From Micromonospora sp. R77 (GTDB taxonomy: Bacteria; Actinomycetota; Actinomycetes; Mycobacteriales; Micromonosporaceae), in the NCBI RefSeq assembly GCF_022747945.1, contig NZ_JALDST010000001.1:2976001-3040000 (forward strand): DNA of 64,000 nt, given 5' to 3'. The position numbers and the translations under genes are program-made. Shown piece after piece: positions 1-64,000 of this stretch (the first letter of the stretch is position 1; every line of letters starts with the position of its first letter). A model generated the notes under the pieces. The model did not search any database and was not told the DNA's origin. It was given only the letters and a program-made list of their open reading frames with translations.

Positions 1-1209
1 AACGCGGACCTGCTCGGCGCGGCCCTGGACGGGCTGGTGGCCCGCTTCGGGCTGGCCGGCCAGCGGGTCGGCGAGGTGGTCGCGGGCGCGGTGCTCAAGC
101 ACTCCCGGGACTTCAACCTCGCCCGCGAGGTGGTGCTCGGCTCCAGGCTGGACCCGCACACCCCCGCGTACGACATCCAGCAGGCCTGCGGCACCGGCCT
201 GGAGGCGGCGATCCTGGTCGCCAACAAGATCGCCCTCGGGCAGCTCGAGGTCGGCATCGCCGGTGGCGTGGACACCACCTCCGACGCGCCGCTGGCGATC
301 AACGAGGACCTGCGCCGTACGCTGCTGCGGCTCAACTCCGCCCGGACCCTCGGCGAGCGGCTGAAGGTCGCCGCGAAGCTCCGCCCGCACCAGCCGTTCC
401 GGCCGGAGATCCCGCGCAACGCGGAACCGCGTACCGGGCTGTCGATGGGGGAGCACGCGGCCCGGACGGCGCTGCGCTGGGACGTCGACCGGCAGGCCCA
501 GGACGAGCTGGCGCTCCGCTCGCACCAGCGCCTCGCGGCCGCGTACGACCGGGGTTTCTTCGACGACCTGCTGACCCCCTACCTGGGGCTGACCCGCGAC
601 CAGAACCTCCGCCCGGACACCACCCTGGAGAAGCTCGGCTCGCTCAAGCCGGTCTTCGGCACCCGTGGCCCGGACGCCGAGCGGGCCACCATGACCGCCG
701 GCAACTCCTCGCCGCTCACCGACGGCGCCTCGACGGTGCTGCTGGCCTCCGAGGAGTGGGCGCGCGCGCACAGCTTGCCGGTGCTGGCCTGGTTCAGCTG
801 GTCGGAGACCGCCGCCGTCGACTTCGTGCACGGCGACGAGGGCCTGCTGATGGCCCCCGCGTACGCCGTGCCCCGGCTGCTGCACCGGGCCGGGCTGACC
901 CTGCAGGACTTCGACTTCTACGAGATCCACGAGGCGTTCGCCGCGCAGGTGCTGGCCACCCTGGCGGCGTGGGAGTCGGCGGAGTTCTGCTCCGACCGGC
1001 TCGGGTTGGACGCGCCGCTCGGGTCGATCGACCGGGACCGGCTCAACGTCACCGGCTCCTCGCTGGCCGCTGGGCACCCGTTCGCGGCCACCGGCGGGCG
1101 GATCGTCGCCACCCTGGCCAAGCTCCTCGCCGAGAAGGGGAGCGGGCGGGGCCTGATCTCCATCTGCGCGGCCGGCGGCCAGGGCGTCACGGCGATCCTG
1201 GAACGGTGA
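1..1209 (+). CDS. Acetyl-CoA C-acyltransferase (thiolase), 5' end outside window
   Basis: This gene enters the window already open; 402 codons are visible and end at the TGA at 1207. It is a thiolase, which cleaves 3-ketoacyl-CoA or condenses acyl-CoA units in fatty-acid or polyketide-precursor metabolism. The nucleophilic cysteine is seen at visible codon 63 in QQACGTGLEAA. The second half holds the family motifs GHPFAATGGR (active-site histidine) and SICAAGGQG (the second catalytic cysteine). The missing part should be only some tens of residues, judging from the usual 400-430 residues. The substrate chain length cannot be told from the sequence. A strong hairpin follows the stop codon. Confident of family, not of the exact role (fadA, fadI or acetoacetyl type). 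Confidence 0.9.
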   Translation, partial: NADLLGAALDGLVARFGLAGQRVGEVVAGAVLKHSRDFNLAREVVLGSRLDPHTPAYDIQQACGTGLEAAILVANKIALGQLEVGIAGGVDTTSDAPLAINEDLRRTLLRLNSARTLGERLKVAAKLRPHQPFRPEIPRNAEPRTGLSMGEHAARTALRWDVDRQAQDELALRSHQRLAAAYDRGFFDDLLTPYLGLTRDQNLRPDTTLEKLGSLKPVFGTRGPDAERATMTAGNSSPLTDGASTVLLASEEWARAHSLPVLAWFSWSETAAVDFVHGDEGLLMAPAYAVPRLLHRAGLTLQDFDFYEIHEAFAAQVLATLAAWESAEFCSDRLGLDAPLGSIDRDRLNVTGSSLAAGHPFAATGGRIVATLAKLLAEKGSGRGLISICAAGGQGVTAILER

Positions 1210-1215
1210 GACACA

Positions 1216-1253
1216 CCGACGCCCGCCCCGAGGAGATCCGGGGCGGGCGTCGG
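1216..1253. terminator. Bidirectional hairpin terminator
   Basis: Perfect 14-bp inverted repeat (arms 1216-1229 and 1240-1253, loop of 10) between the convergent thiolase gene and the minus-strand beta-helix gene. There is no U-tract, as is usual in high-GC actinobacteria. Confidence 0.75.
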
Positions 1254-1268
1254 ACGTGCCGGTGCGGC

Positions 1269-3599
1269 TCAGCCGAGGGTGAACTTCTCCCACGCGCCGA
1301 TGGTGGTGCGGTTGGCGATCAGCGGCTTCGCGCCGGCGCTCTCCGCGGTGACGTAGCGCCCGTTCACGGCGGCCTTCAGGGACACCGTGCCGCCACTGTT
1401 GCGGACCAGGGTGAACCGCTCCCAGGCGCCGACCGACGTCCGGTTGGCGATCAGCGGCAGGGTGCCACTGCTGTCGGCGCTCACGAAGCGGTTGTCCGCC
1501 CGGGCGAAGATGCCGATCTGGCCGTTGCCGAGGTCGACCAGGTCGAACCGCTCCCACGGGCCGACACTGGTCCGGCTCGCGATCAGGGGCTTCGCGCCGG
1601 CACTGTCGGCGGTGACGTACCGGCTGTTGGCGCCGGCCTTCAGCGACCGGTCCGTGTCCGTGACGGTGACCCGGTAGAACTTCTGGTCGGTGCCGACCGT
1701 GGTGGCGTTGGCGATCAGTGCCGTGGTGGCGTTCGCCGGCGCGGTCACGTACCGGCCGCTGGCGATGGCCCTGAGACTGATCGTGCCGTCGGTGTTGCGG
1801 ACCTGGGTGAACCGTTGATTGGTGGTCACCAGCGTGCCGCCGGCGGTGACCGCCTGGACACCCGCGAAGTCGGCGGCGAGATACTGCCCTTTCGCGCGCC
1901 AGAAGAGCGCGATCTGCCCGCTGCCGGCGTCCACCACGTCGAACTGGCCCGTCGCGTCCAGGGCCGGGCGGTCACCGCTCAACCCCGGCCAGGGGGCCGC
2001 CAGCGAACCGACGTACCGCAGACCGGAGAGGGTGAGCAGGCCCACGGTCCCGGTACGCGGCAGCACGCTCGCCTGCTGCGAGGCGGCGTCGTGCCGACCG
2101 TCGGTCCCGGTCACGACCAGGTAGACGTTGAAGGTGCCGCGGGTGGCGTACCGGTGGGTGGCGATCGGGGTTGCCTGGGTCGTGCTGGTGCCGTCGCCCC
2201 AGTCGAACTGGTAGGAGGCGATCGGCGCGACACCCGACCCGGAGGAGGAGGCGTCGGCCGTCACCGCGCCCGCACCGAGGTCCAGCGCCAGGCTGATCCG
2301 GGCCTGCGGTCCGCGAATGGTCTCCAGGGCACCCCGGTCGGCGTACGTCACCGGTCCGGCGCCGGTGTCCGCCACCGCCGGATCGTCGACGCGTGCCCTA
2401 CCCACCCGGTCGGTGGTCGGGTAACCGGGGGCGGCCGAGTTCGCCGAGTCGTAGTTGGCCCTCGGGTCCCCGGTCTCCAGGTCGTGGGCGGCCTGACCGG
2501 ATGCGGCTTGGAAATCCGCCAGGCTCAGTTGGGCGCCGTTCCAGGCATAGAGCGTGGGATAGCCCGAGCGGTAGTGGTCGAGGGTGTTGTAGTCGACCAC
2601 GGTGTCCCGGACGGCCTCGTCATGGACTCCCAGCAGGACCCCGTGCCGCACCGTGTCGGTGCAGTATTCGGTGCCGAGCGGACTGCCGTAGGTGACGAGG
2701 TTGTTCTGCACCGAGACCCCGGTGGAGGCCCCGTCGACCCGGATGCTGTCTAGGCAGCGATCCTCCACCGTGTTGTTGGTGATCGCTGTGCCGGTGGCGC
2801 CGTGGTTGTGGATGCCGTAGCCCCGCCCGCCGGCGATCTGGTTGTTGGCCACCACGGTGCCGTCCGCGCCGGCCTCGACCGTGATGGCCGCGCCGGTGAA
2901 GTGGTCGATGTCGTTCCCGACGATCGTGTTGTCGTCGCCCTCGACGCGGATGCCGACGCCGTGGTCGGCGTCGTCCGGCAGGCTCGCCGTCACCGTCATC
3001 GCGCTGATCTTCACGCCGGTGGTGGCGGCGTCCAGGGTCACTCCGGCCAGGAGTGGCCGCCCGCTGACGTTGCCGCGGGTCAGGGACGACCGGTTGACGC
3101 CGACGAGCCGCACGGCGGGTACGGACGCTCCGTCGGCGACCCCGAAGCCGCCGCCCTCGACGGTGATGCCCGATGCGTCGCGGAGGTCGAGAGCGGGTGC
3201 CTCCATCGCCCCGACGACCTGGAACCGCTGGATCGTGACGTCGTGCTCGCCGGCGACTGTGATCCCGGCCGTCGGTCCGGCCAGGACTGCTGTCATGGTC
3301 GATGAGGAGCTGCGGAAGACGATCGGCTCATCCGGGGTGCCGGAACTGGCGATGGTCACCCGTTCCCGGTAGGTGCCGGATCCGACGTCGACCGTCTGGC
3401 CGGCGGTGACCGCGGCGGCGGCCGGCTTGATCGTGCAGAACGGCTGTGCCAGGGTGCCCGGCCCGGTGTCGGAGCAGGCGGTGGAGAGCTGGCGGACGTA
3501 GAAGACCGTCGGGTCGGCGGCCTGGGCCGGTGCGGCGGAGAGCAGGGTGCCGCCGGTGAGCGCGACGGCCGCGAGGCCGGCGAGCAGGGGTTTGCGCAT
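1269..3599 (-). CDS. Secreted beta-helix protein with PKD and fascin-like repeat domains
   Basis: This 776-residue protein begins with a Sec signal peptide (positively charged start, hydrophobic core, cleavage near APAQA-AD at about residue 28). Residues about 30-330 carry short parallel-beta-helix repeats of the NosD/DUF1565 type, with recurring NTI, NNT and NNQ turns. Residues about 430-510 look like a PKD domain (YQFDWGDGTST, then YLVVTGTDG). The last 260 residues hold repeats of the type RYVTADSAGAKPLIA followed by WERF, which resemble fascin/actin-crosslinking beta-trefoil repeats. The layout suggests an extracellular glycan-binding or glycan-cleaving protein, but no catalytic residues can be assigned. 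An SD-like GAGGA precedes the ATG. It is transcribed alone, between a terminator and a divergent promoter region. Confidence 0.85.
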   Translation of the reverse strand: MRKPLLAGLAAVALTGGTLLSAAPAQAADPTVFYVRQLSTACSDTGPGTLAQPFCTIKPAAAAVTAGQTVDVGSGTYRERVTIASSGTPDEPIVFRSSSSTMTAVLAGPTAGITVAGEHDVTIQRFQVVGAMEAPALDLRDASGITVEGGGFGVADGASVPAVRLVGVNRSSLTRGNVSGRPLLAGVTLDAATTGVKISAMTVTASLPDDADHGVGIRVEGDDNTIVGNDIDHFTGAAITVEAGADGTVVANNQIAGGRGYGIHNHGATGTAITNNTVEDRCLDSIRVDGASTGVSVQNNLVTYGSPLGTEYCTDTVRHGVLLGVHDEAVRDTVVDYNTLDHYRSGYPTLYAWNGAQLSLADFQAASGQAAHDLETGDPRANYDSANSAAPGYPTTDRVGRARVDDPAVADTGAGPVTYADRGALETIRGPQARISLALDLGAGAVTADASSSGSGVAPIASYQFDWGDGTSTTQATPIATHRYATRGTFNVYLVVTGTDGRHDAASQQASVLPRTGTVGLLTLSGLRYVGSLAAPWPGLSGDRPALDATGQFDVVDAGSGQIALFWRAKGQYLAADFAGVQAVTAGGTLVTTNQRFTQVRNTDGTISLRAIASGRYVTAPANATTALIANATTVGTDQKFYRVTVTDTDRSLKAGANSRYVTADSAGAKPLIASRTSVGPWERFDLVDLGNGQIGIFARADNRFVSADSSGTLPLIANRTSVGAWERFTLVRNSGGTVSLKAAVNGRYVTAESAGAKPLIANRTTIGAWEKFTLG

Positions 3600-3819
3600 G
3601 TGTGTCCTCGGAGGGAGGAAGAAGGATTCGGCTCGGCCGAAGTCAGATCGGGCGATGATCTCGTGATCGCGGGGCGCCCGCCGTCCCGGGCGACATAAGC
3701 GACACGTGGCTACCAGGTGACGGATTCCCTATCAGGTAGTGAAAGGTACATAAGCTCACATTCATGTTGAGAACCACCCACGATGGAGGCACCGATTGTC
3801 CTCAACTGGGAGGTTCTGA

Positions 3820-4659
3820 GTGAAAACGCGACGTTGGTTGCTGGCCGTCGTCTCCGGTGCGGCCCTGATCCTGGTGCCCGGCGCCGCCCAGTCGGCGGCC
3901 CCGAGCGCGGCCGTCCGGGCCGCCACCCTCGCCGGCGCCGGCTCCGGCGACCTGGACCCCGACCGGCAGGGTGCCCCGCAGAGCCGGCCGCCGCAGCCTC
4001 CGCCCGGCGGCAGCCTCTGCGTCCCCGGCACCCCGCCGAACGCCCCGCAGACCACCGTCTTCTACGGCGGCGACCCGCTATTCGGGCCGGCGCAGTTGCC
4101 CACCGCCTCCCCGGTCGGCCCGCTGCTCGCCGGATACGAACGGTTCGGCGCGCAGAGCCAGGTCGAGTGGGTGCAGAACTACACCACCCAGACCACGCCC
4201 AACAAGCTGATCTTCCCGCCCGGGAACGGTTTCGTGCTCGGCCCGCACGGCGAGCAGGTGAAGACCCGGCAGAGCATGCTCCCCGGCTACCGCCTCGACC
4301 GCTTCGGTTTCCCCGGCGGGTCCTTCCTGGCCCCGCTCGGCACCCCGTTCAGCGCCCGCTCGCTGGCCCCGCAGAGCCTGAACACGCCGGCCAACGCGCC
4401 GCTGGCGAACTACCACACCTACTGCGTGCTGAAGACGTTCGACGTGGACTCCGGCCCGATCGCGCCGTGGTTCGCCCAGACCGGCCTGGGTACGCAGTTC
4501 CAGTTGAACGCGGCGTACCTGCCGCAGGCGGGCGGCTCGGTCAGCGTCCAGTGGCTGCTCGACCACCAGTTCATCGTCGAGGAATACCTGGACGGCGTCT
4601 GCACCACCACCAGCGTGCCCCGGCAGTCCAGCACACCGGTCCCCGGGTACGTCTGCTGA
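3820..4659 (+). CDS. Secreted TNT-domain protein (putative NAD+ glycohydrolase toxin)
   Basis: 279 residues starting at a GTG six bases after GGGAGG. There is an N-terminal signal peptide (cleavage near AAQSAAP, about residue 27), a Pro-rich linker to about residue 65, and then a C-terminal domain that matches the TNT family (tuberculosis necrotizing toxin, the NAD+ glycohydrolase at the end of mycobacterial CpnT). Visible family motifs are LDRFG with Arg161, GSFLAPLGTPF, RSLAP with Arg180, and GPIAPWFAQ with Gln220; the Arg and Gln positions correspond to residues needed in CpnT. The position usually held by tyrosine before LAP appears to be Phe169. It is a free-standing secreted version, without the channel domain of CpnT. 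A small ORF begins 25 bases downstream and could be its antidote. The fold assignment is strong; activity is inferred. Confidence 0.8.
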   Translation: MKTRRWLLAVVSGAALILVPGAAQSAAPSAAVRAATLAGAGSGDLDPDRQGAPQSRPPQPPPGGSLCVPGTPPNAPQTTVFYGGDPLFGPAQLPTASPVGPLLAGYERFGAQSQVEWVQNYTTQTTPNKLIFPPGNGFVLGPHGEQVKTRQSMLPGYRLDRFGFPGGSFLAPLGTPFSARSLAPQSLNTPANAPLANYHTYCVLKTFDVDSGPIAPWFAQTGLGTQFQLNAAYLPQAGGSVSVQWLLDHQFIVEEYLDGVCTTTSVPRQSSTPVPGYVC

Positions 4660-4684
4660 CCGTGGCACCGACAGGAGGTCGAGG

Positions 4685-4936
4685 ATGGACCGGCACCAGG
4701 TCCGGGCGGCCCTGCTGGCGACGGGACTCTCGCCGGACGCCTTCGAGTTGGAGGACGTGCACGAGCACGTACCGGTCCCGCCCGACTTCTGGTTCCTCCG
4801 CCGCGCGCCCGCCGGTGGATGGGAGATCGGCGCCTACGAGCGCGGCGTGTACGACGTCCGGGGCACCTTCGACACCGAGGAGGCCGCCTGCGCGGCCCTC
4901 TGGACCGCCCTGACCGGCCGGCCCGCACCGACCTGA
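4685..4936 (+). CDS. Small acidic protein, candidate immunity partner of TNT toxin
   Basis: 83 residues, ATG preceded by AGGAGGTCGAGG, 25 bases after the TNT-domain gene and followed by a strong hairpin, so the two form a two-gene unit. The protein has no signal peptide or membrane segment and is therefore cytoplasmic. It is rich in acidic and aromatic residues (VPPDFWFLRR, WEIGAYERGVYD) and looks like a small alpha/beta fold. I do not recognise a family. Its position behind a secreted NADase-like toxin, and the opposite predicted location (inside the cell), suggest a protective antitoxin by analogy to the IFT protein of CpnT, which is larger. It could also be an unrelated conserved gene. Confidence 0.75.
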   Translation: MDRHQVRAALLATGLSPDAFELEDVHEHVPVPPDFWFLRRAPAGGWEIGAYERGVYDVRGTFDTEEAACAALWTALTGRPAPT

Positions 4937-4950
4937 GCGACCGACGACAG

Positions 4951-4993
4951 ACAGCTCCTGGCAGTCCCCGCACGGGGGGCTGCCAGGAGCTGT
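4951..4993 (+). terminator. Hairpin terminator after the TNT two-gene unit
   Basis: Perfect 14-bp arms (4951-4964 and 4980-4993). The loop can extend the stem through CCCC/GGGG, giving one long GC-rich hairpin just after the stop of the 83-residue ORF. Confidence 0.8.
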
Positions 4994-5130
4994 GTCGGCC
5001 GGATGCACCTGCCCACTGCGCGCCGATCCGGTCACCGGGTGCGCGCTCCGGAGCGGTGTTGCCGGCCGTCCCTACGCTGACCCCGACCGCTCGGATCTCG
5101 GCGTGGGCGGCATACCCGAGGGGACCCCTG

Positions 5131-5778
5131 ATGTCCGGTCGAGCCCTGCCCCGTACCCCTGTCCTCGCCCTGGTCGCCGTGCTGGCGGTCGCCGGCTGCG
5201 GAGCCACCGGCAAGAGCGCCACGGAGTCCACCGCCAGCACGTCGGTCACCGGGGCCCCGGACGACGCGTCGGCCGGATCCGGCACCCTCACCATCGACGG
5301 GTCGACGCCGGCCGGCACGCCCACCACCAGCGGCGGCGGCTCGACCGGCGGCGGCACGACGGGCGGTGGCACGACCGGCGGCGGTTCGACGGGCGGTGGC
5401 TCGACCGGCGGGGGCACCGGGAGCAGTGGCGGGAAGTCCGGGTCGACCACGAGCAGCGGTCCTGCCATCACCTACTTCCGGGTCGCCAGGCAGCCGTCCT
5501 GCCCGGCCGGCACCAGCGCCAACCCGATCGCCGGCACGCCGGTCGTGGTCGAGTGGAAGACCGGCAACGTCGACTCCGTCGCCCTCTCCGTCGACGGCCC
5601 CGGCGTGTACGCCGACAACTACCCGCCCAGCGGCAGCGAGACGCTGAACTTCCCCTGCTCCGGGGCCGACGGCAGCACCCAGCGGCACACCTACCTGCTG
5701 ACCGTCCGCAACGCGCACGGCAAGGCGACGAAGACCCTGGTGGTGAGCGCGACCGTGCACGACGTGCCCACGGTGTGA
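5131..5778 (+). CDS. Lipoprotein with Gly/Thr/Ser-rich linker and C-terminal beta domain
   Basis: The ATG at 5131 gives 215 residues with a typical lipoprotein signal peptide (RALPRTP, hydrophobic stretch, lipobox VAGC with the lipidated cysteine near residue 25). Residues about 70-105 are a low-complexity linker of GGGS, GGGT and TGGG units. The C-terminal 100 residues contain two cysteines (QPSCPAG and NFPCSG) and alternating hydrophobic strands like an Ig-type or PKD-like sandwich. It is probably anchored on the outer face of the membrane with the beta domain held away by the linker. Function is unknown. Longer upstream starts in the same frame would place the lipobox far from the N terminus and are rejected. 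Confidence 0.8.
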   Translation: MSGRALPRTPVLALVAVLAVAGCGATGKSATESTASTSVTGAPDDASAGSGTLTIDGSTPAGTPTTSGGGSTGGGTTGGGTTGGGSTGGGSTGGGTGSSGGKSGSTTSSGPAITYFRVARQPSCPAGTSANPIAGTPVVVEWKTGNVDSVALSVDGPGVYADNYPPSGSETLNFPCSGADGSTQRHTYLLTVRNAHGKATKTLVVSATVHDVPTV

Positions 5779-5831
5779 CGGGTCCCGGGCTGGGCGGCGA
5801 CCCGCCCCGGCGGTGCGAAAGAATGCGGTAC

Positions 5832-7256
5832 GTGACGACGATCCCGAACGTGCTCGCCAACCGGTACGCCTCACCCGAACTGGTCGCCCTCTGGTCGCCG
5901 GAGGAAAAGGTACGCATGGAACGGCGGCTCTGGCTCGCCGTGTTGAAGGCCCAGCGGGACCTCGGGGTGAGCGTGCCGGACGGGGTGGTCGAGGCGTACG
6001 AGCGGGTCGTCGACGACGTCGACCTGGCCTCCATCGCGGCGCGGGAGCGGGTCACCCGGCACGACGTGAAGGCCCGGATCGAGGAGTTCAGCGCGCTCGC
6101 CGGGCACGAGCACGTGCACAAGGGGATGACCTCCCGCGACCTCACCGAGAACGTCGAGCAGCTCCAGGTGCGCGCCTCGCTGGAGCTGATCCGGGACCGG
6201 CTGGTCGCCGCGCTGGTCCGGCTGGCCTGGCACGCCAACGAGTACTCCGGCGTGGTGATGACCGGACGGTCGCACAACGTGGCCGCGCAGGCCACCACGC
6301 TGGGTAAGCGGTTCGCCTCGGCCGCCGAGGAACTGCTGATCGCGTACGAGCGGCTGACGGACCTGATCGACCGGTATCCCCTGCGCGGCATCAAGGGGCC
6401 GGTGGGCACCGCCGCCGACCAGCTCGACCTCTTCGACTCCGACGCCGGGAAGGTGGCCGAGCTGGAGCGCCGGGTCGCCGGGCACCTGGGCTTCGCGCGG
6501 GTGCTGGACAGCGTCGGCCAGGTCTATCCGCGGTCGCTGGACTTCGACGTGCTCGCCGCGCTGGTCCAGGTGGCCGCCGCGCCGTCGTCGCTGGCCACCA
6601 CGATCCGCCTGATGGTCGGCCAGGAGCTGGTCACCGAGGGTTTCAAGCCCGGCCAGGTGGGCTCCAGCGCGATGCCGCACAAGATGAACACCCGCTCGTC
6701 GGAGCGGATCAACGGCTTCGCGGTGATCCTCCGGGGCTATCTGTCCATGGTCGGCGAGTTGGCCGGTGACCAGTGGAACGAGGGGGACGTCTCCTGCTCG
6801 GTGGTCCGTCGGGTCGCCCTGCCGGACGCGTTCTTCGCCGCCGACGGGCTGTTCCAGACCTTCCTCACCGTGCTGGACGAGTTCGGCCCTTACCCGGCGG
6901 TCATCAACCGGGAGCTGGAGCGCTTCCTGCCGTTCCTGGCGACCACGAAGATCCTGGTCGCAGCGGTGCGGCGGGGCGTCGGCCGGGAGGTCGCGCACGA
7001 GGTGATCAAGGAGCACGCGGTCGCCGTCGCGCTCGCCATGCGGGAACAGGGCGCCGGAGAGAACGACCTCTTCGACCGCCTGGCGGCGGACGGCCGCCTC
7101 GGCCTCTCCCGCCCCGAGATCGACGCCCTCGTCGCCGACCGCAACGCCTTCGTGGGTGCCGCAGCCACCCAGATCGACCACGTCACCGCCCGCATCACCA
7201 AGATCGCCGAAACCCACCCCCAGGCCGCCGCCTACACCCCACCCCCCATCCTCTGA
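5832..7256 (+). CDS. purB: Adenylosuccinate lyase
   Basis: 474 residues. The enzyme removes fumarate from SAICAR and from adenylosuccinate, serving both IMP and AMP synthesis. Visible are the N-terminal NVLANRYASPELVALW, the histidine region GMTSRDLTENVEQ, and the superfamily signature GSSAMPHKMNTRSSER on the catalytic loop. The GTG at 5832 is preferred, with GAAAG about ten bases upstream and the protein then starting VTTIPNVL. An ATG three codons upstream (5823) has no room for a ribosome site. purB lies apart from the main pur operon but on the same strand. A hairpin follows the stop. Confidence 0.95.
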   Translation: MTTIPNVLANRYASPELVALWSPEEKVRMERRLWLAVLKAQRDLGVSVPDGVVEAYERVVDDVDLASIAARERVTRHDVKARIEEFSALAGHEHVHKGMTSRDLTENVEQLQVRASLELIRDRLVAALVRLAWHANEYSGVVMTGRSHNVAAQATTLGKRFASAAEELLIAYERLTDLIDRYPLRGIKGPVGTAADQLDLFDSDAGKVAELERRVAGHLGFARVLDSVGQVYPRSLDFDVLAALVQVAAAPSSLATTIRLMVGQELVTEGFKPGQVGSSAMPHKMNTRSSERINGFAVILRGYLSMVGELAGDQWNEGDVSCSVVRRVALPDAFFAADGLFQTFLTVLDEFGPYPAVINRELERFLPFLATTKILVAAVRRGVGREVAHEVIKEHAVAVALAMREQGAGENDLFDRLAADGRLGLSRPEIDALVADRNAFVGAAATQIDHVTARITKIAETHPQAAAYTPPPIL

Positions 7257-7276
7257 CCCCACCCCGCCTCCAAGGC

Positions 7277-7337
7277 GTTGATCATGAGGTTGGCGGCGGG
7301 ATTGATCTCCATTGCTGCCGCTAACCTCATGATCAAC
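7277..7337. terminator. Long inverted repeat between convergent genes (TTGATCATGAGGTT element)
   Basis: 21-bp arms (7277-7297 and 7317-7337) with a single mismatch and a 19-base loop lie between purB and the convergent YbjQ gene. Each arm contains the palindromic core TTGATCATGA. It should act as a bidirectional terminator and looks like a dispersed Micromonosporaceae intergenic repeat. Confidence 0.65.
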
Positions 7338-7361
7338 ACGGCGGGGCTCGAGATGGGTGGG

Positions 7362-7820
7362 TCAGTCGCGGGTGGGGGTTTCGGCGGCGGAGGAGAGGTT
7401 GGGGGCGCTGGCGGGTTCGGCGATACCGCCGGGTGCCCCCGTGATCTCCGGCTCGTGGGCCGTCTCGGCGGCGACCATGGGCTGGTCCGCGGGCATGACG
7501 TCCGGCATCTTGGGTACGACGATCACCGCTGTCCCGTACGCGCAGATCTCCATCCACATCTCGCCGCAGTCCCGGCTGTCGAAGCGCATCCCGATCACGG
7601 CGTTGGCGCCGAGTCGCTGCGCCTCCTCGCCGAGCCGGGCCACCGAGTCGGTACGCCAGCGGGTGAGGTTGTCCGGCGCCATCGGGTCGTACGCGCCGCC
7701 GCGCAGGTTCTTCACGCCCTCGCGGTAGGGGTTCCGGGTCCTGGCCATCGAGGACACCACTTCGCCGAGGATCTGGCGGATCTCGTAGCCGGGCAGTTGA
7801 TCCGTCGTCACGACCAGCAC
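7362..7820 (-). CDS. YbjQ/UPF0145 family heavy-metal-binding-like protein
   Basis: 152 residues from the GTG at 7820. The first 105 residues match the YbjQ (UPF0145, DUF74) family: an N-terminal strand then YEIRQILGEV, a central RNPYREGVKNLRGG, and ARLGEEAQRLGANAVIGMRFD before a strand GTAVIVV. Family members form pentameric barrels of unknown function, often annotated as heavy-metal binding without direct proof. The last 45 residues are a low-complexity Ala/Pro/Glu tail not typical of the family. Longer in-frame starts run into the 20-bp tandem repeat array upstream and are not believed. The gene stands alone, convergent with purB. Confidence 0.85.
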   Translation of the reverse strand: MLVVTTDQLPGYEIRQILGEVVSSMARTRNPYREGVKNLRGGAYDPMAPDNLTRWRTDSVARLGEEAQRLGANAVIGMRFDSRDCGEMWMEICAYGTAVIVVPKMPDVMPADQPMVAAETAHEPEITGAPGGIAEPASAPNLSSAAETPTRD

Positions 7821-8553
7821 GGTTCCGATGCTGTCATCCGGCGGGCGACACGTTCGTGAGGCTTGTTCACCTGATCGGATGCTGCAAAACGACGCGCCGA
7901 GGTCGGACCGGCCCTGCCGGGTCGGACCAGTGGCACGAGGGCCGGACGGGTGGCACGAGGGTCGGACCGGTCGCAGCAGGGCCGGACAGGTCGCACGAGG
8001 GTCGGACCAGTCGCAGCAGGGCCGGACCGGCCGTGCTGGGGTCGGATCGGTCATGCAGAGCCGGACCGGCCCTATCCGCGGCCGGACCGGCCCGGTGGGG
8101 CGGGAAGTGTCGGAGATCGGCCACTCCACCCGGCCGCCCCCGACCGCGTCCGGATCCAGCCGGATGCCCCGGAAGGCCCCATCGGTCCGGAAGGTGAGTC
8201 CGGCTCGACCCGATCGGCCCGGCGGCCCGGCGCGGGCCCCGTCCGGCCGCCCCGCGCGACCGTCCGGCATGGAGCGCCGCCGATGCCGCCGGACCGCCGA
8301 ACGGCCCCCGACATGCGATAGCGCGACGACCGCCGATGTAACGATTCGGCCTCCGTGGCAGCCCTGTACTGCCTGGTAACGGCACGTTCCGCGCACGCGG
8401 GGACACCGCTCGCAGCGACCCCCGACCGGTTACGTCGATCACTGTCCGAACCGCGCCCGGCCGGTGCGTCCAGGGCGGTATCTGCCAGGTAGGCTGGCTG
8501 CGCTCGCCCGTTGTGGGTCGGCACCCAACTGCGTACACAGTCAGGAGTGCCCA
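7821..8553. other. 733-bp intergenic region upstream of purS
   Basis: No convincing gene is present in this stretch between the YbjQ start (minus) and purS (plus). ORFs in it are open only because of GC skew. It holds the 20-bp tandem array (7901-8100), then about 250 bp of GC-rich sequence without codon structure, and presumably the divergent promoters. The last 60 bp before purS contain a GTACACAGTCAGGAG stretch with the purS ribosome site. Confidence 0.6.
7901..8100. repeat. 20-bp tandem repeat array, about 10 degenerate units
   Basis: Ten consecutive 20-bp units fill this interval, each beginning GTCGGACC or GCCGGACC and most ending GCASSAGG (S = C or G). Units 2-7 (7921-8040) are best conserved; units 8-10 drift. 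The period is not a multiple of three, so it is not the product of a repetitive protein. No spacers alternate with the units, so it is not a CRISPR array. Confidence 0.9.
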
Positions 8554-8817
8554 GTGCCTCGCGTCGTCGTCGACGTCATGCTCAAGCCCGAGATCCTCGA
8601 TCCTCAGGGCCAGGCCGTCGCAAACGCGCTGCCCCGGCTCGGCGTCAGCGACGTCGCCTCTGTCCGGATCGGCAGGCGGATCGAGATCGATTTCACCGGT
8701 GAACCGGACCTGGACCGCGCCCGGGAGATCGCCGACAAGCTGCTCGCCAACCCGGTCATCGAGGACTTCACCGTCCGCCTGGTCGAGGCCGACGAGACCG
8801 TGGACGCGCACCCGTGA
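8554..8817 (+). CDS. purS: Phosphoribosylformylglycinamidine synthase subunit PurS
   Basis: 87 residues from the GTG at 8554, six bases after CAGGAG. PurS is the small dimeric subunit that bridges PurQ and PurL in the FGAM synthase complex, step four of purine synthesis. The sequence [17 protein letters not shown] and the central GRRIEIDF, then [14 protein letters not shown], are typical, and the length equals the family norm. It overlaps purQ by four bases (GTGA), so the two are translationally coupled. It is the first gene of the purSQL-comB unit. Confidence 0.96.
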
Positions 8818-9497
8818 CCGCCCGGGTCGGTGTGGTGACCTTCCCCGGCTCGCTCGACGACGGCGACGCGGCCCGGGCCGTCCGGATCGCGGGCGCCGAG
8901 CCGGTCCGGCTCTGGCACGGCGACCCGGAGCTGCACGGGGTGGACGCCGTCGTCCTCCCGGGTGGCTTCTCCTACGGTGACTACCTGCGCTGCGGCGCCA
9001 TCGCCCGGTTCGCCCCGGTGATGGGGACGATCGTGGACGCGGCCCGGGGCGGCCTGCCGGTCCTCGGCATCTGCAACGGCTTCCAGATCCTCTGCGAGGC
9101 CCACCTGCTGCCCGGTGCGCTCACCCGCAACCAGCACCTGCACTTCCGCAACCGGGACCAGGTGCTGCGCATCGAGTCCGCCGGCACCGCCTGGACCAAC
9201 GCGTTCCAGCCGGGCCAGGAGGTGCTCGTCCCGGTCAAGAACGGCGAGGGCTGCTATGTCGCCGACGCCGCGACGCTGGACCAGCTCGAGGCCGAGGGCC
9301 GCGTCGTCGCCCGCTACCTGGGCGGCAACCCCAACGGTTCGCAGCGCGACATCGCCGCGATCACCAACCAGGCCGGCAACGTGGTCGGCATCATGCCGCA
9401 TCCCGAGCACGCGGTGGAGGCCCTCACCGGTCCCTCCCTCGACGGTCTCGGCTTCTTCACCTCGGTGTTGAAGCACCTGGTGGGGGCGCCGGCGTGA
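8814..9497 (+). CDS. purQ: FGAM synthase, glutaminase subunit PurQ
   Basis: 227 residues. This is a class I glutamine amidotransferase that releases ammonia from glutamine for PurL. The catalytic cysteine is Cys87 in [12 protein letters not shown], and the His/Glu pair is in [11 protein letters not shown] near the C terminus. The N-terminal [17 protein letters not shown] and the oxyanion strand [12 protein letters not shown] are also characteristic. The GTG start overlaps the purS stop. Downstream, 52 bases separate it from purL and hold a small GC hairpin and a GAGGAG ribosome site. Confidence 0.96.
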
Positions 9498-9549
9498 GCA
9501 CGGTTCGGCGCAACCGCCCGCAGGGCGGCGAGCGCAGCGAGGAGACTTC

Positions 9550-12444
9550 ATGACCACCCATCCGGACCCGGCCGTACGGGAGACACCGGGCGCCTTCCCG
9601 GCCGCCCCGGCGGATCCGCGTGCGGCCTCCGTGGTGCCGCAGGCCGGCCCGGCCGACGACTGGACGCTCGGTGTGGACACCGTGCCGCAGGCGGCCGGCA
9701 CGCCGGAGGAGCTCCAGCCGTACGCCGAGCTGGGCCTGCGCGACGACGAGTACGAGCGCATCCGGCACATCCTGGGTCGTCGTCCCACCCAGGCCGAGCT
9801 GGCCATGTACTCGATCATGTGGAGCGAGCACTGCTCCTACAAGTCCAGCAAGGTGCACCTGCGCCAGTTCGGTGAGAAGGCCCCGCCGAGCGACCGGATG
9901 CTCGCCGGCATCGGCGAGAACGCCGGTGTGGTGCAGATCTCCGACGAGCTGGCGGTGACCTTCAAGGTCGAGTCGCACAACCACCCGAGCTTCGTCGAGC
10001 CGTACCAGGGTGCGGCGACCGGCGTGGGCGGCATCGTCCGCGACATCCTCGCCATGGGCGCCCGCCCGGTCGCGGTGATGGACCCGCTGCGGTTCGGCGC
10101 GGCCGACCACCCGGACACCGCCCGGGTGCTGCCCGGCGTGGTCGCCGGCGTCGGCGGCTACGGCAACTGCCTGGGTCTGCCCAACATCGGCGGTGAGGTC
10201 GTCTTCGACCCCTGCTACCAGGGCAACCCGCTGGTCAACGCGCTCTGCCTCGGCGTGCTGCCGGTCAACCGGCTGCAGCGCAAGGAGGCCGCCGGCCCCG
10301 GCAACGTGGTCGTGCTGATGGGTGCCCGGACCGGCCGCGACGGCATCGGCGGCGTGTCGGTGCTGGCCAGCGCCACCTTCGACGAGGGCAGCGAGCAGCG
10401 CCGCCCGTCGGTGCAGGTCGGCGACCCGTTCATGGAGAAGCTCCTCATCGAGGCATGCTTGGAGCTGTACGATGCCGAGCTGGTCGTCGGCATCCAGGAC
10501 CTCGGCGGCGCGGGTCTGACCTGCGCGCTCACCGAGACCGCCGCCTCCGCCGGCACCGGCATGCGGGTCTGGCTGGAGCGGGTCCCGCTGCGCGAGGCGT
10601 CGATGACGCCGCACGAGATCCTGGCCAGCGAGTCCCAGGAGCGGATGCTGCTGGTGGTCGCCCCGGACAAGCTGGAGGCGGTGCTCAAGACCGCCGAGAA
10701 GTGGGGCGTCTGGGCCACCGCCATCGGCGAGGTCACCGCACCGTCCCCGGACGGCCAGCCCGGCCGCCTGGTGATCACCTGGCGCGACCAGCTGGTGGTG
10801 GACGTGCCGCCGGGTTCGCTGGTGGACGACGGTCCGGTCTACGCCCGCCCGATGCGGGAGCCGGCCGACCTGATCCTGCTCCAGGCCGACCGGGCGGAGA
10901 CCCTGCCCCGGCCGAGCGACCCGGACGCGCTCCGGGAGACCGTGCTGCGGATGATCGCGTCGCCGAACCTGGCCGACAAGACCTGGGTCACCGAGCAGTA
11001 CGACCGCTACGTCCTGGGCAACACCGTGCTGGCCCAGCCGGAGGACTCCGGGGTGATCCGGATCGACGAGCGGACCGGTCTCGGCGTCGCCCTGTCGCTC
11101 GACGGCAACGGCCGGTACGCCCGCCTCGACCCGTACCACGGGACGAAGCTCGCGCTGGCCGAGGCGTACCGGAACGTGGCGGTGACCGGCGCGAAGCCGA
11201 TCGCCGTGACCAACTGCCTCAACTTCGGCTCGCCGGAGGACCCGGGCGTGATGTGGCAGTTCGCCGAGGCCGTGCGCGGCCTGGCGGACGGCTGCCTGGA
11301 GCTGGGCATCCCGGTGACCGGCGGCAACGTCAGCTTCTACAACCAGACCGGGGCCGCGGCGATCCACCCGACCCCGGTGGTCGGTGTCCTCGGCGTGCTG
11401 GACAACGTCGCCGACCGGGTGCCGATGGGCTTCGTGCCGCGGCCCGGCGGCGACCACGACCAGCTCTTCCTGCTCGGTGAGACGCACGTGGAGCTCTCCG
11501 GCTCGGAGTGGGCCTGGGTCACCCACGAGCACCTGGGTGGCATCCCGCCGCAGGTCGACCTGGCCCGTGAGCGGCAGCTCGGCGAGCTGCTGGCCGAGGC
11601 GGCCCGGGTCGGGCACGTCAGCTCGGCGCACGACCTCTCCGACGGTGGTCTCGCGCAGAGCCTGGTCGAGTCCTGCCTGCGGCGCGGGGTCGGCGCCCGG
11701 ATCGCGCTGCCGGAGCACTTCACCGGCGGGTCGATGCCGTTCGTCTACCTGTTCAGCGAGTCCGCGGGACGGGTCCTGGTGTCGGTGCCGCGCGGGCACG
11801 AGAAGGCGTTCACCGCGCTCTGCGGCGAGCGCGGGGTGCCGTGGGAGTTCATCGGGGTCACCGACCCGGCCGGTGGTGCCCTGGAGGTGCACGGCCAGTT
11901 CCGGATCGGCCTGGACGAGCTGCGCGCCGCGCACACCGCGACGCTGCCGCGCCTGTTCGGCACCGAGGCACCGGCCCAGGTGGCGGTGGAGGCGACCCGG
12001 ACCGGGACGACCACCGTCCTCCCGGCCACCGCCGAGCAGCCGGTGGACGTACCGGTGGCCCGGCCCACCACGGAGTCCCGGTCCGCCGAGGCGACCGTCC
12101 CAGCGACCGGGGAGACCAAGCCGGCTGACGCCGGCACCGTCTCGGACGAGCCGCGGGACGGGCGCGAGGCCGGCGAACCGCGCGCAACCACCGACGTCCG
12201 CGATGCGGCGGACGCCGGTGAGGGCGCGGGCACCCGTGACGCCACGGACACCGACGACGCCACGGGTCCGCGTGCCGCCACGGACAGCCGGGAGGCCACG
12301 GAACCGCGCGCGGCCACGGATGCCCGTGATGCGGCGGGCGCCGGTGACGGCTCGGTCTCCCCGGCCGGGGAGACCGGCGACAGCACGGCGGGCTCCGCGA
12401 CGGATTCCGGTGACCCGGACCAGCACTCGACCGATCAGCGCTGA
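9550..12444 (+). CDS. purL: FGAM synthase PurL with long disordered C-terminal tail
   Basis: 964 residues. PurL uses ATP and ammonia from PurQ to convert FGAR to FGAM. The conserved core starts after a 60-residue N-terminal extension. It includes the motif [16 protein letters not shown] (about residues 90-105), [21 protein letters not shown], and the repeated domain with [19 protein letters not shown], and ends near residue 805. The remaining about 155 residues are a low-complexity tail rich in Ala, Thr, Asp, Glu and Arg with imperfect repeats such as [20 protein letters not shown], which is unusual, since PurL of this type normally ends near 750 residues. The tail has no predicted fold. The comB-like gene starts inside the last 35 bases. 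Confidence 0.95.
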
Positions 12445-13201
12445 GGCGTTGGCCGCGGCCGTACACGCCCAGCCCGGATCCGGGGCCCGGTTCGACTGGG
12501 GCCTGACCGGGGCGGCCGAACTCGGCCGGGTGTGTGCGGCCCTGGTGGTGGTGGACGTCCTCTCGTTCACCACCGCCGTCGAGGTGGCGGTCGGCCGCGG
12601 CATGCGGGTGCACCCGTTCCCGTGGGGCGAGCAGGCGGCCGACTACGCCCGCCGGGTCGGGGCGGTCGCCGCCGTCGGCCGCCGGCGGACCACCCCGGAG
12701 CATCCGTGGTCGCTCTCCCCGGCGGCGCTGCGGGCCGCGCCGGTCGTACCGGACCTGGTCCTGCCGTCACCGAACGGCTCGGCGATCAGCGCCGCCGCCA
12801 GCGCCACCGGCCTGCCGGTGATCGCGGCGTGCCTGCGCAACGCCCGCGCCGTCGGGCGTTGGCTCCAGGCCGAGGGGTACGGCTCGATCGACGCCCCGGT
12901 CGGCGTGGTCGCCGCGGGTGAGCGCTGGCCGGACGGCTCGCTGCGTCCCTCGGTGGAGGATCAACTCGGGGCGGCCAGCGTGCTCGACGCCCTCTCCGAC
13001 GTGTCGGGTGGGTTGTCGGTGGAGGCGGCGATGGCGTTGGCCGCGCTGGCCAGTACCCCGGACGTGGCGGCGGCGGTCCGTGGCTGCGTCTCCGGACGGG
13101 AGTTGATCGAGGGCGGCTTCGCGGCCGACGTGGCGGTCGCCGTCCAGCTCGACGTCTCCGACGTGGTACCGGTGCTCCGCCAGGGCGTCTTCACCGCCTG
13201 A
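12410..13201 (+). CDS. 2-phosphosulfolactate phosphatase (ComB) family protein
   Basis: 263 residues from the GTG at 12410, which lies within the end of purL (35-base overlap in another frame); no other good start is seen. The sequence matches the ComB family: [21 protein letters not shown] near the N terminus, [14 protein letters not shown] in the middle, [12 protein letters not shown] and [14 protein letters not shown] motifs after it. ComB dephosphorylates phosphosulfolactate in coenzyme M synthesis in archaea. Actinobacteria do not make coenzyme M by that route, so the substrate here is unknown. The position with purL is interesting but may just be synteny. A perfect hairpin follows at 13348. 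Confidence 0.85.
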
Positions 13202-13347
13202 CCCGGGCCCGCCCCGTCGAGTCCGCCATGTCGCCGGCTGGTAGATCCCCGGCCTGTTCGAGCCGACAGGTCGGCGGCACGGTGTGCCTCTTGCCGTCGG
13301 CGTGACGGGGAGAAGGGGAAGCGGGCAGCCCGGGATGAGACACGGCA

Positions 13348-13376
13348 GTGGCCGCCCGGGAAACCCGGGCGGCCAC
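13348..13376. terminator. Bidirectional hairpin terminator
   Basis: Perfect 13-bp arms (13348-13360, 13364-13376) with an AAA loop between the convergent comB-like gene and the minus-strand membrane protein gene. Confidence 0.8.
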
Positions 13377-13395
13377 GTGTCGGTTCGTCGGTGGG

Positions 13396-15474
13396 TCAGT
13401 CGTCCAGCCAGTCCAGCCTGCGGCCGCCCCGGTCCTGCGGCGGCGGCCCGTCCGGGCGGGCCCGCCCGGCCTGGGCCGGGTCACCGTAGTAGCCGCCCTG
13501 CTCCTGGCCCTGGTTGTCGTAGCCGGGGCTGCGCTGCTGCGGCGGCTCCTGGCCGTAGCCACCCTGCTGGCCGTAGCCGCCCTGCGGTGCCTGACCGTAG
13601 CCGTCGCCCTGCTGCGGCTGGCCGTAACCGCCGCGCTGGTCGTAGCCGTCGTAGCCCTGCTGCTGACCACCGTCGTAGCCGCCGCCGGCAGGCGCGTTGT
13701 CGTAGCCGCGGCCGGTCGGCGCGTTGTCGTAGCCGCGACCCGCCGGGGCGTTGTCGTAACCGCCGCCCGCCGGGGCGTTGTCGTAGCCGCCGCCGGGCGC
13801 GGTGCCGTAGCCACCACCCGAGGCGCCGTAGCCGCCGTCCTGGCCGTAGCCGGTGCCCGGCTCCGGCGCGCGGCCGTACGGGCCCGGCTCGGGTTGGCCG
13901 TAGCCCCGGCCCTGGTCCGCCTGCGGCTGGTAGGTGCTGGTCGGATACGGGTCGGCCGCCGGGGCGTAGGACGTGCTGTCACCGGTGTAGCGGCCGGTGG
14001 GCTCGTCGTACCGCTCGCCGCCGTAGCCGCCGCCCTGGGCCGGCGGGTAGCCCGCCGCCCCGGCAGCGCCGGCCGCACCGGCACCGTAGTCCCGGCCGCC
14101 GTAGCCACCGCCGGACGCGGGTGCGTCGCCGTAGCCGCCACCCGAGGCCGGCGCGTTGCCGTAACCGCCGCCCGAGGCGGGCGCGTTGCCGTAGCCGTTG
14201 CCGGCGCCGTAGCCGCCCTGAGCGGGGGCCTCGTCGCCGTAGCCGCTGCCGGCCCAGCCCGGCTGCCCGCCCGATCCGTACGCGGGCGGTGGGGCACCGT
14301 ACGGGTCCGGCGGGACGTCGTCGACCACCGGGCGGTGCATCATCGTCGGGGCGTCGCTGAGCGAGGTGCCACCGACCATGGTGGGAGCCGGGCCGAGACC
14401 CATCCCGCCGTTGACCACCCGGGTCTGGTCGTCCGTACCCCGGTAGGCGCCCCGGGCGTTCGGGACCGGGCTCGCGGCGGCGGCCGGGACGGCCTCGTCG
14501 TCGGGGTCGTCGCCCTCGTTCTTGCGGCGCATGTAGAGCAGCACGATGGTGCCGACGCCGACGGCCACGAAGAGGCCGCCGAGCAGGATCAGCAGCCACG
14601 AGCCGAAGCCGCCCGAGTCCTCGTTGGCGGCGGCGGCCACCTGGCCGGGGCTCGTCTCGGGGGCGCTCTCCTCGGGGGAGGCGTCGTCGCTCGCCTCATC
14701 CGACGGGGTGGCCTCGGCGCTCGCCGACGGGCTGGCGCTCGGGGTGGCCTCGGTCTTGATCGGCAGGCTGAGCCGCTGGCCGGTCACGCTCTGGCCGGCG
14801 TTCGCGGTGAAATTCTTGTAGACCTTGACGTCGTTCAGGACGGCACCGAGGTCGATCCGGCCCGGCGCGATCGGCGCCGACTCGGAGCCGTTGAACCGGT
14901 AGTTGCCCTTGTCGTCGCTGATCGTGGTGTACCGGTGCTGCTGCGAGTCGAGCAGCATCACGGTGGCGTTCGGCACCGCGTCGCCGGTGGACGAGTTGGT
15001 GACCTTGCCGGAGACCAGCTTGACCGTCTGCACCTGCTGCTGGGTCGGGCTGGGCGCGGCCTTCGCCTTCACCGTCAGCGAGAAGGTCGGCGTGGCCGGG
15101 TTGGACTTGTCCGGCTTGACCTGCACCGTCACGTTCGTGTTGGCGTCCGACACGTTGTCGTTGGCCCGGATGGTCAGCACCTGCGTCTTCGGCGAACCGG
15201 GCGGGCCGTTGAACTGGAAGTTGCCGCAACCGCTGCTGCAGCTGACGCCGGACGGGAGGCCGGTGAGGTTGAGGTCACCGCTCTTGTCCTCGGTACCCGG
15301 CGTGATGACCACGGTGACCGTGGCGTCGCTACCGGCGTTCAGGGTGACCGACTGTGGCTGCACGACGGCCTCGGCCGCGAGGGCCGGTGTGGCGGGGACG
15401 GTGAGCAGGGCGCCGGCAACCAGCGCTACGACCACACCGGCCCGCTGCTTCCAGGCACGTCGGTGTGTTGACAC
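13396..15474 (-). CDS. Secreted single-pass membrane protein with SdrD/CNA-B-like domain and Gly-Tyr-rich cytoplasmic tail
   Basis: 692 residues from the GTG at 15474 (GGAAGG eight bases upstream). A signal peptide ends near ALAAE (about residue 33). Outside the cell lie a beta-rich domain with a CSSGCGNF cysteine pair and a carboxypeptidase-regulatory/CNA-B-like domain ([21 protein letters not shown], then [10 protein letters not shown]). An acidic Ser/Pro/Glu linker and one membrane helix ([22 protein letters not shown], split here only by me at no point) lead to MRRKNEG and a cytoplasmic tail of about 370 residues. The tail is almost entirely [11 protein letters not shown] and [10 protein letters not shown] repeats with many Pro and Gln. 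Such Gly-Tyr-rich tails are typical of proteins that self-associate. Function is unknown; it may be a cell-envelope scaffold. Confidence 0.8.
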
Positions 15475-15632
15475 GTCCACCGCCTTCCGGTCTGACCTCC
15501 CTGGCCGGCGGATGCCGGGCCCGGGATCATCACGGTACGAATACGCCGTCGGCAACTATGCCTTGTCTGACCGGATCGGCGCGACCCAGGGCCAGCGTCG
15601 GAAGCGCTGCACTCGGGTCGTATCGTCCCGTC

Positions 15633-15986
15633 GTGTCCTCTCCGCACTCTAAGTCCGCCGCGGTCGCGGCAGCGTTGTCGGCGCTGGACGAGGGGCGTAC
15701 GCCCGAACGGCCGGTGTTCCGGGAGGCGGTCCGTACCCTCTTGGCCGTCCTCGTGGAGCGCGCCCCCGGCCGTTCGGTGGAGGTGCGGGTTCCACCTTAC
15801 GGTGCCGTGCAGTGCGTAGCCGGTCCGCGACACACCCGTGGCACCCCGCCGAACGTGGTCGAGATGGATCCGGGCACCTGGCTGGCACTCGCCACCGGCC
15901 GCCTCGAGTGGGCGGCGGCGGTCACCGAGGGTCGCGTACGGGTGAGCGGGGTCCGGGCCGACCTCTCCGCGTACCTGCCGCTCTAG
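15633..15986 (+). CDS. Sterol carrier family (SCP2-like) protein
   Basis: 117 residues from the GTG at 15633. The pattern [34 protein letters not shown], split by me into its parts [14 protein letters not shown] and [20 protein letters not shown], is that of the small actinobacterial SCP2-like proteins found next to purF in mycobacteria and streptomycetes. The [12 protein letters not shown] stretch and [14 protein letters not shown] are the most conserved parts. The role is not known; lipid or hydrophobic-ligand binding is assumed from the fold. No SD sequence is visible before the GTG, so a leaderless mRNA is possible. It is divergent from the membrane protein gene and on the same strand as purF. 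Confidence 0.8.
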
Positions 15987-16027
15987 CTGCGTCGACGCCG
16001 CACCTACCATCACTGGGCGGAGCCCGG

Positions 16028-16070
16028 TCGTGACTATGTGTATTGACTTCGATTCGCGTACACTGACAGG
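16028..16070 (+). promoter_or_regulatory. AT-rich promoter-like segment upstream of purF
   Basis: The only AT-rich patch in this interval contains TGACTATGTGTATTGACTTC and TACACT. A TTGACT hexamer (16043) and TACACT (16059) are only 10 bases apart, so they cannot both serve one ordinary sigma-70-type promoter; TACACT as a -10 box with a poor -35, or an operator, is likelier. About 85 bases of leader precede the purF start. Confidence 0.4.
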
Positions 16071-16151
16071 CGACGACGGTCCCGGCCGACCGCGCGGAGC
16101 TCTCCCCCGACTCCGCCCAGGCCAGTCCAGACCAGCATGAGGGAGCGGCAG

Positions 16152-17690
16152 GTGCCCCGAGGCGATGGCCGGCTGAGCCACGACCTTGACCCCCAACGAC
16201 CCGGCCCCCAGGACGCGTGCGGCGTCTTCGGTGTCTGGGCGCCGGGGGAAGAGGTCGCCAACCTCACCTATTTCGGGCTCTACGCCCTCCAGCACCGTGG
16301 CCAGGAGGCCGCCGGCATCGCGGTCAGCGACGGCTCCGGCGTGGTGGTCTACAAGGATCTCGGCCTGGTCGCCCAGGTCTTCGACGAGCCGACCCTGGCC
16401 AGCCTGCGCGGGCACCTCGCCATCGGGCACGCCCGCTACTCCACCACCGGCGGGTCGACCTGGGAGAACGCCCAGCCCACCATCCGGTCCACCACCTCCG
16501 GCACGACCATCGCGCTGGCCCACAACGGCAACCTGGTCAACACCGCCGAGCTCCAGCGGGAGGTGGCCGAGCGGGGTCTCGACTCCGACGGCTCGACCAA
16601 CGACACCTCGCTGGTCACGATGCTGCTGGCCGGCCGGCCGGATCTCTCCGTCGAGGCGGCCGCGCTGGAGGTGCTGCCGCAGCTGCGCGGCGCGTTCAGC
16701 TTCGTCTTCATGGACGAGTCGACGCTCTACGCCGCCCGTGACCCGCACGGCGTGCGCCCGCTGGTGCTGGGCCGGCTGGAGTGCGGCTGGGTGGTGGCCA
16801 GCGAGACCGCCGCGCTGGACATCGTCGGCGCCAGCGTGGTGCGCGAGGTCGAGCCGGGCGAGTTGATCGCCATCGACGAGGACGGGCTGCGCTCCACCCG
16901 GTTCGCCGCGCCGGAGCCGAAGGGCTGCCTCTTCGAGTACGTCTACATCGCCCGCCCGGACGCCACCATCGCCGGCCGGAACGTGCACGCCGCGCGGGTG
17001 CAGATCGGCCGCCAGCTCGCCAAGGAGCACCCGGTCGAGGCGGATCTGGTGATCCCGGTGCCGGAGTCCGGCACCCCGGCGGCGATCGGCTACGCCGAGG
17101 AGTCCGGCATCACCTACGGCGCGGGCCTGATGAAGAACCCGTACGTGGGGCGCACCTTCATCCAGCCGTCGCAGACGCTGCGCCAGCTCGGCATCCGGCT
17201 GAAGCTCAACCCGCTGCGGCAGAACGTGCGCGGCAAGCGGCTGGTCGTGGTGGACGACTCGATCGTGCGCGGCAACACCCAGCGCGCCATCGTGCGGATG
17301 CTGCGCGAGGCCGGGGCGCTGGAGGTGCACGTCCGGATCTCCTCGCCGCCGGTCAGCTGGCCGTGCTTCTACGGCATCGACTTCGCCACCCGGGCCGAGC
17401 TGCTGGCCAACGGGCTGGACAACGACGGCATCCGGCGCTCCATCGGTGCCGACACGCTGGGCTACGTATCGCTCCCCGGTCTCATCGCGGCGACCGAGCA
17501 GCCGAAGACCCGGCTGTGCCGGGCGTGTTTCGATGGGGAATACCCGATCGAGCTCCCGGCCGGGAACCTGATCGGCAAGCACGTCCTCGAAGGAGTGGGA
17601 CGTCGGGTCGCCACGGAGGCGGCCGACCCCACGGGGCACACCGCCCCTCCGCTCGTCGCCACTCCGGGCGGCGCGACCAACCGCCCGTAG
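16152..17690 (+). CDS. purF: Amidophosphoribosyltransferase
   Basis: 512 residues. The first committed enzyme of purine synthesis transfers ammonia from glutamine to PRPP. The N-terminal nucleophile is Cys23 in DACGVFGVW, so a 22-residue propeptide must be removed. The PRPP loop is VVVDDSIVRGNTQRAIV. Four cysteines (KGCLFEY, WPCFYGID, CRACFDG) fit the [4Fe-4S] cluster of the Bacillus-type enzyme. The GTG at 16152 follows GGGAG by about nine bases; the ATG at 16137 lacks a ribosome site. A 60-base gap with a small hairpin separates it from purM. Confidence 0.96.
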   Translation: MPRGDGRLSHDLDPQRPGPQDACGVFGVWAPGEEVANLTYFGLYALQHRGQEAAGIAVSDGSGVVVYKDLGLVAQVFDEPTLASLRGHLAIGHARYSTTGGSTWENAQPTIRSTTSGTTIALAHNGNLVNTAELQREVAERGLDSDGSTNDTSLVTMLLAGRPDLSVEAAALEVLPQLRGAFSFVFMDESTLYAARDPHGVRPLVLGRLECGWVVASETAALDIVGASVVREVEPGELIAIDEDGLRSTRFAAPEPKGCLFEYVYIARPDATIAGRNVHAARVQIGRQLAKEHPVEADLVIPVPESGTPAAIGYAEESGITYGAGLMKNPYVGRTFIQPSQTLRQLGIRLKLNPLRQNVRGKRLVVVDDSIVRGNTQRAIVRMLREAGALEVHVRISSPPVSWPCFYGIDFATRAELLANGLDNDGIRRSIGADTLGYVSLPGLIAATEQPKTRLCRACFDGEYPIELPAGNLIGKHVLEGVGRRVATEAADPTGHTAPPLVATPGGATNRP

Positions 17691-17751
17691 CACCACCCGA
17701 CGCGGGTCCACACCGTGGTGCGGCTCCGCGAGAACCACAAAGGGGAGAACC

Positions 17752-18906
17752 GTGACGCACGTGTCCGAGCGCAGCGGCGCAGGAAGCAGCCCGACGGGCG
17801 CCGGCGGCGACCGCCAGCCCTGGACGGCCGGCACCGGCCGCACGACGCGCAAACGCTCGGTCTCGTACGCGGACGCCGGAGTGTCGATCGAGGCGGGCGA
17901 CCGCGCGGTCGAGCTGCTGAAGTCCAAGGTCAAGTCCACCCGGCGCCCGGAGGTCATGGGTGACCTGGGCGGTTTCGCCGGCCTGTTCCGGCTGGACACG
18001 AAGAAATACAAGAACCCGATCCTGGCGTCGTCCACCGACGGTGTCGGCACCAAGCTGGTCATCGCCCAGCAGCTCGACATCCACGACACCATCGGCATCG
18101 ACCTGGTCGCCATGGTCGTCGACGACCTGGTCGCCTGTGGTGCCGAGCCGCTCTTCCTGCTCGACTACATCGCCACCGGCGAGGTCGTGCCGGACAAGGT
18201 CGCCGAGATCGGCGCCGGCATCGCCGACGGCTGCCGGTACGCGGGCTGCGCCCTGCTCGGCGGAGAGACCGCCGAGCACCCGGGTGTGCTGCGCCCCGAC
18301 GAGTACGACGTCTCCGCCACCGGTGTGGGTGTGGTGGAGGAGAGCGAGATCCTCAGCCCGGAGCGGGTCGAGGTCGGCGACGTGGTCATCGCGATGCGCT
18401 CCTCGGGCCTGCACTCCAACGGCTACTCGCTGGTGCGGCACGTGCTGCTCGGCGCGGGCCGGATGCGGCTGGACGTGGTGATCGAGGACTTCGGTCGGCA
18501 GCGCACCCTCGGTGAGGAGCTGCTCACCCCCACCAAGATCTATGCGCAGGACTGCCTCAAGCTGATCGCCGAGGCCGAGGTCCGCTCGATCGCCCACGTC
18601 ACCGGCGGCGGCATCCCGGGCAACCTGGTCCGGATCCTGCCGGAGCACGTCGACGCGGTGGTCAACCGCTCCACCTGGAAGCCGCAGCCGATCTTCGACC
18701 TGATCCAGTCCAAGGGACGGATCGAGGACCCGGAGATGGAGCAGACGTTCAACATGGGTGTCGGCATGTTCGCGATCGTCTCCCCCGAGGACGCCGACCG
18801 GGCGCTGGCCACCCTCACCGGGCGGGGCGTGGAGGCCTGGCAGGCCGGCGAGATCATCGAGGGTTCGGGCAACGTGCAGATGATCGGCCAGCACACCCGG
18901 GGCTGA
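17752..18906 (+). CDS. purM: Phosphoribosylformylglycinamidine cyclo-ligase (AIR synthetase)
   Basis: 384 residues from the GTG at 17752, with AGGGGAG about five bases upstream. PurM closes the imidazole ring (FGAM to AIR) with ATP. After a 35-residue variable N terminus, the typical SVSYADAGVSIEAGDRAVELLK is followed by SSTDGVGTKLVIAQQL, DLVACGAEPLFLLDY and ALLGGETAEHPGV, then VTGGGIPGNLVRILP near the C terminus. The length is slightly above the usual 350 because of the N-terminal tail. It is in the same direction as purF and probably co-transcribed. Confidence 0.96.
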   Translation: MTHVSERSGAGSSPTGAGGDRQPWTAGTGRTTRKRSVSYADAGVSIEAGDRAVELLKSKVKSTRRPEVMGDLGGFAGLFRLDTKKYKNPILASSTDGVGTKLVIAQQLDIHDTIGIDLVAMVVDDLVACGAEPLFLLDYIATGEVVPDKVAEIGAGIADGCRYAGCALLGGETAEHPGVLRPDEYDVSATGVGVVEESEILSPERVEVGDVVIAMRSSGLHSNGYSLVRHVLLGAGRMRLDVVIEDFGRQRTLGEELLTPTKIYAQDCLKLIAEAEVRSIAHVTGGGIPGNLVRILPEHVDAVVNRSTWKPQPIFDLIQSKGRIEDPEMEQTFNMGVGMFAIVSPEDADRALATLTGRGVEAWQAGEIIEGSGNVQMIGQHTRG

Positions 18907-18968
18907 TCACGCTGGGCTGATCATCCGGGCACCTGATCGGGGGTTCACCCGAGTGGCCACCGACGCCT

Positions 18969-18990
18969 AGCCTGAAGGTCACTTCAGGCT
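18969..18990. promoter_or_regulatory. Perfect 22-bp inverted repeat before amcB
   Basis: Nine-base arms AGCCTGAAG and CTTCAGGCT around GTCA end four bases before the GGAGGA ribosome site of the radical SAM gene. It could be an operator for a dimeric regulator or an RNA hairpin that limits translation. Confidence 0.6.
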
Positions 18991-19006
18991 GGGCGGAGGA
19001 GAGTGG

Positions 19007-20134
19007 ATGGCTGCTCGTACGCACCCCGGTATGCGCGGCGTCGCCGCTGTGCCGTCGTACGTGGTGATGCAGCCGACGACCCTCTGCAATCTGGACTGTG
19101 CCTACTGTTACCTGCCGCTGCGGGCGGCCGACCGGCGGATGCCCGTGTCGGTCGCCGAGGCGGTGGCGGCCTCGGTCAACCCGTGGGCGGCAACGGGCCG
19201 CTTCTCCGTCGTCTGGCACGGCGGGGAGCCGCTCGCGGCCGGCCGGGAGCACCTGGCCGCGCTGATCGCCCCGTTCGGGCCGGCGGTGGAGCACCACGTC
19301 CAGACCAACGCCACGCTGATCGACGACGCGTGGTGCGCGTTCTTCGTCGAGCACGGCATCCGGGTGAGCGTCAGCGTGGACGGGCCGCGTGAGCGCAACG
19401 GCGAGCGGGTCACCCGGGGTGGGCGTCTGGCGTACGACCGGATCGTGGCCGGGGTGGCGGCGCTGCGCCGGCACGGGCTGCCCTTCTCGGCCCTCGCGGT
19501 GGTCTCCCGGCCCGGCCCGGGGTTGGCCGCCGAGCTGTACGACTATTTCCTCGACCTCGGTTGTGACGTGCTGGGGGTCAACATCGAGGAGACCGAGGGC
19601 GTCAACCTGCGGGGCAATGCCCACGAGGCGGGCGCGGTGACGGCGTTCTGGGCCGAGCTGGTGGCCGCCTGGCGGCGGGAGCCGCGGATCCATCTGCGCG
19701 AGGTGGAGTGGTCGCTGCGCTACACGGCTGCGGTCCTGGCCGGCGGTGCGGACGACCTGCTGCCCCGGCAGCTCGACCCGATCCCGACGATCGGCCACGA
19801 CGGCTCGGTGGTGGTGCTCTCACCGGAGCTGGCCGGCTTCACCGACCCCCGGTACGGCGACTTCACCAGCGGCAACGTGCTGGCCACCCCGTTGGCGGAG
19901 ATCCTGGCCGGCGCGGGGCGGACGGGCTGGGTGGGGGAGTTCCTCACCGGGGTGGAGGCGTGCCGGTCGTCCTGTCCCTATTTCGGCTTCTGCGGTGGTG
20001 GTCACGCCGCCAACCGCTACTTCGAGCAGGGGCGTTTCGACGGTACGGAGACCGAACACTGCCGCAACAGCAAGATCCGCCTACTGGAGGGAGTGTTGGA
20101 GCATGCCCGAGACCACGAGTCACCGGCAGCCTGA
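19007..20134 (+). CDS. amcB: Radical SAM peptide maturase (cyclophane-forming, AmcB-like)
   Basis: 375 residues with GGAGGA six bases before the ATG. The radical SAM cluster motif is Cys27-x3-Cys31-x2-Cys34 (TLCNLDCAYCYLP). The partial TIM barrel includes SVVWHGGEPL and VEHHVQTNATLIDD. A C-terminal SPASM/twitch-like cysteine set (EACRSSCPYFGFCGGGHAAN, then EHC) would bind a further Fe-S cluster. Of the SPASM peptide maturases it best resembles the actinobacterial enzymes that make three-residue cyclophanes (triceptides), because the next gene encodes an AmcA-type precursor. The enzyme would crosslink an aromatic ring carbon to the beta carbon two residues on. The precursor gene starts inside its last 32 bases. 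Confident of radical SAM; the subfamily is inferred from the pairing. Confidence 0.9.
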   Translation: MAARTHPGMRGVAAVPSYVVMQPTTLCNLDCAYCYLPLRAADRRMPVSVAEAVAASVNPWAATGRFSVVWHGGEPLAAGREHLAALIAPFGPAVEHHVQTNATLIDDAWCAFFVEHGIRVSVSVDGPRERNGERVTRGGRLAYDRIVAGVAALRRHGLPFSALAVVSRPGPGLAAELYDYFLDLGCDVLGVNIEETEGVNLRGNAHEAGAVTAFWAELVAAWRREPRIHLREVEWSLRYTAAVLAGGADDLLPRQLDPIPTIGHDGSVVVLSPELAGFTDPRYGDFTSGNVLATPLAEILAGAGRTGWVGEFLTGVEACRSSCPYFGFCGGGHAANRYFEQGRFDGTETEHCRNSKIRLLEGVLEHARDHESPAA

Positions 20135-20339
20135 GCGCGTCGGGGAAGCCGTCGGAGATCCGGTGACCGACCGGGTACGCGAAGCCGCGGCGGGATTGAC
20201 CGCGCTGCTCCACGAGGCCGAGGCCGCACGCGTGCGGCGGTCGGAGGTGTCGGGCGGCGACGGTGCCAGCGCGGTCTGCGCCTGGAACCACTTCGAGAAC
20301 ATCCCGACGTTCTACAACTGGAACAACCGGCCCCGCTGA
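20103..20339 (+). CDS. amcA: RiPP precursor peptide, multi-cyclophane AmcA-like
   Basis: 78 residues; GGAGGGAG lies nine bases before the ATG at 20103, inside the end of amcB. Residues 1-50 form a helical charged leader (TDRVREAAAGLTALLHEAEA). The last 20 residues form the core, CAWNHFENIPTFYNWNNRPR, with four aromatic-x-x units: Trp61-Asn-His63, Phe64-Glu-Asn66, Phe70-Tyr-Asn72 and Trp73-Asn-Asn75. Asn at the third position is typical of the sites crosslinked by three-residue-cyclophane enzymes. No protease or exporter gene is adjacent, so leader removal must rely on genes elsewhere. A strong terminator follows. The ORF is short but its coding potential, ribosome site and family match are clear. 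Confidence 0.88.
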   Translation: MPETTSHRQPERVGEAVGDPVTDRVREAAAGLTALLHEAEAARVRRSEVSGGDGASAVCAWNHFENIPTFYNWNNRPR

Positions 20340-20352
20340 GGTAGGCGTCCGG

Positions 20353-20408
20353 GATCAGGGACCCGCCGGACGGCCGGAGCGTGCTCCGGGGCGGCGGGGT
20401 CCCTGATC
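20353..20408 (+). terminator. Hairpin terminator after amcA
   Basis: 16-bp stem (20353-20368 with 20392-20408, one bulged G) enclosing a smaller CCGGAGC/GCTCCGG hairpin, starting 14 bases after the amcA stop. Confidence 0.8.
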
Positions 20409-20485
20409 GTCGGCGTGGTGCCGCTTCAGGCGGGCACATGCGTGAGCACGCGGGGAGTCACCGCGTGCTCAGCTGTGTCCGGAGG

Positions 20486-20704
20486 TCAGCGGGTCGGACG
20501 GACCCAGGTGTCCGGGTCCTCGTCCGCGTGATCCTCATCATCGTCGTCGACATACTCTTTGTAGTCGTCGTCGAAGTGCTGTTCAGACTTCCCACCAGCA
20601 CCCGCCAGTTCGCGCTGCAAGGCGGTGAGGTCGGTGTTCGGGGAGTGGTACTTCAACTCCCGGGCCACCTTCGTCTGCTTGGCCTTAGCACGGCCGCGCC
20701 CCAT
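20486..20704 (-). CDS. DUF3073 domain protein
   Basis: 72 residues from the ATG at 20704, with GAGGGGG just upstream. The start MGRGRAKAKQTKVARELKY, then SPNTDLTALQRELAG, is the DUF3073 family of small actinobacterial proteins. The C-terminal 25 residues are highly acidic (DDDYKEYVDDDDEDHADED). The basic head and acidic tail suggest a nucleic-acid or ribosome-linked role, but none is established. Its place between purM and vdh is the same in Streptomyces, as I remember it. A longer reading frame upstream is not conserved in character and is rejected. Confidence 0.9.
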   Translation of the reverse strand: MGRGRAKAKQTKVARELKYHSPNTDLTALQRELAGAGGKSEQHFDDDYKEYVDDDDEDHADEDPDTWVRPTR

Positions 20705-21007
20705 GGCTCGACCCCCTCGCACAGAATGCGGGGCAGCCCGAAGGCGGGCCCCGATGACGTCAGGCATCTCTCGTGGCTCTTACGGTACATGGGGATGCCA
20801 CCGTTCGGCACCTCGGGTTACCGTCAGCCGGGGCTGCGCGTCGCAGTCATCCGGCCGTCACAAATTGTACCCGGTAAGGAGTGGGTGCCGGGACCGGCCG
20901 TGACAGCGGGCAAACGGTACGAAGTTTCCCAAAATCAGCTTAGCGCCGGCCGGCCCCGAACGGTGCTCCGGGGACGGAGCCGGAGCCCCGCCCCCGGAGG
21001 GAAATTC
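20705..21007. other. 303-bp intergenic region between DUF3073 gene and vdh
   Basis: No gene is seen. It should contain the promoter of the DUF3073 gene (minus) and the vdh terminator. An AT-richer patch near 20865-20885 (CACAAATTGTACC) is the likeliest promoter element. The vdh side is GC-rich hairpin sequence. Confidence 0.5.
20966..20999 (-). terminator. Hairpin after vdh
   Basis: Arms of 8 bp (20966-20973, 20992-20999) with additional GGAGCC/GGCTCC pairing options in the loop, ending nine bases from the vdh stop on the minus strand. Confidence 0.55.
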
Positions 21008-22090
21008 TCAGCGCAGGTGGATCGTCCGGAGCCGGCCGACCTCGGCCATCCGCCGCTCGGCGAGCCGGTCCGCGGCCACCGCCGGCGGCACACCCTCGGC
21101 GTCCGCGAGCCGGAGGATCTCCCGGGTGGTGTCGTAGATCCGGGTGGCCCGCAGCTTGGCGCGGTCGAAGTTGAAGCCCTCGATCTCGTCGGCCACCTGG
21201 ATCACACCGCCGGCGTTCACCACGTAGTCCGGGGCGTACAGGATGCCCCGGTCGGCGAGGATCTTCTCGATCCCGGCATGGGCGAGCTGGTTGTTCGCCG
21301 CTCCGGCGACCACCTTGGCGCGCAGCACCGGCACCGTGTCGTCGTTCAGGGCGCCGCCGAGCGCGCAGGGGGCGTACACGTCGATGTCGGACGCGACCAG
21401 CGCGGCGGCGTCGTCGACCAGCTCGACCTGCGGGTGGGTGGTGCGGACCCACTCCAGCGCCTTCGGGTTGACGTCGGTCGCCACCACCTCGGCGCCGTCG
21501 GACAGCAGGTGGCCGGTGAGGTACTTGCCGACCTTGCCCAGGCCGGCCACGCCGACCCGGCGGCCGGCCAGCGACGGGGTGCCCCAGACGTGCTCGGCGG
21601 CGGCCCGCATGCCCTGGAAGACGCCCCAGGCGGTCAGGATCGACGAGTCGCCGGCGCCGCCGTGCTCCACGCTGCGACCGGTGACGTAGCTGGTCTCCCG
21701 GGCGATCACATCCATGTCGGCGACGTAGGTGCCGACGTCGCACGCGGTGTAGTAGCGGCCGTTCAGCGACTCCACGAAGCGGCCGTAGGCGCGCAGCAGC
21801 GCCTCGCTCTTGGTCTGCTCCGGGTCGCCCCAGATGACGGCCTTGCCGCCGCCGAGGTCCAGGCCGGCGAGCGCGTTCTTGTACGCCATGCCACGGGACA
21901 GGTCGAGCACGTCGGCGAGGGCGTCGGCCTCGCTCGCGTACGGGTAGAACCGGGTTCCGCCGAGCGCGGGGCCCAGCGCGGTGGAGTAGATCCCGATGAT
22001 CGCCTTGAGGCCGGACTGCTTGTCCTGGCAGAACACGACCTGTTCGTGACCGGTCGATCCCGGGTCTTCGGTGCTGGCGAATACGCCCAT
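21008..22090 (-). CDS. vdh: Valine/leucine dehydrogenase (Glu/Leu/Phe/Val family)
   Basis: 360 residues, AGGAG before the ATG. The NAD-dependent enzyme deaminates branched-chain amino acids to their 2-oxo acids, feeding branched acyl-CoA starter and extender units. The catalytic lysine lies in [15 protein letters not shown], the substrate-binding region in [19 protein letters not shown], and the nucleotide-binding turn in [12 protein letters not shown]. The length equals streptomycete Vdh. The position between DUF3073 and the conserved gene before bldC matches the Streptomyces order, which favours valine dehydrogenase over leucine dehydrogenase. It is divergent from the next gene, sharing a 173-bp promoter region. 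Confidence 0.92.
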
Positions 22091-22263
22091 GGCTGACTCC
22101 TGTGACGGTGTGCGCCCTTGTGGGGCGCGGACCTGGTGGCACGCCGGCGGGATGCTGCCGGTGCTGCTGAGCCTAATATCGGCCGTGGCCGTACTGTCGC
22201 CGACGTCACGCCCGCCGTCGACGTCGAGGGGGTGCGGAGTCCGTCTCGTGGGAGGATCGCGCC

Positions 22264-23103
22264 GTGCCCTCGCTCTTCGCTTCGTACCTGCGCGTGTACG
22301 AGCCGCTGACCGCCTTCGACCGGGACCGGCAGTCGTACTGGCGCCGGTACGTCAACGAGGGTCGGGCCGTGGCGCCCCTGGAGGGGCCGGTCCGGCAACG
22401 GACGTCGGTGATCGAGGCGCTCGGCGCGGGCTGGACCCGACTGCCCGACCTGCCGGACGAGGCGTACGTCCTGGAGACCGACGACGCGCTGCTGGTCTGC
22501 CCGTGGAACCTGCGGATCCGGGTGGCCGAGGCGGCGTTGAGCGCCCGGGACGGGGTGCCGTCGGTGCTGGCCGACGCGTTCGTGCCGCCGATCCTGGCCG
22601 GTCAGGCCAAGGCGGTGGTGGAGGACTGGCGCAGCGGGGCCCGGGTGCTGGAGCACGGGGTGCCCCGGGTGCACGAGCAGGTCGCCACCTGGGGTGTGCC
22701 GCTGAGGTGGTTCGTGCTCTTCGATGCCGACGAGCGGCACCTGGTGACCGACCCGGGCCGGCGGGCGATGCGCTACCGCACCGAGATCTCCAAGGCCCGC
22801 CGCCGGTCGTCCCGGGCGCTGTCGGTGCTGCGCAAGTCGGTCGGCGAGGCACCGATCACCGAGGCGGTCGAGGAGGCCGCCCGGTGGCTGGAGGAGTTCC
22901 ACCCGCGTTCGGTGGTCGAGCTGGACTACGGCGGCCTGGTGCAGCTGCTCCCGGACGACACCCTGACGGCCGACGACTCGACGGAGCTGGTGGCGAACGG
23001 CCTGGCCGCGCTCTCCCGGGGCGAGGCGGACGAGGCCTCCGCCGCCTACGACAAGCTGGTCGCCCGCTGGCGGGCGGTGCAGCTGCTGGAACGGTGCAAC
23101 TAG
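22264..23103 (+). CDS. Conserved actinobacterial protein upstream of bldC
   Basis: 279 residues from the GTG at 22264. I do not recognise a characterised domain. The protein is soluble, with an N-terminal [23 protein letters not shown], a central [18 protein letters not shown] and [16 protein letters not shown], and a helical C terminus. Orthologues, as I recall, sit between vdh and bldC in Streptomyces (the SCO4090 position), so it is part of a conserved gene block. The basic stretch around residue 175 could bind nucleic acid, but this is only an impression. Confidence 0.8.
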
Positions 23104-23355
23104 CGCGAAACTTCGCGGGGAGCGCTCCCAATTTGAGAATGCCTCGTAGTTTACGCATCACCATCCGTGATCATGAGTCCGAATAAGGTACTTTCTGACG
23201 TGTAAAAGTCGTAAAAATCGGGCATGGTTCATCCGTCCGTCTAGGGACCTTCAGCCGTTCGGCCCATGTCGGACATCGGGGACTAGCCGGACCATGGGAG
23301 ACGCGTCGGCCGGCGGGACCCCGGCCGATGTCTATACATGTGGAGGAGTGACCCG

Positions 23356-23565
23356 ATGGCATCGCGAACGCACGAACCAGAGCCGCTACTCACGCCGGCC
23401 GAGGTGGCGTCGATGTTCCGTGTCGACCCGAAGACGGTGACCCGGTGGGCCAAGGCTGGCAAGCTCAGCGCCATCCGGACCCTCGGCGGCCACCGCCGCT
23501 ACCGCGAGTCGGAGGTCAGGGCCCTGCTGCAGGGTCAGATCCCGCAGCAGCGCCAGGGGGACTGA
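23356..23565 (+). CDS. bldC: Developmental regulator BldC, MerR-like DNA-binding protein
   Basis: 69 residues from the ATG at 23356, with GGAGGA nine bases upstream. It is a single winged helix-turn-helix domain of the MerR family without an effector domain: LLTPAEVASMFRVDPKTVTRWAKAG, quoted here in parts as LLTPAEVASMFRVD and KTVTRWAKAGKL, then RTLGGHRRYRESEV. In Streptomyces, BldC binds direct repeats cooperatively and delays the onset of sporulation. The near-complete identity of the visible motifs and the gene neighbourhood make the call firm. The 252-bp region before it has an AT-rich patch (23180-23220) and a TATACA at 23333 that may be part of its promoter. Confidence 0.96.
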   Translation: MASRTHEPEPLLTPAEVASMFRVDPKTVTRWAKAGKLSAIRTLGGHRRYRESEVRALLQGQIPQQRQGD

Positions 23566-23671
23566 CCCCGCCGACAGCACACGCTCTCCGATCAGGGGCG
23601 GCCGGACGTACGCGACAGCGACGATCCGCCGCCCCTGACTCGTGTCCCGGGTCGCATCGTCCCGTGCCCGC

Positions 23672-24052
23672 TCAGGCGTCCAGCACGATGCGCAGCCCCA
23701 CCGTCCCGCTCTCGCCCCGGCGCAGTCGGCTGCCGAGCAGGCTGAGCCGGCCGATCAGCCGGTACTTCTGCTTCAACAGGTCGCGTACCCGACGGGTGTC
23801 GGCGGGGTCGCAGATCGTCGCGTGACCCGGCACCGCCGCACCGCGCGGATTCCCCCGGACGTCGCAGGGCGCCACCGTCACCCGGCCGTCCCGCCGGATC
23901 CGCTTCACCTTGCCGGCGTCCGACACGGTCCACACCGCGAGGGCGTCACCGTCGCGTACCGCCCACACCGGGGTGGGCACCGCCCGGCCGTCCTTCCGGA
24001 AGGTGGTCAGCAGGACGTACTTCTCCGCCGCCAGGCGGTCCAGGTCGGTCAC
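23672..24052 (-). CDS. PPOX-class F420-dependent oxidoreductase
   Basis: 126 residues from the GTG at 24052. The split-barrel fold of the pyridoxamine-phosphate-oxidase family is visible in YVLLTTFRKDGRAVPTPVW, GDALAVWTVSDAGKVKRIRRD and VTVAPCDVRGNPRG. In actinobacteria these short proteins use the deazaflavin F420 to reduce varied substrates; the true substrate is unknown. The TPVW motif and the Lys-Arg run fit F420 rather than FMN binders. It is divergent from the methyltransferase gene, with 54 bp between the starts. Confidence 0.88.
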   Translation of the reverse strand: MTDLDRLAAEKYVLLTTFRKDGRAVPTPVWAVRDGDALAVWTVSDAGKVKRIRRDGRVTVAPCDVRGNPRGAAVPGHATICDPADTRRVRDLLKQKYRLIGRLSLLGSRLRRGESGTVGLRIVLDA

Positions 24053-24106
24053 GTCGCCCAGGATACGGCCGCGACAACCGGACCAGGCCCGGATAGCGTG
24101 ATCACC

Positions 24107-24886
24107 ATGGTGGGGGAACCGGTGATCGGCGACGTCTTCGGCGAGCTGATCCGCGACGCGTACGCGGTGGCCACCGGCATCGGCCCCCGGCCCCTGGTCG
24201 GTGGGCGGCTGCCCCGGCCGGTCATCGAGATCATCGAGCGGGACGACGGACTGGTCAACGGCGCACCCGCCGCGCACTACCTGGACCCGCCGCAGGCGTG
24301 GCAGCCGTACGACCACCGGGCGGTGGACCGGGTCCGCGGCCGGACGCTCGACATCGGGGTGGGTGGCGGCCGGATCGCCCTGCACCTGCAGGAGCGCGGG
24401 GTGCCGGTCACCGGCCTGGACACGTCCCTCGGCGCGCTGCGGGTCAGCCGGCACCGGGGCGTCCGCGAGCTCGTGCACGGCACGATCGACGAGCACGTCG
24501 CCGACGGCCGGCGCTACGACACCTTCCTGCTGCTCGGCAACAACCTCGGGCTGATCGAGGGGCGGGACCGGGCGCCGGGCTTCCTCGCCGCACTCGCCGC
24601 GCTGGCCCGTCCCGGTGCGCAGGTCATCGCGCACGGCACCGACCCGTACGGGACCACCGACCCGCTGCACACCGGCTACCACGAGCTCAACCGGCGGCGC
24701 GGCCGGCTCGGCGGCCAGCTGCGGTTGCGGCTGCGCTACCGGCAGCTCGGCACCGAGTGGTTCGACTATCTGGTCTGCTCCGTCGACGAGCTCACCGAGC
24801 TGCTGCACGGCTCCCCGTGGCGGCTGACCGACGTGGACACCCTGGACGCCCCCTACTACCTCGCCACGCTCACCCTCGCCGGCTGA
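24107..24886 (+). CDS. Class I SAM-dependent methyltransferase
   Basis: 259 residues from the ATG at 24107 (a GTG three codons upstream is also possible). The SAM-binding motif I is RTLDIGVGGGRIALHL, followed by an acidic residue at the end of strand two (VTGLDTSLGALR) and motif DTFLLLGNNLGLIEG. The N-terminal 85 residues before the motif form a helical cap. The acceptor substrate is not evident. A repeat pair and the convergent EF-hand-like gene follow. No SD is obvious, so leaderless translation from the GTG at 24098 cannot be excluded. Confidence 0.82.
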   Translation: MVGEPVIGDVFGELIRDAYAVATGIGPRPLVGGRLPRPVIEIIERDDGLVNGAPAAHYLDPPQAWQPYDHRAVDRVRGRTLDIGVGGGRIALHLQERGVPVTGLDTSLGALRVSRHRGVRELVHGTIDEHVADGRRYDTFLLLGNNLGLIEGRDRAPGFLAALAALARPGAQVIAHGTDPYGTTDPLHTGYHELNRRRGRLGGQLRLRLRYRQLGTEWFDYLVCSVDELTELLHGSPWRLTDVDTLDAPYYLATLTLAG

Positions 24887-24901
24887 GCGCGGGCGGGCGC
24901 G

Positions 24902-24955
24902 GGTTAACAGGGGCCCCCTGCTATATCGAATGCGTTAACAAGGGGCCCCTGCTTT
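24902..24955. repeat. Direct repeat of a palindromic TTAACA-GGGGCCCC element
   Basis: Two near-identical 20-bp units (from 24902 and from 24935), each GTTAACA followed by a GGGGCCCC-centred palindrome and CTGCT, separated by about 12 bp. It lies exactly between convergent genes and may also terminate both transcripts. Confidence 0.7.
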
Positions 24956-25242
24956 CAGACCTGGATGGTGGGGGTGTGCTGCTCCGGGGGGAGGCCGCCG
25001 TCGCCGTCGACCACCTCGTCGGGCGTACCGTCCTCGTCGATGTCCACCATGGTGATGTCGACCTTGCCGTCACCGTCGGTGTCGAACTGGAACAGGTCCG
25101 CCTTGCCGTCGCCGTCGGTGTCGACCACCCACACGTCGGTCTTGCCGTCGTTGTTGGTGTCGGCGCGCAGCAGGTCCACCCGCTCGTCCCCGCGGGTCTC
25201 CACGGTCTCCGTGCTCTCGGCGCTCTCCGGTGCCTGGCTCAT
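24955..25242 (-). CDS. Small acidic protein with tandem EF-hand-like (dockerin-type) calcium loops
   Basis: 95 residues, AAGGGA before the ATG. Residues 25-80 are four tandem Asp-rich loops: ADTNNDGKTD, VDTDGDGKAD, FDTDGDGKVD and VDIDEDGTPD, each with the DxDxDG calcium-binding pattern, spaced 12-13 residues. There is no signal peptide or helix partner typical of calmodulin, so it looks like a chain of thrombospondin-3/dockerin-like calcium loops in the cytoplasm. A calcium buffer or a non-classically exported protein is possible. The last nine bases of the gene overlap the edge of the repeat element. Confidence 0.8.
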   Translation of the reverse strand: MSQAPESAESTETVETRGDERVDLLRADTNNDGKTDVWVVDTDGDGKADLFQFDTDGDGKVDITMVDIDEDGTPDEVVDGDGGLPPEQHTPTIQV

Positions 25243-25407
25243 GTCGGTCCTTCCCTTGACGTTGACGGCCGTCTGTACCCGATCCGGTCGGCCCCCACGC
25301 ATGCCGGGCCGACCGCTGCCGCCTAGGGTCGCACCCAGGAACGAGCGGAGCGTACGGCCGGGCGTGGCGGAGACCCCGCGCGTCGCCGCACGCGGCGAGG
25401 GGACGAC

Positions 25408-26265
25408 ATGAGTGGTCGATTCGTGGTCGTCGGGGCCGGCACCATGGGCCTCGGCATCGCCTATGTGGCAGCCGGCGCGGACTATGCGGTCGAACTGGTC
25501 GAGGTGGACCCGGCGCGCGGTGCCGCCGCGCTGACCCGCCTGGACGAGCTGTGGGCACGGGGCGTGCAGCGGGGCAAGCTGACCGCCGACCGGGCGGCGG
25601 CGAACCGGCAGCGGGTCACCCTGCGGGCCGGCCTGGCCGAGGTGGCCGAGGGACCGGACGTGATCGTGGAGGCGGTGCCGGAGCGGCTGGACCTCAAACG
25701 GGCGGTGCTGCGGGAGGCGGCCGACCGGCGGCCCGCCCTGCTCGGCAGCAACACCTCCAGCATCCCGATCGCCGACCTCGCCGCCGGACTGGACCGGCCC
25801 GCCGACTTCCTCGGACTGCACTTCTTCAACCCGGTCTGGGCGATGGCCCTGCTGGAGATCGTGGTCGGCCCGGCCACCGCGGCGGAGACCACCGACGCGG
25901 CCGTCGCGCTCGCCGGCCGGCTCGGCAAGGACCCCGTCGTCGTACGCGACATGCCGGGCTTCGCCACCTCCCGGCTCGGCGTCACCCTCGGGCTGGAGGC
26001 GATCCGGATGGTCGCCGACGGGGTGGCCAGCCCCGGTGACATCGACAAGGCGATGGTGCTCGGCTACCGGCACCCGGTCGGCCCGCTGGAGCTGACCGAC
26101 CTGGTCGGGTTGGACGTCCGCCTCGACATCGCGCGCACCCTCCAGGCCGCGTACGGGGACCGCTTCGCAGCCCCGCCGCTGCTGGTCGAGATGGTGGCGG
26201 CCGGGAAGCTCGGCAAGAAGTCCGGCCAGGGCTTCTACACCTGGAAGGACGGGCAGAAGCGGTGA
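25408..26265 (+). CDS. 3-hydroxyacyl-CoA (3-hydroxybutyryl-CoA) dehydrogenase
   Basis: 285 residues; the ATG follows GAGGGGAC. The NAD-binding turn is VVGAGTMGLGIAYVAAGA, the middle contains VIVEAVPERLDLK and LLGSNTSSIPIADLA, and the catalytic histidine is in FLGLHFFNPVWAMALLEIV. The length is that of the free-standing (not fused) enzymes such as Hbd and PaaH. It oxidises L-3-hydroxyacyl-CoA in beta-oxidation or aromatic-acid degradation. A 52-bp gap with a repeated spacer element leads to the enoyl-CoA hydratase gene, and the two enzymes act in successive steps. Confidence 0.93.
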   Translation: MSGRFVVVGAGTMGLGIAYVAAGADYAVELVEVDPARGAAALTRLDELWARGVQRGKLTADRAAANRQRVTLRAGLAEVAEGPDVIVEAVPERLDLKRAVLREAADRRPALLGSNTSSIPIADLAAGLDRPADFLGLHFFNPVWAMALLEIVVGPATAAETTDAAVALAGRLGKDPVVVRDMPGFATSRLGVTLGLEAIRMVADGVASPGDIDKAMVLGYRHPVGPLELTDLVGLDVRLDIARTLQAAYGDRFAAPPLLVEMVAAGKLGKKSGQGFYTWKDGQKR

Positions 26266-26308
26266 GCGCGAGGAGTGAGCTTGCGAGCCCCGCAGTCGCG
26301 AACGGAAG
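26263..26308 (+). repeat. Intercistronic GAGCGCGAGGAGTGAGC element, copy A
   Basis: This GC-rich spacer fills the whole gap from the stop codon of the dehydrogenase gene to the GGAAGG ribosome site of the hydratase gene. A clearly related copy in reverse orientation (35366-35414) fills the crtI-idi gap in the same way, again ending in GAAGG. Confidence 0.7.
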
Positions 26309-26317
26309 GTGGGCACG

Positions 26318-27061
26318 GTGAGTGGACTGAAGGTCGAGGAGCGGACCGACCGGCTGGTGGTGACGCTGGACCGGCCGGAGAAGCGCAACGCCATCGACGC
26401 CGACCTGATCGCCGAGCTGCACGCGGTCTGCGCCGAACTGGAGGCGCGGCCCCGGCTGCTGCTGCTCACCGGCGGCACCGAGGGGATCTTCGCCGGCGGC
26501 GCCGACATCGCCCAGCTCCGCGAGCGCGGTCGGCTGGACGCCCTGGCCGCGATCAACCAGGCCGCCTTCGCCCGGATCCGGGCGCTGCCCATGCCGACCG
26601 TCGCGGCCGTGGACGGCCCGGCGCTGGGCGGCGGCGCCGAGCTGGCGTACGCCTGCGACCTGCGGGTGTGCACGGCCCGCGCGGTCTTCGGCCAGCCCGA
26701 GGTGCGGTTGGGCATCCTGGCCGGCGCGGGTGCGACCCACCGGCTGCCGGCGCTGATCGGCGAGGCCCGGGCCAAGGAACTGCTCTTCACCGGCCGCCGG
26801 GTGGACGCCGACGAGGCGCTGCGGATCGGCCTGGTGAACCGGGTCGTGGCGGAGCCGGCGGAGCTGCTGGCATGCGCGCACGGCCTGCTCGACGAGATGG
26901 CGAAGGGTTCCGCCCTGGCGCTGCGGCTCACCAAGCTGGCCGTGGACGCGCCACCCACCGCCCATCCGCACCTCGACCTGCTCAGCCAGGCGGTGCTCTT
27001 CGAGGACGACGAGAAGCACCGCCGAATGACCGACTTCCTGGAGCGCCGCCGCGCCCGGTGA
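26318..27061 (+). CDS. Enoyl-CoA hydratase/isomerase family protein
   Basis: 247 residues from the GTG at 26318, eight bases after GGAAGG. The crotonase fold is seen in VVTLDRPEKRNAIDADLI, the oxyanion loop GIFAGGADIAQLRERG, and GPALGGGAELAYACDLRV with the acid residue in FGQPEVRLGILAGAGATHRL. It would hydrate enoyl-CoA to the 3-hydroxyacyl-CoA that its neighbour oxidises. Chain-length preference is unknown. A perfect bidirectional terminator follows. Confidence 0.92.
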   Translation: MSGLKVEERTDRLVVTLDRPEKRNAIDADLIAELHAVCAELEARPRLLLLTGGTEGIFAGGADIAQLRERGRLDALAAINQAAFARIRALPMPTVAAVDGPALGGGAELAYACDLRVCTARAVFGQPEVRLGILAGAGATHRLPALIGEARAKELLFTGRRVDADEALRIGLVNRVVAEPAELLACAHGLLDEMAKGSALALRLTKLAVDAPPTAHPHLDLLSQAVLFEDDEKHRRMTDFLERRRAR

Positions 27062-27073
27062 ACCCCGGACAGC

Positions 27074-27108
27074 ACGAAGGCCGCACCGGTGCCCGGTGCG
27101 GCCTTCGT
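27074..27108. terminator. Perfect bidirectional terminator
   Basis: 15-bp perfect arms (27074-27088, 27094-27108), five-base loop, between the convergent hydratase and substrate-binding protein genes; followed by CGTCGTT on the plus strand. Confidence 0.9.
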
Positions 27109-27114
27109 CGTCGT

Positions 27115-28467
27115 TCAGTGCCGGATCTGCACCCCGGCGTCGGCCAGCGCGGTCACCACGTGCGCCGACTCACCGAAGCCGATGATCAGGACGGCGTCCG
27201 CGCCGTAGTCCTTGATCTCCCTGGCCCCCGCGCTGAAGTCCACCGGGGGTGCCTTCGCGTCGGCCGGCGGCTCGTAGGTCAGCAGCTTGACCTTGTCGGC
27301 GCCCATGCCGGCCCGCTCCAGCTCCGCCCGGACGTTCTCCTGGAGGCCCTCGCCGTAGGAGTCCTTACGGGCCACGATGGCGATCTTGTGCGGGCCGTCG
27401 CGCAGGATCACGTCCGCCAGGGCCCGGCCCTGGAGACTGTCCGGCGGGGCGGTACGGAAGTAGAGACCCTTGTCGTCGACGGTGGTCAGCCCCGCGTCGG
27501 TGTTCGACGGGGAGAAGAGCACCCGACCGGCGGCGACCACGTCCGGCAGCACCGCCCGGGAGATGCCCGAGGCACCCGCACCGATGATGACCGGCACGCC
27601 CCGGGCGATGTGCGAGGCGACGGTGGCCTTCGCGACGGCCGGGTTGGTGCCGTCGTCGCCGTCGATCCAGACCACCGGCTCGCCGAGCACCCCGCCGGCC
27701 GCGTTGATCTCGCGGATGGCCAGCGCGGCACCGGCTTCCAGCGCCGGGTTGGCGATCGCCAGGTCACCGGTCTTGGGCAGCAGGCCGCCGAGGACCAGCG
27801 GCGAGCCGTCGCTCTTGTCCGCCTTGCCGCCACGCTGCTTCTTCGGCCGTGGCGGCGCCTTGGTGCTCGCCGCCGAGTCGTCGCCGGCCCCGACGAACTC
27901 GGTCTTCCCGTCGTCGATCACCTTGTCGTCGAAGTGCAGGGTGGCGTAGCTGGCGGTGGCCGGCTCACCGGCGTCGGTGAACCCGGCCCGGGTCAGCGAC
28001 ACCCCCCGGTACTCGATGTCCTGGCCGGCGCGGGCGAGTTCCAGGCAGCTGGCGACCTGGTCGCAGCGGTGTCCGCCGGTGGTCACCCCGACGATCTGCT
28101 TGGCGATCGCCGCCGGGTCGGTGCTGCCGGCGAGCTGGGCGGCCAGCGCGCTGATCGCCACCGCGTCGTAGGACTCGGCGGAGTAGAGGAAGTCACCCAG
28201 CTTCGGGTCTACGGTGCGTAGCCGTTCCTTGAAGTTCTCCGGCAGCCGGGTCAGCGGGGTGGTGCCCTTCATGCCGTTGACGAGGTCGGCCCGGTCCTTC
28301 AGCTCGGCGGCGAAGGAGTTCAGCATGTTGCCGTCCGTGCCGTAGAGGCGCGTCTGCGAGGTGGTGGGTGCCTCCTCGGGCTTGTCGTTCCCGCATGCGC
28401 TGGTGGCGAGCAGGAGCGCCGCGCAGGCCGTCGAGATGGCTGCGCGCGAACCGCGTGATACGAGCAT
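27115..28467 (-). CDS. Branched-chain-amino-acid-type ABC substrate-binding lipoprotein
   Basis: 450 residues. The N terminus is a lipoprotein signal peptide with lipobox TSAC and the lipid cysteine near residue 25. The rest is a type I periplasmic-binding fold (Leu/Ile/Val-binding protein family): SPLVLGGLLPKTGDLAIAN, then AALAIREINAAGGVLGEPV, VIIGAGASGISRAVLPDVV and RTAPPDSLQGRALADVI. About 190 residues precede the first conserved strand, much longer than usual, and the gene ends early, soon after the GADAVLIIGFGESAHVV strand. No permease or ATPase gene is adjacent, so it is an orphan binding protein or a sensor partner. Confidence 0.85.
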   Translation of the reverse strand: MLVSRGSRAAISTACAALLLATSACGNDKPEEAPTTSQTRLYGTDGNMLNSFAAELKDRADLVNGMKGTTPLTRLPENFKERLRTVDPKLGDFLYSAESYDAVAISALAAQLAGSTDPAAIAKQIVGVTTGGHRCDQVASCLELARAGQDIEYRGVSLTRAGFTDAGEPATASYATLHFDDKVIDDGKTEFVGAGDDSAASTKAPPRPKKQRGGKADKSDGSPLVLGGLLPKTGDLAIANPALEAGAALAIREINAAGGVLGEPVVWIDGDDGTNPAVAKATVASHIARGVPVIIGAGASGISRAVLPDVVAAGRVLFSPSNTDAGLTTVDDKGLYFRTAPPDSLQGRALADVILRDGPHKIAIVARKDSYGEGLQENVRAELERAGMGADKVKLLTYEPPADAKAPPVDFSAGAREIKDYGADAVLIIGFGESAHVVTALADAGVQIRH

Positions 28468-28632
28468 GGTCGGCCTTTCTCCGGCGAAGGTCCGCTGCGC
28501 ACATTAGCGTGCCCGGCCGGATGACGGGACCGTGGATGCAGGTCCGTCGGCAGGTCGACAGGCTGTCGTACGGAGAGTGACGGCGAGGCTGTGCGCGGTC
28601 ACCGCTTGACCGTCCGTCCTACCGTTTCCCAG

Positions 28633-29022
28633 GTGACCGACGTAGCACAGCAGACGCTGGACGACGCGACCGCCGTGCTCCGCTCGGCGCTGGCCGGGGA
28701 CGGTGACGGGGTGGTGGGCACCTTCGACGCCGTGGTCGACCGCTCCGGGTTGGCCGGGGCGTACGGGGTGGCCTGGTGCCTGGCCGCGACGATGCTCGGC
28801 GACGACGCACCGGCGGGGAGCTGCGCACTGGACTTCCCCGGCATCGACCAGGCCGGCTACGACACCCGCTGGGTGGCCCGTTTCGTCAGCGCGTACGCCA
28901 ATGACGACCTGGACACCGGCGAGGCGCTGTTCGGGGCGGCGGTGGCCGACGGGCTGCTGCCGGACTGCCTGCTCACCCTCGCCGGGTCGACGGTGGCGAC
29001 GCTGCGCAGCCGGACCGACTGA
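28633..29022 (+). CDS. Conserved hypothetical helical protein
   Basis: 129 residues from the GTG at 28633. No domain is recognised. The sequence is acidic and mostly helical, with TLDDATAVLRSALAGDGDG and a tight pattern of small residues (GVAWCLAATMLG), and two further cysteines. It has no signal peptide or membrane helix. No SD sequence precedes the start, so it may be leaderless. It is convergent with the secreted-protein gene at 29070 and not obviously linked to its neighbours. Confidence 0.65.
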   Translation: MTDVAQQTLDDATAVLRSALAGDGDGVVGTFDAVVDRSGLAGAYGVAWCLAATMLGDDAPAGSCALDFPGIDQAGYDTRWVARFVSAYANDDLDTGEALFGAAVADGLLPDCLLTLAGSTVATLRSRTD

Positions 29023-29027
29023 ACGGC

Positions 29028-29058
29028 GCGGCGCCCGACCGCGAGGGCCGGACGCCGC
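29028..29058. terminator. Imperfect hairpin between convergent genes
   Basis: Ten-base arms (29028-29037, 29049-29058) with one mismatch, directly after the stop at 29022 and before the minus-strand gene end at 29070. Confidence 0.5.
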
Positions 29059-29069
29059 ACCCGGCCGGG

Positions 29070-29483
29070 TCAGAAGGCGTGGTACGCGATCAGCGGCTCG
29101 TACTCGTACCGCAGGTTCTCGAAGCGGATCCGGAAGTTCGCCCCGTCCCGGACGTTGGTCGCCACGGTGATGTAGCCCGAGTTCGCCGGCAGGTAGGTCA
29201 GGTAGTTGCAGGCGTTCGTCTTGTCGACGAAGACCACGCAGGCCTGGGTGCCGAACGCGCTGGCGTTGCGCACGTTGATGTCCCGGCAGCGGGTGGTGGT
29301 GCGGTAGGTGCCCGCCTCACCGCCCCACGCACCGGTGGTGAAGTAGGACCGCGTCGCGCCGCCGTAGCAGGTGGTGGCGCTGGCGAAGAGGTTGGCGCCG
29401 GGGGCGGCCTGGGCGGGGGAACCGAGGGCGAGCAGCGGCAGCGCCGCCGTCGTGGCGAGCAGACGGACGACCGGGGATGCCAT
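29070..29483 (-). CDS. Small secreted protein, unknown function
   Basis: 137 residues with a clear signal peptide (MASPVVRLLATTAALPLLAL, cleavage near AQA-AP). The mature 110 residues contain four cysteines (TTCYGG, TRCRDI, QACVVF, NACNYL), consistent with two disulfides, and alternate aromatic and polar strands. It resembles small extracellular beta-rich proteins of actinobacteria, but no family can be named. Upstream starts in the same frame would bury the signal peptide and are rejected. It lies divergent to the DUF2786 gene. Confidence 0.75.
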   Translation of the reverse strand: MASPVVRLLATTAALPLLALGSPAQAAPGANLFASATTCYGGATRSYFTTGAWGGEAGTYRTTTRCRDINVRNASAFGTQACVVFVDKTNACNYLTYLPANSGYITVATNVRDGANFRIRFENLRYEYEPLIAYHAF

Positions 29484-29604
29484 GGAGCCTCCAGGGGTGG
29501 GTGAACCCTGAGTTGCGGTCAGGGTGCCGAGCGTGAAGATGGTATCCGTCGATCTCCGGCCCGGCCATCCCGCCCGCGTCGCAGGGCTGTGATAGCTGTG
29601 GTGC

Positions 29605-30306
29605 ATGTCCGAGGCGATGCTCAGCAAGGTGCGCAAGCTGCTGGCCCAGGCGGAGGACCCGGCCTGCACGCCCGCCGAGTCGGCGGCCTTCACCGCCAAG
29701 GCGACCGAGCTGATCGCCCGCTACGGGGTGGACCGGGCGCTGCTGGCCGCCCGCGACCCCGGCACCGACCCGGTCGGTGACCGGGTGGTCGACGTGGTCG
29801 CCCCGTACGCCCGGGACAAGGCGGGGCTGCTCGCCGCCGTGGCGGACCCGCTGCGGTGCCGCTGCGTACGCCGCCGGCACGGGGACGGCTTCGCCATGCA
29901 CCTCTTCGGCTTCGCCAGCGACCTGGAACGGGTCGACCTGCTCTTCACCTCGCTGCTGGTCCAGGCCGCGCACGGGCTGGCCGGTGCGGCCGTGCCGGCC
30001 GGCGAACAACCGGCCGCGTACCGTCGCTCCTGGCTGGCCGGTTTCGCCCAGGTCATCGGCGGCCGGCTGCGGGTGGCCGAGGCGGGCGCCGCGGCCGAGG
30101 CGGGCGCGCCCTCGATGGCGCTGGTGCTGGCCGACCGCTCCGACCGGGTGCAGCGCCGGCTGGCCGAGGTCTATCCGCAACTGCGTACGGCGGCACCGCG
30201 CCGGCTCGCCGGCACCGGCTTCGGTTCGGGGGCGGCGGCGGGCCATCGGGCCGACCTGGGTGGCAGCGCCGTCGACACCGCAGCCGCCAGGGGCATCGGA
30301 TGGTGA
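29605..30306 (+). CDS. DUF2786 domain protein
   Basis: 233 residues. The N terminus MLSKVRKLLAQAEDPACTPAE and FTAKATELIARYGVD is the DUF2786 motif found in proteins of unknown function, often phage- or plasmid-related but also chromosomal in actinobacteria. The middle has RCRCVRRRHGDGFAMHLFGF and a long helical LAAEV-type region. The last 40 residues are Gly/Ala-rich. The YjbR-family gene begins within its last seven bases, so the two are coupled. Confidence 0.85.
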   Translation: MSEAMLSKVRKLLAQAEDPACTPAESAAFTAKATELIARYGVDRALLAARDPGTDPVGDRVVDVVAPYARDKAGLLAAVADPLRCRCVRRRHGDGFAMHLFGFASDLERVDLLFTSLLVQAAHGLAGAAVPAGEQPAAYRRSWLAGFAQVIGGRLRVAEAGAAAEAGAPSMALVLADRSDRVQRRLAEVYPQLRTAAPRRLAGTGFGSGAAAGHRADLGGSAVDTAAARGIGW

Positions 30307-30638
30307 CCGTCGCGCACGTCCGCGGGATCGCCCGCGCCCTGCCCCGCACCGAGGAGGCACTGGTCCGGGACCGGATCAAGTTCCGGGTCGGCCGGATCGT
30401 CTACCTGGCTCTCTCCCGCGACGAGACGGTGCTCGGCTTCGCCTTCCCCAAGGCGGAACGGGACGCTCTGGTCGCCGCCGAGCCGGCGAAGTTCCTCCCG
30501 CCCGACCGGGTCGACGAGCGCTACCACTGGGTGCAGGTCCGGCTGGCCGCGATCGACGAGGCGGAGCTGCGGGAGATCGTCGTGGAGGCGTGGCGGATGG
30601 TGGTGCCGAAGCGGGTGGCGGCGGCCCACCTCGGGTGA
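30300..30638 (+). CDS. MmcQ/YjbR family protein
   Basis: 112 residues. The motif ARALPRTEEALVRDRIKFRVG, followed by YLALSRDETVLGFAFPKAER and WVQVRLAAIDEAELREIV, is the MmcQ/YjbR fold, a small alpha/beta domain related to DNA-binding CyaY-like folds; its role is not established. The start (ATG 30300, or GTG 30303 giving a GTGA overlap) lies in the end of the DUF2786 gene. It ends ten bases from the convergent SRPBCC gene. Confidence 0.88.
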   Translation: MVTVAHVRGIARALPRTEEALVRDRIKFRVGRIVYLALSRDETVLGFAFPKAERDALVAAEPAKFLPPDRVDERYHWVQVRLAAIDEAELREIVVEAWRMVVPKRVAAAHLG

Positions 30639-30647
30639 GCCGGTGGC

Positions 30648-31163
30648 TCAGTCGGCCGCGCGCGCCACCGTGGCCAGATAGCGGCAGAGCAGTTCCTGCC
30701 AGCCGGCCGTGAGGGCCTCCCGGTAGCCCTCGGCGGCCTCGCCGTGCCGGTCGAAGTGCCGGTGCTCGACCTCCACCCGGGTGCTGTCCGGTCCCTCCGG
30801 GTGGAAGAGCACCTCCACCTCACTGGCCCGCGCCGGGTCCGGCACCGGCACCCGGTCCGGGCCGATCTGCCAGGTGAACACCAACCGGCGGGGCGGATCC
30901 CAGGTCAGCACCCGGCCCCAGTCGCTCCGGAAGCCGTACGGCCCGATCTCGTGGAGCATGCCACCGGCGTGCGGCTCGATCCCCAGCTCGGCCAGCGCGT
31001 CCGGCCCGGACCAGGTGTATTCGCGTACCCACCAGTCGGTGAGGCGGCCGGTGAAGACCGCGAAGGCGCGCTCCGCGGCGGCTGGGGCGAGGAGACTGCT
31101 GCGGAGGGAGAACCGGTCGACGTCCTGACGGACCTCATCCGGGTCGGCCATCTCCTGTCCCAT
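30648..31163 (-). CDS. SRPBCC (AHSA1-like) domain protein
   Basis: 171 residues; starts at 31163 or 31151 are both possible and neither has good SD spacing. The START/Bet v1-like fold of the AHSA1 subgroup is visible in RSSLLAPAAAERAFAVFTGRLTDWW, quoted in parts as LLAPAAAERAFAVFT and LTDWWVREYTWSG, then GRVLTWDPPRRLVFTWQIG and TRVEVEHRHFDRHG. Members bind hydrophobic ligands or act as small polyketide-associated or stress proteins. No specific role can be given. Confidence 0.87.
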   Translation of the reverse strand: MGQEMADPDEVRQDVDRFSLRSSLLAPAAAERAFAVFTGRLTDWWVREYTWSGPDALAELGIEPHAGGMLHEIGPYGFRSDWGRVLTWDPPRRLVFTWQIGPDRVPVPDPARASEVEVLFHPEGPDSTRVEVEHRHFDRHGEAAEGYREALTAGWQELLCRYLATVARAAD

Positions 31164-31345
31164 AGGTCCGGACCATACCGGCTGATGCCCGGCTGTGCAG
31201 CTTCCCTGGTGGCGGCATCCGGACACCCGGGCACTCCTGTCCGGCGCGGGCTCCGCCGGGCCGAGCCGGGACGGATGCCGGTGGGGAAACCGGGTAACCG
31301 CGGCTGATCCGGCCCGGCGACCCGGGCCAGCTTGGAGTGGGGAGC

Positions 31346-32221
31346 ATGAGCGAGAGCGGAGCGACCGAACGGGAGCCGGACCCGACCAGCGAGCGGCTCG
31401 CCCAGCGGGGTGGAGCGACCGAGCCGGACGTGCTGCTCGACATCCCGGAGCTGACGGTCGACCAGCTCCGGCTGGCGGTCGACGGCCTCGACGCGGACCT
31501 GTCGCTGCGCGCCCGGCTGGCCAACCTGGTCCAGATCGACGCCGGCGTCCGGGTGCACCTGGAGGGTGTGGAGCTGGACGTCAGCGGCGTCAGCGCCGAG
31601 GCACTGCTGAAGGTACGCCTGGAGAAGCTGGTCCAGATCCTGGACCGGGCGCTGACCACCATCGACCGGAATCCGCACGTCATCGACGCCCTGGCCCGGA
31701 CGGCCGCGGTGAGCATCGACGACGTCGACCGGGTCGCCCCGACGCTGGGCGGCGAAGCTGTGCCGGTGGGGGACCGGATCGGTCAGCAGGTGGGGACGGT
31801 CGGCGCGGTCGCGGACCAGACCCTGCGGGAGCGGATCGCGGAGCCGTCGCCACCGGCTCCCACGCCGCCCGTCGGGGCGCGGCCACCGGAGCCGCCGACC
31901 GGGCCGGGTCCGACCGGCCTCGTCCCTGCCGAGACGGGTGCCGCCGGTGGTGAGCGGCCGGGTTCGGGTGGTGGCGCCGCCGAGGAGCCCGATACCGGCC
32001 GAACCGATGGCCCGGAGGTTGACGCGGTGCCGGCCGGGGCGGAGCAGTCGGCGACCGGTCCGGAGGCAGGGAAGGCGGCCGGCGGGCGGGGTGCCGGCCG
32101 GCCGGGAGCATCCGGGGCGGCCCAGATGGCGGGCCAAGCCGGTGAGACGCTGCGCCAGGCCGGCCGGAGCGTCTGGGAGGCGATCCAGGGCGGCATGGGC
32201 CAACACCGCCCGAAGCGGTGA
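31346..32221 (+). CDS. Conserved actinobacterial protein with LTTIDRNP motif and disordered tail
   Basis: 291 residues, GGGGAG just before the ATG. Residues about 35-120 are conserved in many actinobacteria as I remember them: VLLDIPELTVDQLRLAVDGL, LSLRARLANLVQIDAGVRVHL, split here as LSLRARLANLVQID and GVRVHLEGVELDVSG, and ALLKVRLEKLVQILDRALTTIDRNP, split as VRLEKLVQILDRAL and TTIDRNPHVIDAL. The alternating pattern suggests a beta-rich scaffold. Residues 150-260 are a Pro/Gly/Ala linker, and a short C-terminal helix (AAQMAGQAGETLRQAGRSVW) ends the protein. Function is unknown. Confidence 0.75.
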   Translation: MSESGATEREPDPTSERLAQRGGATEPDVLLDIPELTVDQLRLAVDGLDADLSLRARLANLVQIDAGVRVHLEGVELDVSGVSAEALLKVRLEKLVQILDRALTTIDRNPHVIDALARTAAVSIDDVDRVAPTLGGEAVPVGDRIGQQVGTVGAVADQTLRERIAEPSPPAPTPPVGARPPEPPTGPGPTGLVPAETGAAGGERPGSGGGAAEEPDTGRTDGPEVDAVPAGAEQSATGPEAGKAAGGRGAGRPGASGAAQMAGQAGETLRQAGRSVWEAIQGGMGQHRPKR

Positions 32222-32366
32222 CCGCCGGGACCTGGCGGCGGCGTCGGGTCGGGCCCGGAGGATCCACCCGGCCCGACCCGGCGTACGACCACTCCGGCTG
32301 CACGGCTATGAGGTGAGTCACACCCGAACTGCCGCCGGGCCGAGGTGGAGGACCCCGGCACAGCGA

Positions 32367-32401
32367 AAGCCCCTCACCGCGTTGCCGCAGATGAGGGGCT
32401 T
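32367..32401 (-). terminator. Terminator of the tRNA operon
   Basis: Perfect 10-bp arms (32367-32376, 32392-32401) about 25 bases beyond the 3' end of tRNA-Phe; read on the minus strand the stem ends in TTTC. Confidence 0.8.
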
Positions 32402-32425
32402 CCTGTAGCCCGGCGAAAGGCTATG

Positions 32426-32499
32426 TGGCCAGGGGCGGGGTCGAACCGCCGACCTTCCGATTTTCAGTCGGACGCTCGTACCAACTGAGCTACCTGGCC
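32426..32499 (-). tRNA. tRNA-Phe (anticodon GAA)
   Basis: 74 bases forming a full cloverleaf on the minus strand: seven-base acceptor GGCCAGG/CCTGGCC with discriminator A, D-arm with AGCTCAGTTGGT, anticodon loop CTGAAAA, and T-arm GGTTCGACCCC. CCA is not encoded. It is the third gene of the tRNA-Glu, tRNA-Asp, tRNA-Phe series. Confidence 0.97.
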
Positions 32500-32601
32500 G
32501 TGCTGCTCGGCTCATGCTACCCAACGGACGGGATCACCGCCGGAAGGCTCATGCTCCGATACGCAGAACGCCGCGCATGATTCGCGCGGCGCCAGCGCTT
32601 G

Positions 32602-32675
32602 CGGTCCTGACGGGACTTGAACCCGCGACCTCCGCCTTGACAGGGCGGCGAGCACTCCAACTGCTCCACAGGACC
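32602..32675 (-). tRNA. tRNA-Asp (anticodon GTC)
   Basis: 74 bases on the minus strand: acceptor GGTCCTG/CAGGACC with discriminator G, D-arm, anticodon loop CTGTCAA, T-loop GTTCAAGTC. CCA is not encoded. Second in the tRNA series. Confidence 0.97.
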
Positions 32676-32707
32676 TTGCTCTGTTGCACCCGACCGAGGT
32701 CGGACCG

Positions 32708-32780
32708 TGCCCCCAACGGGATTCGAACCCGTGCTACCGCCTTGAAAGGGCGGCGTCCTGGGCCGCTAGACGATGAGGGC
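32708..32780 (-). tRNA. tRNA-Glu (anticodon TTC)
   Basis: 73 bases on the minus strand: acceptor GCCCTCA/TGGGGGC with one G-T pair and discriminator A, anticodon loop CTTTCAA, T-loop GTTCGAATC. CCA is not encoded. First in the tRNA series; its promoter should lie in 32781-32935, where no clear consensus boxes are seen. Confidence 0.97.
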
Positions 32781-32935
32781 GGCCCCGCCATCATTGCACA
32801 CTCGCAACTTCAAGCGGACTTGCTCCCATCCGGCCCCGCCGGAGGCTTGGAAAGCATACGTGATGGCCGGCCTGCCGACCAAACCGGTATGGCGCGGGGC
32901 ACATCGGGGAGCAAAACAGCAGGTCAGAGCGGGTG

Positions 32936-33727
32936 TCAGTGGAGTCGGGCGATCCCGTAGCGGCGCTTCAGGTCAGGGATCAGCTGCCGGCAGGCGGCCA
33001 ACGTGGCCCGCCGATCGCCGCCCCCGTCGTGCATCAGCACCACGGCACCGGGCTTCACGGCGTGCTCCACCCGCGCGGTGATCGTCCGGCTGGTGGGCTT
33101 GTCCCAGTCCTGCGGGTCGACACTCCAGTGCAGCGAGTGCATGCCGAGCTGGCGGGCCACCGCCACCACCTCGGGCGTCCACCGGCCGCCCGGCTGCCGG
33201 TACCAGGAGACCTTCGCGTTCGGCACCGCCGCGTGGATCGCCCGGTCGGTGCGGAGCAGGTCGGCCCGGATGTCGGCGACCGGTCGCCGACCCAGGTCCA
33301 GGTCGTGCCGCCAGCTGTGGTTGCAGAGCTGGTGGCCCTCCCGGACGATCCGGACGACCAGCTCCGGATGGCGCTGGACCTGCCGGCCGACCAGGCAGAA
33401 CGTCGCGGTGACGTGGGCCGCCCGGAGCTGGTCGAGCAGTCGGGGCGTCCACCGTGGGTCCGGCCCGTCGTCGAAGGTGAGCGCCACCGCCCGGTCACCG
33501 GAGCCCCGGCGCAGGCCCGCCGGCAGGGTGCTGGGCACCGGCCGAAGGTGCGGCTTCGGCTTGGTGGTGCGGGAAGGCCGCGGCGAGGGCGTCGGCTTCG
33601 GCGCCGGTGGAGCCGCGACCGCCGGTGACGGGCCGCCGGCCTGGCCCGGGTTGCGGCCGGGATCGCCGCATCCGGTGAGGATCAGCACCAGGCCGAGGGC
33701 GAACGCCAGTACGGCGCGTGAACGCAT
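32936..33727 (-). CDS. Polysaccharide deacetylase (NodB domain) lipoprotein
   Basis: 263 residues from the ATG at 33727. The signal peptide ends in lipobox LTGC (cysteine near residue 20), and a Pro/Lys/Thr-rich linker runs to about residue 65. The NodB domain has the metal-binding Asp pair in VALTFDDGPDPRWTP, the zinc histidines in GHQLCNHSWRHDLDL, the YRQPGG motif and the final VLMHDGGG. These carbohydrate esterases remove acetyl groups from N-acetylglucosamine in peptidoglycan or chitin. It would act on the outer face of the membrane. Longer upstream starts fuse it to unrelated frame sequence and are rejected. Confidence 0.92.
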   Translation of the reverse strand: MRSRAVLAFALGLVLILTGCGDPGRNPGQAGGPSPAVAAPPAPKPTPSPRPSRTTKPKPHLRPVPSTLPAGLRRGSGDRAVALTFDDGPDPRWTPRLLDQLRAAHVTATFCLVGRQVQRHPELVVRIVREGHQLCNHSWRHDLDLGRRPVADIRADLLRTDRAIHAAVPNAKVSWYRQPGGRWTPEVVAVARQLGMHSLHWSVDPQDWDKPTSRTITARVEHAVKPGAVVLMHDGGGDRRATLAACRQLIPDLKRRYGIARLH

Positions 33728-33801
33728 CGTCGCTCCCGGAGGGGTCGGGGAAAGCGGATACTCCGACGCTAGTTCACGCCGTCGCGCACCGGGAGAGGCG
33801 G

Positions 33802-34749
33802 TCAGTCCGTTGTCGACTGATCCAGCGAGTCGCGTACGGCCACCGCCAGCGACACCGCCTCGCCCAGGCCGACCGGGCGCACCACCCCGGCGGGCAGCGT
33901 GTCGGCCCGCCACCCGGGGCCGGCGGCGAGCACCAGCAGCGGTCGGCGCGGCACGGCGAGCAGGGCGGAGAGTTGCCCCGGGTCGGCGGTGGCCCGGGTT
34001 TGCGACCAGACCACCACGGCGGCCGGGCCGGTCCGGGTGACCGCCTCGACGAGGGCCGCCACCGGCACCCGGGAACCGAGCATCCGGTAGGCCACCCCGG
34101 CCTCGGCCAGCGCGGCGGCCAGCGCCTCCAGCGGCAGGCTGTGCTGTTCCTCGTCGGCGCAGGAGAGCAGGATCCGGGGCGGTCCGGCGGGGGCGTGGGC
34201 GCGGGCGACCGCGGCGAACGCCTCCGACACGCACCGGGACACCAGGTGCTCCACCTCGATCAGGCCGCCGGTGGTGACGTGCCGCTCACCGATCCCGGTG
34301 AGCACCGGGCGGAGGAGCCCGTCCCAGGTCGCGACCACTCCGTCGGTGGCCAGGGCATGGGCGATGGTCTCCCCGATCGCCACCGAGTCCAGCCGCATCG
34401 CGGCCCGGGCCAACCCGCGGGCGACCGGGCCGGCCCGGCCCACCGGGATGGTCAGCCCGCCACCGTCCCGGGTCAGCCCCGGACGGGTGGTCATCGCGGC
34501 CAGGTCCCCGGTGCTGCCCGCCGGGGCCTGCCGGGCCCAGCGGGCCGCCTCGGCCGGGGTGACGCCCTCCGCGGTGAGTCGCCGCATGATCTCCAGGCGC
34601 GCGAGATCGGCCGGCGTGTACCGCCGGTGGTGTCCCGGTACGTGCTCGCTGGGGCCGAGCCCGTAGCGCTGGTGCCAGGTGCGCAGCGTGGTGACCGCGA
34701 CGCCGAGTCGGCGTGCCACGGCCCCCGCGCTCAGCGCCTCATCGGCCAC
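33802..34749 (-). CDS. litR: LitR/CarH-type light-responsive MerR regulator with B12-binding domain
   Basis: 315 residues. The MerR winged helix is ALSAGAVARRLGVAVTTLRTW and YGLGPSEHVPGHHRRYTPADLARL, quoted in parts. A four-helix cap (about 105-180) contains the Glu167-His168 pair of the adenosylcobalamin photoreceptors, while the tryptophan found ten positions before it in CarH is His157 here, as in other actinobacterial LitR proteins I recall. The Rossmann-like B12 domain has ILLSCADEEQHSLPLEAL, with His203 as the likely lower axial ligand. In Streptomyces, LitR controls light-induced carotenoid genes. It overlaps idi by 11 bases at the end of the crtE-crtI-idi-litR operon. Confidence 0.85.
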   Translation of the reverse strand: MADEALSAGAVARRLGVAVTTLRTWHQRYGLGPSEHVPGHHRRYTPADLARLEIMRRLTAEGVTPAEAARWARQAPAGSTGDLAAMTTRPGLTRDGGGLTIPVGRAGPVARGLARAAMRLDSVAIGETIAHALATDGVVATWDGLLRPVLTGIGERHVTTGGLIEVEHLVSRCVSEAFAAVARAHAPAGPPRILLSCADEEQHSLPLEALAAALAEAGVAYRMLGSRVPVAALVEAVTRTGPAAVVVWSQTRATADPGQLSALLAVPRRPLLVLAAGPGWRADTLPAGVVRPVGLGEAVSLAVAVRDSLDQSTTD

Positions 34750-35356
34750 CCGACCGCTCCGACGCCTCGTCGGCCGGTGCCCCGGACGGGATCGCGGCCG
34801 GGCCGGGGGCGCCGGCCACGGGACGGAGCAGCCGGTTCACCACCCCACCCAGCCAGGGGGCGTACGCGCGGGGATCGACGTCGAGGTCGGCCTCCAACTC
34901 CACCGGATCGACCCAGCGCAGCTCGGCGACCTCGTCGGGATCGGGCAGCACCCGCAGGTCGGCGGGGACGTCGGCGCGCAGCACGTGGTCGTACTCGAAC
35001 TCGACCCGGCCGGTGGCCGGGTCCTCGGCGTAGTAGACGTACACCCCGACCTCGGTCAGGGTGACCGGGGCGGCGCCGAGCTCCTCGCCGAGCCGGCGGT
35101 TGGCGGCCTCGACCAGCGACTCGCCCGGGGTGGGGTGGCCGCAGCAGGCGTTCGCCCAGCGCAGCGGGAAACGGGTCTTGGTCGCGGCCCGGCGCTGGAG
35201 CAGCACCCGACCGTCCGGGTCGACCAGCAGCACCGAGAAGGCCCGGTGCAGCTGGCCCGGCGGCTGGTGGGCGGCGGCCACGGTGGTCTCGCCGAGCGGG
35301 TGCCCACCGTCGTCGACCAACTCCACCAGGTGCTCTTCGCGGGAGGGGACGGTCAC
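34739..35356 (-). CDS. idi: Isopentenyl-diphosphate delta-isomerase, type I
   Basis: 205 residues from the GTG at 35356; GAAGG eight bases upstream is part of the intercistronic repeat. The Nudix-fold enzyme interconverts IPP and DMAPP, which supplies the carotenoid pathway. Visible are the catalytic-cysteine motif RWANACCGHPTPGES, the Nudix-like EAANRRLGEELG and the Glu-bearing EYDHVLRADV. The C terminus has a 30-residue Ala/Pro extension beyond the usual 180 residues, which overlaps the litR start. Confidence 0.94.
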   Translation of the reverse strand: MTVPSREEHLVELVDDGGHPLGETTVAAAHQPPGQLHRAFSVLLVDPDGRVLLQRRAATKTRFPLRWANACCGHPTPGESLVEAANRRLGEELGAAPVTLTEVGVYVYYAEDPATGRVEFEYDHVLRADVPADLRVLPDPDEVAELRWVDPVELEADLDVDPRAYAPWLGGVVNRLLRPVAGAPGPAAIPSGAPADEASERSGGR

Positions 35357-35365
35357 CGTGCCGGT

Positions 35366-35414
35366 CCTTCGTTCGCGACTACGGGGCTCCGCTGCGCTGC
35401 ACTCCTCGCGCTCA
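35366..35414 (-). repeat. Intercistronic GAGCGCGAGGAGTG element, copy B
   Basis: Read on the minus strand this matches copy A at 26263-26308 in order and roughly 85 percent of positions by eye: GTGAGCGCGAGGAGTG, a variable centre, then GAGCCCCG, AGTCGCGAAC and GAAGG. It spans from the crtI stop codon to the idi ribosome site. Confidence 0.7.
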
Positions 35415-36926
35415 CCGGCCGGCCCCGGTGATCCGGTTGGCGGCCAGCTTGCCGGAGATGAGCACCATCGGCACGCCCACCCCGGGCTGGGTGCCGGAGC
35501 CGACGAAGACCACGTTGGACAGGGTGCGGTGCAGGTTCGACGGGCGGAACGGCCCGGTCTGGAAGAGGCTGTGCGCGGACGCGAACGGGGTGCCGGCCGC
35601 CATGCCCTGCTCCTCCCACTCGGCCGGGGTGACCGTGCGGAGCACCTCGACGCCGTCGCCGAAGCCGACGTACCCCCGCTCCTCGAGGGTGTCGACGAGC
35701 TGGTCGGCGTAGCGGCGGCTCAGGTCGCCGCGCCAGTCGAACGGCGCCCGGTGCAGGTTGGGCACCGGGGCCAGCACGTAGTAGGTGTGCCGGCCGGCCG
35801 GGGCGACCGACGGGTCGGTCCGGCTCGGGTTGGTGACCAGCAGGGACGGATCGGTCATCAGCTCCCCCCGCCGGATCACCTCGTCGAACGTGCCCTTCCA
35901 GGACCGTCCGAAGTGGATGTTGTGGTGGGCGATCTTCTCATAGCCCTGCTTCGAGCCGACGTGCAGCACCACGCAGGACGGCGAGTAGGTGAGCTTGCGG
36001 GCGCGGGCCGGGGGGAGCAGGTCGCGGTAGGCGACCGGCAGGTCCGGGTTGAGCACCACCACGTCGGCCGGGACGAACTCGCCGTCCGAGGTGACCACGC
36101 CGGTCGCCCGGCCGTGGGCGGTCTCCACCCGGGTCACGGTGGTGCCGTAGCGGATCTGCACGCCGTGCTTCTCCGCCGCGCCGGCCATCCCCCGGGAGAC
36201 CGCGTGGATACCGCCGCGCGGGAAGGACACCCCGGCCACCGAGTCGAGGTACGCGATGACCGCGTAGATGGCCAGCGCGTCGTGCGGCGAGAGGCCGGCG
36301 TACATCGCCTGGAAGGAGAAGATCCGCTGGGTACGCGGGTCGGAGAAGAACTGGTTGATCTTCGTCTGGAGCCGGCGGAACGCCCCGCTCGCCATCAGCT
36401 GCACCAGGTTCCCGGTGAGCAGGTCGGTCGGGGCGTCCAGGTTGCGCTCGATGAAGTCGGCCCGCTCCAGCTCCCACAGCTTCCGGGCGTAGTCGACGAA
36501 GCGCAGGTAGCCGTCGGCCTCACGCGGGCCGCAGACCCGGGAGATCTCGGCCGCCATCCGGGTGGTGTCGGTGATGACGTCCAGCGTCGAGCCGTCCGGG
36601 TAGTAGGCCCGGTAGGCGGGGTCGAGCGGGGTGAGGTCGAGCCAGTCGTGCAGCTCCTCGCCGACCGCGCCCAGCGCCTCGGCGATCAGGTCCGGCATGG
36701 TCAGCACGGTCGGCCCGGTGTCGAACTCGTAGCCGTCCACGCTGAGCCGGCCGGCCCGCCCACCGGGCACCGCCTCGCGTTCCAGCACGGTCACCTGCCG
36801 ACCACTGCCGGCCAGGTGCAGCGCACAGGCCAACCCGCCCAGGCCGGCACCGACGACCACCACCCGGTCGGTACGTCCGTTCACGGTCCGCACTCCGACC
36901 ACCTCCCTCACAAAGTTGCCCATCAT
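35412..36926 (-). CDS. crtI: Phytoene desaturase (CrtI)
   Basis: 504 residues. The FAD-dependent enzyme converts phytoene to lycopene (or neurosporene). The dinucleotide-binding motif is VVVVGAGLGGLACALHLAG, followed by LEREAVPGGRAGRLSVDGY and FDTGPTVLTMPDL. The C-terminal carotenoid-oxidoreductase signature is VVFVGSGTQPGVGVPMVLIS, given here at its maximum length. The ATG at 36926 overlaps the crtE stop (ATGA), which shows translational coupling and supports this start, although internal starts nearer the FAD motif exist. Confidence 0.95.
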   Translation of the reverse strand: MMGNFVREVVGVRTVNGRTDRVVVVGAGLGGLACALHLAGSGRQVTVLEREAVPGGRAGRLSVDGYEFDTGPTVLTMPDLIAEALGAVGEELHDWLDLTPLDPAYRAYYPDGSTLDVITDTTRMAAEISRVCGPREADGYLRFVDYARKLWELERADFIERNLDAPTDLLTGNLVQLMASGAFRRLQTKINQFFSDPRTQRIFSFQAMYAGLSPHDALAIYAVIAYLDSVAGVSFPRGGIHAVSRGMAGAAEKHGVQIRYGTTVTRVETAHGRATGVVTSDGEFVPADVVVLNPDLPVAYRDLLPPARARKLTYSPSCVVLHVGSKQGYEKIAHHNIHFGRSWKGTFDEVIRRGELMTDPSLLVTNPSRTDPSVAPAGRHTYYVLAPVPNLHRAPFDWRGDLSRRYADQLVDTLEERGYVGFGDGVEVLRTVTPAEWEEQGMAAGTPFASAHSLFQTGPFRPSNLHRTLSNVVFVGSGTQPGVGVPMVLISGKLAANRITGAGR

Positions 36927-38077
36927 GCCCGCCGCGCGGTGGCGGCGGTGGCGAGGCCCGTCAGCGCGGTGCGCGCGGTCTCGTCGATCGAGGCGGTGTC
37001 GAGCGCGGTCAGCGCCTCGGCCACCCGCTCGGAGATCATCTGTTCGACCCGGGCGACCGCCCCGGTGTCGGCGACCACGTCGGCCAGCCGGGCCACCTCG
37101 CGGGCCCCGGTGACCGCACCGGCCCGGTCCAGCACCCGGCGCTGGGTCGGGGTGGCGAGCTGGCGGGCCAGCATCAGCAGCGCGGTCGGCTTGCCGGTAC
37201 GCAGGTCGTCGCCGGCCGGCTTGCCGGTGGTGGCGGGGTCGCCGTAGACGCCGAGCAGGTCGTCGCAGAGCTGGAACGCCTCGCCCACGGCCAGGCCGTA
37301 GCGGGTGTACGCGGCGGTCAGCGGCGCGTCCGCGTCGGCGCCGGCGAGACAGGCACCGAAGAGCAGCGGTCGCTGGACGGTGTAGCTGGCGGTCTTGTAG
37401 CGGGCCACCCGCAGCGCCCGGTCCACCGACCAGCCGGCCGCGTCGTTCTCGCCGAGGATGTCGAGGTACTGGCCGGCGACCGTCTCGACGCGCATCTGGT
37501 CATAGCAGCGCCGCACGTCGAACAGCCGGGACGGGGGCACCGTGGCGTGGCTGAGCAGCCGGTCGGCCCAGACCATGCAGAGGTCGCCGATCAGCACGGC
37601 GACCGCCTCGCCGAACCGGTCCGGGTCGCCGACGTGGCCGGCGGCGACGTGCCGGGCGGCGGCGGCCCGGTGCGCGGTCGGCCGGCCGCGTCGGGTGTCC
37701 GAGGCGTCCATGACGTCGTCGTGGACCAGCGCGAAGGTGTGCAGCAGCTCCAGCGCGGCGAGCGCGGGCAGCACCGATCCGAGCGGCTCGTCGCCGCCGA
37801 CGACCCCGCGCCAGCCCCAGTACGCGAAGGTGGGGCGGACCCGCTTGCCGCCGGCCAGCACGCAGTCGCGCGCCGTGGCGGCGAAGCCACCCATCGCTGC
37901 GTCGATCTCGGTGAGCGAGTCGATCTCCGCGGCGAGGAACCCCGCGAGCGTCTCGTCGACCCCCTCGACGAGGTCCCTGGTGAACGCGGCCAGGACGCCG
38001 CGGACCGGATCGTCCGTCGCTACCGGCTGTGCCGGCGCGACGCGGAGCGTATTACCCGCAACTGCGTCGTTGGCCAT
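36923..38077 (-). CDS. crtE: Geranylgeranyl diphosphate synthase (polyprenyl synthetase)
   Basis: 384 residues from the ATG at 38077. The trans-prenyltransferase fold shows the first Asp-rich motif in LVHDDVMDASDTRRGRPTAH, the preceding GGKRVRPTFAYWG, and the second Asp-rich motif in FQLCDDLLGVYGDP. It would build the C20 precursor for carotenoids; chain length is inferred from context. There is no SD before the ATG, so the transcript may be leaderless. It starts the crtE-crtI-idi-litR operon and is divergent from crtB. Confidence 0.92.
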   Translation of the reverse strand: MANDAVAGNTLRVAPAQPVATDDPVRGVLAAFTRDLVEGVDETLAGFLAAEIDSLTEIDAAMGGFAATARDCVLAGGKRVRPTFAYWGWRGVVGGDEPLGSVLPALAALELLHTFALVHDDVMDASDTRRGRPTAHRAAAARHVAAGHVGDPDRFGEAVAVLIGDLCMVWADRLLSHATVPPSRLFDVRRCYDQMRVETVAGQYLDILGENDAAGWSVDRALRVARYKTASYTVQRPLLFGACLAGADADAPLTAAYTRYGLAVGEAFQLCDDLLGVYGDPATTGKPAGDDLRTGKPTALLMLARQLATPTQRRVLDRAGAVTGAREVARLADVVADTGAVARVEQMISERVAEALTALDTASIDETARTALTGLATAATARRA

Positions 38078-38087
38078 GTCGGCGAGC

Positions 38088-38126
38088 GTACCCTAGGGTT
38101 ACGAGTTGCGTCGATTGCTGCGTCGA
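38088..38126. promoter_or_regulatory. Divergent crtE/crtB control region with palindrome and direct repeats
   Basis: Within the 66 bp between crtE and crtB lie an imperfect palindrome GTACCCTAGGGTTAC (38088-38102) and two direct repeats of TGCGTCGA (38107-38114, 38119-38126; 12-bp period). B12-dependent CarH-type regulators bind direct repeats of about 11 bp, so the repeats are candidate LitR sites. This is inferred, not shown. Confidence 0.5.
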
Positions 38127-38143
38127 ATCCCCGAGGAGGGCCG

Positions 38144-39070
38144 GTGGACACGGATCTCACCGCTGCCTATGCCCGCTGCCAGGAGCTGCATAAACGGCAC
38201 GGACGTACCTACTATCTCGCCACTCGGCTGCTGCCCGCGTGGAAACGGCGGCATGTGCACGCCTTGTACGGCTTCACCCGGTACGCCGACGAGATCGTGG
38301 ACCGCACCGAGGACCTGCCACCGGCCGAGCGCGCGGCGCGGCTCGAGGAGTGGTCGGCCCGCTTCGTCGCCGGCCTGCACGGCGAACCCGTCGACGACCC
38401 GCTGCTGCCCGCCGTGCTGCACACCATCGCCGTCTTCGACCTGGACCGGGGCGACTTCGCGTCGTTCCTGCGCAGCATGGCGATGGACCTGACGGTCATG
38501 GCGTACCCGACCTACGACGACCTGCTCGACTACATGGAGGGCTCGGCCGCCGTCATCGGCACCATGATGCTGCCGATCCTGGGCAGCTCCGACCCGGCCG
38601 CCGCCCGGGAGCCGGCCCGGCAGCTCGGCTTCGCCTTCCAGCTCACCAACTTCATCCGGGACGTCGCCGAGGACCTGGACCGGGGCCGCACCTACCTGCC
38701 CGACGAGGACCTCGCCAAGTTCGACGTGACCCGCGAGGACCTGCTGGCGGCGAAGGCCGCCGGCCGGACCACGCCCCGGATCCGGGAGCTGATCGAGTAC
38801 GAGGTGACCCGCGCCCAGGCCCACTACGCCGCCGCCGCGCCGGGCATCCCTCTGCTCTCGCCCGCCTCGCAGGCCTGCATGCGGACCGCGTACGCGCTCT
38901 ACGGCGGGATCCTCGACGAGGTGGCCGCCCAGGACTACGACGTGTTCGTGCGGCGTGCCCTCGTACCCCAGCGGCGGCGGATGGCGGTGGCCGCGCGGGC
39001 GTTGCTCACCCCGACCGGCACGCCGGTGGTGGTCCCCGGCCCGGCGCTCACCCCGGTCCCCGTACCGTGA
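38144..39070 (+). CDS. crtB: Phytoene/squalene synthase (CrtB)
   Basis: 308 residues from the GTG at 38144, with GAGGAGG five bases upstream. It condenses two GGPP into phytoene. The two Asp-rich motifs are GFTRYADEIVDRTEDLP and TNFIRDVAEDLDRGRTYLP, and the substrate region LATRLLPAWKRRHVHALYGF is typical of CrtB. It forms an operon with the photolyase gene (GTGA overlap at 39067) and is divergent from crtE. Confidence 0.95.
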   Translation: MDTDLTAAYARCQELHKRHGRTYYLATRLLPAWKRRHVHALYGFTRYADEIVDRTEDLPPAERAARLEEWSARFVAGLHGEPVDDPLLPAVLHTIAVFDLDRGDFASFLRSMAMDLTVMAYPTYDDLLDYMEGSAAVIGTMMLPILGSSDPAAAREPARQLGFAFQLTNFIRDVAEDLDRGRTYLPDEDLAKFDVTREDLLAAKAAGRTTPRIRELIEYEVTRAQAHYAAAAPGIPLLSPASQACMRTAYALYGGILDEVAAQDYDVFVRRALVPQRRRMAVAARALLTPTGTPVVVPGPALTPVPVP

Positions 39071-40389
39071 CCGACCGCACCGCGGTCGTGCTCCTCACCC
39101 GCGACCTGCGGGTGCACGACCACCCGGCGCTCGCCACCGCCTGCGCGGCGTTCGACCGGGTGGTCCCGCTGTACGTCCTCGACCCGGCGCTGGCCGGGCT
39201 GTCCCCGAACCGGACCCGGTTCCTGCACCAGAGCCTCGCGGACCTGCGGGACGCGCTCCGCGAGCGCGGCGGGGACCTGGTGATCCGCCGCGGCGACCCG
39301 GTGGCCGAGACGATCAAGCTGGCCCGGGAGGTGAACGCCGAGGGCGTCGGCCTCTCCGCCGACGTCAGCCGCTACGCCCGGCGCCGGGAGGAACGACTGC
39401 GCGCGGAGTGCGAGCGGCACCGGCTCTTCCTGCGGCTCTTCCCCGGCCTCACCATCGTCGACCCGGGGGCGCTGCGTCCGGCCGGTGGGGACCACTACCG
39501 GGTGTTCAGCCCGTACTTCCGCAGCTGGCAGGGGGCGGCCTGGCGGGAGGAACTGGCCGCGCCGAAGCGGGTCGCGCTGCCCGACGGCCTCGACCCCGGC
39601 CCGCTGCCCGCGCCACCGGACGGCGCCTCCCCGGACGCGGCGCCCGGCGGCGAGAGCCACGCCCGACGCCGGCTCACCCGGTGGCTGCCCACGCTCGACC
39701 GCTACGACGACATCCACGACGACATGGCCGGCGACGAGACCTCCCGACTCAGCCCCTACCTGCGGTTCGGCTGCGTGTCGCCGCTGGCCGTGGCGAACCG
39801 GGCCGGCAGCCGGGAGGGGCCCTTCGTCCGGCAGCTCTGCTGGCGGGACTTCTACTACCAGGTGACCGCCGGTTTCCCGGACATCTCGACCGTCGCCTAC
39901 CGGCGGGGTGCCACGGAACAGTGGCGGGACGACCCCGAGGCGCTGGCGGCCTGGGCCGAGGGGCGTACCGGGATGCCGATCGTGGACGCCGGGATGCGGC
40001 AGCTGCGCGCCGAGGGGTGGATGCACAACCGGGCCCGGTTGATCACCGCCGGCCACCTGACCAAGACGCTCCGCCTGGACTGGCGGCCCGGGGTGAAGGT
40101 CTTCTCCCGGTGGCTGCTCGACGGGGACGTGGCGAACAACTCCGGCAACTGGCAGTGGGTGGCCGGCACCGGCAACGACAGCCGGCCGTACCGCGGCTTC
40201 AACCCGGTCCGCCAGGCCGAACGCTACGACCCCGTCGGCGCGTACGTGCGGCGGTGGGTGCCCGAGCTGGCGTCGGTGCAGGGCAAGGCGGTCCACCAGC
40301 CGTGGCGGCTGCCGCCCGAGGTGCGCCGCACCCTGGACTATCCGGCGCCGCTGGAGGTCCCCGGCGCGGACCCGGTCTGGCTGCGCTGA
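39067..40389 (+). CDS. phr: Deoxyribodipyrimidine photolyase
   Basis: 440 residues, GTG overlapping the crtB stop by four bases. The N-terminal antenna domain begins AVVLLTRDLRVHDHPALATA. The C-terminal FAD domain has RLSPYLRFGCVSPLAV, FVRQLCWRDFYYQVTAG, the TGMPIVDAGMRQLRAEGWMH stretch, and WLLDGDVANNSGNWQWVAGT, all typical of class I CPD photolyases that repair UV dimers with blue light. The tryptophans of the electron-transfer chain appear to be present. Linkage with carotenoid and litR genes fits a joint light response. Confidence 0.94.
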   Translation: MTDRTAVVLLTRDLRVHDHPALATACAAFDRVVPLYVLDPALAGLSPNRTRFLHQSLADLRDALRERGGDLVIRRGDPVAETIKLAREVNAEGVGLSADVSRYARRREERLRAECERHRLFLRLFPGLTIVDPGALRPAGGDHYRVFSPYFRSWQGAAWREELAAPKRVALPDGLDPGPLPAPPDGASPDAAPGGESHARRRLTRWLPTLDRYDDIHDDMAGDETSRLSPYLRFGCVSPLAVANRAGSREGPFVRQLCWRDFYYQVTAGFPDISTVAYRRGATEQWRDDPEALAAWAEGRTGMPIVDAGMRQLRAEGWMHNRARLITAGHLTKTLRLDWRPGVKVFSRWLLDGDVANNSGNWQWVAGTGNDSRPYRGFNPVRQAERYDPVGAYVRRWVPELASVQGKAVHQPWRLPPEVRRTLDYPAPLEVPGADPVWLR

Positions 40390-40492
40390 CCCAGGCGGCC
40401 GGCGATCGGGTCGGCGGTCGCAATCATTACCGGCGGGGAAATTCCTGGCCGGTACGGTGGCCCGCCGCCGGACGGTGCGGAATGCTGGCGGG

Positions 40493-41971
40493 GTGGCAGA
40501 TCCGGAACTGGTGGACGTGGTCGTCGTCGGGCTCGGCGTGGGCGGCGAGGAGGTGGCCGGGCGGCTCGCCGAGGCCGGCCTGACCGTCGTCGGCATCGAG
40601 CGGGACCTGACCGGCGGGGAGTGCCCCTACTGGGGCTGCATCCCGAGCAAGATGATGATCCGGGCGGCGAACGCCCTCGCCGAGGCCCGCCGGGTCAACG
40701 AGCTGGCCGGGGCGGCGCAGGTCCAGCCCGACTGGGCGCCGGTGGCGAAGCGCATCCGCGAGGAGGCCACCGACACCTGGGACGACAAGGTGGCGGTCGA
40801 CCGGTTCGTCGGCAAGGGCGGCCGGTTCGTGCGGGGCAGCGGCCGGCTCGACGGCCCCGGCCGGGTACGCGTCGGCGACCAGGTCTTCCAGGCCCGGTAC
40901 GGCATCGTGCTGGGCACCGGCACCCGGCCGTCGATCCCGCCGATCGACGGCCTCGCCGACACCCCGTACTGGACCAACCACCAGGCGATCGAGGTCGAGG
41001 AGCTGCCCGGGTCGCTGCTGGTGCTCGGCGGCGGGGCGATCGGGCTGGAGCTGGCGCAGGTCTTCGCCCGGTTCGGCGTACGGGTCACCGTGGTCGAGGC
41101 CGCCGACCGGGTGCTCGCGATCGAGGAACCCGAGTCGTCCGAGCTGGCCGCCGCCGCGCTGCGCGCCGACGGGGTGACCATCTCCACCGGGGTGAAGGCC
41201 GAGCGGGTCAGCCACGACGGCAGCCGGTTCACCGTGCACGCCACCGGTGCCGAGTTCACCGGCGACCGGCTGCTGGTGGTGACCGGGCGGAAGGCGCACC
41301 TGGACGAACTCGGCCTGGAGACGGTGCACGTCGACGCCGCACAGCGCTACCTGCCGGTCGACGAGCGGATGCACGTCACCGACGGGATCTGGGCGGTCGG
41401 CGACCTCACCGGCGAGGGCGCGTTCACCCACATCGCCATGTACCAGGCGGCCATCGTCGTCGCCGACGTACTCGACCACACCCGCCGCGCCCGGGGCGGC
41501 CCGGACGCCAGCGGCACCGCCAGTGCCGTCGGCGGTGCGGCCGGCCCGGCCGGCGCGGTCGGCGAGGCGGCGGGCGGGTCCACCGCCGCGCCGGGCAGCG
41601 TTCCGGTCGCCGACTACCGGGCGCTGCCCCGGGTCACCTTCACCGACCCCGAGATCGGCGCGGTCGGTCTCACCGAGCAGCAGGCCCGGGACCGCGGCGT
41701 CAACGTCCAGGTCGGTTACACCGACCTCACCTCGTCCTCGCGCGGCTGGATCCACAAGGCGGGCAACGCCGGCTTCATCAAGCTGGTCGCCGACGCCGAC
41801 CGGGGCGTGCTGATCGGTGCCACGTCGGCGGGTCCGGCCGGCGGCGAGGTGCTGTCGGGTCTGGCGGTGGCGGTGCACGCCGCCGTGCCGATCAGCCAGC
41901 TCCGGCACATGATCTACGCCTATCCGACCTTCCACCGGGCCGTCGAGGACGCGCTGCGCAACCTGAGGTAG
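40493..41971 (+). CDS. NAD(P)/FAD-dependent pyridine nucleotide-disulfide oxidoreductase
   Basis: 492 residues from the GTG at 40493. FAD-binding DVVVVGLGVGGEEVAGRLAE is followed by the redox-active disulfide motif GGECPYWGCIPSK, the NAD-binding LLVLGGGAIGLELAQVFARF and a C-terminal dimerisation domain (RALPRVTFTDPEIGAVGLTE). The layout equals dihydrolipoamide dehydrogenase and mercuric reductase. The PYWG between the cysteines, instead of LNVG, marks the uncharacterised actinobacterial subgroup. A 35-residue Gly/Ala-rich insertion (about residues 336-370) sits before the dimerisation domain. The C-terminal His-x4-Glu is replaced by YPTFHRAVEDAL, which keeps a His-Glu pair. It abuts the convergent hydratase gene with no spacer. 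Confidence 0.88.
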   Translation: MADPELVDVVVVGLGVGGEEVAGRLAEAGLTVVGIERDLTGGECPYWGCIPSKMMIRAANALAEARRVNELAGAAQVQPDWAPVAKRIREEATDTWDDKVAVDRFVGKGGRFVRGSGRLDGPGRVRVGDQVFQARYGIVLGTGTRPSIPPIDGLADTPYWTNHQAIEVEELPGSLLVLGGGAIGLELAQVFARFGVRVTVVEAADRVLAIEEPESSELAAAALRADGVTISTGVKAERVSHDGSRFTVHATGAEFTGDRLLVVTGRKAHLDELGLETVHVDAAQRYLPVDERMHVTDGIWAVGDLTGEGAFTHIAMYQAAIVVADVLDHTRRARGGPDASGTASAVGGAAGPAGAVGEAAGGSTAAPGSVPVADYRALPRVTFTDPEIGAVGLTEQQARDRGVNVQVGYTDLTSSSRGWIHKAGNAGFIKLVADADRGVLIGATSAGPAGGEVLSGLAVAVHAAVPISQLRHMIYAYPTFHRAVEDALRNLR

Positions 41972-42733
41972 CTAGGCCGGGGTGCCGTGGCGGCCGGCGC
42001 CCGCCGTGAAGCGGGCGGCGCCGGCCGCCGCGTCCGTGGCCAGCGACTCCACGCCGTAGGCCAGCTCGGTGGCGAGCGCCTCCGGCTCGGGCCGGCCGGC
42101 GCCCGCCAGCAGCGCGGCGCGGTCGTTGCGCAGGCAGGTCTGCGGATGCCGGGCGATCCCGGCGGCCAGTTCCTCGGCCGCCGACCGGGCCTCACCCGGC
42201 GCGACCAGCCGGTTCACCAGACCCATCGCGTACGCCTCGGCGGCGGGCACCGGACGGCCGGTGAGGATCAGGTCCATCGCCCGGCTCTCCCCGATCAGCC
42301 GGGGCAGCCGCACGGTGCCGCCGTCGATCAGCGGTACGCCCCACCGCCGGCAGAACACCCCGAGCGTCGCGTCGGACTCGGCGACCCGCAGGTCGCACCA
42401 GAGCGCCAGCTCCAGGCCGCCGGCCACCGCGTACCCGGAGATCGCGGCGATCACCGGCTTGGACAGCCGCATCCGGGTCGGCCCCATCGGGCCGTCGCCC
42501 TCCGGCTCGACCCGGTTGCCACGCGGCGTACCGATGGCCTTCAGGTCGGCGCCCGCGCAGAACGTGCCGCCGGCACCCCAGAGCACCGCGACCGCCGCGT
42601 CCGGGTCGGCCTCGAAGGCGCGGAACGCGTCCGCGAGGGCCCGCGCGGTCGGGCCGTCGACGGCGTTCCGGGCCGCCGGCCGGTCCAGGATCACCGTGGT
42701 CACCGGCCCGTCGTGCGCCACGCGTACGCCCAT
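41972..42733 (-). CDS. Enoyl-CoA hydratase/isomerase family protein
   Basis: 253 residues from the ATG at 42733 (42745 is possible). The crotonase motifs are TVILDRPAARNAVDGPTARA, GAGGTFCAGADLKAIGTPRG and ISGYAVAGGLELALWCDLRV, then FCRRWGVPLIDGGTVRLPRL. The arginines in FCRRWGVP and the AGADLKAI loop are common in actinobacterial family members of unknown specificity. The stop codon abuts that of the flavoprotein gene on the other strand. The open frame continues far upstream on this strand, but only as a shadow of other genes. Confidence 0.9.
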   Translation of the reverse strand: MGVRVAHDGPVTTVILDRPAARNAVDGPTARALADAFRAFEADPDAAVAVLWGAGGTFCAGADLKAIGTPRGNRVEPEGDGPMGPTRMRLSKPVIAAISGYAVAGGLELALWCDLRVAESDATLGVFCRRWGVPLIDGGTVRLPRLIGESRAMDLILTGRPVPAAEAYAMGLVNRLVAPGEARSAAEELAAGIARHPQTCLRNDRAALLAGAGRPEPEALATELAYGVESLATDAAAGAARFTAGAGRHGTPA

Positions 42734-42783
42734 GAGGGCCAGCATGCCCGTCGACCGCGCCGGCACGCCAGACCGGGTGACGG

Positions 42784-43683
42784 TCAGGTGCGACGGACCA
42801 GGGTGGCACCGAGCGCCGCGCCCACCACGCAGGCGACGCCGAGCAGCTGCGCCCAGGCCAGCAGCTCGTCGAGGAGCAGCGCGCCGACCAGCGCGGCCAC
42901 GGCCGGCTCCAGGCTGAGCAGCACCGCGAAGACCCGCGCCGGCATCCGGCGCAGCGCGGCCAGCTCCGCCGAGTACGGCAGCACCGACGACAGCAGCGCC
43001 ACCCCGAGCCCGAGCGCCAACATCCGTGGATCGAGCAGCTCGGCCCCGCCGGACGCCACCCCGAACGGGAGCACGCAGACCGCGCCGGCCGCCATACCCA
43101 GCGCCAGCCCTCGACTGCCCGGGACCCGCCCGCTCATCGCCTTGCCCAGCAGCACGTACCCGGCCCAGCCGGCCGCGACCAGCGCGCAGAGCAGCAGGCC
43201 GAGCGCGTCGAGCCCGGCCCCGCCGAGCCCCGCCAGCAGCAGGACCCCGGTGCCGGCCAGCAGCGCCCACAGCACGTCGACCACCCGCCGGCTGCCCAGC
43301 AACGAGACCAGCAGCGGGCCGGCGAAACCGACGGTGACCGCCACCCCGAGCGGCACCCGCTGGAGCGCGGCGTAGAAGACGAGGTTCATCGTCGCCATGG
43401 CCAGCCCGAACGCCCCGATCAGGCCGGCCGCCCGCCAACCGGGCCAGCGCGTCGGGCGGCCGACGGCCAGCAGGACCAGCGCGCCGAGGCCGAGCCGCAG
43501 GGTGGTCGTACCCCCGGCGCTGGTAGCGGTGAAGAGCTGCTTGGCGACCGCGGCGCCGACCTGGGTGGAGACCATGCCGAGCAGCATGAGCAGCGGCGGC
43601 GGCACGGCCTCCGGGCGACCCAGCGCGGCGACGAACCGGACCGCCGGGGCGGCGGACGGGGTACGAGAGGCATGCGCGTACAC
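42784..43683 (-). CDS. EamA family (DMT superfamily) membrane exporter
   Basis: 299 residues with about ten hydrophobic helices in two repeated halves, such as LLMLLGMVSTQVGAAVAKQL, LRLGLGALVLLAVG, LLLAGLGGAGLDALGLLLCA and FAVLLSLEPAVAALVGALLL. The motif LEPAVAALVGALLLDE is the EamA repeat end. It resembles RhtA-type threonine/homoserine exporters, but substrate is unknown. The gene is divergent from the B12 riboswitch and bluB; a role with cobalamin precursors is not implied. Confidence 0.9.
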   Translation of the reverse strand: MYAHASRTPSAAPAVRFVAALGRPEAVPPPLLMLLGMVSTQVGAAVAKQLFTATSAGGTTTLRLGLGALVLLAVGRPTRWPGWRAAGLIGAFGLAMATMNLVFYAALQRVPLGVAVTVGFAGPLLVSLLGSRRVVDVLWALLAGTGVLLLAGLGGAGLDALGLLLCALVAAGWAGYVLLGKAMSGRVPGSRGLALGMAAGAVCVLPFGVASGGAELLDPRMLALGLGVALLSSVLPYSAELAALRRMPARVFAVLLSLEPAVAALVGALLLDELLAWAQLLGVACVVGAALGATLVRRT

Positions 43684-43764
43684 CCGACCACGATCGCGGG
43701 CGCCCGGCGCCCTCCGCCATCGATTTCCCGGCCGCGGCGGCTAGCATCGGCGGCGGCACGATCA

Positions 43765-43945
43765 TGCGAGGTGCCCCGCGCGAGCGGGGAGAATCGGGAA
43801 GCCGGTGGAAATCCGGCACGGGCCCGCCGCGGTGACCGGGGAGCCACCGTCCACGCGCGACACGCGCAGCCACTGGCCGTACGGCCGGGAAGGCGGACGG
43901 CCAGGCGTCGATCCGGGAGTCCGAAGACCGGCCTCGCGTCAGTCG
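43765..43945 (+). promoter_or_regulatory. Cobalamin (adenosylcobalamin) riboswitch
   Basis: The conserved blocks of the class are in order: GGTGCCCCGCGCGAGCGGGG (start hairpin), GAGAATCGGGAAGCCGGTG, AATCCGGCACGGGCCCGCCG, GGTGACCGGGGAGC, the GCCACTGGCC arm, GGCCGGGAAGGC, and the B12 box GGAGTCCGAAGACCGGCC at about 43917-43933. It precedes bluB by about 45 bases. A C-tract and GGGGG at 43947-43963 could form the expression platform near the ribosome site. High cobalamin should shut off bluB. Confidence 0.93.
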
Positions 43946-43990
43946 CCCACCCCCCCCCGGGGGCCGGGCCGAGCGCAGCGGGAGCCTGCC

Positions 43991-44611
43991 TTGGATCTGT
44001 ACGACGTCATCCACCGCCGTCGGGACGTGCGCGCCGAGTTCACCGGAGCACCGGTGCCGGACGACGCCCTCGACCGGGTCCTGCGCGCCGCGCACGCCGC
44101 ACCGAGCGTCGGCAACACCCAGCCGTGGGACTTCGTCCTGGTCCGCGACCCGGACACCCGGCACCGCTTCCACCAGCACGTCCAGACCGAGCGGGACACC
44201 TTCGCCGCCACCCTGGACGACGCGGCGGCGGCCCGGTTCGCCCAGATCAAGATCGACGGGGTGCTGGAGTCGACGCTGTCGGTCGTCGTCACGTACGACG
44301 CCGCGCGGGGCGGGCCGGCGGTGCTGGGCCGGCACGCCATCGCCGACGCCGGGCTTTACTCGGTCTGCCTCGCCATCCAGAACCTCTGGCTGGCGGCGAC
44401 CGCGGAAGGGCTCGGCGTCGGCTGGGTCTCGTTCTACCGGGAGCCGTTCCTGGCCGATCTGCTCGACATTCCCGCCGGCATCCGGCCCGTCGCCTGGCTC
44501 TGCCTCGGCCCGGTCACCCACCTGGAGGCCGTACCCGACCTGGTCCGCCACGGCTGGCGTACCGGCCGCCCCCTCGCTGCCGCCGTCCACACCGACCACT
44601 GGCCCACCTGA
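43991..44611 (+). CDS. bluB: 5,6-dimethylbenzimidazole synthase
   Basis: 206 residues. BluB fragments reduced FMN with oxygen to make the lower ligand of vitamin B12. The nitroreductase-like fold has YDVIHRRRDVRAEFTG, AAHAAPSVGNTQPWDFVLVR with the FMN-binding Ser, and QNLWLAATAEGLGVGWVSFY. The start is read as TTG at 43991 (GGAG about seven bases upstream), because no ATG or GTG fits and the protein then begins at the conserved LYDVIHRRRD. The upstream cobalamin riboswitch supports the call. It is the only cobalamin synthesis gene in the window. Confidence 0.93.
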   Translation: MDLYDVIHRRRDVRAEFTGAPVPDDALDRVLRAAHAAPSVGNTQPWDFVLVRDPDTRHRFHQHVQTERDTFAATLDDAAAARFAQIKIDGVLESTLSVVVTYDAARGGPAVLGRHAIADAGLYSVCLAIQNLWLAATAEGLGVGWVSFYREPFLADLLDIPAGIRPVAWLCLGPVTHLEAVPDLVRHGWRTGRPLAAAVHTDHWPT

Positions 44612-44752
44612 CCACACCCGTCTTTTGCGTCCCGGCCCCGTCCGTCCGGGGCCGGTCCCGCCGGCGTTCGGTGGCGGGCGGGTCGGGTACCGGACGGGTG
44701 ATTCGGGGTTGCCGCCCGGTTTGCGACCGCCCGGGTCGGGAAGTCTGAACCG

Positions 44753-45604
44753 GTGCGAGAACTCCTGACGAAACTCGAACAGGCATCGGCGCTGGACCGG
44801 GTCGGTGACCGGTTGCAGCGCGCCGTCCAGGCCACGCTCCGCCCGCAGCGGGTACGCGACGCGCTGCACGGCGTCTGGCTGGGGCACCCGCTGCACCCGG
44901 CGATGGTGCAGGTGCCGGTCGGCGCCTGGATCTCCGCCGCTGTCGTCGACCTGCTGCCGGGCCAGCGGCGGGCCGCCACCGTCCTGGTCGGGCTCGGCAC
45001 GGTCAGCGCCGTACCGGCCGCCGTGGCCGGGCTCAACGACTGGGCGGCCCTCTCGCGCGACCAGCGTCGGATCGGCCTGGTGCACGCCGCCGCGAACAGC
45101 GTCGGGTTGGCGCTCTACGCCGGCTCGCTGGCCGCCCGGTTGAACGGCCGGCACGGGCTGGGGCGCACGCTGGCCTACCTGGGCCTCTCGGCGGCGAGCG
45201 CCGGGGCGTACCTGGGTGGGCACCTGGCGTACAAGCAGGGTGCGCAGGTCAATCAGAGCGTCTCCGAGCTGCACCGGATGAGCGACGGCTGGCACTCGTT
45301 GGCCGACCTGGCCAACCTGCCGCAACGGCAGCTCGTCACCCGCGAGGTGGACGACGTGTCGGTGATCCTCTACCGGCACGGCGACGACGTCACCGTGATG
45401 CTGGAGCGCTGCCCGCACCAGAGCGGCCCGCTCGGCGAGGGCGAGGTGCAGGAGATCGACGGTCACGCCTGCGTGGTCTGCCCGTGGCACGGCAGCGCGT
45501 TCCGGCTCAACGGCGGCGAGGTGGTGCACGGGCCGTCCGCGAACGACCAGCAGATCCTGCCGACCCGCGTGGTCGACGGCGTCCTGCAGACCCGCCTGCC
45601 CTGA
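44753..45604 (+). CDS. DUF2231 membrane domain fused to a Rieske iron-sulfur domain
   Basis: 283 residues. Residues 35-165 are the DUF2231 membrane domain with four hydrophobic helices, containing GVWLGHPLHPAMVQVPVGAW and AAVVDLLPG. Residues 185-283 are a Rieske [2Fe-2S] domain with Cys220-x-His222 (RCPHQSGPLG) and Cys243-x2-His246 (CPWHGSAFRL). Such fusions are found in actinobacteria and are thought to take part in membrane electron transfer; the partner is unknown. A perfect hairpin follows before the convergent Tad operon. Confidence 0.92.
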   Translation: MRELLTKLEQASALDRVGDRLQRAVQATLRPQRVRDALHGVWLGHPLHPAMVQVPVGAWISAAVVDLLPGQRRAATVLVGLGTVSAVPAAVAGLNDWAALSRDQRRIGLVHAAANSVGLALYAGSLAARLNGRHGLGRTLAYLGLSAASAGAYLGGHLAYKQGAQVNQSVSELHRMSDGWHSLADLANLPQRQLVTREVDDVSVILYRHGDDVTVMLERCPHQSGPLGEGEVQEIDGHACVVCPWHGSAFRLNGGEVVHGPSANDQQILPTRVVDGVLQTRLP

Positions 45605-45689
45605 CCCCCGCCCGACCCCGCCCGACTCCGCTCGGCCCCGACCTGGCCTTGACCGGCCCGGCCCGGCTTGCCCCGGCCCGGCTCGTGGT

Positions 45690-45732
45690 CCGGCCTCGTC
45701 CCGGGTGGTGGCCCTGCCCGGGACGAGGCCGG
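45690..45732. terminator. Bidirectional terminator at the end of the Tad operon
   Basis: Perfect 16-bp arms (45690-45705, 45717-45732) between the Rieske gene (plus) and the last gene of the Tad operon (minus, ending 45738). Confidence 0.9.
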
Positions 45733-45737
45733 CCGGG

Positions 45738-45977
45738 TCAGTCCTTGCGGTGCCGGCCGATGGCCAGCGCCCGCCCGGCGGCCCGCACCACCGGTCGGCG
45801 GCGCAGGCCGAGCACGGCACCGATCTGGGCGCCGACCATGCTCGCCACCGCCAGCACCGCGGAGATCGCCAGCGGCCGGTTGATCCCGTCGTCCACGGTG
45901 GCCCGGGACGCGCCGGCCGCCATCGACGGCGCCCGGCCCGCCGGCTCGTCGGCCGGCGGCGCGACGGTACGGGTCAC
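45738..45977 (-). CDS. Small single-pass membrane protein at the end of the Tad operon
   Basis: 79 residues. A Pro/Ala-rich N terminus is followed by one hydrophobic helix (PLAISAVLAVASMVGAQIGAV) and a basic C terminus (LRRRPVVRAAGRALAIGRHR). No family is recognised. The start overlaps the stop of the LysM gene by four bases, so it belongs to the operon. Its role could be in anchoring or regulation of the pilus apparatus. Confidence 0.65.
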   Translation of the reverse strand: MTRTVAPPADEPAGRAPSMAAGASRATVDDGINRPLAISAVLAVASMVGAQIGAVLGLRRRPVVRAAGRALAIGRHRKD

Positions 45978-46912
45978 CCCGGTCCCGGCGACGGCTTGCC
46001 CTTCGGTGCCTGACCGGTGGCCCCCGCCCCGCCGGCGTCACCCGGCTGGGCGCCCGGACCGTGCGGCGCCGCCCCGGACCATTGGGCACCGCGCTCGGCC
46101 CGGCCTGGCTGGGCGTACGCGGTGCGGGGCCGGCCGCGACGGCCGCACCACCAGCCGGCCGGCGGCGTGCGCGCGGGCCCCGCGTCGGACGCGCTCTCCG
46201 GCAGTTTCAGCAACTGACCGGGGCGGATCCGGTTCGGGTCGGCGAGCCGGTTGAGCCGGGCCACCTCGCCGTACCGGTCGAAGTCGTCCAGGTACCGTTC
46301 GGCCACCTCGCCCAGGTAGTCGCCCTTCGCCACCCGGTAGAGCGGCGGCGCGGCCTCCGGGGTGGCGACCGGGGCGGACCGTACCGACGCGCCGACGCCG
46401 GACCCGGCCACCGGGTTCGAGACGGCCAGCGTGACGGCCGACGTCGAGGGGTTCAGCGTGCCGGCCGACGTCGGCGCGGCCATGGCGACGGCGGGCGTGG
46501 GGGCGGCCAGCGTGGCGGCGCTCGCGGCGGCCGGGCTGGCCGCCAGGATCAGGGCGACCGAGCCGACCAGTGCCGCCGCAGCCCGCTGCTGCCGGCCCAT
46601 CCCGGGCAGCTTCGGCGCGGGCCGGCGCAGCACCTGCGCCACCAGCTCCACCACCACGGAGAAGGCGAACGTCGCCCAGCCGAACCAGCCGACCACGGCC
46701 AGCGCCCGCAGGAAGAGCTGCCCGTCGTCGCGGCTGGTCAGGGCGGTGCCGACCTCGGCGAGCGTGGGCAGGTGGTCGGGGAGCGGGTTGCCGGCGAAGG
46801 CGAGGAGCGCGATCGGTGCGCCGGCCAGCACCCCGCAGAGCACGACGAGAGCGCCGAGCCCGGTGAGGACCTGGCCGGTCCGCCGTACGGCGGAACGCTG
46901 CGGTGCGGCCAT
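45974..46912 (-). CDS. LysM-domain membrane protein of the Tad operon
   Basis: 312 residues. Three hydrophobic stretches (LTGLGALVVLCGVLAGAPIA, FLRALAVVGWFGWATFAFSV and AAAALVGSVALILAAS) lead to an extracellular part with a LysM domain at about residues 195-245 (YRVAKGDYLGEVAERYL, then NRIRPGQLLKLPE), which binds peptidoglycan. The last 70 residues are Gly/Pro-rich. A LysM protein in the operon suggests tethering of the secretion apparatus to the cell wall. GGAAGG precedes the ATG. Confidence 0.85.
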   Translation of the reverse strand: MAAPQRSAVRRTGQVLTGLGALVVLCGVLAGAPIALLAFAGNPLPDHLPTLAEVGTALTSRDDGQLFLRALAVVGWFGWATFAFSVVVELVAQVLRRPAPKLPGMGRQQRAAAALVGSVALILAASPAAASAATLAAPTPAVAMAAPTSAGTLNPSTSAVTLAVSNPVAGSGVGASVRSAPVATPEAAPPLYRVAKGDYLGEVAERYLDDFDRYGEVARLNRLADPNRIRPGQLLKLPESASDAGPARTPPAGWWCGRRGRPRTAYAQPGRAERGAQWSGAAPHGPGAQPGDAGGAGATGQAPKGKPSPGPG

Positions 46913-46927
46913 GGCTGCCTTCCCTTC

Positions 46928-47359
46928 CTACGGTGCCCCGGTGAGTGCGCGGGCGGTGGCCTCACCGGTGACGGTGACGGTGTTGTCGAAGCCGAAGAGG
47001 CCGAGCAGGTCCCGGCGGTAGGTGATGCGGACGCGTACCCGGATCTGTTTCTCCCCGTCGACCACCGGGAAGCTGACGTCGTGGCCGCCGACGTCGCCCG
47101 CGGCGGTCAGGTAGTCGGCGACGGCGGTGCGGGCGCTCGGTTCGTCGATCTCCTTGGGCCCGCCCTCGATGGCCCGGGCCCGGTCGATCATCTGGCCGCC
47201 GCTGCGGGCCGCCTCGGCGGCCAGGTCGTCCGCGCGCTGCAACGAGCGCAGCTGCCCGGCGCCGTCATAGGCCAGCCCGACGATCGCGAGTACGCCGATC
47301 ATCGCCACGGCGAGGAAGAGGCTGACCCGGCCGCTCTCCCGGCCCGCCCGCCCGCTCAC
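46928..47359 (-). CDS. TadG/TadE-related pseudopilin-like protein
   Basis: 143 residues from a GTG that overlaps the preceding tadE stop (GTGA). The N terminus GRESGRVSLFLAVAMIGVLA is the typical Tad-system minor-pilin signature: a short charged head ending in RVS or similar and one hydrophobic helix. The remainder is a small globular domain (YLTAAGDVGGHDVSF, then VRVRITYRRDLLGLFG). It is likely membrane-anchored and part of the pilus base. The prepilin-processing site is not clear. Confidence 0.8.
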   Translation of the reverse strand: MSGRAGRESGRVSLFLAVAMIGVLAIVGLAYDGAGQLRSLQRADDLAAEAARSGGQMIDRARAIEGGPKEIDEPSARTAVADYLTAAGDVGGHDVSFPVVDGEKQIRVRVRITYRRDLLGLFGFDNTVTVTGEATARALTGAP

Positions 47360-47823
47360 CGCCGGCTCCGGTACGTGTCGAGCGGCGAGGTGAAGGTGGC
47401 GGAGACGCCCTTCCCGCCGGGTACCCCGGGCAGCCCGGGGGCGCGCAGGTCCGCGAAGGAGACGGTGCAGCTCACCGACACGGTCACGGTGGCCGGCACC
47501 CCCGCCGCAGTCCGGTAGGCCCTCTCGAAGGTGGTCTTCTTCGTCCCGACGGAGCCACTGAACGTCAGCCGCGGCGTGCCGACGCAGTTCAGCCCTCGCC
47601 AGTCGAGCTGCCGTTGAGCGGCCTCGACGGCGGCGTCCCGGCCGTGGCGGGCGTCCCGGGCGATCGAGGCGGCGCGGGCGGCGTCGTGTGCGGCGGACTC
47701 CACCGCCTCGTCGGCGACCGCGGTCCGCCCCGCCACGCCGGCCAGCACCATCAGCGCGATGAAGGCCGGGGCGAGCACCGCCACCTCGATCGAGACGGAA
47801 CCCCGGTCGCGCCGGTCGACCAT
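47356..47823 (-). CDS. TadE-family pseudopilin
   Basis: 155 residues from the ATG at 47823. DRRDRGSVSIEVAVLAPAFI is the TadE motif: Gly-Ser-Val-Ser-Ile-Glu, with the glutamate five residues into the helix, as in processed prepilins. A C-terminal domain has two cysteines (LNCVGTPRL and VSCTVSF). It would be cleaved by the prepilin peptidase and join the pilus assembly machine. It overlaps the next gene by four bases. Confidence 0.85.
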   Translation of the reverse strand: MVDRRDRGSVSIEVAVLAPAFIALMVLAGVAGRTAVADEAVESAAHDAARAASIARDARHGRDAAVEAAQRQLDWRGLNCVGTPRLTFSGSVGTKKTTFERAYRTAAGVPATVTVSVSCTVSFADLRAPGLPGVPGGKGVSATFTSPLDTYRSRR

Positions 47824-47828
47824 GCGGC

Positions 47829-48320
47829 TCACCCCGTCGTCCAGCGTTCGGCGGTGCCGTGCGCGGTCTGTCGCACCGGGAAGCTCACGCCCGGGATGAC
47901 CGACAGGGAACGCCCGCTCACCGTGCAGCTGACCTCGGTGGGCTCGGGGGCGTCGGTGGTGCAGGTCGACTCCCAGCCGACCAGCCAGTCCCCGGCGGTA
48001 CGCAGGAAACGGGTGGCCCGCGCCTCGCCGGCGCCGGGCGGCGCCTGGAGCAGCCGCTGCGCGTTGACGCCGCTCTGCGCCGCGTTCAGCGCGGTGGAGC
48101 GCGCGACGAACCAGACGGCCACCTGGATGGAGGCGAAGAGCAGCACCAGGATCAGCGGCATCACCACCGCCAGCTCCACCGGGTTGGCGCCCCGCTCCGT
48201 ACCGCCCGCGGTGAGCCGCCGCCGGACGACCTCGACGATCCGTCCCGCCCCGCGCAGGCCGGTGAGCCGGTCGGCGGCTGCCGACCGGCTCCGGTCCGTG
48301 CGCGCGGGACACACCGTCAC
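47829..48320 (-). CDS. TadE-family pseudopilin
   Basis: 163 residues from the GTG at 48320, which overlaps the end of the Flp-like gene (GTGA). After a 45-residue basic N terminus comes the signature TERGANPVELAVVMPLILVLLF, quoted in parts as ERGANPVELAVVMPL, with the key glutamate at the start of the helix. The C-terminal domain includes WLVGWESTC and VSCTVSGRSL. A second TadE paralogue next to the first is usual for Tad loci. Confidence 0.83.
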   Translation of the reverse strand: MTVCPARTDRSRSAAADRLTGLRGAGRIVEVVRRRLTAGGTERGANPVELAVVMPLILVLLFASIQVAVWFVARSTALNAAQSGVNAQRLLQAPPGAGEARATRFLRTAGDWLVGWESTCTTDAPEPTEVSCTVSGRSLSVIPGVSFPVRQTAHGTAERWTTG

Positions 48321-48526
48321 GGGGCCTTCGGTGCCGTGTTGTCCGGGATGGCGTTCATCCAGTTGTTCGCCTTGGCCAGGGCGAAGCCGGTGACCGCCAT
48401 GGCCACCGCGACCAGCCCGAAGATGATCACGGCGGTCGGCACCGGGCTGTCGCCCCGCTCGCTCTCCCGGCGCAACTCGGCCAGGCGCGTGCTCACCGCG
48501 GCGTGCAGATAGGTGTAGAGGAACAT
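48317..48526 (-). CDS. Small Flp-like pilin candidate
   Basis: 69 residues, AAGGAGAAGCC before the ATG. The protein has a charged N-terminal half (AELRRESERGDSPVPTAVII) followed by a hydrophobic helix (FGLVAVAMAVTGFALAKANN). The size, position next to tadC and the ERGDSPVPTAVIIFG motif fit the small actinobacterial Flp-like proteins. It lacks the classical G-x4-EY processing site, so it may be a major pilin of divergent type or an accessory subunit. Confidence 0.75.
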   Translation of the reverse strand: MFLYTYLHAAVSTRLAELRRESERGDSPVPTAVIIFGLVAVAMAVTGFALAKANNWMNAIPDNTAPKAP

Positions 48527-48550
48527 GGCTTCTCCTTCTGATGGACGGGT

Positions 48551-49414
48551 TCACAGGCGGGCGAGGAACGGATAGATGGCGAAGCCGAGCAGGACGAAGA
48601 CCAGCAGCGAGCCGGGGATGTCCAACTTGCTGGTCACCCCCTCGGCGCGGGTCAGGTTGTCGGTGCGGATCTGGTCGCGCAGCGAGTCGGCCCGGCTGCG
48701 CAGCGTCTCGTGCACCTGCGCCCCCTCGCTGCCGGAGGAGCGCATGATCGCGCCCACGTCGCCGAGCTCCGCGATGCCGATCCGGTCGGCCAGTTCCTGG
48801 AGCTCGTCCCAGGGGGAGTGCATCTGCAACTGGGCGATCCGCAGCGACTCGCGGATCCGGTCGAAGACCCAGCCGTCGCAGACCGCCGCCGCCCGCTCCA
48901 GCGACTGCACCGGGCCATGCGCGGCGGAGAGCTGCAACGCCACCAGGTCCAGGTAGGTGCAGACCGCCTGCCGGAACTCGTCCCGCGCCGCGTCCGCCTT
49001 GGCCAGCACCGTGCGGTGCGCGAGCAGGCCGGCGACCAGCGCCATCCCCAGGCTCCCCAGCACGGGTACGACCACCGGCAGCGACACCCCGCCGAGGAAG
49101 AGCACGGCCGACAGCACGGTCGGCAGGGCCAGCCCGACCAGCGCGGAGAGCAGCACCGACAGGGCGTACTGCTCGGGGGTCTGGTCGATCAGGGCGAGCT
49201 GCCGGTGCGGCGGGCGCAGCCAGCGGGAGAACCCGCCCAGCCAGTCCGGCCCGGCACCGGCCACCGGGGCCTGACCGGGTGGCTGGTGCAGCCGGCGCAG
49301 CGCCGGGCCGAGCGCCGGGGTGGCCGGCAGCGCCTCCCGGACCACCAGGAAGAGCCCGAGCCCGACGATCCCGCCACCCACCACGGCGATGGCCAGCTGC
49401 CAGTTCAGAATCAC
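48551..49414 (-). CDS. tadC: TadC-like type II/IV secretion F membrane protein
   Basis: 287 residues with terminal and central hydrophobic helices (IAVVGGGIVGLGLFLVVREA, VLSALVGLALPTVLSAVLFL and LLVFVLLGFAIYPF). The GspF-type cytoplasmic domain has LDLVALQLSAAHGPVQSLER and DRIGIAELGDVGAIMRSSGS. It would form the inner-membrane platform with TadB. It overlaps tadB by four bases. Confidence 0.9.
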   Translation of the reverse strand: MILNWQLAIAVVGGGIVGLGLFLVVREALPATPALGPALRRLHQPPGQAPVAGAGPDWLGGFSRWLRPPHRQLALIDQTPEQYALSVLLSALVGLALPTVLSAVLFLGGVSLPVVVPVLGSLGMALVAGLLAHRTVLAKADAARDEFRQAVCTYLDLVALQLSAAHGPVQSLERAAAVCDGWVFDRIRESLRIAQLQMHSPWDELQELADRIGIAELGDVGAIMRSSGSEGAQVHETLRSRADSLRDQIRTDNLTRAEGVTSKLDIPGSLLVFVLLGFAIYPFLARL

Positions 49415-50313
49415 GCGATCGCCTCCTCCGGGTCGGGGGCGGGCAGGAAGCGGGCCGGCCGGGGCGGCTGGCTCATCGACCGCACCCAGACCAGCAGCCC
49501 GATGAACGCCGCCCCGAGGATCGCCATCACCAACTGCCCGAACGCGGTCCCGTACGGCTGCACGTACTCGCGGTTGACCAGCCCGTACGCCAGGGTGGCC
49601 AGGGTCATCCCGGTGAGGAAGCGGACCGCGAACCGGGGCTGGGTGCGCTTCGCCTCGATCTCCCGCCGGGTGGCCACCTCGGCGGACGCGGCGGAGGCGA
49701 TCGAGCCGAGCACGTCACCGAGGCGCTCACCCCGGTCGGTCAGGTGCAGGATCAGCGCCGCCACCACCTGGTCGCAGACCGGGTCGCCGATCTCGTCGGC
49801 GAAGGCGAGCAGGGCGGCGCGGGCCAGCCAGCCGGCCTGGAGGCGGGCGGCCAGGGTGCGTACCTCCTCCTGGATCTCCTCCGGCGCGGTGGCGATGGTG
49901 CCGATGATGGCCTGCTGGAGGCCCTGGCCGGTGTTGGAGATGTCCTTGAGCCGGCGGGTCCACTCGCCGACCGCCTCGATCCGGGCGATGGCCCGCTGCT
50001 CGGCCCGGCCCACCGCGAACAGCCACGGCACGCCGGGGACCGCCAGGGCCACCAGCAGCCCCACCACCGGCAGCCCGGTCAGCAGGAAGGCCAGCGCGCC
50101 GGCCACCACCGCGCCGCCGAGCAGCACCTGGTGGTTGCGCTGCTCCCGGCGGCTCGCCCCGGAACCGGTCCACAACCGGCGTACGCCACCCGAGCCGGCG
50201 CCCGGGGTCGGGCCCGGCGGCCGGCGGGTGCCGACCAGCGCGACCACGGCCAGCACCAGCCCGGCCACGCACGCCGCCCCCGACACCAGCGCGATCAGTT
50301 CGAGCGTCGTCAT
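49411..50313 (-). CDS. tadB: TadB-like type II/IV secretion F membrane protein
   Basis: 300 residues. Hydrophobic helices at both ends (LIALVSGAACVAGLVLAVVA, QVLLGGAVVAGALAFLLTGL) and the GspF-type domain (GEWTRRLKDISNTGQGLQQA, then CDQVVAALILHLTDRGERLG) identify the platform protein that pairs with TadC. It lies one base from the tadA stop. Confidence 0.9.
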   Translation of the reverse strand: MTTLELIALVSGAACVAGLVLAVVALVGTRRPPGPTPGAGSGGVRRLWTGSGASRREQRNHQVLLGGAVVAGALAFLLTGLPVVGLLVALAVPGVPWLFAVGRAEQRAIARIEAVGEWTRRLKDISNTGQGLQQAIIGTIATAPEEIQEEVRTLAARLQAGWLARAALLAFADEIGDPVCDQVVAALILHLTDRGERLGDVLGSIASAASAEVATRREIEAKRTQPRFAVRFLTGMTLATLAYGLVNREYVQPYGTAFGQLVMAILGAAFIGLLVWVRSMSQPPRPARFLPAPDPEEAIA

Positions 50314-50314
50314 G

Positions 50315-51853
50315 TCAGCGCCTCGCCAGGCGGGTGTGGCGCGGGCGGCGCCAGGCGCCGGTGCCGGCCTCGATGAAGCGGGTCAGCAGCCGGGCGTCGT
50401 AGCCGACCCGGAGCAGTTGCTCGCGGATCCGCTCCGGCAGGTGCCGGGGCACCGCCCGGCCGTCCGGGCCCGGCCCGAAGACGGTGGTGGTGGTGATCCG
50501 GTTGCCGTCACCGACCCCGATCACCTCCTCCACATGGGAGACGAACCGGTGCTTGCGACCCCCGATCGCGGTCTCGTCCTCGACGGTGACGTAGACGATC
50601 AGGTCCAGCGCGTTGCCGGCCATCCGGCGGGCCTGCTCGACGGTCATCTCCCGGCCGTGGGCCAGCGCCAGCTCGATGATCCGCTCACCCACCCCGCTCG
50701 GGGTACGCGCGTGGATGGTGCACATCGACCCGCGGCTGGTGGTCATCGCCTGGAGCATCGGCACGATCTCCCGGGACCGCACCTCGCCGACGATGATCCG
50801 CAGGACGCCCATCCGCAGCGAGACCGGGATCAGGTCGGCGATGCTCACCTCACCGGCCGGTCGCCCGTCCATGCCGCGTTCGCCGTGCCCCTCCCGGGAC
50901 TCGAAGCTCATCACCGCCCGGTGCTTCTGCCCGCGCCGCGCCGGCAGCAGTTCCCGGCTCTCCTCCAGCAGCACGTACGGCTCGTCGGCCGGGATCTCGT
51001 TCATCAGCGCCCGGATGACCGTGGTCTTCCCGGCGCCGGCCAGCCCGGCGACCATGATGTTCAGCCCGGCCCGCATGGACGCGCGGAGGAAGTCGCGCAG
51101 CAGCGGGTCGATCATCTCGTCCAGGTCGGCCCGGGTGCCGGCGATGTCCTCCAGGCTCACGTCGAGCGTGTTGTGCTTGCGGATCACCGCGTACGGGCGG
51201 TGGCTGACCAGGAAGACCGCGGCGAGCCGGCTGCCGTCGGGCAGTTGCAGGTCCAGTGTCGGCTTGGAGGTCGAGAGGGACCGCTCGGTCGCCCCGGCCC
51301 GACGGGCCGCCGCCTGGAGGATCTCCACCAGTTCGTCGTCGCTGTCGGCGATCGGTTCGACCCAGTCGACGCCGCCGCCGTGCCGGGTGATGCGTACCTG
51401 GTCGCAGCCGAGGATGTGCACCTCCTCGATGGTGTCGTCGACCAGCAGCGTCTGGAGTCGACCGAGACCGACCAGTTCGGCGGTGACCTGGTCGAGCAGG
51501 ATCCGCTCGGCGTCGGCGGGCATCGGCGTGCCGGCCCGGCGCACCGAGTCCGCGTACGCGGACACCACCGCGACCGCGAGCCGGGCCCGCTCCACCTCCT
51601 CGGCGTCCGCGTCGAACTCCCGGCCGCGCTGCCAGAGGGTGAGCCGTTCGCTCAGTTCCCGGCGCAGTTCCCGGACCACCGCGAAGTCCACCCGGGGGCG
51701 CGGCGGGGCGAGGGGCGGCGGCGGGGGGAGGGCGGCCGGGGGCGCGGCGTGGTGGTGGCGACCGTTCGGCGGTGCCGCGAGGATCGGCGGCACCGTGGAG
51801 GTGGCTCCCGGCTGCTGGCCGCGCGGGTCGTGGGAGACCGGTTCAAACCGCAC
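50315..51853 (-). CDS. tadA: Secretion ATPase TadA/CpaF
   Basis: 512 residues from the GTG at 51853, overlapping the CpaE-like gene. The N-terminal 65 residues are Pro/His-rich and not conserved. The ATPase core has Walker A in MVAGLAGAGKTTVIRALMNE, the Asp box and Walker B region (PYVLLEESRELL and LRIIVGEVRSREIVPML), and the His box TSRGSMCTIHARTP. It is the hexameric motor that powers pilus assembly. Confidence 0.95.
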   Translation of the reverse strand: MRFEPVSHDPRGQQPGATSTVPPILAAPPNGRHHHAAPPAALPPPPPLAPPRPRVDFAVVRELRRELSERLTLWQRGREFDADAEEVERARLAVAVVSAYADSVRRAGTPMPADAERILLDQVTAELVGLGRLQTLLVDDTIEEVHILGCDQVRITRHGGGVDWVEPIADSDDELVEILQAAARRAGATERSLSTSKPTLDLQLPDGSRLAAVFLVSHRPYAVIRKHNTLDVSLEDIAGTRADLDEMIDPLLRDFLRASMRAGLNIMVAGLAGAGKTTVIRALMNEIPADEPYVLLEESRELLPARRGQKHRAVMSFESREGHGERGMDGRPAGEVSIADLIPVSLRMGVLRIIVGEVRSREIVPMLQAMTTSRGSMCTIHARTPSGVGERIIELALAHGREMTVEQARRMAGNALDLIVYVTVEDETAIGGRKHRFVSHVEEVIGVGDGNRITTTTVFGPGPDGRAVPRHLPERIREQLLRVGYDARLLTRFIEAGTGAWRRPRHTRLARR

Positions 51854-52676
51854 CGGACACCCCCGGCGTGCTGCCGGCCCGCAGCTGCGGCGTGCTCTGC
51901 GGGACCGGCCAGGCCAGCCGGGCCAGCCGCCGCTCCAGCAGCGCCCGGACCGGCACCTCCAGGGCACCGGCCGCGCGCATCAGCGGCCGTCCGGCCCGCA
52001 CCGTGCCGCCCAGGCTGAGCACCTCGGCGGTACGCGGGTCCTCCGGCAGCCGGGCGATCACCGGGAGCCGCAGCGCCTTGCTGATCTCAGCGTTGCCATG
52101 GCCGTCCCCGACCACCAGCAGCCGCAGCGTGCCCGGCGGCACCCGGTGCTCGGTGAAGTCCCGTTCGATGGCCCGGATCGTCGCCCGGGTGGCCGACAGG
52201 TCGGGCAGTTTCGCCCGGGTGACCAGCAGTACCACGGCGGCGGCCCGGAGCACCGGCCACGGTGGACCGGCCACCTGGAGCCGCCCGCAGTCGACCAGCA
52301 CGTCGTACGGGGGGACGCCCTTCTCCAGCCCGGTGAAGAAGTCGGCGAAGCGCTGCCAGAGCGGGGTGACGCTGCCGGCCTGGGCGGGGTCCACCACGCC
52401 GGGCAGCAGCAGCCGTTCCCGTTTCGGCGCGTCCAGGTCGACCAGCTGCGACCAGAAGGCACTCTCCAGGTTGCCGTCGCGCAGTTCGCCGACGGCGAGT
52501 TCACCGATGCCGCGCGGACCGTCCAGCGCCCCGCCCAGATAGCCGGCGAGGACGGACCCGCCGGCCGGGTCGCACTCGGCCAGCACCAGCCGCCGGTGCC
52601 AGCTCAGCGCGGCGGCCAGCGCGGACGTGGTGACGCCCGGTGAGCCCTTCGCCGAGACCAGCGCGATGATCGCCAT
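51843..52676 (-). CDS. CpaE/TadZ-like MinD-type ATPase with altered P-loop
   Basis: 277 residues. The N terminus AIIALVSAKGSPGVTTSALA is a deviant Walker A: the first lysine (KGS) is kept, but the GKT lysine is Val. Later motifs resemble MinD/ParA (VLAECDPAGGSVLAGYLGG, then YDVLVDCGRLQ). Such proteins place Tad pili at a cell site, as TadZ and CpaE do; here nucleotide hydrolysis may be lost. It lacks the receiver-like N-terminal domain of classical CpaE. It overlaps tadA by 11 bases and cpaB-like gene by one. Confidence 0.82.
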   Translation of the reverse strand: MAIIALVSAKGSPGVTTSALAAALSWHRRLVLAECDPAGGSVLAGYLGGALDGPRGIGELAVGELRDGNLESAFWSQLVDLDAPKRERLLLPGVVDPAQAGSVTPLWQRFADFFTGLEKGVPPYDVLVDCGRLQVAGPPWPVLRAAAVVLLVTRAKLPDLSATRATIRAIERDFTEHRVPPGTLRLLVVGDGHGNAEISKALRLPVIARLPEDPRTAEVLSLGGTVRAGRPLMRAAGALEVPVRALLERRLARLAWPVPQSTPQLRAGSTPGVSGAV

Positions 52677-53332
52677 CAGGCCGCCCGGGTGAGCACGACC
52701 GCGATCCGGTCGTCGGCGGCCAGCACCACGACCGCCGGTACGTCCCGGACGGCCAGCGCCAGGTAGACCACCACGTCGTCGTTCTGCGGGGTGGCGGTGT
52801 CGATCACGGTCGCCTCGAACCGGGTGCCACCGGCGCGCGCGGAACCCTGCGCGTTGTCATCGGGGGTGCTGACCAGCAGGAGCTTGTCGCCGGGGTGCAA
52901 CCGACGGGCGGGCACCTTGCTGGTGTCCAGGCCGAGGGCGATCTGCTGCTGGCCGGGGCCGAGCAGCGGGGCGTCGGTGAGCTGTCCGGCGGTGAGCAGC
53001 GTGCCGGGGGTCAGCGACACGGCGGCGCGCAGTCCGACCACCTCCTTGATCCGGGCGGCCGGCACGGGGGCCAGCCCCTGACCGCCGGAGACCTGCACGG
53101 CGACCAGGTCGTCGGCGCTGAGCTGGCTGCCGACCTCGACCGGGCGGGCCACCGCGAGATAGCTGCCGGTGGCCCGGACGGAGGTGACCGCGAACGCCGC
53201 ACCCAGCCCACCGAGGGCGATCAGCAGCACGGCCAGGCCGAGCAGACCGGGGCGTACCCGCCGCTGCCGGACCACCTTGGGCGGCGCGACCGGCGCGTCG
53301 ACCGGGGTGCCGTTCCGGGTTGCGATGCTCAT
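52676..53332 (-). CDS. SAF-domain protein (CpaB/RcpC-like)
   Basis: 218 residues. One membrane helix near residue 30-52 (LLGLAVLLIALGGLGAAFAV) is followed by a SAF domain (VEVGSQLSADDLVAVQVSGG, then LRAAVSLTPGTLLTAGQL). This is the CpaB/RcpC arrangement that lines the outer side of Tad systems. The rest is a second beta-rich domain. Overlap with both neighbours shows the operon. Confidence 0.85.
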   Translation of the reverse strand: MSIATRNGTPVDAPVAPPKVVRQRRVRPGLLGLAVLLIALGGLGAAFAVTSVRATGSYLAVARPVEVGSQLSADDLVAVQVSGGQGLAPVPAARIKEVVGLRAAVSLTPGTLLTAGQLTDAPLLGPGQQQIALGLDTSKVPARRLHPGDKLLLVSTPDDNAQGSARAGGTRFEATVIDTATPQNDDVVVYLALAVRDVPAVVVLAADDRIAVVLTRAA

Positions 53333-54270
53333 CGGGCGACCACCTGGAGTTCCTGGATCTGGATGGGGATGGTGTTGCTGGTCCGGATCTGGGGGAGTTC
53401 ACCGCTGGGCGAGCCGTCGCCGGTCTCCCAGTGCACCGACCAGTGCGTGGTGGCCCGGACCCGGTACGTGTCGGCCCGCTGGTAGCCGCCGTCGTAGCCG
53501 CAGTCGGGCGAGGGCCGGCCGGCCAGGCCGCCCTTCGCGTCGTACGGGGTGCCGGGGCCGTGGCAGGTGACCTCTTGGCCGTCGCCCATGTCCCAGACGA
53601 TCGAGTCGACCTTCGCGGTGATGGTGACCGTGAGCCCCCGGTCGGAGGCCGACTTGGTCAGCGGCCCGAAGTAGTTGGGGCCCTTGCTGGCCCACATCCA
53701 GACCGGCAGGCCGACCAGACCCGGCCCCTTGCTCCGCCGGGGCGCGACCGCGATCCGGGGCGGCAGCAGGCTGATCGAGGCGAGCGCCCGACGGGCCAGC
53801 TCTTCCGGGTCGGGCGGGGCGCCGTAGCCGGGCGGCGGGCCGTCCCGCAGCACCACGGTCTGCGCGCCGAGGTCGCCGCCGTTGCAGGTCTGCAGGTACC
53901 ACTGCTTGCCCTCGGGGGCGGTCGGCTGCGGTTCGGCGAGCTTGTAGTAGCAGCCGTCGCCGGTGTTGAACCAGCCCAGGACGTCGTCGTAGCAGGGGAT
54001 GACCCGGCCGTTCCACTGGCACTTGGCGGCCCCGCCACCACCGCCGGTGTTGCCTCCGCCGCCGGTGTTCCCGCCGCCCCCGCCCGGGTCGCCCGGCACG
54101 CCCGGGTCGTCGTCCCAGACCGAGCAGTCGTTCTGGCCGGGCGGGCACTCCGCTCCCGGGTCACCGGGGCGGGCCGCCGAGGCGGGGACGCCGGAGAGGG
54201 CCACCAGCAGGGCGAGGCCGGCCGCCACGAGGAGCCGGCGCGGCGTCCCGGCGCGGCCCGGGGTCAGCAC
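53329..54270 (-). CDS. Secreted protein of the Tad operon with Gly/Asn-rich linker
   Basis: 313 residues from the GTG at 54270, which overlaps the preceding stop by seven bases. The signal peptide ends near PASAARP. A GDPG, GGGGNTGGGG linker follows, then a domain with cysteines (AKCQWNGRVIPCYDDVLGW, GDGCYYKLAE, LQTCNGGDL). The last 130 residues form a beta-rich domain with aromatic strands (VWMWASKGPNYFGPLT, YRVRATTHWSVHWETGDG) somewhat like PKD/Ig-like folds. Similar proteins sit in this place in actinobacterial Tad loci. Function is unknown. Confidence 0.8.
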   Translation of the reverse strand: MLTPGRAGTPRRLLVAAGLALLVALSGVPASAARPGDPGAECPPGQNDCSVWDDDPGVPGDPGGGGGNTGGGGNTGGGGGAAKCQWNGRVIPCYDDVLGWFNTGDGCYYKLAEPQPTAPEGKQWYLQTCNGGDLGAQTVVLRDGPPPGYGAPPDPEELARRALASISLLPPRIAVAPRRSKGPGLVGLPVWMWASKGPNYFGPLTKSASDRGLTVTITAKVDSIVWDMGDGQEVTCHGPGTPYDAKGGLAGRPSPDCGYDGGYQRADTYRVRATTHWSVHWETGDGSPSGELPQIRTSNTIPIQIQELQVVAR

Positions 54271-54830
54271 GGCTGGTCCTCGTGCGCGGCGCCGGTGCTG
54301 ATCAGCCACCGGCCGTCGGGGTACCGGGTGGCGGTCGCCGTCGCCAGATAGCGACCGCCACCCGTCCCCGGGACCACCCGATGGTCCCGGGCGTACACCA
54401 GCCGGTAGCCGGTCGCGTCGAGGCAGTCCTGGATCTCCACGGTGGGCGGGTCGGCGGCCAGGTCGACCGAGGTCACGGTGGGATCCGAGACGAGCTTTCC
54501 GGTACGCATCGCGCCGTGCTCCTTCGCGTCACGAATTGCCAGCCGCACCCGGGTCAGCAGCGGATCGGCGAGGAACCTGGCCAGCGCGGGGTGCCGTGGA
54601 TCGCTGCGCGCGCTCGCCTCCCGGGACGCGTCCAGATAGCCGGAATAGGCGGTGAGGGCGGCTTTTCCGGCGGCTTGCTGGTCGGCGTCCGAATGGGCGG
54701 AAGGGCTGGTGTGGTGGCGGGGCAGCGGCGTCACCGCCGTGTCCCGCTGGGTGCCGCAGCCACTGGTGCCGCCCAGCATCGCCAGGCTGAGCAGGCAGAT
54801 CGTCCATCGGCGGGAATGCCGTGTGCGCAA
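54264..54830 (-). CDS. Lipoprotein at the start of the Tad operon
   Basis: 188 residues when started from the TTG at 54830, which has GAGGAGGG about seven bases upstream and gives a clean lipoprotein signal (LSLAMLGGTSGCG). An in-frame ATG at 54914 would add 28 residues that hide the signal. The mature part is helical at first (ADQQAAGKAALTAYSGYLDA), with a C-terminal beta domain (VEIQDCLDATGYRLVYARDH). It resembles the small lipoproteins that precede Tad genes in Streptomyces. Role unknown. Confidence 0.75.
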   Translation of the reverse strand: MRTRHSRRWTICLLSLAMLGGTSGCGTQRDTAVTPLPRHHTSPSAHSDADQQAAGKAALTAYSGYLDASREASARSDPRHPALARFLADPLLTRVRLAIRDAKEHGAMRTGKLVSDPTVTSVDLAADPPTVEIQDCLDATGYRLVYARDHRVVPGTGGGRYLATATATRYPDGRWLISTGAAHEDQPC

Positions 54831-55626
54831 CGCCTCGCCCTCCTCGGTGGCGACCCGGAGCCGCCGGAACCGCGCTGCTCCGGGCAGGCGGAAGTGCGCC
54901 CGGATGTGCGCCACCGGGCTCGTCTCACTGCCGCTGCATTTACCTGTACGGATCTTTTACGAATCCGGAACCTGTTGTCTCCGTCGGCCTCCGACGCCTA
55001 TTGATCGGGGGTTGCGTCGTACCCAAGGGGCGAGCATAGGCTGACGTCCGCCGATGCAACAGAGGCAATTCGTGTGAACACGCTCAGTGATGACGGGTGG
55101 TGGTGACGGGTGGGTGTCCGGAGGATGACGCCGGAGCGCCGGCCGGTGATTGCCACCGGTCGGCGGGGTGCGGCCGGTGGGCCGGGGCGCTCCGGGGAGA
55201 GGGCGGTGTCCCGCCGGTGGATTGGGCGGCAAAGTGGGCTCTGGTCCGATCCGTCCCGCCCCGATCCTGCCCTGCCGGGCCGTCGAGGTGCCGGCCCGGC
55301 GATGATCCCATCCGGTCCCGGCCGGACCGGCGATCCCGCCGGCTCCCACGTCCCGGACCGGACCTCGGCGGGCCGAAAACTACGCTGCGTGCTCCATGCT
55401 GGAACGCATCGCGACGACCCGGCGGACTCGGCATGACCGGTCCCCGTCCTCCTGCCACCCCCGCACCGCCGCCCGCCTCGCCGCCGGTCGCTCCCGGCCC
55501 GCCGCCGGCCGCCGCTCCCGCCGCACCGGCGCCAGCCGCTGACAGCTCGTCCCGCGGTGCGCCCGCCGGGCGCCCGCCGCCCGTCGGGGCGTACAGCTGC
55601 TGGCCGCCCTGGCGGTCGGGCCGCTG
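54831..55626. other. 796-bp divergent region between the Tad operon and prepilin peptidase gene
   Basis: It holds no confirmed gene. An AT-rich patch (about 54930-54985, with TTTACCTGTACGG and CTTTTACGAATCC) is a likely promoter zone for the Tad operon, and another (55040-55100) may serve the plus strand. From 55433 an ORF in a different frame encodes a Pro/Ala-rich peptide that runs towards the peptidase gene and may be its displaced N terminus (see findings). Confidence 0.55.
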
Positions 55627-56313
55627 GTGCGGCTGGCGGTGGCCCGGTACGCCGTACCCCCGGGGTGTGTCGACCGGGCGGGGTGCGCCGGCTGCGGCGC
55701 GCCGCTCGGGCTGGACCGGCCGCTGCCGGCGCTCGGGCCGGCGGCCCGCTGCCCCGACTGCCGGCGACGGATCGGCGCGCCGCCCGGTGTGGTGGAAGCG
55801 GCGCTGCTGACGGCGCTGGTGGTGGTCGCGCTGGTCGACGGGTCCGTCGGCGAGCGGGCGGCGCTGGCCTGGTGGCTGGTGTGGGCGGTGCCGCTGGCCC
55901 TGGTCGACGCGGCCGTGCACCGGCTCCCGGACCGGCTGAGCTATCCGGCCGCTGCGGGCACCTGGGTGCTGCTCGGGCTGACCGCGCTGGCCGGGGCGGG
56001 GCCGACGCCCTGGTTGCGGGCCACGGAGGCGGGCGTGGGGTTGGCGCTGGGGTTCGCGGCGACCACGCTGCTGCTGGGGCGACGCGGCTTCGGGCTCGGC
56101 GACGCCAAGCTGGCGCTGAGCGTCGGCACGCTGCTCGGCTGGTACGGCTGGCCGGTCCTGCTGGCCGGCCTGGTGCTGACCTTCGCCCTCTCCGCCCTGG
56201 TCGCCCTGCTCCTACTGGCGGCCCGCCGGGCCCGCTGGTCCAGCCACCTCCCCTTCGGCCCCTTCCTCATCACCGCCACCACCCTCACCCTCACCCTCCT
56301 CACCCACACCTGA
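55627..56313 (+). CDS. A24-family prepilin peptidase (possibly N-terminally truncated)
   Basis: 228 residues from the GTG at 55627. The leader peptidase domain has the cysteine pairs CAGCGAPLG and CPDCRRRIG (a zinc-binding loop) and seven or so membrane helices. The catalytic Asp motifs are ALVDAAVHRLPDRLSYP (first Asp after LV) and FGLGDAKLALSVG. It would process TadE and Flp-type prepilins from the neighbouring operon. The start cuts off the first membrane helix: upstream in-frame sequence (VQLLAALAVGPLVRLAVARY) lacks a start codon before 55540. The gene is divergent from the Tad operon. Confidence 0.85.
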   Translation: MRLAVARYAVPPGCVDRAGCAGCGAPLGLDRPLPALGPAARCPDCRRRIGAPPGVVEAALLTALVVVALVDGSVGERAALAWWLVWAVPLALVDAAVHRLPDRLSYPAAAGTWVLLGLTALAGAGPTPWLRATEAGVGLALGFAATTLLLGRRGFGLGDAKLALSVGTLLGWYGWPVLLAGLVLTFALSALVALLLLAARRARWSSHLPFGPFLITATTLTLTLLTHT

Positions 56314-56387
56314 CCCCCGCCCCTCCTCTCACCGCCCCCACCCCGCCCACCCCACCCGCCCCGCCCCGCCCGCCCACGTGCCGTCAC

Positions 56388-56439
56388 TTTCACGGAAAGA
56401 GGGGTCATTGCGCGTGAAATGGCCACTCTTTCCGTGAAA
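56388..56439. terminator. Long inverted repeat between convergent genes
   Basis: 22-base arms (outer 14 bp perfect, TTTCACGGAAAGAG; inner part with mismatches) lie between the prepilin peptidase and PAP2 genes. Confidence 0.75.
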
Positions 56440-56487
56440 CTGCGGCGCGCGGAAGCGCGCGGCGCGGCGCGGCGGAAGGGGCGTGGG

Positions 56488-57111
56488 TCAGGGGCGGGGG
56501 GTGGGGTGGGTGAGGGGGTGGGGGGTGCGGGTTGTCCGTCGGCGGAGGGCGTCGGCGAGGGGGCGGGCGACCAGGGGGGTGAGGGCGGCGGTGACCAGGG
56601 CGCCGAGGAGGAGGCCGGCGGCCACGTCGTGCGGGTAGTGCACCCCGACGAAGGTGCGGGAGATCGCGGCGAGGAGCGCCAGCGGGGCGGCCACCAGCAG
56701 CCCGAGCCGGCGGTGCAGCAGCAGGGTCGCGGCGGCCAGCGCGCCCGCGATCGTGGCGTGGTTGCTGGGGAAGGACCAGTCGCCCACCGGTGGACAGTGC
56801 CCGGCGACGATCACCAGGTCGGCCGGGGTACGGCAGGGCCGGTCCTCGGCCACCAGCGACTTGATCCCCTCGCTGGCGGCGTACGCCACCAGGACCGTCA
56901 GCGGGGCGGCCAGGGCGAGCGCCCGTCCCCGCGCGTCGGGGCGGAACAGTTTCGGCGCGGCGACCACCACCAGCAGCAGACCGAGCAGCAGGAGCGCGCC
57001 CTCGGTGAAGTGCGTGGCGAACCAGTGCACCGGCTGCGGGGTGGCGTCGGCGAAGTCCACGACATCGCGGTACCACTCGACGCTGATGTCCGGAACATCC
57101 GTCATGCCCAT
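56488..57111 (-). CDS. PAP2-family membrane phosphatase
   Basis: 207 residues, starting at 57111 or 57105. About five helices, with the three phosphatase motifs: KSLVAEDRPCR (KxxxxxxRP), PSNHATIAG (normally PSGH, here PSNH), and SRTFVGVHYPHDVAAG (SRxxxxxHxxxD). The family dephosphorylates lipid phosphates, for example undecaprenyl pyrophosphate, on the outer side of the membrane. The Asn in PSNH is common in the bacterial family. The C-terminal tail is Pro/Thr/His-rich. Confidence 0.92.
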   Translation of the reverse strand: MGMTDVPDISVEWYRDVVDFADATPQPVHWFATHFTEGALLLLGLLLVVVAAPKLFRPDARGRALALAAPLTVLVAYAASEGIKSLVAEDRPCRTPADLVIVAGHCPPVGDWSFPSNHATIAGALAAATLLLHRRLGLLVAAPLALLAAISRTFVGVHYPHDVAAGLLLGALVTAALTPLVARPLADALRRRTTRTPHPLTHPTPRP

Positions 57112-57138
57112 GCAGAAAGCTTAGAAGAGGGTCCGCCC

Positions 57139-57600
57139 TCAATCGGCGGACGCGCCGGACATCCGCTCGATCACCGCCTCCAGCGCCTCGAAGGCGTACG
57201 CCCAGTTGTGGCACTTGAAGCTGCGCAGGCCGTCGATCGGGGTACGGCAGTCGGCGCAGTACACGCCCGGGACGGCGGCCGGGACCTCGGTGTTGACGTA
57301 CTTGCGGTCACCGAGGATCACCCGGGCGATCATCGCCCGGTCGTGCACGCCGTGCAGCGCCGAGGCGACGATGTCGTACCAGTTGACCCGGCGACCGCAC
57401 TTCGGGCAGTCCGGCTGGTCGCCGCTGACCCAGAGCGGCGCGCCGATGCTCCGTGCCGGCATGCCGAGCAGCTTCTCCAGCCGGCGTACGTCGGCCTCCG
57501 GGGTGGTCCAGGTGTGCCGTCCGGGCAGCGACGCGGGTGAGTCGTAGACGGCGCGGAACAGGACCGGGTCGACCTCGACGGTCTCTCGCTGACTGGTCAT
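57139..57600 (-). CDS. Conserved zinc-ribbon protein
   Basis: 153 residues from the ATG at 57600, six bases after GAGGAG. Two CxxC knuckles (DCPKCGRRVNWYD and VYCADCRTPIDG) would bind one zinc ion. The N-terminal part has VDPVLFRAVYDSPASLPGRH and the C terminus is helical (AYAFEALEAVIERM). No characterised family is recognised. The protein is soluble and may bind nucleic acid or a partner protein. Confidence 0.75.
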   Translation of the reverse strand: MTSQRETVEVDPVLFRAVYDSPASLPGRHTWTTPEADVRRLEKLLGMPARSIGAPLWVSGDQPDCPKCGRRVNWYDIVASALHGVHDRAMIARVILGDRKYVNTEVPAAVPGVYCADCRTPIDGLRSFKCHNWAYAFEALEAVIERMSGASAD

Positions 57601-57751
57601 CGCCATCTCCTCCTCGACGATCGGTGCTCCCACCGTCGTACCAGGTCAGGGGCGGGCGCAGCCGGATCACGGACACGACGGGTCAGCGGTGTGTCGCGCA
57701 GGGTGCTAGACATCAGGACGCGAGGACGTCCGTCGAGGGAGGAACCCTGTC

Positions 57752-58549
57752 GTGACCGGTGAGCCGCCGACCACCCCGACCGAGGCCGAGGCCCGCCCGA
57801 ACGTGGCCCGGATGTACGACTACTACCTGGGCGGCTGCCACAACTTCGCCGCCGACCGGGCCGCCGCCCAGCGGGTGCTGGAGATCTTCCCGGACACCGG
57901 TGTCGCCGCGCAGACCAACCGGGCGTTCCTGCGCCGGGCCGTCCGCTTCGCGGCCGAGCGGGGCATCCGGCAGTTCCTCGACATCGGCGCGGGGCTGCCC
58001 ACCCAGGGCAACGTGCACGAGATCGTCCGGCCGCTCGCCCCCGACGCCCGGGTGGTCTACGTCGACAACGACGAGGTCGCCGTCGCGTACGCCCGGCGGT
58101 TGCTGCCGTCCGACGGCCGTACCGTGGTGGTCCAGGGCGACCTGCGGCGGCCCGGCCGCCTGCTGGCCGACCCGGACGTCCGCCGCCTGATCGACTTCGA
58201 CCGGCCGGTGGCCGTGCTGCTCGCCGCGGTGCTGCACTTCGTGGTCGACGCCGACAACCCGTGGGCCGCGGTCGGCCTGCTGCGCCACGCCACCGCGCCG
58301 GGCAGCCTGCTCGCGGTCTCCCACCTGACCCTGGACGGCGCGCCGCCGGTCGGCGCCGCCCAGGGCCAGGCGGTCTACCGGCAGAGCAGCGCGCCGCTCG
58401 TTCCGCGCCCGCACGCCGAGGTCGCGCGCTTCTTCGAGGGGTACGACCTGGTCGAGCCGGGCCTCGTCCGGTTGGCCGAGTGGCGGCCCGACGGCGAGCC
58501 GCGCGCCGGCGTGTCGCACGGCTACGGGGGCGTCGGCGTCCGCCGCTGA
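57752..58549 (+). CDS. SAM-dependent methyltransferase, DUF574 (Methyltransf_19) family
   Basis: 265 residues. The family hallmarks are ARMYDYYLGGCHNFAADRAA near the N terminus, FLDIGAGLPTQGNVHEI as the SAM-binding motif, VVYVDNDEVAVAYARRL, and the C-terminal VEPGLVRLAEWRPDG. Actinobacteria have many paralogues of this family, often with nucleoside-derived or regulatory roles; none is assigned. It is convergent with the VOC gene and ends six bases from it. Confidence 0.92.
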   Translation: MTGEPPTTPTEAEARPNVARMYDYYLGGCHNFAADRAAAQRVLEIFPDTGVAAQTNRAFLRRAVRFAAERGIRQFLDIGAGLPTQGNVHEIVRPLAPDARVVYVDNDEVAVAYARRLLPSDGRTVVVQGDLRRPGRLLADPDVRRLIDFDRPVAVLLAAVLHFVVDADNPWAAVGLLRHATAPGSLLAVSHLTLDGAPPVGAAQGQAVYRQSSAPLVPRPHAEVARFFEGYDLVEPGLVRLAEWRPDGEPRAGVSHGYGGVGVRR

Positions 58550-58555
58550 CCCGCC

Positions 58556-59017
58556 TCAGTCCAGGCAGAACTCGTTGCCCTCGGGGTCGGTCAGCACGAG
58601 GTGACCGGCGCTCATCGGTGGCGCCGGCTCCTCGCGGCGTACCCGCGTCGCCCCCAGCGCGACGAGCCGGTCGCACTCGGCCTCCAGCGCCGCCATCCGC
58701 TCCGCACCCCGCAGCCCGGGGGCCGCCCGGACGTCGAGGTGCACCCGGTTCTTGGCGACCTTGCCCTCCGGCACCCGCTGGAAGAACAGCCGTGGTCCCG
58801 GTCCGTCCGGATCCTCGATGGCCGACCGCGAGTTGCGCTCCTGCTCCGGTACGCCCGTCCGGGCGAGGAAGTCGTCCCACGCGGCCAGCGGGTCGGCACC
58901 CGCCGGCAGTTCGACGCCGGGCGGCCCCGGATGTACGTAGCCCAGCACGTCGCGCCAGAAGCACGACAGCGCCCGCGGGTCGTGTGCGTCGAAGGTGACC
59001 TGGATGTGCCGGCTCAC
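58556..59017 (-). CDS. VOC (glyoxalase/bleomycin-resistance) family protein
   Basis: 153 residues from the GTG at 59017. The fold is seen in VTFDAHDPRALSCFWRDVLG, then RLFFQRVPEGKVAKNRVHLD and the final GHLVLTDPEGNEFCLD. The second half repeats the first as is usual in the VOC superfamily. The exact substrate is unknown; many actinobacterial members of this form are annotated as glyoxalase-like. It faces the WYL regulator divergently, so the regulator may control it. Confidence 0.9.
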   Translation of the reverse strand: MSRHIQVTFDAHDPRALSCFWRDVLGYVHPGPPGVELPAGADPLAAWDDFLARTGVPEQERNSRSAIEDPDGPGPRLFFQRVPEGKVAKNRVHLDVRAAPGLRGAERMAALEAECDRLVALGATRVRREEPAPPMSAGHLVLTDPEGNEFCLD

Positions 59018-59111
59018 TGTGCCTGCTCCGTTCGTCGTGGTGTCCGTCCCGCTCACCCTGACATGCCTGGCGGACAGGATCGGTCCGCTATTGCTGCCTA
59101 GGCTGAGCGAC

Positions 59112-60074
59112 ATGGGCAGGGCAGGCGGTGCCGAGCGCGGTACGACGGAGCGGGTGCTCACCCTGCTCGGGCTGCTGCAGCAACACCCGGTCCGGACCGG
59201 CCCCGAACTCGCCGAGCGGCTCGGCGTCACGCCGCGCACCATCCGGCGGGACGTCGAACGGCTGCGGGCGCTCGGCTATCCGGTGCACGCCGACCAGGGC
59301 GTCGGCGGCGGCTACCGGCTCGGTCCGGGGCGGAACCTGCCGCCGCTGCTCCTCGACGACTCCGAGGCGATCGCCACTGCGGTCGCCCTGCTGGCCGGTG
59401 CGGTCGACGACACCGGTGACGCCGCGCTGCGGGCGCTGACCAAGCTGGACCGGGTCCTCCCCGCCCGGCTGCGGCACGACGTACGCGCGCTCTCCGGCGC
59501 GGTGGAGTCCTTCGGCGGCGGACGCGCACCCGTCGACCCCGAGGTGCTGATGACCCTGGCCCGGGCCTGCCGCGACGAGGTCGAGGCCGGCTTCGACTAC
59601 CCGTCCGGTGACGAGCTGCGCCGGCGGCGGGTCGAGCCGTACCGCCTGGTCGCCGCCGACCGGCGCTGGTACCTCCTCGGCTACGACCTCGACCGCGCCG
59701 ACTGGCGCAGCTTCCGGGTCGACCGGATGCGGGGGGTGGCCGCCCGGACCTGGCGGTTCCGCCCGCGCGCGGCACCCGACGCGGCCACGTACGTGCAGGA
59801 GGCGGTGGCCAGCCGGGCCTACCGGCACCGCGCCCGCTTCCTGGTGCACGCGCCCGCCGACACGGTACGCGCGCAGGTCCCGGCCTCGGCGGCCGTCGTA
59901 CGGTCGGCGGGGAGCGGGCGCTGCGAGGTGGTCAGCGGCGCGGACAGCCTCGACTTCGTCCTCATGCACGTGGTGCTGCTCGGGCACGACTTCGAGGTGG
60001 TCGAGCCGCCGGAGCTCGGGGAGCGGTGCCGGGTGCTGGCGGAGCGGCTGCGCTCGGCCGGGACGCGCCAGTGA
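59112..60074 (+). CDS. YafY-type WYL-domain transcriptional regulator
   Basis: 320 residues from the ATG at 59112. The N-terminal helix-turn-helix (RVLTLLGLLQQHPVRTGPEL, then LGVTPRTIRRDVERLRALGY) is the HTH_11 type, and the WYL domain follows (YRLVAADRRWYLLGYDLDR with the family Trp-Tyr-Leu). WYL domains sense nucleotides or other ligands; the C-terminal part is beta-rich. The divergent VOC gene is the likely target. Confidence 0.92.
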   Translation: MGRAGGAERGTTERVLTLLGLLQQHPVRTGPELAERLGVTPRTIRRDVERLRALGYPVHADQGVGGGYRLGPGRNLPPLLLDDSEAIATAVALLAGAVDDTGDAALRALTKLDRVLPARLRHDVRALSGAVESFGGGRAPVDPEVLMTLARACRDEVEAGFDYPSGDELRRRRVEPYRLVAADRRWYLLGYDLDRADWRSFRVDRMRGVAARTWRFRPRAAPDAATYVQEAVASRAYRHRARFLVHAPADTVRAQVPASAAVVRSAGSGRCEVVSGADSLDFVLMHVVLLGHDFEVVEPPELGERCRVLAERLRSAGTRQ

Positions 60075-60226
60075 TCCGGCCAGTCGGGCGGCTCCAGGTG
60101 GACGCCGTAGCCGTCCACAGCGGTCTCCGGTCTGACCACTGTCGCGCTGTCGGGGTCACCCGTCACGGCTTTCCATGGCACTGTCGGGACCAGACGTGCG
60201 GATCCACTGTCCAGGGAGGCGGCGAC

Positions 60227-60973
60227 ATGTCCAACGCTCAGTTGTACGACACCATCGGGGCCACGTACACGGTGACCCGGCGGACCGAGCCGCGGATCGC
60301 CGCGCAGGTCTGGGCCGCGCTCGGCGACGCGCGGACGGTGCTGAACGTCGGGGCCGGCACCGGCTCCTACGAGCCCACCGACCGGGACGTCCTCGCGGTG
60401 GAACCGTCGGCGCTGATGCGCGCGCAGCGCCCCGCCGGCGCGGCACCGTGCGTGGCCGCCGCCGCGGAGAACCTCCCGTTCGAGGACGGCTCCTTCGACG
60501 CGGCGCTGGCCTTCGCCACCATCCACCACTGGCAGGACCCGATCGCCGGCCTGCGGGAACTGCGGCGGGTCGCCCGGCGGGTGGTGGTGTTCACGGCCGA
60601 CACCGGCGAAGCCGCCTGGCTGCACCGGTTCTGGCTCACCCGCGACTATCTTCCCGAGGTCGCCGACATGCTGGTCGGCAAGCCTTCGCTGACCGAGCTG
60701 GCCGACGCGATCGGAGCCCGCGCCGAGCCGGTGCCCATCCCGTGGGACTGCGTCGACGGCTTCTTCGAGGCCTACTGGCGCCGCCCCGAGGCATACCTGG
60801 ACGAGAACGTCCGTCGCGGCATCTCGGTCTGGACCACGGTCGGGCCGGACGCCGAGCAGCGGGCCGTGCAGCGCCTCCGCGCCGACCTCGCCTCCGGTCG
60901 GTGGGCCGAACGCAACCGCGACCTCCTCGACCTCGACGCGGCGGAACTCGGCCTCCGCCTGCTCATCGCCTGA
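60227..60973 (+). CDS. Class I SAM-dependent methyltransferase
   Basis: 248 residues, AGGGAGG about eight bases before the ATG. Motifs YDTIGATYTVTRRTEPRIA, then TVLNVGAGTGSYEPTDRDVL and AAENLPFEDGSFDAALAFAT show a UbiE/Methyltransf_11-type fold. It contains HHWQDPIAGLRELRRVARR after it. The acceptor is unknown. It stands alone downstream of the WYL regulator gene. Confidence 0.9.
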   Translation: MSNAQLYDTIGATYTVTRRTEPRIAAQVWAALGDARTVLNVGAGTGSYEPTDRDVLAVEPSALMRAQRPAGAAPCVAAAAENLPFEDGSFDAALAFATIHHWQDPIAGLRELRRVARRVVVFTADTGEAAWLHRFWLTRDYLPEVADMLVGKPSLTELADAIGARAEPVPIPWDCVDGFFEAYWRRPEAYLDENVRRGISVWTTVGPDAEQRAVQRLRADLASGRWAERNRDLLDLDAAELGLRLLIA

Positions 60974-61055
60974 ACCAGCCACCTCCTGCGGTCACTGTCT
61001 CCTGCCTGATGGTCCGCGGCTCCTCGCCGTGGCGAAACTGACACCCGTCCACGGC

Positions 61056-61616
61056 ATGATCCTTCGCGTGACGGACTACACCGAACTCCTGGCTCGCATC
61101 GCCGCACGGGCTCGCGACGACGAGCCGGACATGCCGCCTGCCGCCCCGCTCACCCAGGACGGGATCGATGATGCCGAGGCGCGCCTCGGATTCCACCTGC
61201 ACCCCTTGCTGGCAGCGATCTATCGGGACTTCGCGAACGGTGGCTTCGGTCCCGACTACCAACTACTGAGCCTCACGGGCGGACCGACATCCGAACAGGC
61301 CGTCGAGCGCTACCTCGAAGCCCGGGCCGACCACGCCGGTACCGATTGGGCCTGGCCGGAGGGCGTCCTGCCGATCCTGGACTGGGGTTGTGGCATGTAT
61401 GCCTGCGTCGACTGCCGAAGTGAGGAAGGGACCGTCCTGCTCTTCGAACCCAATCCCGGGGATCCCGATGCCGCCTGGTGGGTCGATTCCCCCAGCCTGG
61501 CGGCATGGTTCGAGCACTACGTCGACGACACCGGGTGGTGGGTCAGGGCCGAGGAAGGCGAAGACCTCGACGACATGCCACCCTGGCCGGATGCCAAGGA
61601 GCGCGCGGCCAGGTGA
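61056..61616 (+). CDS. SMI1/KNR4 (SUKH) family protein
   Basis: 186 residues from the ATG at 61056; a GTG at 61068 and one at 61029 are other options and no SD is seen. Motifs LTQDGIDDAEARLGFHLHPL, then YRDFANGGFGPDYQLLSL and WGCGMYACVDCRSEEGTVLL fit the SUKH fold, which includes many immunity proteins for secreted or contact-dependent toxins. No toxin gene is adjacent in the window, so it is an orphan immunity-like gene or a housekeeping SUKH protein. Confidence 0.82.
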   Translation: MILRVTDYTELLARIAARARDDEPDMPPAAPLTQDGIDDAEARLGFHLHPLLAAIYRDFANGGFGPDYQLLSLTGGPTSEQAVERYLEARADHAGTDWAWPEGVLPILDWGCGMYACVDCRSEEGTVLLFEPNPGDPDAAWWVDSPSLAAWFEHYVDDTGWWVRAEEGEDLDDMPPWPDAKERAAR

Positions 61617-61747
61617 CCGACCGCCCGCGGTGTGCCTCGGTTCCCGGGCCGAGTGCCCGCTCTCGTGCCGTGGCCCGGGAGGGAACTGGCGGGTTCGGAA
61701 GGAAAATGCGAGCGCGGCGTTGATCTTCACCGGCCATACTGGTGCCC

Positions 61748-62215
61748 ATGAAGCTCGCTGAGGCCCTGGCGCTGCGCGCGGACGCGGCGCGCCGCGCCGA
61801 ACAACTCCGTGCCCGCATCACGGCCAGCGCCCGCTACCAGGAGGGCGAGGCACCCGCCGAGGACGCCTCGGCTCTCCTCACGGAGGCCGGTGAGGCGCTC
61901 GGTGAGCTGGAGTCGCTGATCCGGCGGATCAACCGCACCAACGCCGCCACTCTCGTGGAGGGTGCGGGCACGCTCACCGACGCGCTCGCCCGTCGGGACG
62001 TACTCCGGCTGCGGCACCGCGTGGTCACCGTCGCTGCGGACGCCGCCGGCGGTGAAGGCCAGCGCGGCTACCGGCAGCTACGGTCGGAGCTGAAGATGAT
62101 CCCGGCGCTGCCGGTGGCCGAACTGCGCAGGCAGGCGGACGACCTGGCCCGGCAGATCCGGGAGGTCGACACGCTGATCCAGCGGACGAACTGGGAGGTC
62201 GAGCTGCTGGACTGA
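61748..62215 (+). CDS. DIP1984 family protein
   Basis: 155 residues from the ATG at 61748. The whole protein is the DIP1984 (septicolysin-like) family: MKLAEALALRADAARRAEQL, then YQEGEAPAEDASALL, LIRRINRTNAATLVEG, LTDALARRDVLRLRHRVV and QADDLARQIREVDTLIQRTN. It is an all-helical coiled protein. The reported toxin name septicolysin is doubtful. The gene is followed within six bases by an RNA-like structure (62221-62337), and I recall that DIP1984 genes elsewhere often neighbour tRNA-like RNAs. Confidence 0.9.
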   Translation: MKLAEALALRADAARRAEQLRARITASARYQEGEAPAEDASALLTEAGEALGELESLIRRINRTNAATLVEGAGTLTDALARRDVLRLRHRVVTVAADAAGGEGQRGYRQLRSELKMIPALPVAELRRQADDLARQIREVDTLIQRTNWEVELLD

Positions 62216-62220
62216 GGGGT

Positions 62221-62337
62221 TGCGGAGCAGGTAGCCGACGTGGAGGCGTGCACGACCAGAGGGCCGGCTGTAATCCGGCTCACCTCCTGGCGCGCCGAGG
62301 GCAGGCGCAGGGGTTCGACTCCCCGGCAGACACCGCA
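62221..62337 (+). ncRNA. tRNA-like RNA candidate downstream of the DIP1984 gene
   Basis: On the plus strand there are a D-arm-like TAGCCGACGTGGAGGC, an anticodon-like hairpin GCCGG-CTGTAAT-CCGGC (loop with GTA in the anticodon position), a long variable hairpin CCTC...GAGG, and a T-arm GGGG-TTCGACT-CCCC. The usual seven-base acceptor stem is absent; only TGCGG (62221) can pair with CCGCA (62333). The order of arms is right, but the spacing between D-arm and anticodon arm is about 14 bases too long. It may be a tRNA mimic rather than a translating tRNA. Confidence 0.5.
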
Positions 62338-62556
62338 TGCTCAGCACAGCACACAGGTGACGGCGCACAGGGCACGGCACACCACCGGGTGCAGATCCAC
62401 GACGGCGAGGGCGGGACAGGGGACCTCTGCAAACCTCGTACGACAGGGCTCGGCCGCGCGACCACACCGGCGTGGATGCCACGCCGCCCGCGGTGGCTCT
62501 CTGATCCCTGCAGCCGAGGTGGGGGATGAGGCCGCTGCCGGTGCCGGTTCGGTCCG

Positions 62557-62814
62557 CTATCGGTCGCCGTAGTGGTACCGGCAGGCGATGATCTCGACGT
62601 CGTCCTTGGTGATCCGATACACCAGGCGGTGTTCGCGATCGATCCGGCGGGACCAGAAGCCGGACAGCTCTCCCCGCAGGGGCTCCGGTTTGCCGATGCC
62701 CTCGTATCCGTTGCGCATCACGTCCGCGATGAGATCGTTGATGCGCTTGACCAGCTTTCGGTCCGTGTGGCTGAGGTACTGGCTCCACGCCGTCGCGGTG
62801 AAGACCAACCTCAC
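62557..62814 (-). CDS. yoeB: YoeB-family mRNA-interferase toxin
   Basis: 85 residues from a GTG that overlaps the antitoxin stop (GTGA). The alignment with E. coli YoeB is clear by eye: KPEPLRGELSGFWSRRID, EHRLVYRITKDDVEIIACRY. All three catalytic residues are kept: Glu44 (Glu46 in E. coli), Arg63 (Arg65) and His81 (His83) in CRYHY. The toxin would cut mRNA at the ribosomal A site. Not known from sequence whether it is active, but nothing is missing. Confidence 0.95.
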   Translation of the reverse strand: MRLVFTATAWSQYLSHTDRKLVKRINDLIADVMRNGYEGIGKPEPLRGELSGFWSRRIDREHRLVYRITKDDVEIIACRYHYGDR

Positions 62815-63086
62815 GCGATGTCCCGCACGGTCGCCGGGTCAACCAGCTCCCGCTCGGCCGCATCACCCTTCTCCAGCTCCGCCATCGATCGGCGCAGTGC
62901 GGCGGCGTTGCTCGGGTTGCGCAGGAGGTACTCGGTCTCCTTCATCGACTCGTACTCCGCAAGCGGCACGATCACCACGGGCTCGTGGCCGGATCGGGTC
63001 ACCACCACTTCCTCCGCGTCGTTGATGACGCTGTCGAGTTCTGCGGCCAGGTTCTGGCGTAGCTGGGTGAAATTCACGGTCCGCAT
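62811..63086 (-). CDS. yefM: YefM-family antitoxin
   Basis: 91 residues from the ATG at 63086, six bases after GGAGGT. The Phd/YefM DNA-binding half is TVNFTQLRQNLAAELDSVIN, then VVVTRSGHEPVVIVPLAEYE, and the toxin-neutralising C-terminal helix is SMKETEYLLRNPSNAAALRR. It represses its own operon together with YoeB. The ATG at 63098 has worse spacing. It precedes and overlaps the toxin gene. Confidence 0.95.
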   Translation of the reverse strand: MRTVNFTQLRQNLAAELDSVINDAEEVVVTRSGHEPVVIVPLAEYESMKETEYLLRNPSNAAALRRSMAELEKGDAAERELVDPATVRDIA

Positions 63087-63103
63087 GACCACCTCCATGA
63101 GAA

Positions 63104-63119
63104 GTACAGAAAACTGTAC
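63104..63119. promoter_or_regulatory. Operator-like palindrome of the yefM-yoeB operon
   Basis: GTACAGAAAACTGTAC is a perfect 16-bp palindrome 18 bases before the yefM start. The half-sites contain TGTAC, the core of the hexamers bound by YefM-YoeB in E. coli. Confidence 0.7.
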
Positions 63120-63229
63120 CTCAGATGGGTCGATGGTGACATGCATCTGCGTGACCGGCTCGCCGCTGTACGGGGCCACGCGCACCAAAGCGAAAGACCG
63201 GTGGATGGGTGGCCGGCCTGCGGAAGGAG

Positions 63230-63266
63230 TGGGCCGCCAGGGACTCGAACCCTGAACCTATGGATT
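63230..63266 (-). mobile_element. tRNA 3'-half, probable attachment-site scar of an integrative element
   Basis: Read on the minus strand, 37 bp form the last half of a tRNA gene: the 3' side of an anticodon stem (AATCCATAGG), T-arm CAGGGTTCGAGTCCCTG and acceptor 3' strand GCGGCCC with discriminator A. The 5' half is missing. Such a fragment is the usual trace of an integrase that recombines in a tRNA 3' end. It looks most like tRNA-Lys from memory. Confidence 0.75.
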
Positions 63267-63378
63267 GCCGGCGGCCTGGTCGTCTGCGGTGTGGTCCGAG
63301 GTCATCGGGCTTGTCTTCGTCGTTGCCGGCCTGATGCGGCTGGCACGGTTGCTGTACTTCGCTGCTGTACTGCTGGCA

Positions 63379-63552
63379 TCAGACGAGGCGTTGGATGCGG
63401 ACCTTGGGGCGCTCGTTCCTGAGGTGGCCGTGCTTGTGCTGGCGGACCTGCTCGTTCCAGACGTCCTGGTCGTAGTCGGGGTCCGGCGGGATCCATTTGT
63501 GGGAGCCGTCGCTGTAGTGGTACTTCTCGTCGCCGGGTCGAAGGATGCTCAT
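63379..63552 (-). CDS. Small hypothetical protein of an integrative-element operon
   Basis: 57 residues from the ATG at 63552, which overlaps the stop of the preceding gene (ATGA). The sequence is hydrophilic (ILRPGDEKYHYSDGSHKWIP, then DYDQDVWNEQVRQHKHGHLR). No domain is recognised. It is the third gene of three coupled small genes that run towards the attachment scar. Confidence 0.7.
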   Translation of the reverse strand: MSILRPGDEKYHYSDGSHKWIPPDPDYDQDVWNEQVRQHKHGHLRNERPKVRIQRLV

Positions 63553-63767
63553 CGGGTCCAGCCGAGGAACCGTTGGTGCAGGTGGCCGGCGGGGACGTGG
63601 GCCAGGTCCTGGGCGGCGTCGACGAGTTGGGTGGCCAGGTAGAGGGCCAGCGAGACCGGGGCGCGGTCGTACTCGGCTCGCAGTTCCCGCCGCCGGGTCA
63701 GGCACGGCCAGTCAGCACCGCAGCCGCCGCACGTCCAGGTAGGGGTGACCGGAAGGTGGGTCGTCAT
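63549..63767 (-). CDS. Small cysteine-containing protein typical of actinomycete integrative elements
   Basis: 72 residues from the ATG at 63767. TPTWTCGGCGADWPCLTRRR has a CxxC and another Cys, followed by LRAEYDRAPVSLALYLATQL and LYLATQLVDAAQDLAHVPAG and the ending LHQRFLGWTR. Many actinomycete integrative elements and plasmids carry such a gene, sometimes labelled flavin reductase without evidence. It overlaps both neighbours (ATGA each side). Confidence 0.78.
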   Translation of the reverse strand: MTTHLPVTPTWTCGGCGADWPCLTRRRELRAEYDRAPVSLALYLATQLVDAAQDLAHVPAGHLHQRFLGWTR

Positions 63768-63991
63768 CGCGGCGCAGCCTGGCTCGGCCAGTGGCCGCGG
63801 TTGATCGGGATGGGATGACGGTTTCGGCAGGGTAGGCCGCTTCCGCAGCGGCAGATGCGGCGCCAGTGCTGCCATGACCAGACGGGTCGGTGCCGGCGGG
63901 CGAGGGTGAGCGCCACCGCCAGGACGTACTCGTCGTAGGAGACGCGCCGCCGGCTGTTGTCCTGCCTCTGGTGGTACCCGGTATCCGGCAC
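63764..63991 (-). CDS. Small hypothetical protein of an integrative-element operon (may extend beyond window)
   Basis: 75 residues if begun at the GTG at 63991, but the frame stays open to the window edge, so the true start may lie outside. The pattern SYDEYVLAVALTLARRHRPV, then WSWQHWRRICRCGSGLPCRN and HPIPINRGHWP is a family that I recall from actinomycete integrative elements, in tandem with the 72-residue protein. The CRCG and PCRN cysteines may bind zinc. Confidence 0.72.
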   Translation of the reverse strand: MPDTGYHQRQDNSRRRVSYDEYVLAVALTLARRHRPVWSWQHWRRICRCGSGLPCRNRHPIPINRGHWPSQAAPR

Positions 63992-64000
63992 GGCACCTGC

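What the first reader, a model, noticed from the sequence alone, without database searches (positions are those of the whole stretch)
19007..20339. Two-gene triceptide (multi-cyclophane) RiPP locus
A SPASM-type radical SAM enzyme gene is followed, with a 32-base overlap, by a 78-residue precursor whose last 20 residues hold four aromatic-x-x motifs (WNH, FEN, FYN, WNN). This predicts a peptide with up to four strained cyclophanes. The precursor is downstream of the maturase and no protease or transporter gene is adjacent. The motif types and the tight core differ from the single-cyclophane systems, and the exact product is not known.
Basis: partly seen in the sequence, partly recalled or inferred. 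Interest (0 to 1): 0.82.

Follow-up and report, generated by a model that had tools for sequence, protein, structure and literature searches.

The report
Invariant multi-cyclophane peptide locus (amcBA)
A Micromonospora-type genome carries a two-gene operon whose enzyme probably staples the tail of a small peptide into rigid rings; the pair belongs to a named family, but the tail is almost letter-for-letter identical across much of a bacterial family, which suggests a conserved internal role rather than a weapon.

Summary
AmcB (19007-20134) and a 78-residue precursor AmcA (20103-20339) overlap by 32 bases, and both clear curated NCBIfam cut-offs (NF041718, 516.5 bits against 425; NF041722 AmcA_3a, 120.1 against 65). 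This is a member of a named multi-cyclophane family, not a new system.

What stands out is conservation. The core AVCAWNHFENIPTF(Y/F)NWNNRP occurs in 243 of 300 sampled genomes of the family; AmcB is over cut-off in 258 of 300. Of the other 15, 13 have other aromatic-x-x cores, one breaks at a contig edge and one showed only a distant paralogue. In named loci the pair lies between purM and DUF3073 almost always. Most of the leader varies.

The 12 non-fused alternative cores keep three motifs (such as FED/FYQ/FTN) without WNH. One lineage has the precursor fused to the maturase with two motifs left. So FEN, FYN and WNN are the best-supported rings; WNH is uncertain.

Most likely AmcB links the aromatic ring to the third residue's C-beta, and a host protease frees a fixed peptide with a conserved target. 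No chemistry was tested here.

The parts
19007..20134 (+). amcB: cyclophane-forming radical SAM peptide maturase
   Evidence: NF041718 516.5 bits, cut-off 425; PF04055; C27, C31, C34 and C319, C323, C329, C352 invariant in 37 aligned proteins; AlphaFold2 pLDDT 93.7, best PDB match ChlB
20103..20339 (+). amcA: 78-residue precursor peptide, type 3a
   Evidence: NF041722 120.1 bits, cut-off 65; 1046 relatives found; the 120 listed (those most like the query) all end in the same 22 residues
20172..20246 (+). conserved leader segment of AmcA (residues 24-48), probable AmcB recognition helix
   Evidence: R24, L32, L35, E38, A39, A42, R43, R46, E48 at 0.97-1.0 in the aligned precursors; role inferred
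20271..20336 (+). near-invariant 22-residue core AVCAWNHFENIPTFYNWNNRPR
20292..20300 (+). motif FEN (predicted cyclophane)
   Evidence: counterparts FED/FSD/WTD in other cores beside AmcB
20310..20318 (+). motif FYN (predicted cyclophane)
   Evidence: counterparts FYQ/FYE/FWE/FTE and FYN/YYN; one fused protein has FYG
20319..20327 (+). motif WNN (predicted cyclophane; a counterpart is kept in all types seen)
   Evidence: counterparts FTN/FSN and WHN
20283..20291 (+). motif WNH (possible fourth cyclophane, type 3a only)
   Evidence: WRP/WRA or no W in 3b cores, no counterpart in the six fused tails
18966..18974 (+). CCTAGCCTG box, possible -10 region of an amcBA promoter
   Evidence: in 68 of 105 upstream regions, mean 0.08 in letter-shuffled controls
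20349..20409 (+). strong hairpin between amcA and the convergent DUF3073 gene, possible terminator
   Evidence: fold of 20340-20430: -58.6 kcal/mol, z -3.88

Best explanation
amcBA is a two-gene RiPP operon of the AmcB/AmcA (triceptide) family. AmcB binds the helical leader of AmcA and, by radical SAM chemistry, joins the ring of the first residue of aromatic-x-x motifs to the C-beta of the third residue, most probably at FEN, FYN and WNN and perhaps also at WNH. A general host protease would then release the C-terminal peptide of about 20-22 residues. Because that sequence is almost invariant across much of the family and sits beside housekeeping genes, it most likely serves a conserved internal purpose (signal, morphogen, metal or protein ligand) rather than acting as an antibiotic. 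Shown here: membership in the sequence families, conservation, synteny, motif comparison, predicted fold. Inferred: ring chemistry, ring number, cleavage, function.
For: Both partners exceed curated cut-offs. The AmcB model resembles ChlB (TM 0.74/0.75), named a radical SAM multiple cyclophane synthase in a reference title. The core is exact in 243 of 300 family genomes, by my count of the rows 106 of 106 in the own genus. AmcB is over cut-off in 258 of 300; of the 15 without the core, 13 carry other aromatic-x-x cores, all 13 with purM directly upstream. Codons vary at 17 of 22 core positions, while the residue changes only Y to F in 9 and R78 to S in 1 of 121 (ten of the 22 positions were fixed by the pattern that fetched the loci). 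Synteny in 121 loci: amcB 106 of 106, purM 93 of 98, DUF3073 108 of 108 testable. Type-1 paralogues show 11 different 24-residue cores in 19 loci.
Against: No mass or NMR data; ring number and position rest on motif comparison by eye. One fused protein (P0130) has Gly, which lacks C-beta, at the third position of its FYx motif. Named loci were chosen by a core pattern, so invariance of W61-F70 in them is built in; only searches are free of that. Strict conservation is not unique here: some 22-mers of purM and DUF3073 are shared by all loci tested. 42 of 300 family genomes have no AmcB over cut-off, so the pair is dispensable in whole lineages. No leader protease was identified. Vertical descent was not tested by comparing gene trees.
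Confidence: 0.72

Rival explanations
1. All four motifs, WNH included, become cyclophanes, so the product is tetracyclic.
For: WNH is as invariant as the rest of the 3a core. A multiple cyclophane synthase of similar fold is known (ChlB, by title).
Against: Other cores beside AmcB have WRP or WRA, no W, or no counterpart. Invariance of the whole core cannot single out WNH.
Confidence: 0.4
2. The product is a secreted antibacterial peptide (bacteriocin-like).
For: Cross-linked RiPPs such as darobactin and dynobactin are antibiotics (passages).
Against: No transporter or protease among the window's immediate neighbours; flanks of relatives were tested only for purM, DUF3073 and the other window genes. 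One core without diversification in 243 genomes.
Confidence: 0.15
3. The modified tail acts while still attached to its carrier (peptide cofactor or protein ligand); cleavage is not needed.
For: Six divergent proteins carry a core fused to the maturase; in G092 no separate precursor was seen in the 450 bases after the aligned end of AmcB, which hold the fused tail. No protease gene is linked in the window.
Against: In the window and nearly all relatives AmcA is a separate small protein, and fusion tails could still be cleaved. The fusions come from metagenomes or metagenome-assembled genomes as far as their sources show.
Confidence: 0.2
4. The ORF pair is a decayed or unexpressed relic.
For: The own genome does contain a second AmcB that keeps only its C-terminal part.
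Against: Strong constraint on the core, intact overlapping genes, a conserved promoter-like box.
Confidence: 0.02

Closest known systems
AmcB/AmcA (NCBIfam NF041718, NF041722 AmcA_3a; probably the group of Phan and Morinaka, ACS Chem Biol 2022, seen only as a title in reference lists)
   Same: Both proteins pass curated cut-offs; adjacent genes; several aromatic-x-x motifs at the precursor's C-terminus
   Different: No clear difference; an ordinary 3a member
AmcA_1 systems (NF041721), clade B maturases
   Same: Homologous maturase (about 40% identical), downstream precursor with motifs FDN/WDN/FDS/WDN
   Different: Separate clade, other neighbours, core varies between species of one genus
GrrM/OscB (TIGR04261)
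   Same: Radical SAM triceptide maturase, second-best model (228 bits)
   Different: Below its cut-off of 310; precursors are Gly-rich repeats (recalled)
ChlB multiple cyclophane synthase (PDB 9gm3, 9gmc)
   Same: Best fold match, TM 0.74/0.75, solved with its precursor
   Different: About 21% identity; ChlB is a domain of a protein fused to an alphaKG-HExxH domain (passages), of which the 375-residue AmcB shows no sign

Membership tests
AmcB (NF041718) | Whole-protein score above curated cut-off 425 | tested here: met
   516.5 bits
AmcB (NF041718) | CxxxCxxC radical SAM motif | tested here: met
   C27, C31, C34 invariant in 37 aligned proteins; in a set of 108 they are at 0.97-0.98
SPASM domain (Pfam; accession PF13186 recalled) | Pfam match to the C-terminal domain | tested here: not met
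   Only PF04055 found at E<=0.01; four invariant C-terminal Cys
AmcA_3a (NF041722) | Score above cut-off 65 | tested here: met
   120.1 bits over residues 21-78
AmcA_3b (NF041723) | Score above cut-off 65 | tested here: not met
   38.2 bits
GrrM/OscB (TIGR04261) | Score above cut-off 310 | tested here: not met
   228 bits
Triceptides | Aromatic-x-x motifs in the precursor | tested here: met
   WNH, FEN, FYN, WNN
Triceptides | Aryl carbon to C-beta (i, i+2) bond in the product | not testable with these tools
   Needs mass spectrometry and NMR; definition from passages of PMC11002830

The most novel reading that the evidence does not exclude
A housekeeping triceptide: a family-wide, single-site, virtually invariant multi-ring peptide of Micromonosporaceae that serves a conserved cellular role (for example as developmental signal or protein-bound ligand), and that one lineage keeps permanently attached to its maturase as an enzyme-substrate fusion with a two-motif minimal core.
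Probability: 0.4. Interest if true: 0.7.

Novelty: new member of a known kind. Interest (0 to 1): 0.42.

Why it matters
A 2025 paper says that the bioactivities of triceptides have not yet been elucidated (PMC12257519, passage). A RiPP present in every sampled genome of a large actinobacterial genus, with a fixed sequence and a location beside housekeeping genes, is a good entry point: one knockout in a cultivable Micromonospora would test function for the whole group. The natural motif series (four, three and two motifs) and the maturase-precursor fusions are ready tests of which rings are made and whether release is needed.

Tried and rejected
The number in the model name (AmcA_3a) was considered as a ring count and rejected: AmcA_1 precursors have four or more motifs. 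An inverted repeat at 18969-18990 was considered as an operator. Hairpins of that quality are enriched (27 of 105 upstream regions, 6.1 in letter shuffles), but in a minority, so nothing is built on them. Extra constraint on the core at nucleotide level was considered: third-position variety at its six fourfold codons (0.17-0.65) overlaps that of AmcB (mean 0.45), so none is claimed. A search for more fusions with the tail of P0123 found only itself. It did not find the other known fusions either and says nothing about rarity. The phylum sample had AmcB at E<=1e-60 in 2 of 396, both of the own genus. Only 22 of the 396 rows are listed and only the best few candidates per genome were scored, so it bears only roughly on spread outside the family. 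Papers: the search listings showed no open paper on AmcA, on a conserved Micromonosporaceae triceptide or on such fusions. Subscription papers, the probable founding paper included, could not be read, so no priority is claimed.

Full report
Observation. The window carries purF (16137-17690), purM (17752-18906), the radical SAM gene amcB (19007-20134) and amcA (20103-20339), then on the minus strand DUF3073 (ORF 20486-20767) and a Glu/Leu/Phe/Val dehydrogenase (21008-22090), an unidentified ORF (22264-23103) and a BldC-like gene at 23338-23565 (purF, purM and BldC named with the help of recall). The 32-base overlap is exact. AmcA ends in AVCAWNHFENIPTFYNWNNRPR.

Family. NCBIfam places AmcB in NF041718 (516.5 bits; cut-off 425) and AmcA in NF041722, AmcA_3a (120.1; cut-off 65). 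GrrM/OscB, FxsB and the other models listed score below their cut-offs. The predicted AmcB structure (pLDDT 93.7) matches ChlB with its precursor best (E 8.7e-20, TM 0.74/0.75). ChlB is called a radical SAM multiple cyclophane synthase in a title in the reference list of PMC12636437 (passages). Triceptide chemistry is taken from passages of a review (PMC11002830): bonds between ring carbons of Trp, Phe, Tyr or His and the C-beta of residue i+2.

Distribution. In 61 genomes (37 of the own genus, 24 of other families of the order), AmcA_3a is over cut-off in 37, all of the own genus, one match each. In 300 genomes of the family, AmcB is over cut-off in 258, and the exact core pattern, with Y or F at one position, occurs in 243 (reversed control pattern 0 in the rows listed). 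By my count of the rows these are 106 of 106 in the own genus and 137 of 194 in other genera. With one genome per other genus, AmcA_3a is over cut-off in 23 of 43, and AmcB in 33 of 43. In a phylum sample AmcB at E<=1e-60 is in 2 of 396, both own genus. A scan of named genomes for W61-F70 stopped at its limit with 120 loci, so there are more. All 120 are Micromonosporaceae by NCBI's ranks, 21 genera.

Genomes with AmcB over cut-off but without the core. They are 15 of 258 by my comparison of the lists. G152 breaks off at a contig edge before a precursor could be read. In G100 only a clade-B AmcB was found. The other 13 (G062, G064, G068, G080, G082, G086, G092, G097, G098, G112, G119, G132, G138) carry alternative cores next to AmcB: 3b (RPFEDAFPTFYQFTNRPR and kin), a third form (RWTDVFTTQFTEFSNRPR; G082, G112, G132), or a fused form (G092). 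G068 also has a paralogue with a type-1 precursor (L283). I saw no core intermediate between 3a and these. Two further genomes with fragmentary AmcB under the cut-off (G102, G121) show 3b cores.

Conservation. In 121 loci (120 named plus the window) the core from A57 to P77 is identical but for Y71F in 9; R78 is changed in 1, and one core has an added Q. Codons vary at 17 of the 22 positions; two of the five others are Trp. The leader drifts except for conserved positions between R24 and E48. The fetching pattern fixed W61-F70 beforehand, so A57-A60 and Y71-R78 are the free part in these loci; together are the unselected test. AmcB itself is 79% identical on average, minimum 65%, in 1500 sampled pairs of 108 proteins. 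For scale, the best exact 22-mer is shared by 49% of 94 loci in AmcB, 84% of 82 in the dehydrogenase, 90% of 51 in purF, and all of 81 in purM and 57 in DUF3073. The AmcA core is thus as constrained as the strictest part of a housekeeping enzyme, and more than its own maturase; such constraint is not unique in this neighbourhood. As internal control, type-1 paralogues show 11 different 24-residue cores in 19 loci, 18 of the own genus plus the own genome. These were the best-scoring paralogues, and L071, which lacks the searched pattern, was left out.

Site. Among the 121 loci, amcB lies directly upstream in 106 of 106 testable, DUF3073 downstream in 108 of 108, purM upstream in 93 of 98. The 13 loci with other cores have purM directly upstream in 13 of 13; downstream comes DUF3073 in 8, bldC without DUF3073 in 4 (L144, L145, L273, L274), and a contig end in one (L276). 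In 24 loci around DUF3073 from genomes chosen mostly for lacking the pair, purM was found within the fetched stretch, facing DUF3073, in 6 (L291, L293, L297, L302, L305, L306), at distances from about 0.1 to 1.4 kb, and not in the other 18. An insertion into an older purM-DUF3073 junction is plausible and not proven. Gene trees were not compared.

Motif comparison, aligned by eye. 3a: WNH-FEN-IPT-FYN-WNN-RPR. 3b: (WRP)-FED-AFPT-FYQ-FTN-RPR, with W missing in L144, L145, L273 and L274. Third form: WTD-VFTTQ-FTE-FSN-RPR. Fused forms: five end in (F/Y)YN-W(N/H)N-R(P/S)R, one in FYG-WHN-RPR. This supports FEN, FYN and WNN as the shared set and leaves WNH undecided.

Fusions. A search with the G092 protein listed 120 of 1746 matches. 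Six (P0122, which is the G092 protein; P0123, P0126, P0127, P0128, P0130) have a leader-like or linker tail and a short core continuing the AmcB frame. P0127 also carries PF28164, the Pfam domain listed for the AmcA proteins. A seventh, P0241, joins a shortened 3a leader and core to AmcB and may be an artefact. In G092 the fusion lies between purM and DUF3073 (L309). In a tree of 44 maturases, the six fused rows and two AmcB of unknown arrangement form a starred clade (100/99) that lies, with clade B as outgroup, inside the 3a-type rows, so the two-motif form looks derived. The fused label needs two changes because of those two rows; 3b rows also need two changes, but starred branches do not force more than one. 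The outgroup branches are long and the program warns of it. All six appear to come from metagenomes or metagenome-assembled genomes, and only P0122's DNA was at hand. Their divergence (59-75% identical to it) argues against one frameshift artefact.

Mechanism and verdict. The chemistry class is secure by homology, the number of rings is not, and the biology is open. Lack of diversification, presence throughout the own genus and most sampled genomes of the family, one site beside housekeeping genes, a promoter-like box in 68 of 105 upstream regions and no export or protease gene among the window's immediate neighbours favour an internal conserved role. This is a new member of a known kind with a conservation pattern that deserves attention.

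Noticed in passing
L308 (G000:C1:488500-493000), minus strand of the locus, roughly locus 1940-2920: The same genome holds a second amc locus of type 1: an AmcA_1-like precursor with full core after an AmcB that keeps only its C-terminal part, with transposase-like reading frames nearby (identified from recall).
   Followed up: partly
L280 / L309 and proteins P0122, P0123, P0126, P0127, P0128, P0130: Natural fusions of the AmcB maturase with a shortened AmcA precursor at its C-terminus.
   Followed up: partly
L078, L084, L123, L308 downstream of type-1 precursors: A pentapeptide-repeat-like protein seems to be encoded next to type-1 amc pairs (named from its look, not from a family search).
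   Followed up: no
window 13396-15555 (-): Large surface-protein-like ORF with a long Gly/Tyr/Gln/Pro-rich repetitive tail ending RRLDWLDD; the same ending is seen upstream of amcB in L139, L141, L142 and L143.
   Followed up: no
window 18969-18990: Perfect 9-base inverted repeat (4-base loop) overlapping the putative -10 box upstream of amcB, found in a minority of relatives.
   Followed up: partly
L144, L145, L273, L274: Here the amc pair is followed directly by a bldC-like gene; the DUF3073 gene usually in between was not found in these loci.
   Followed up: no
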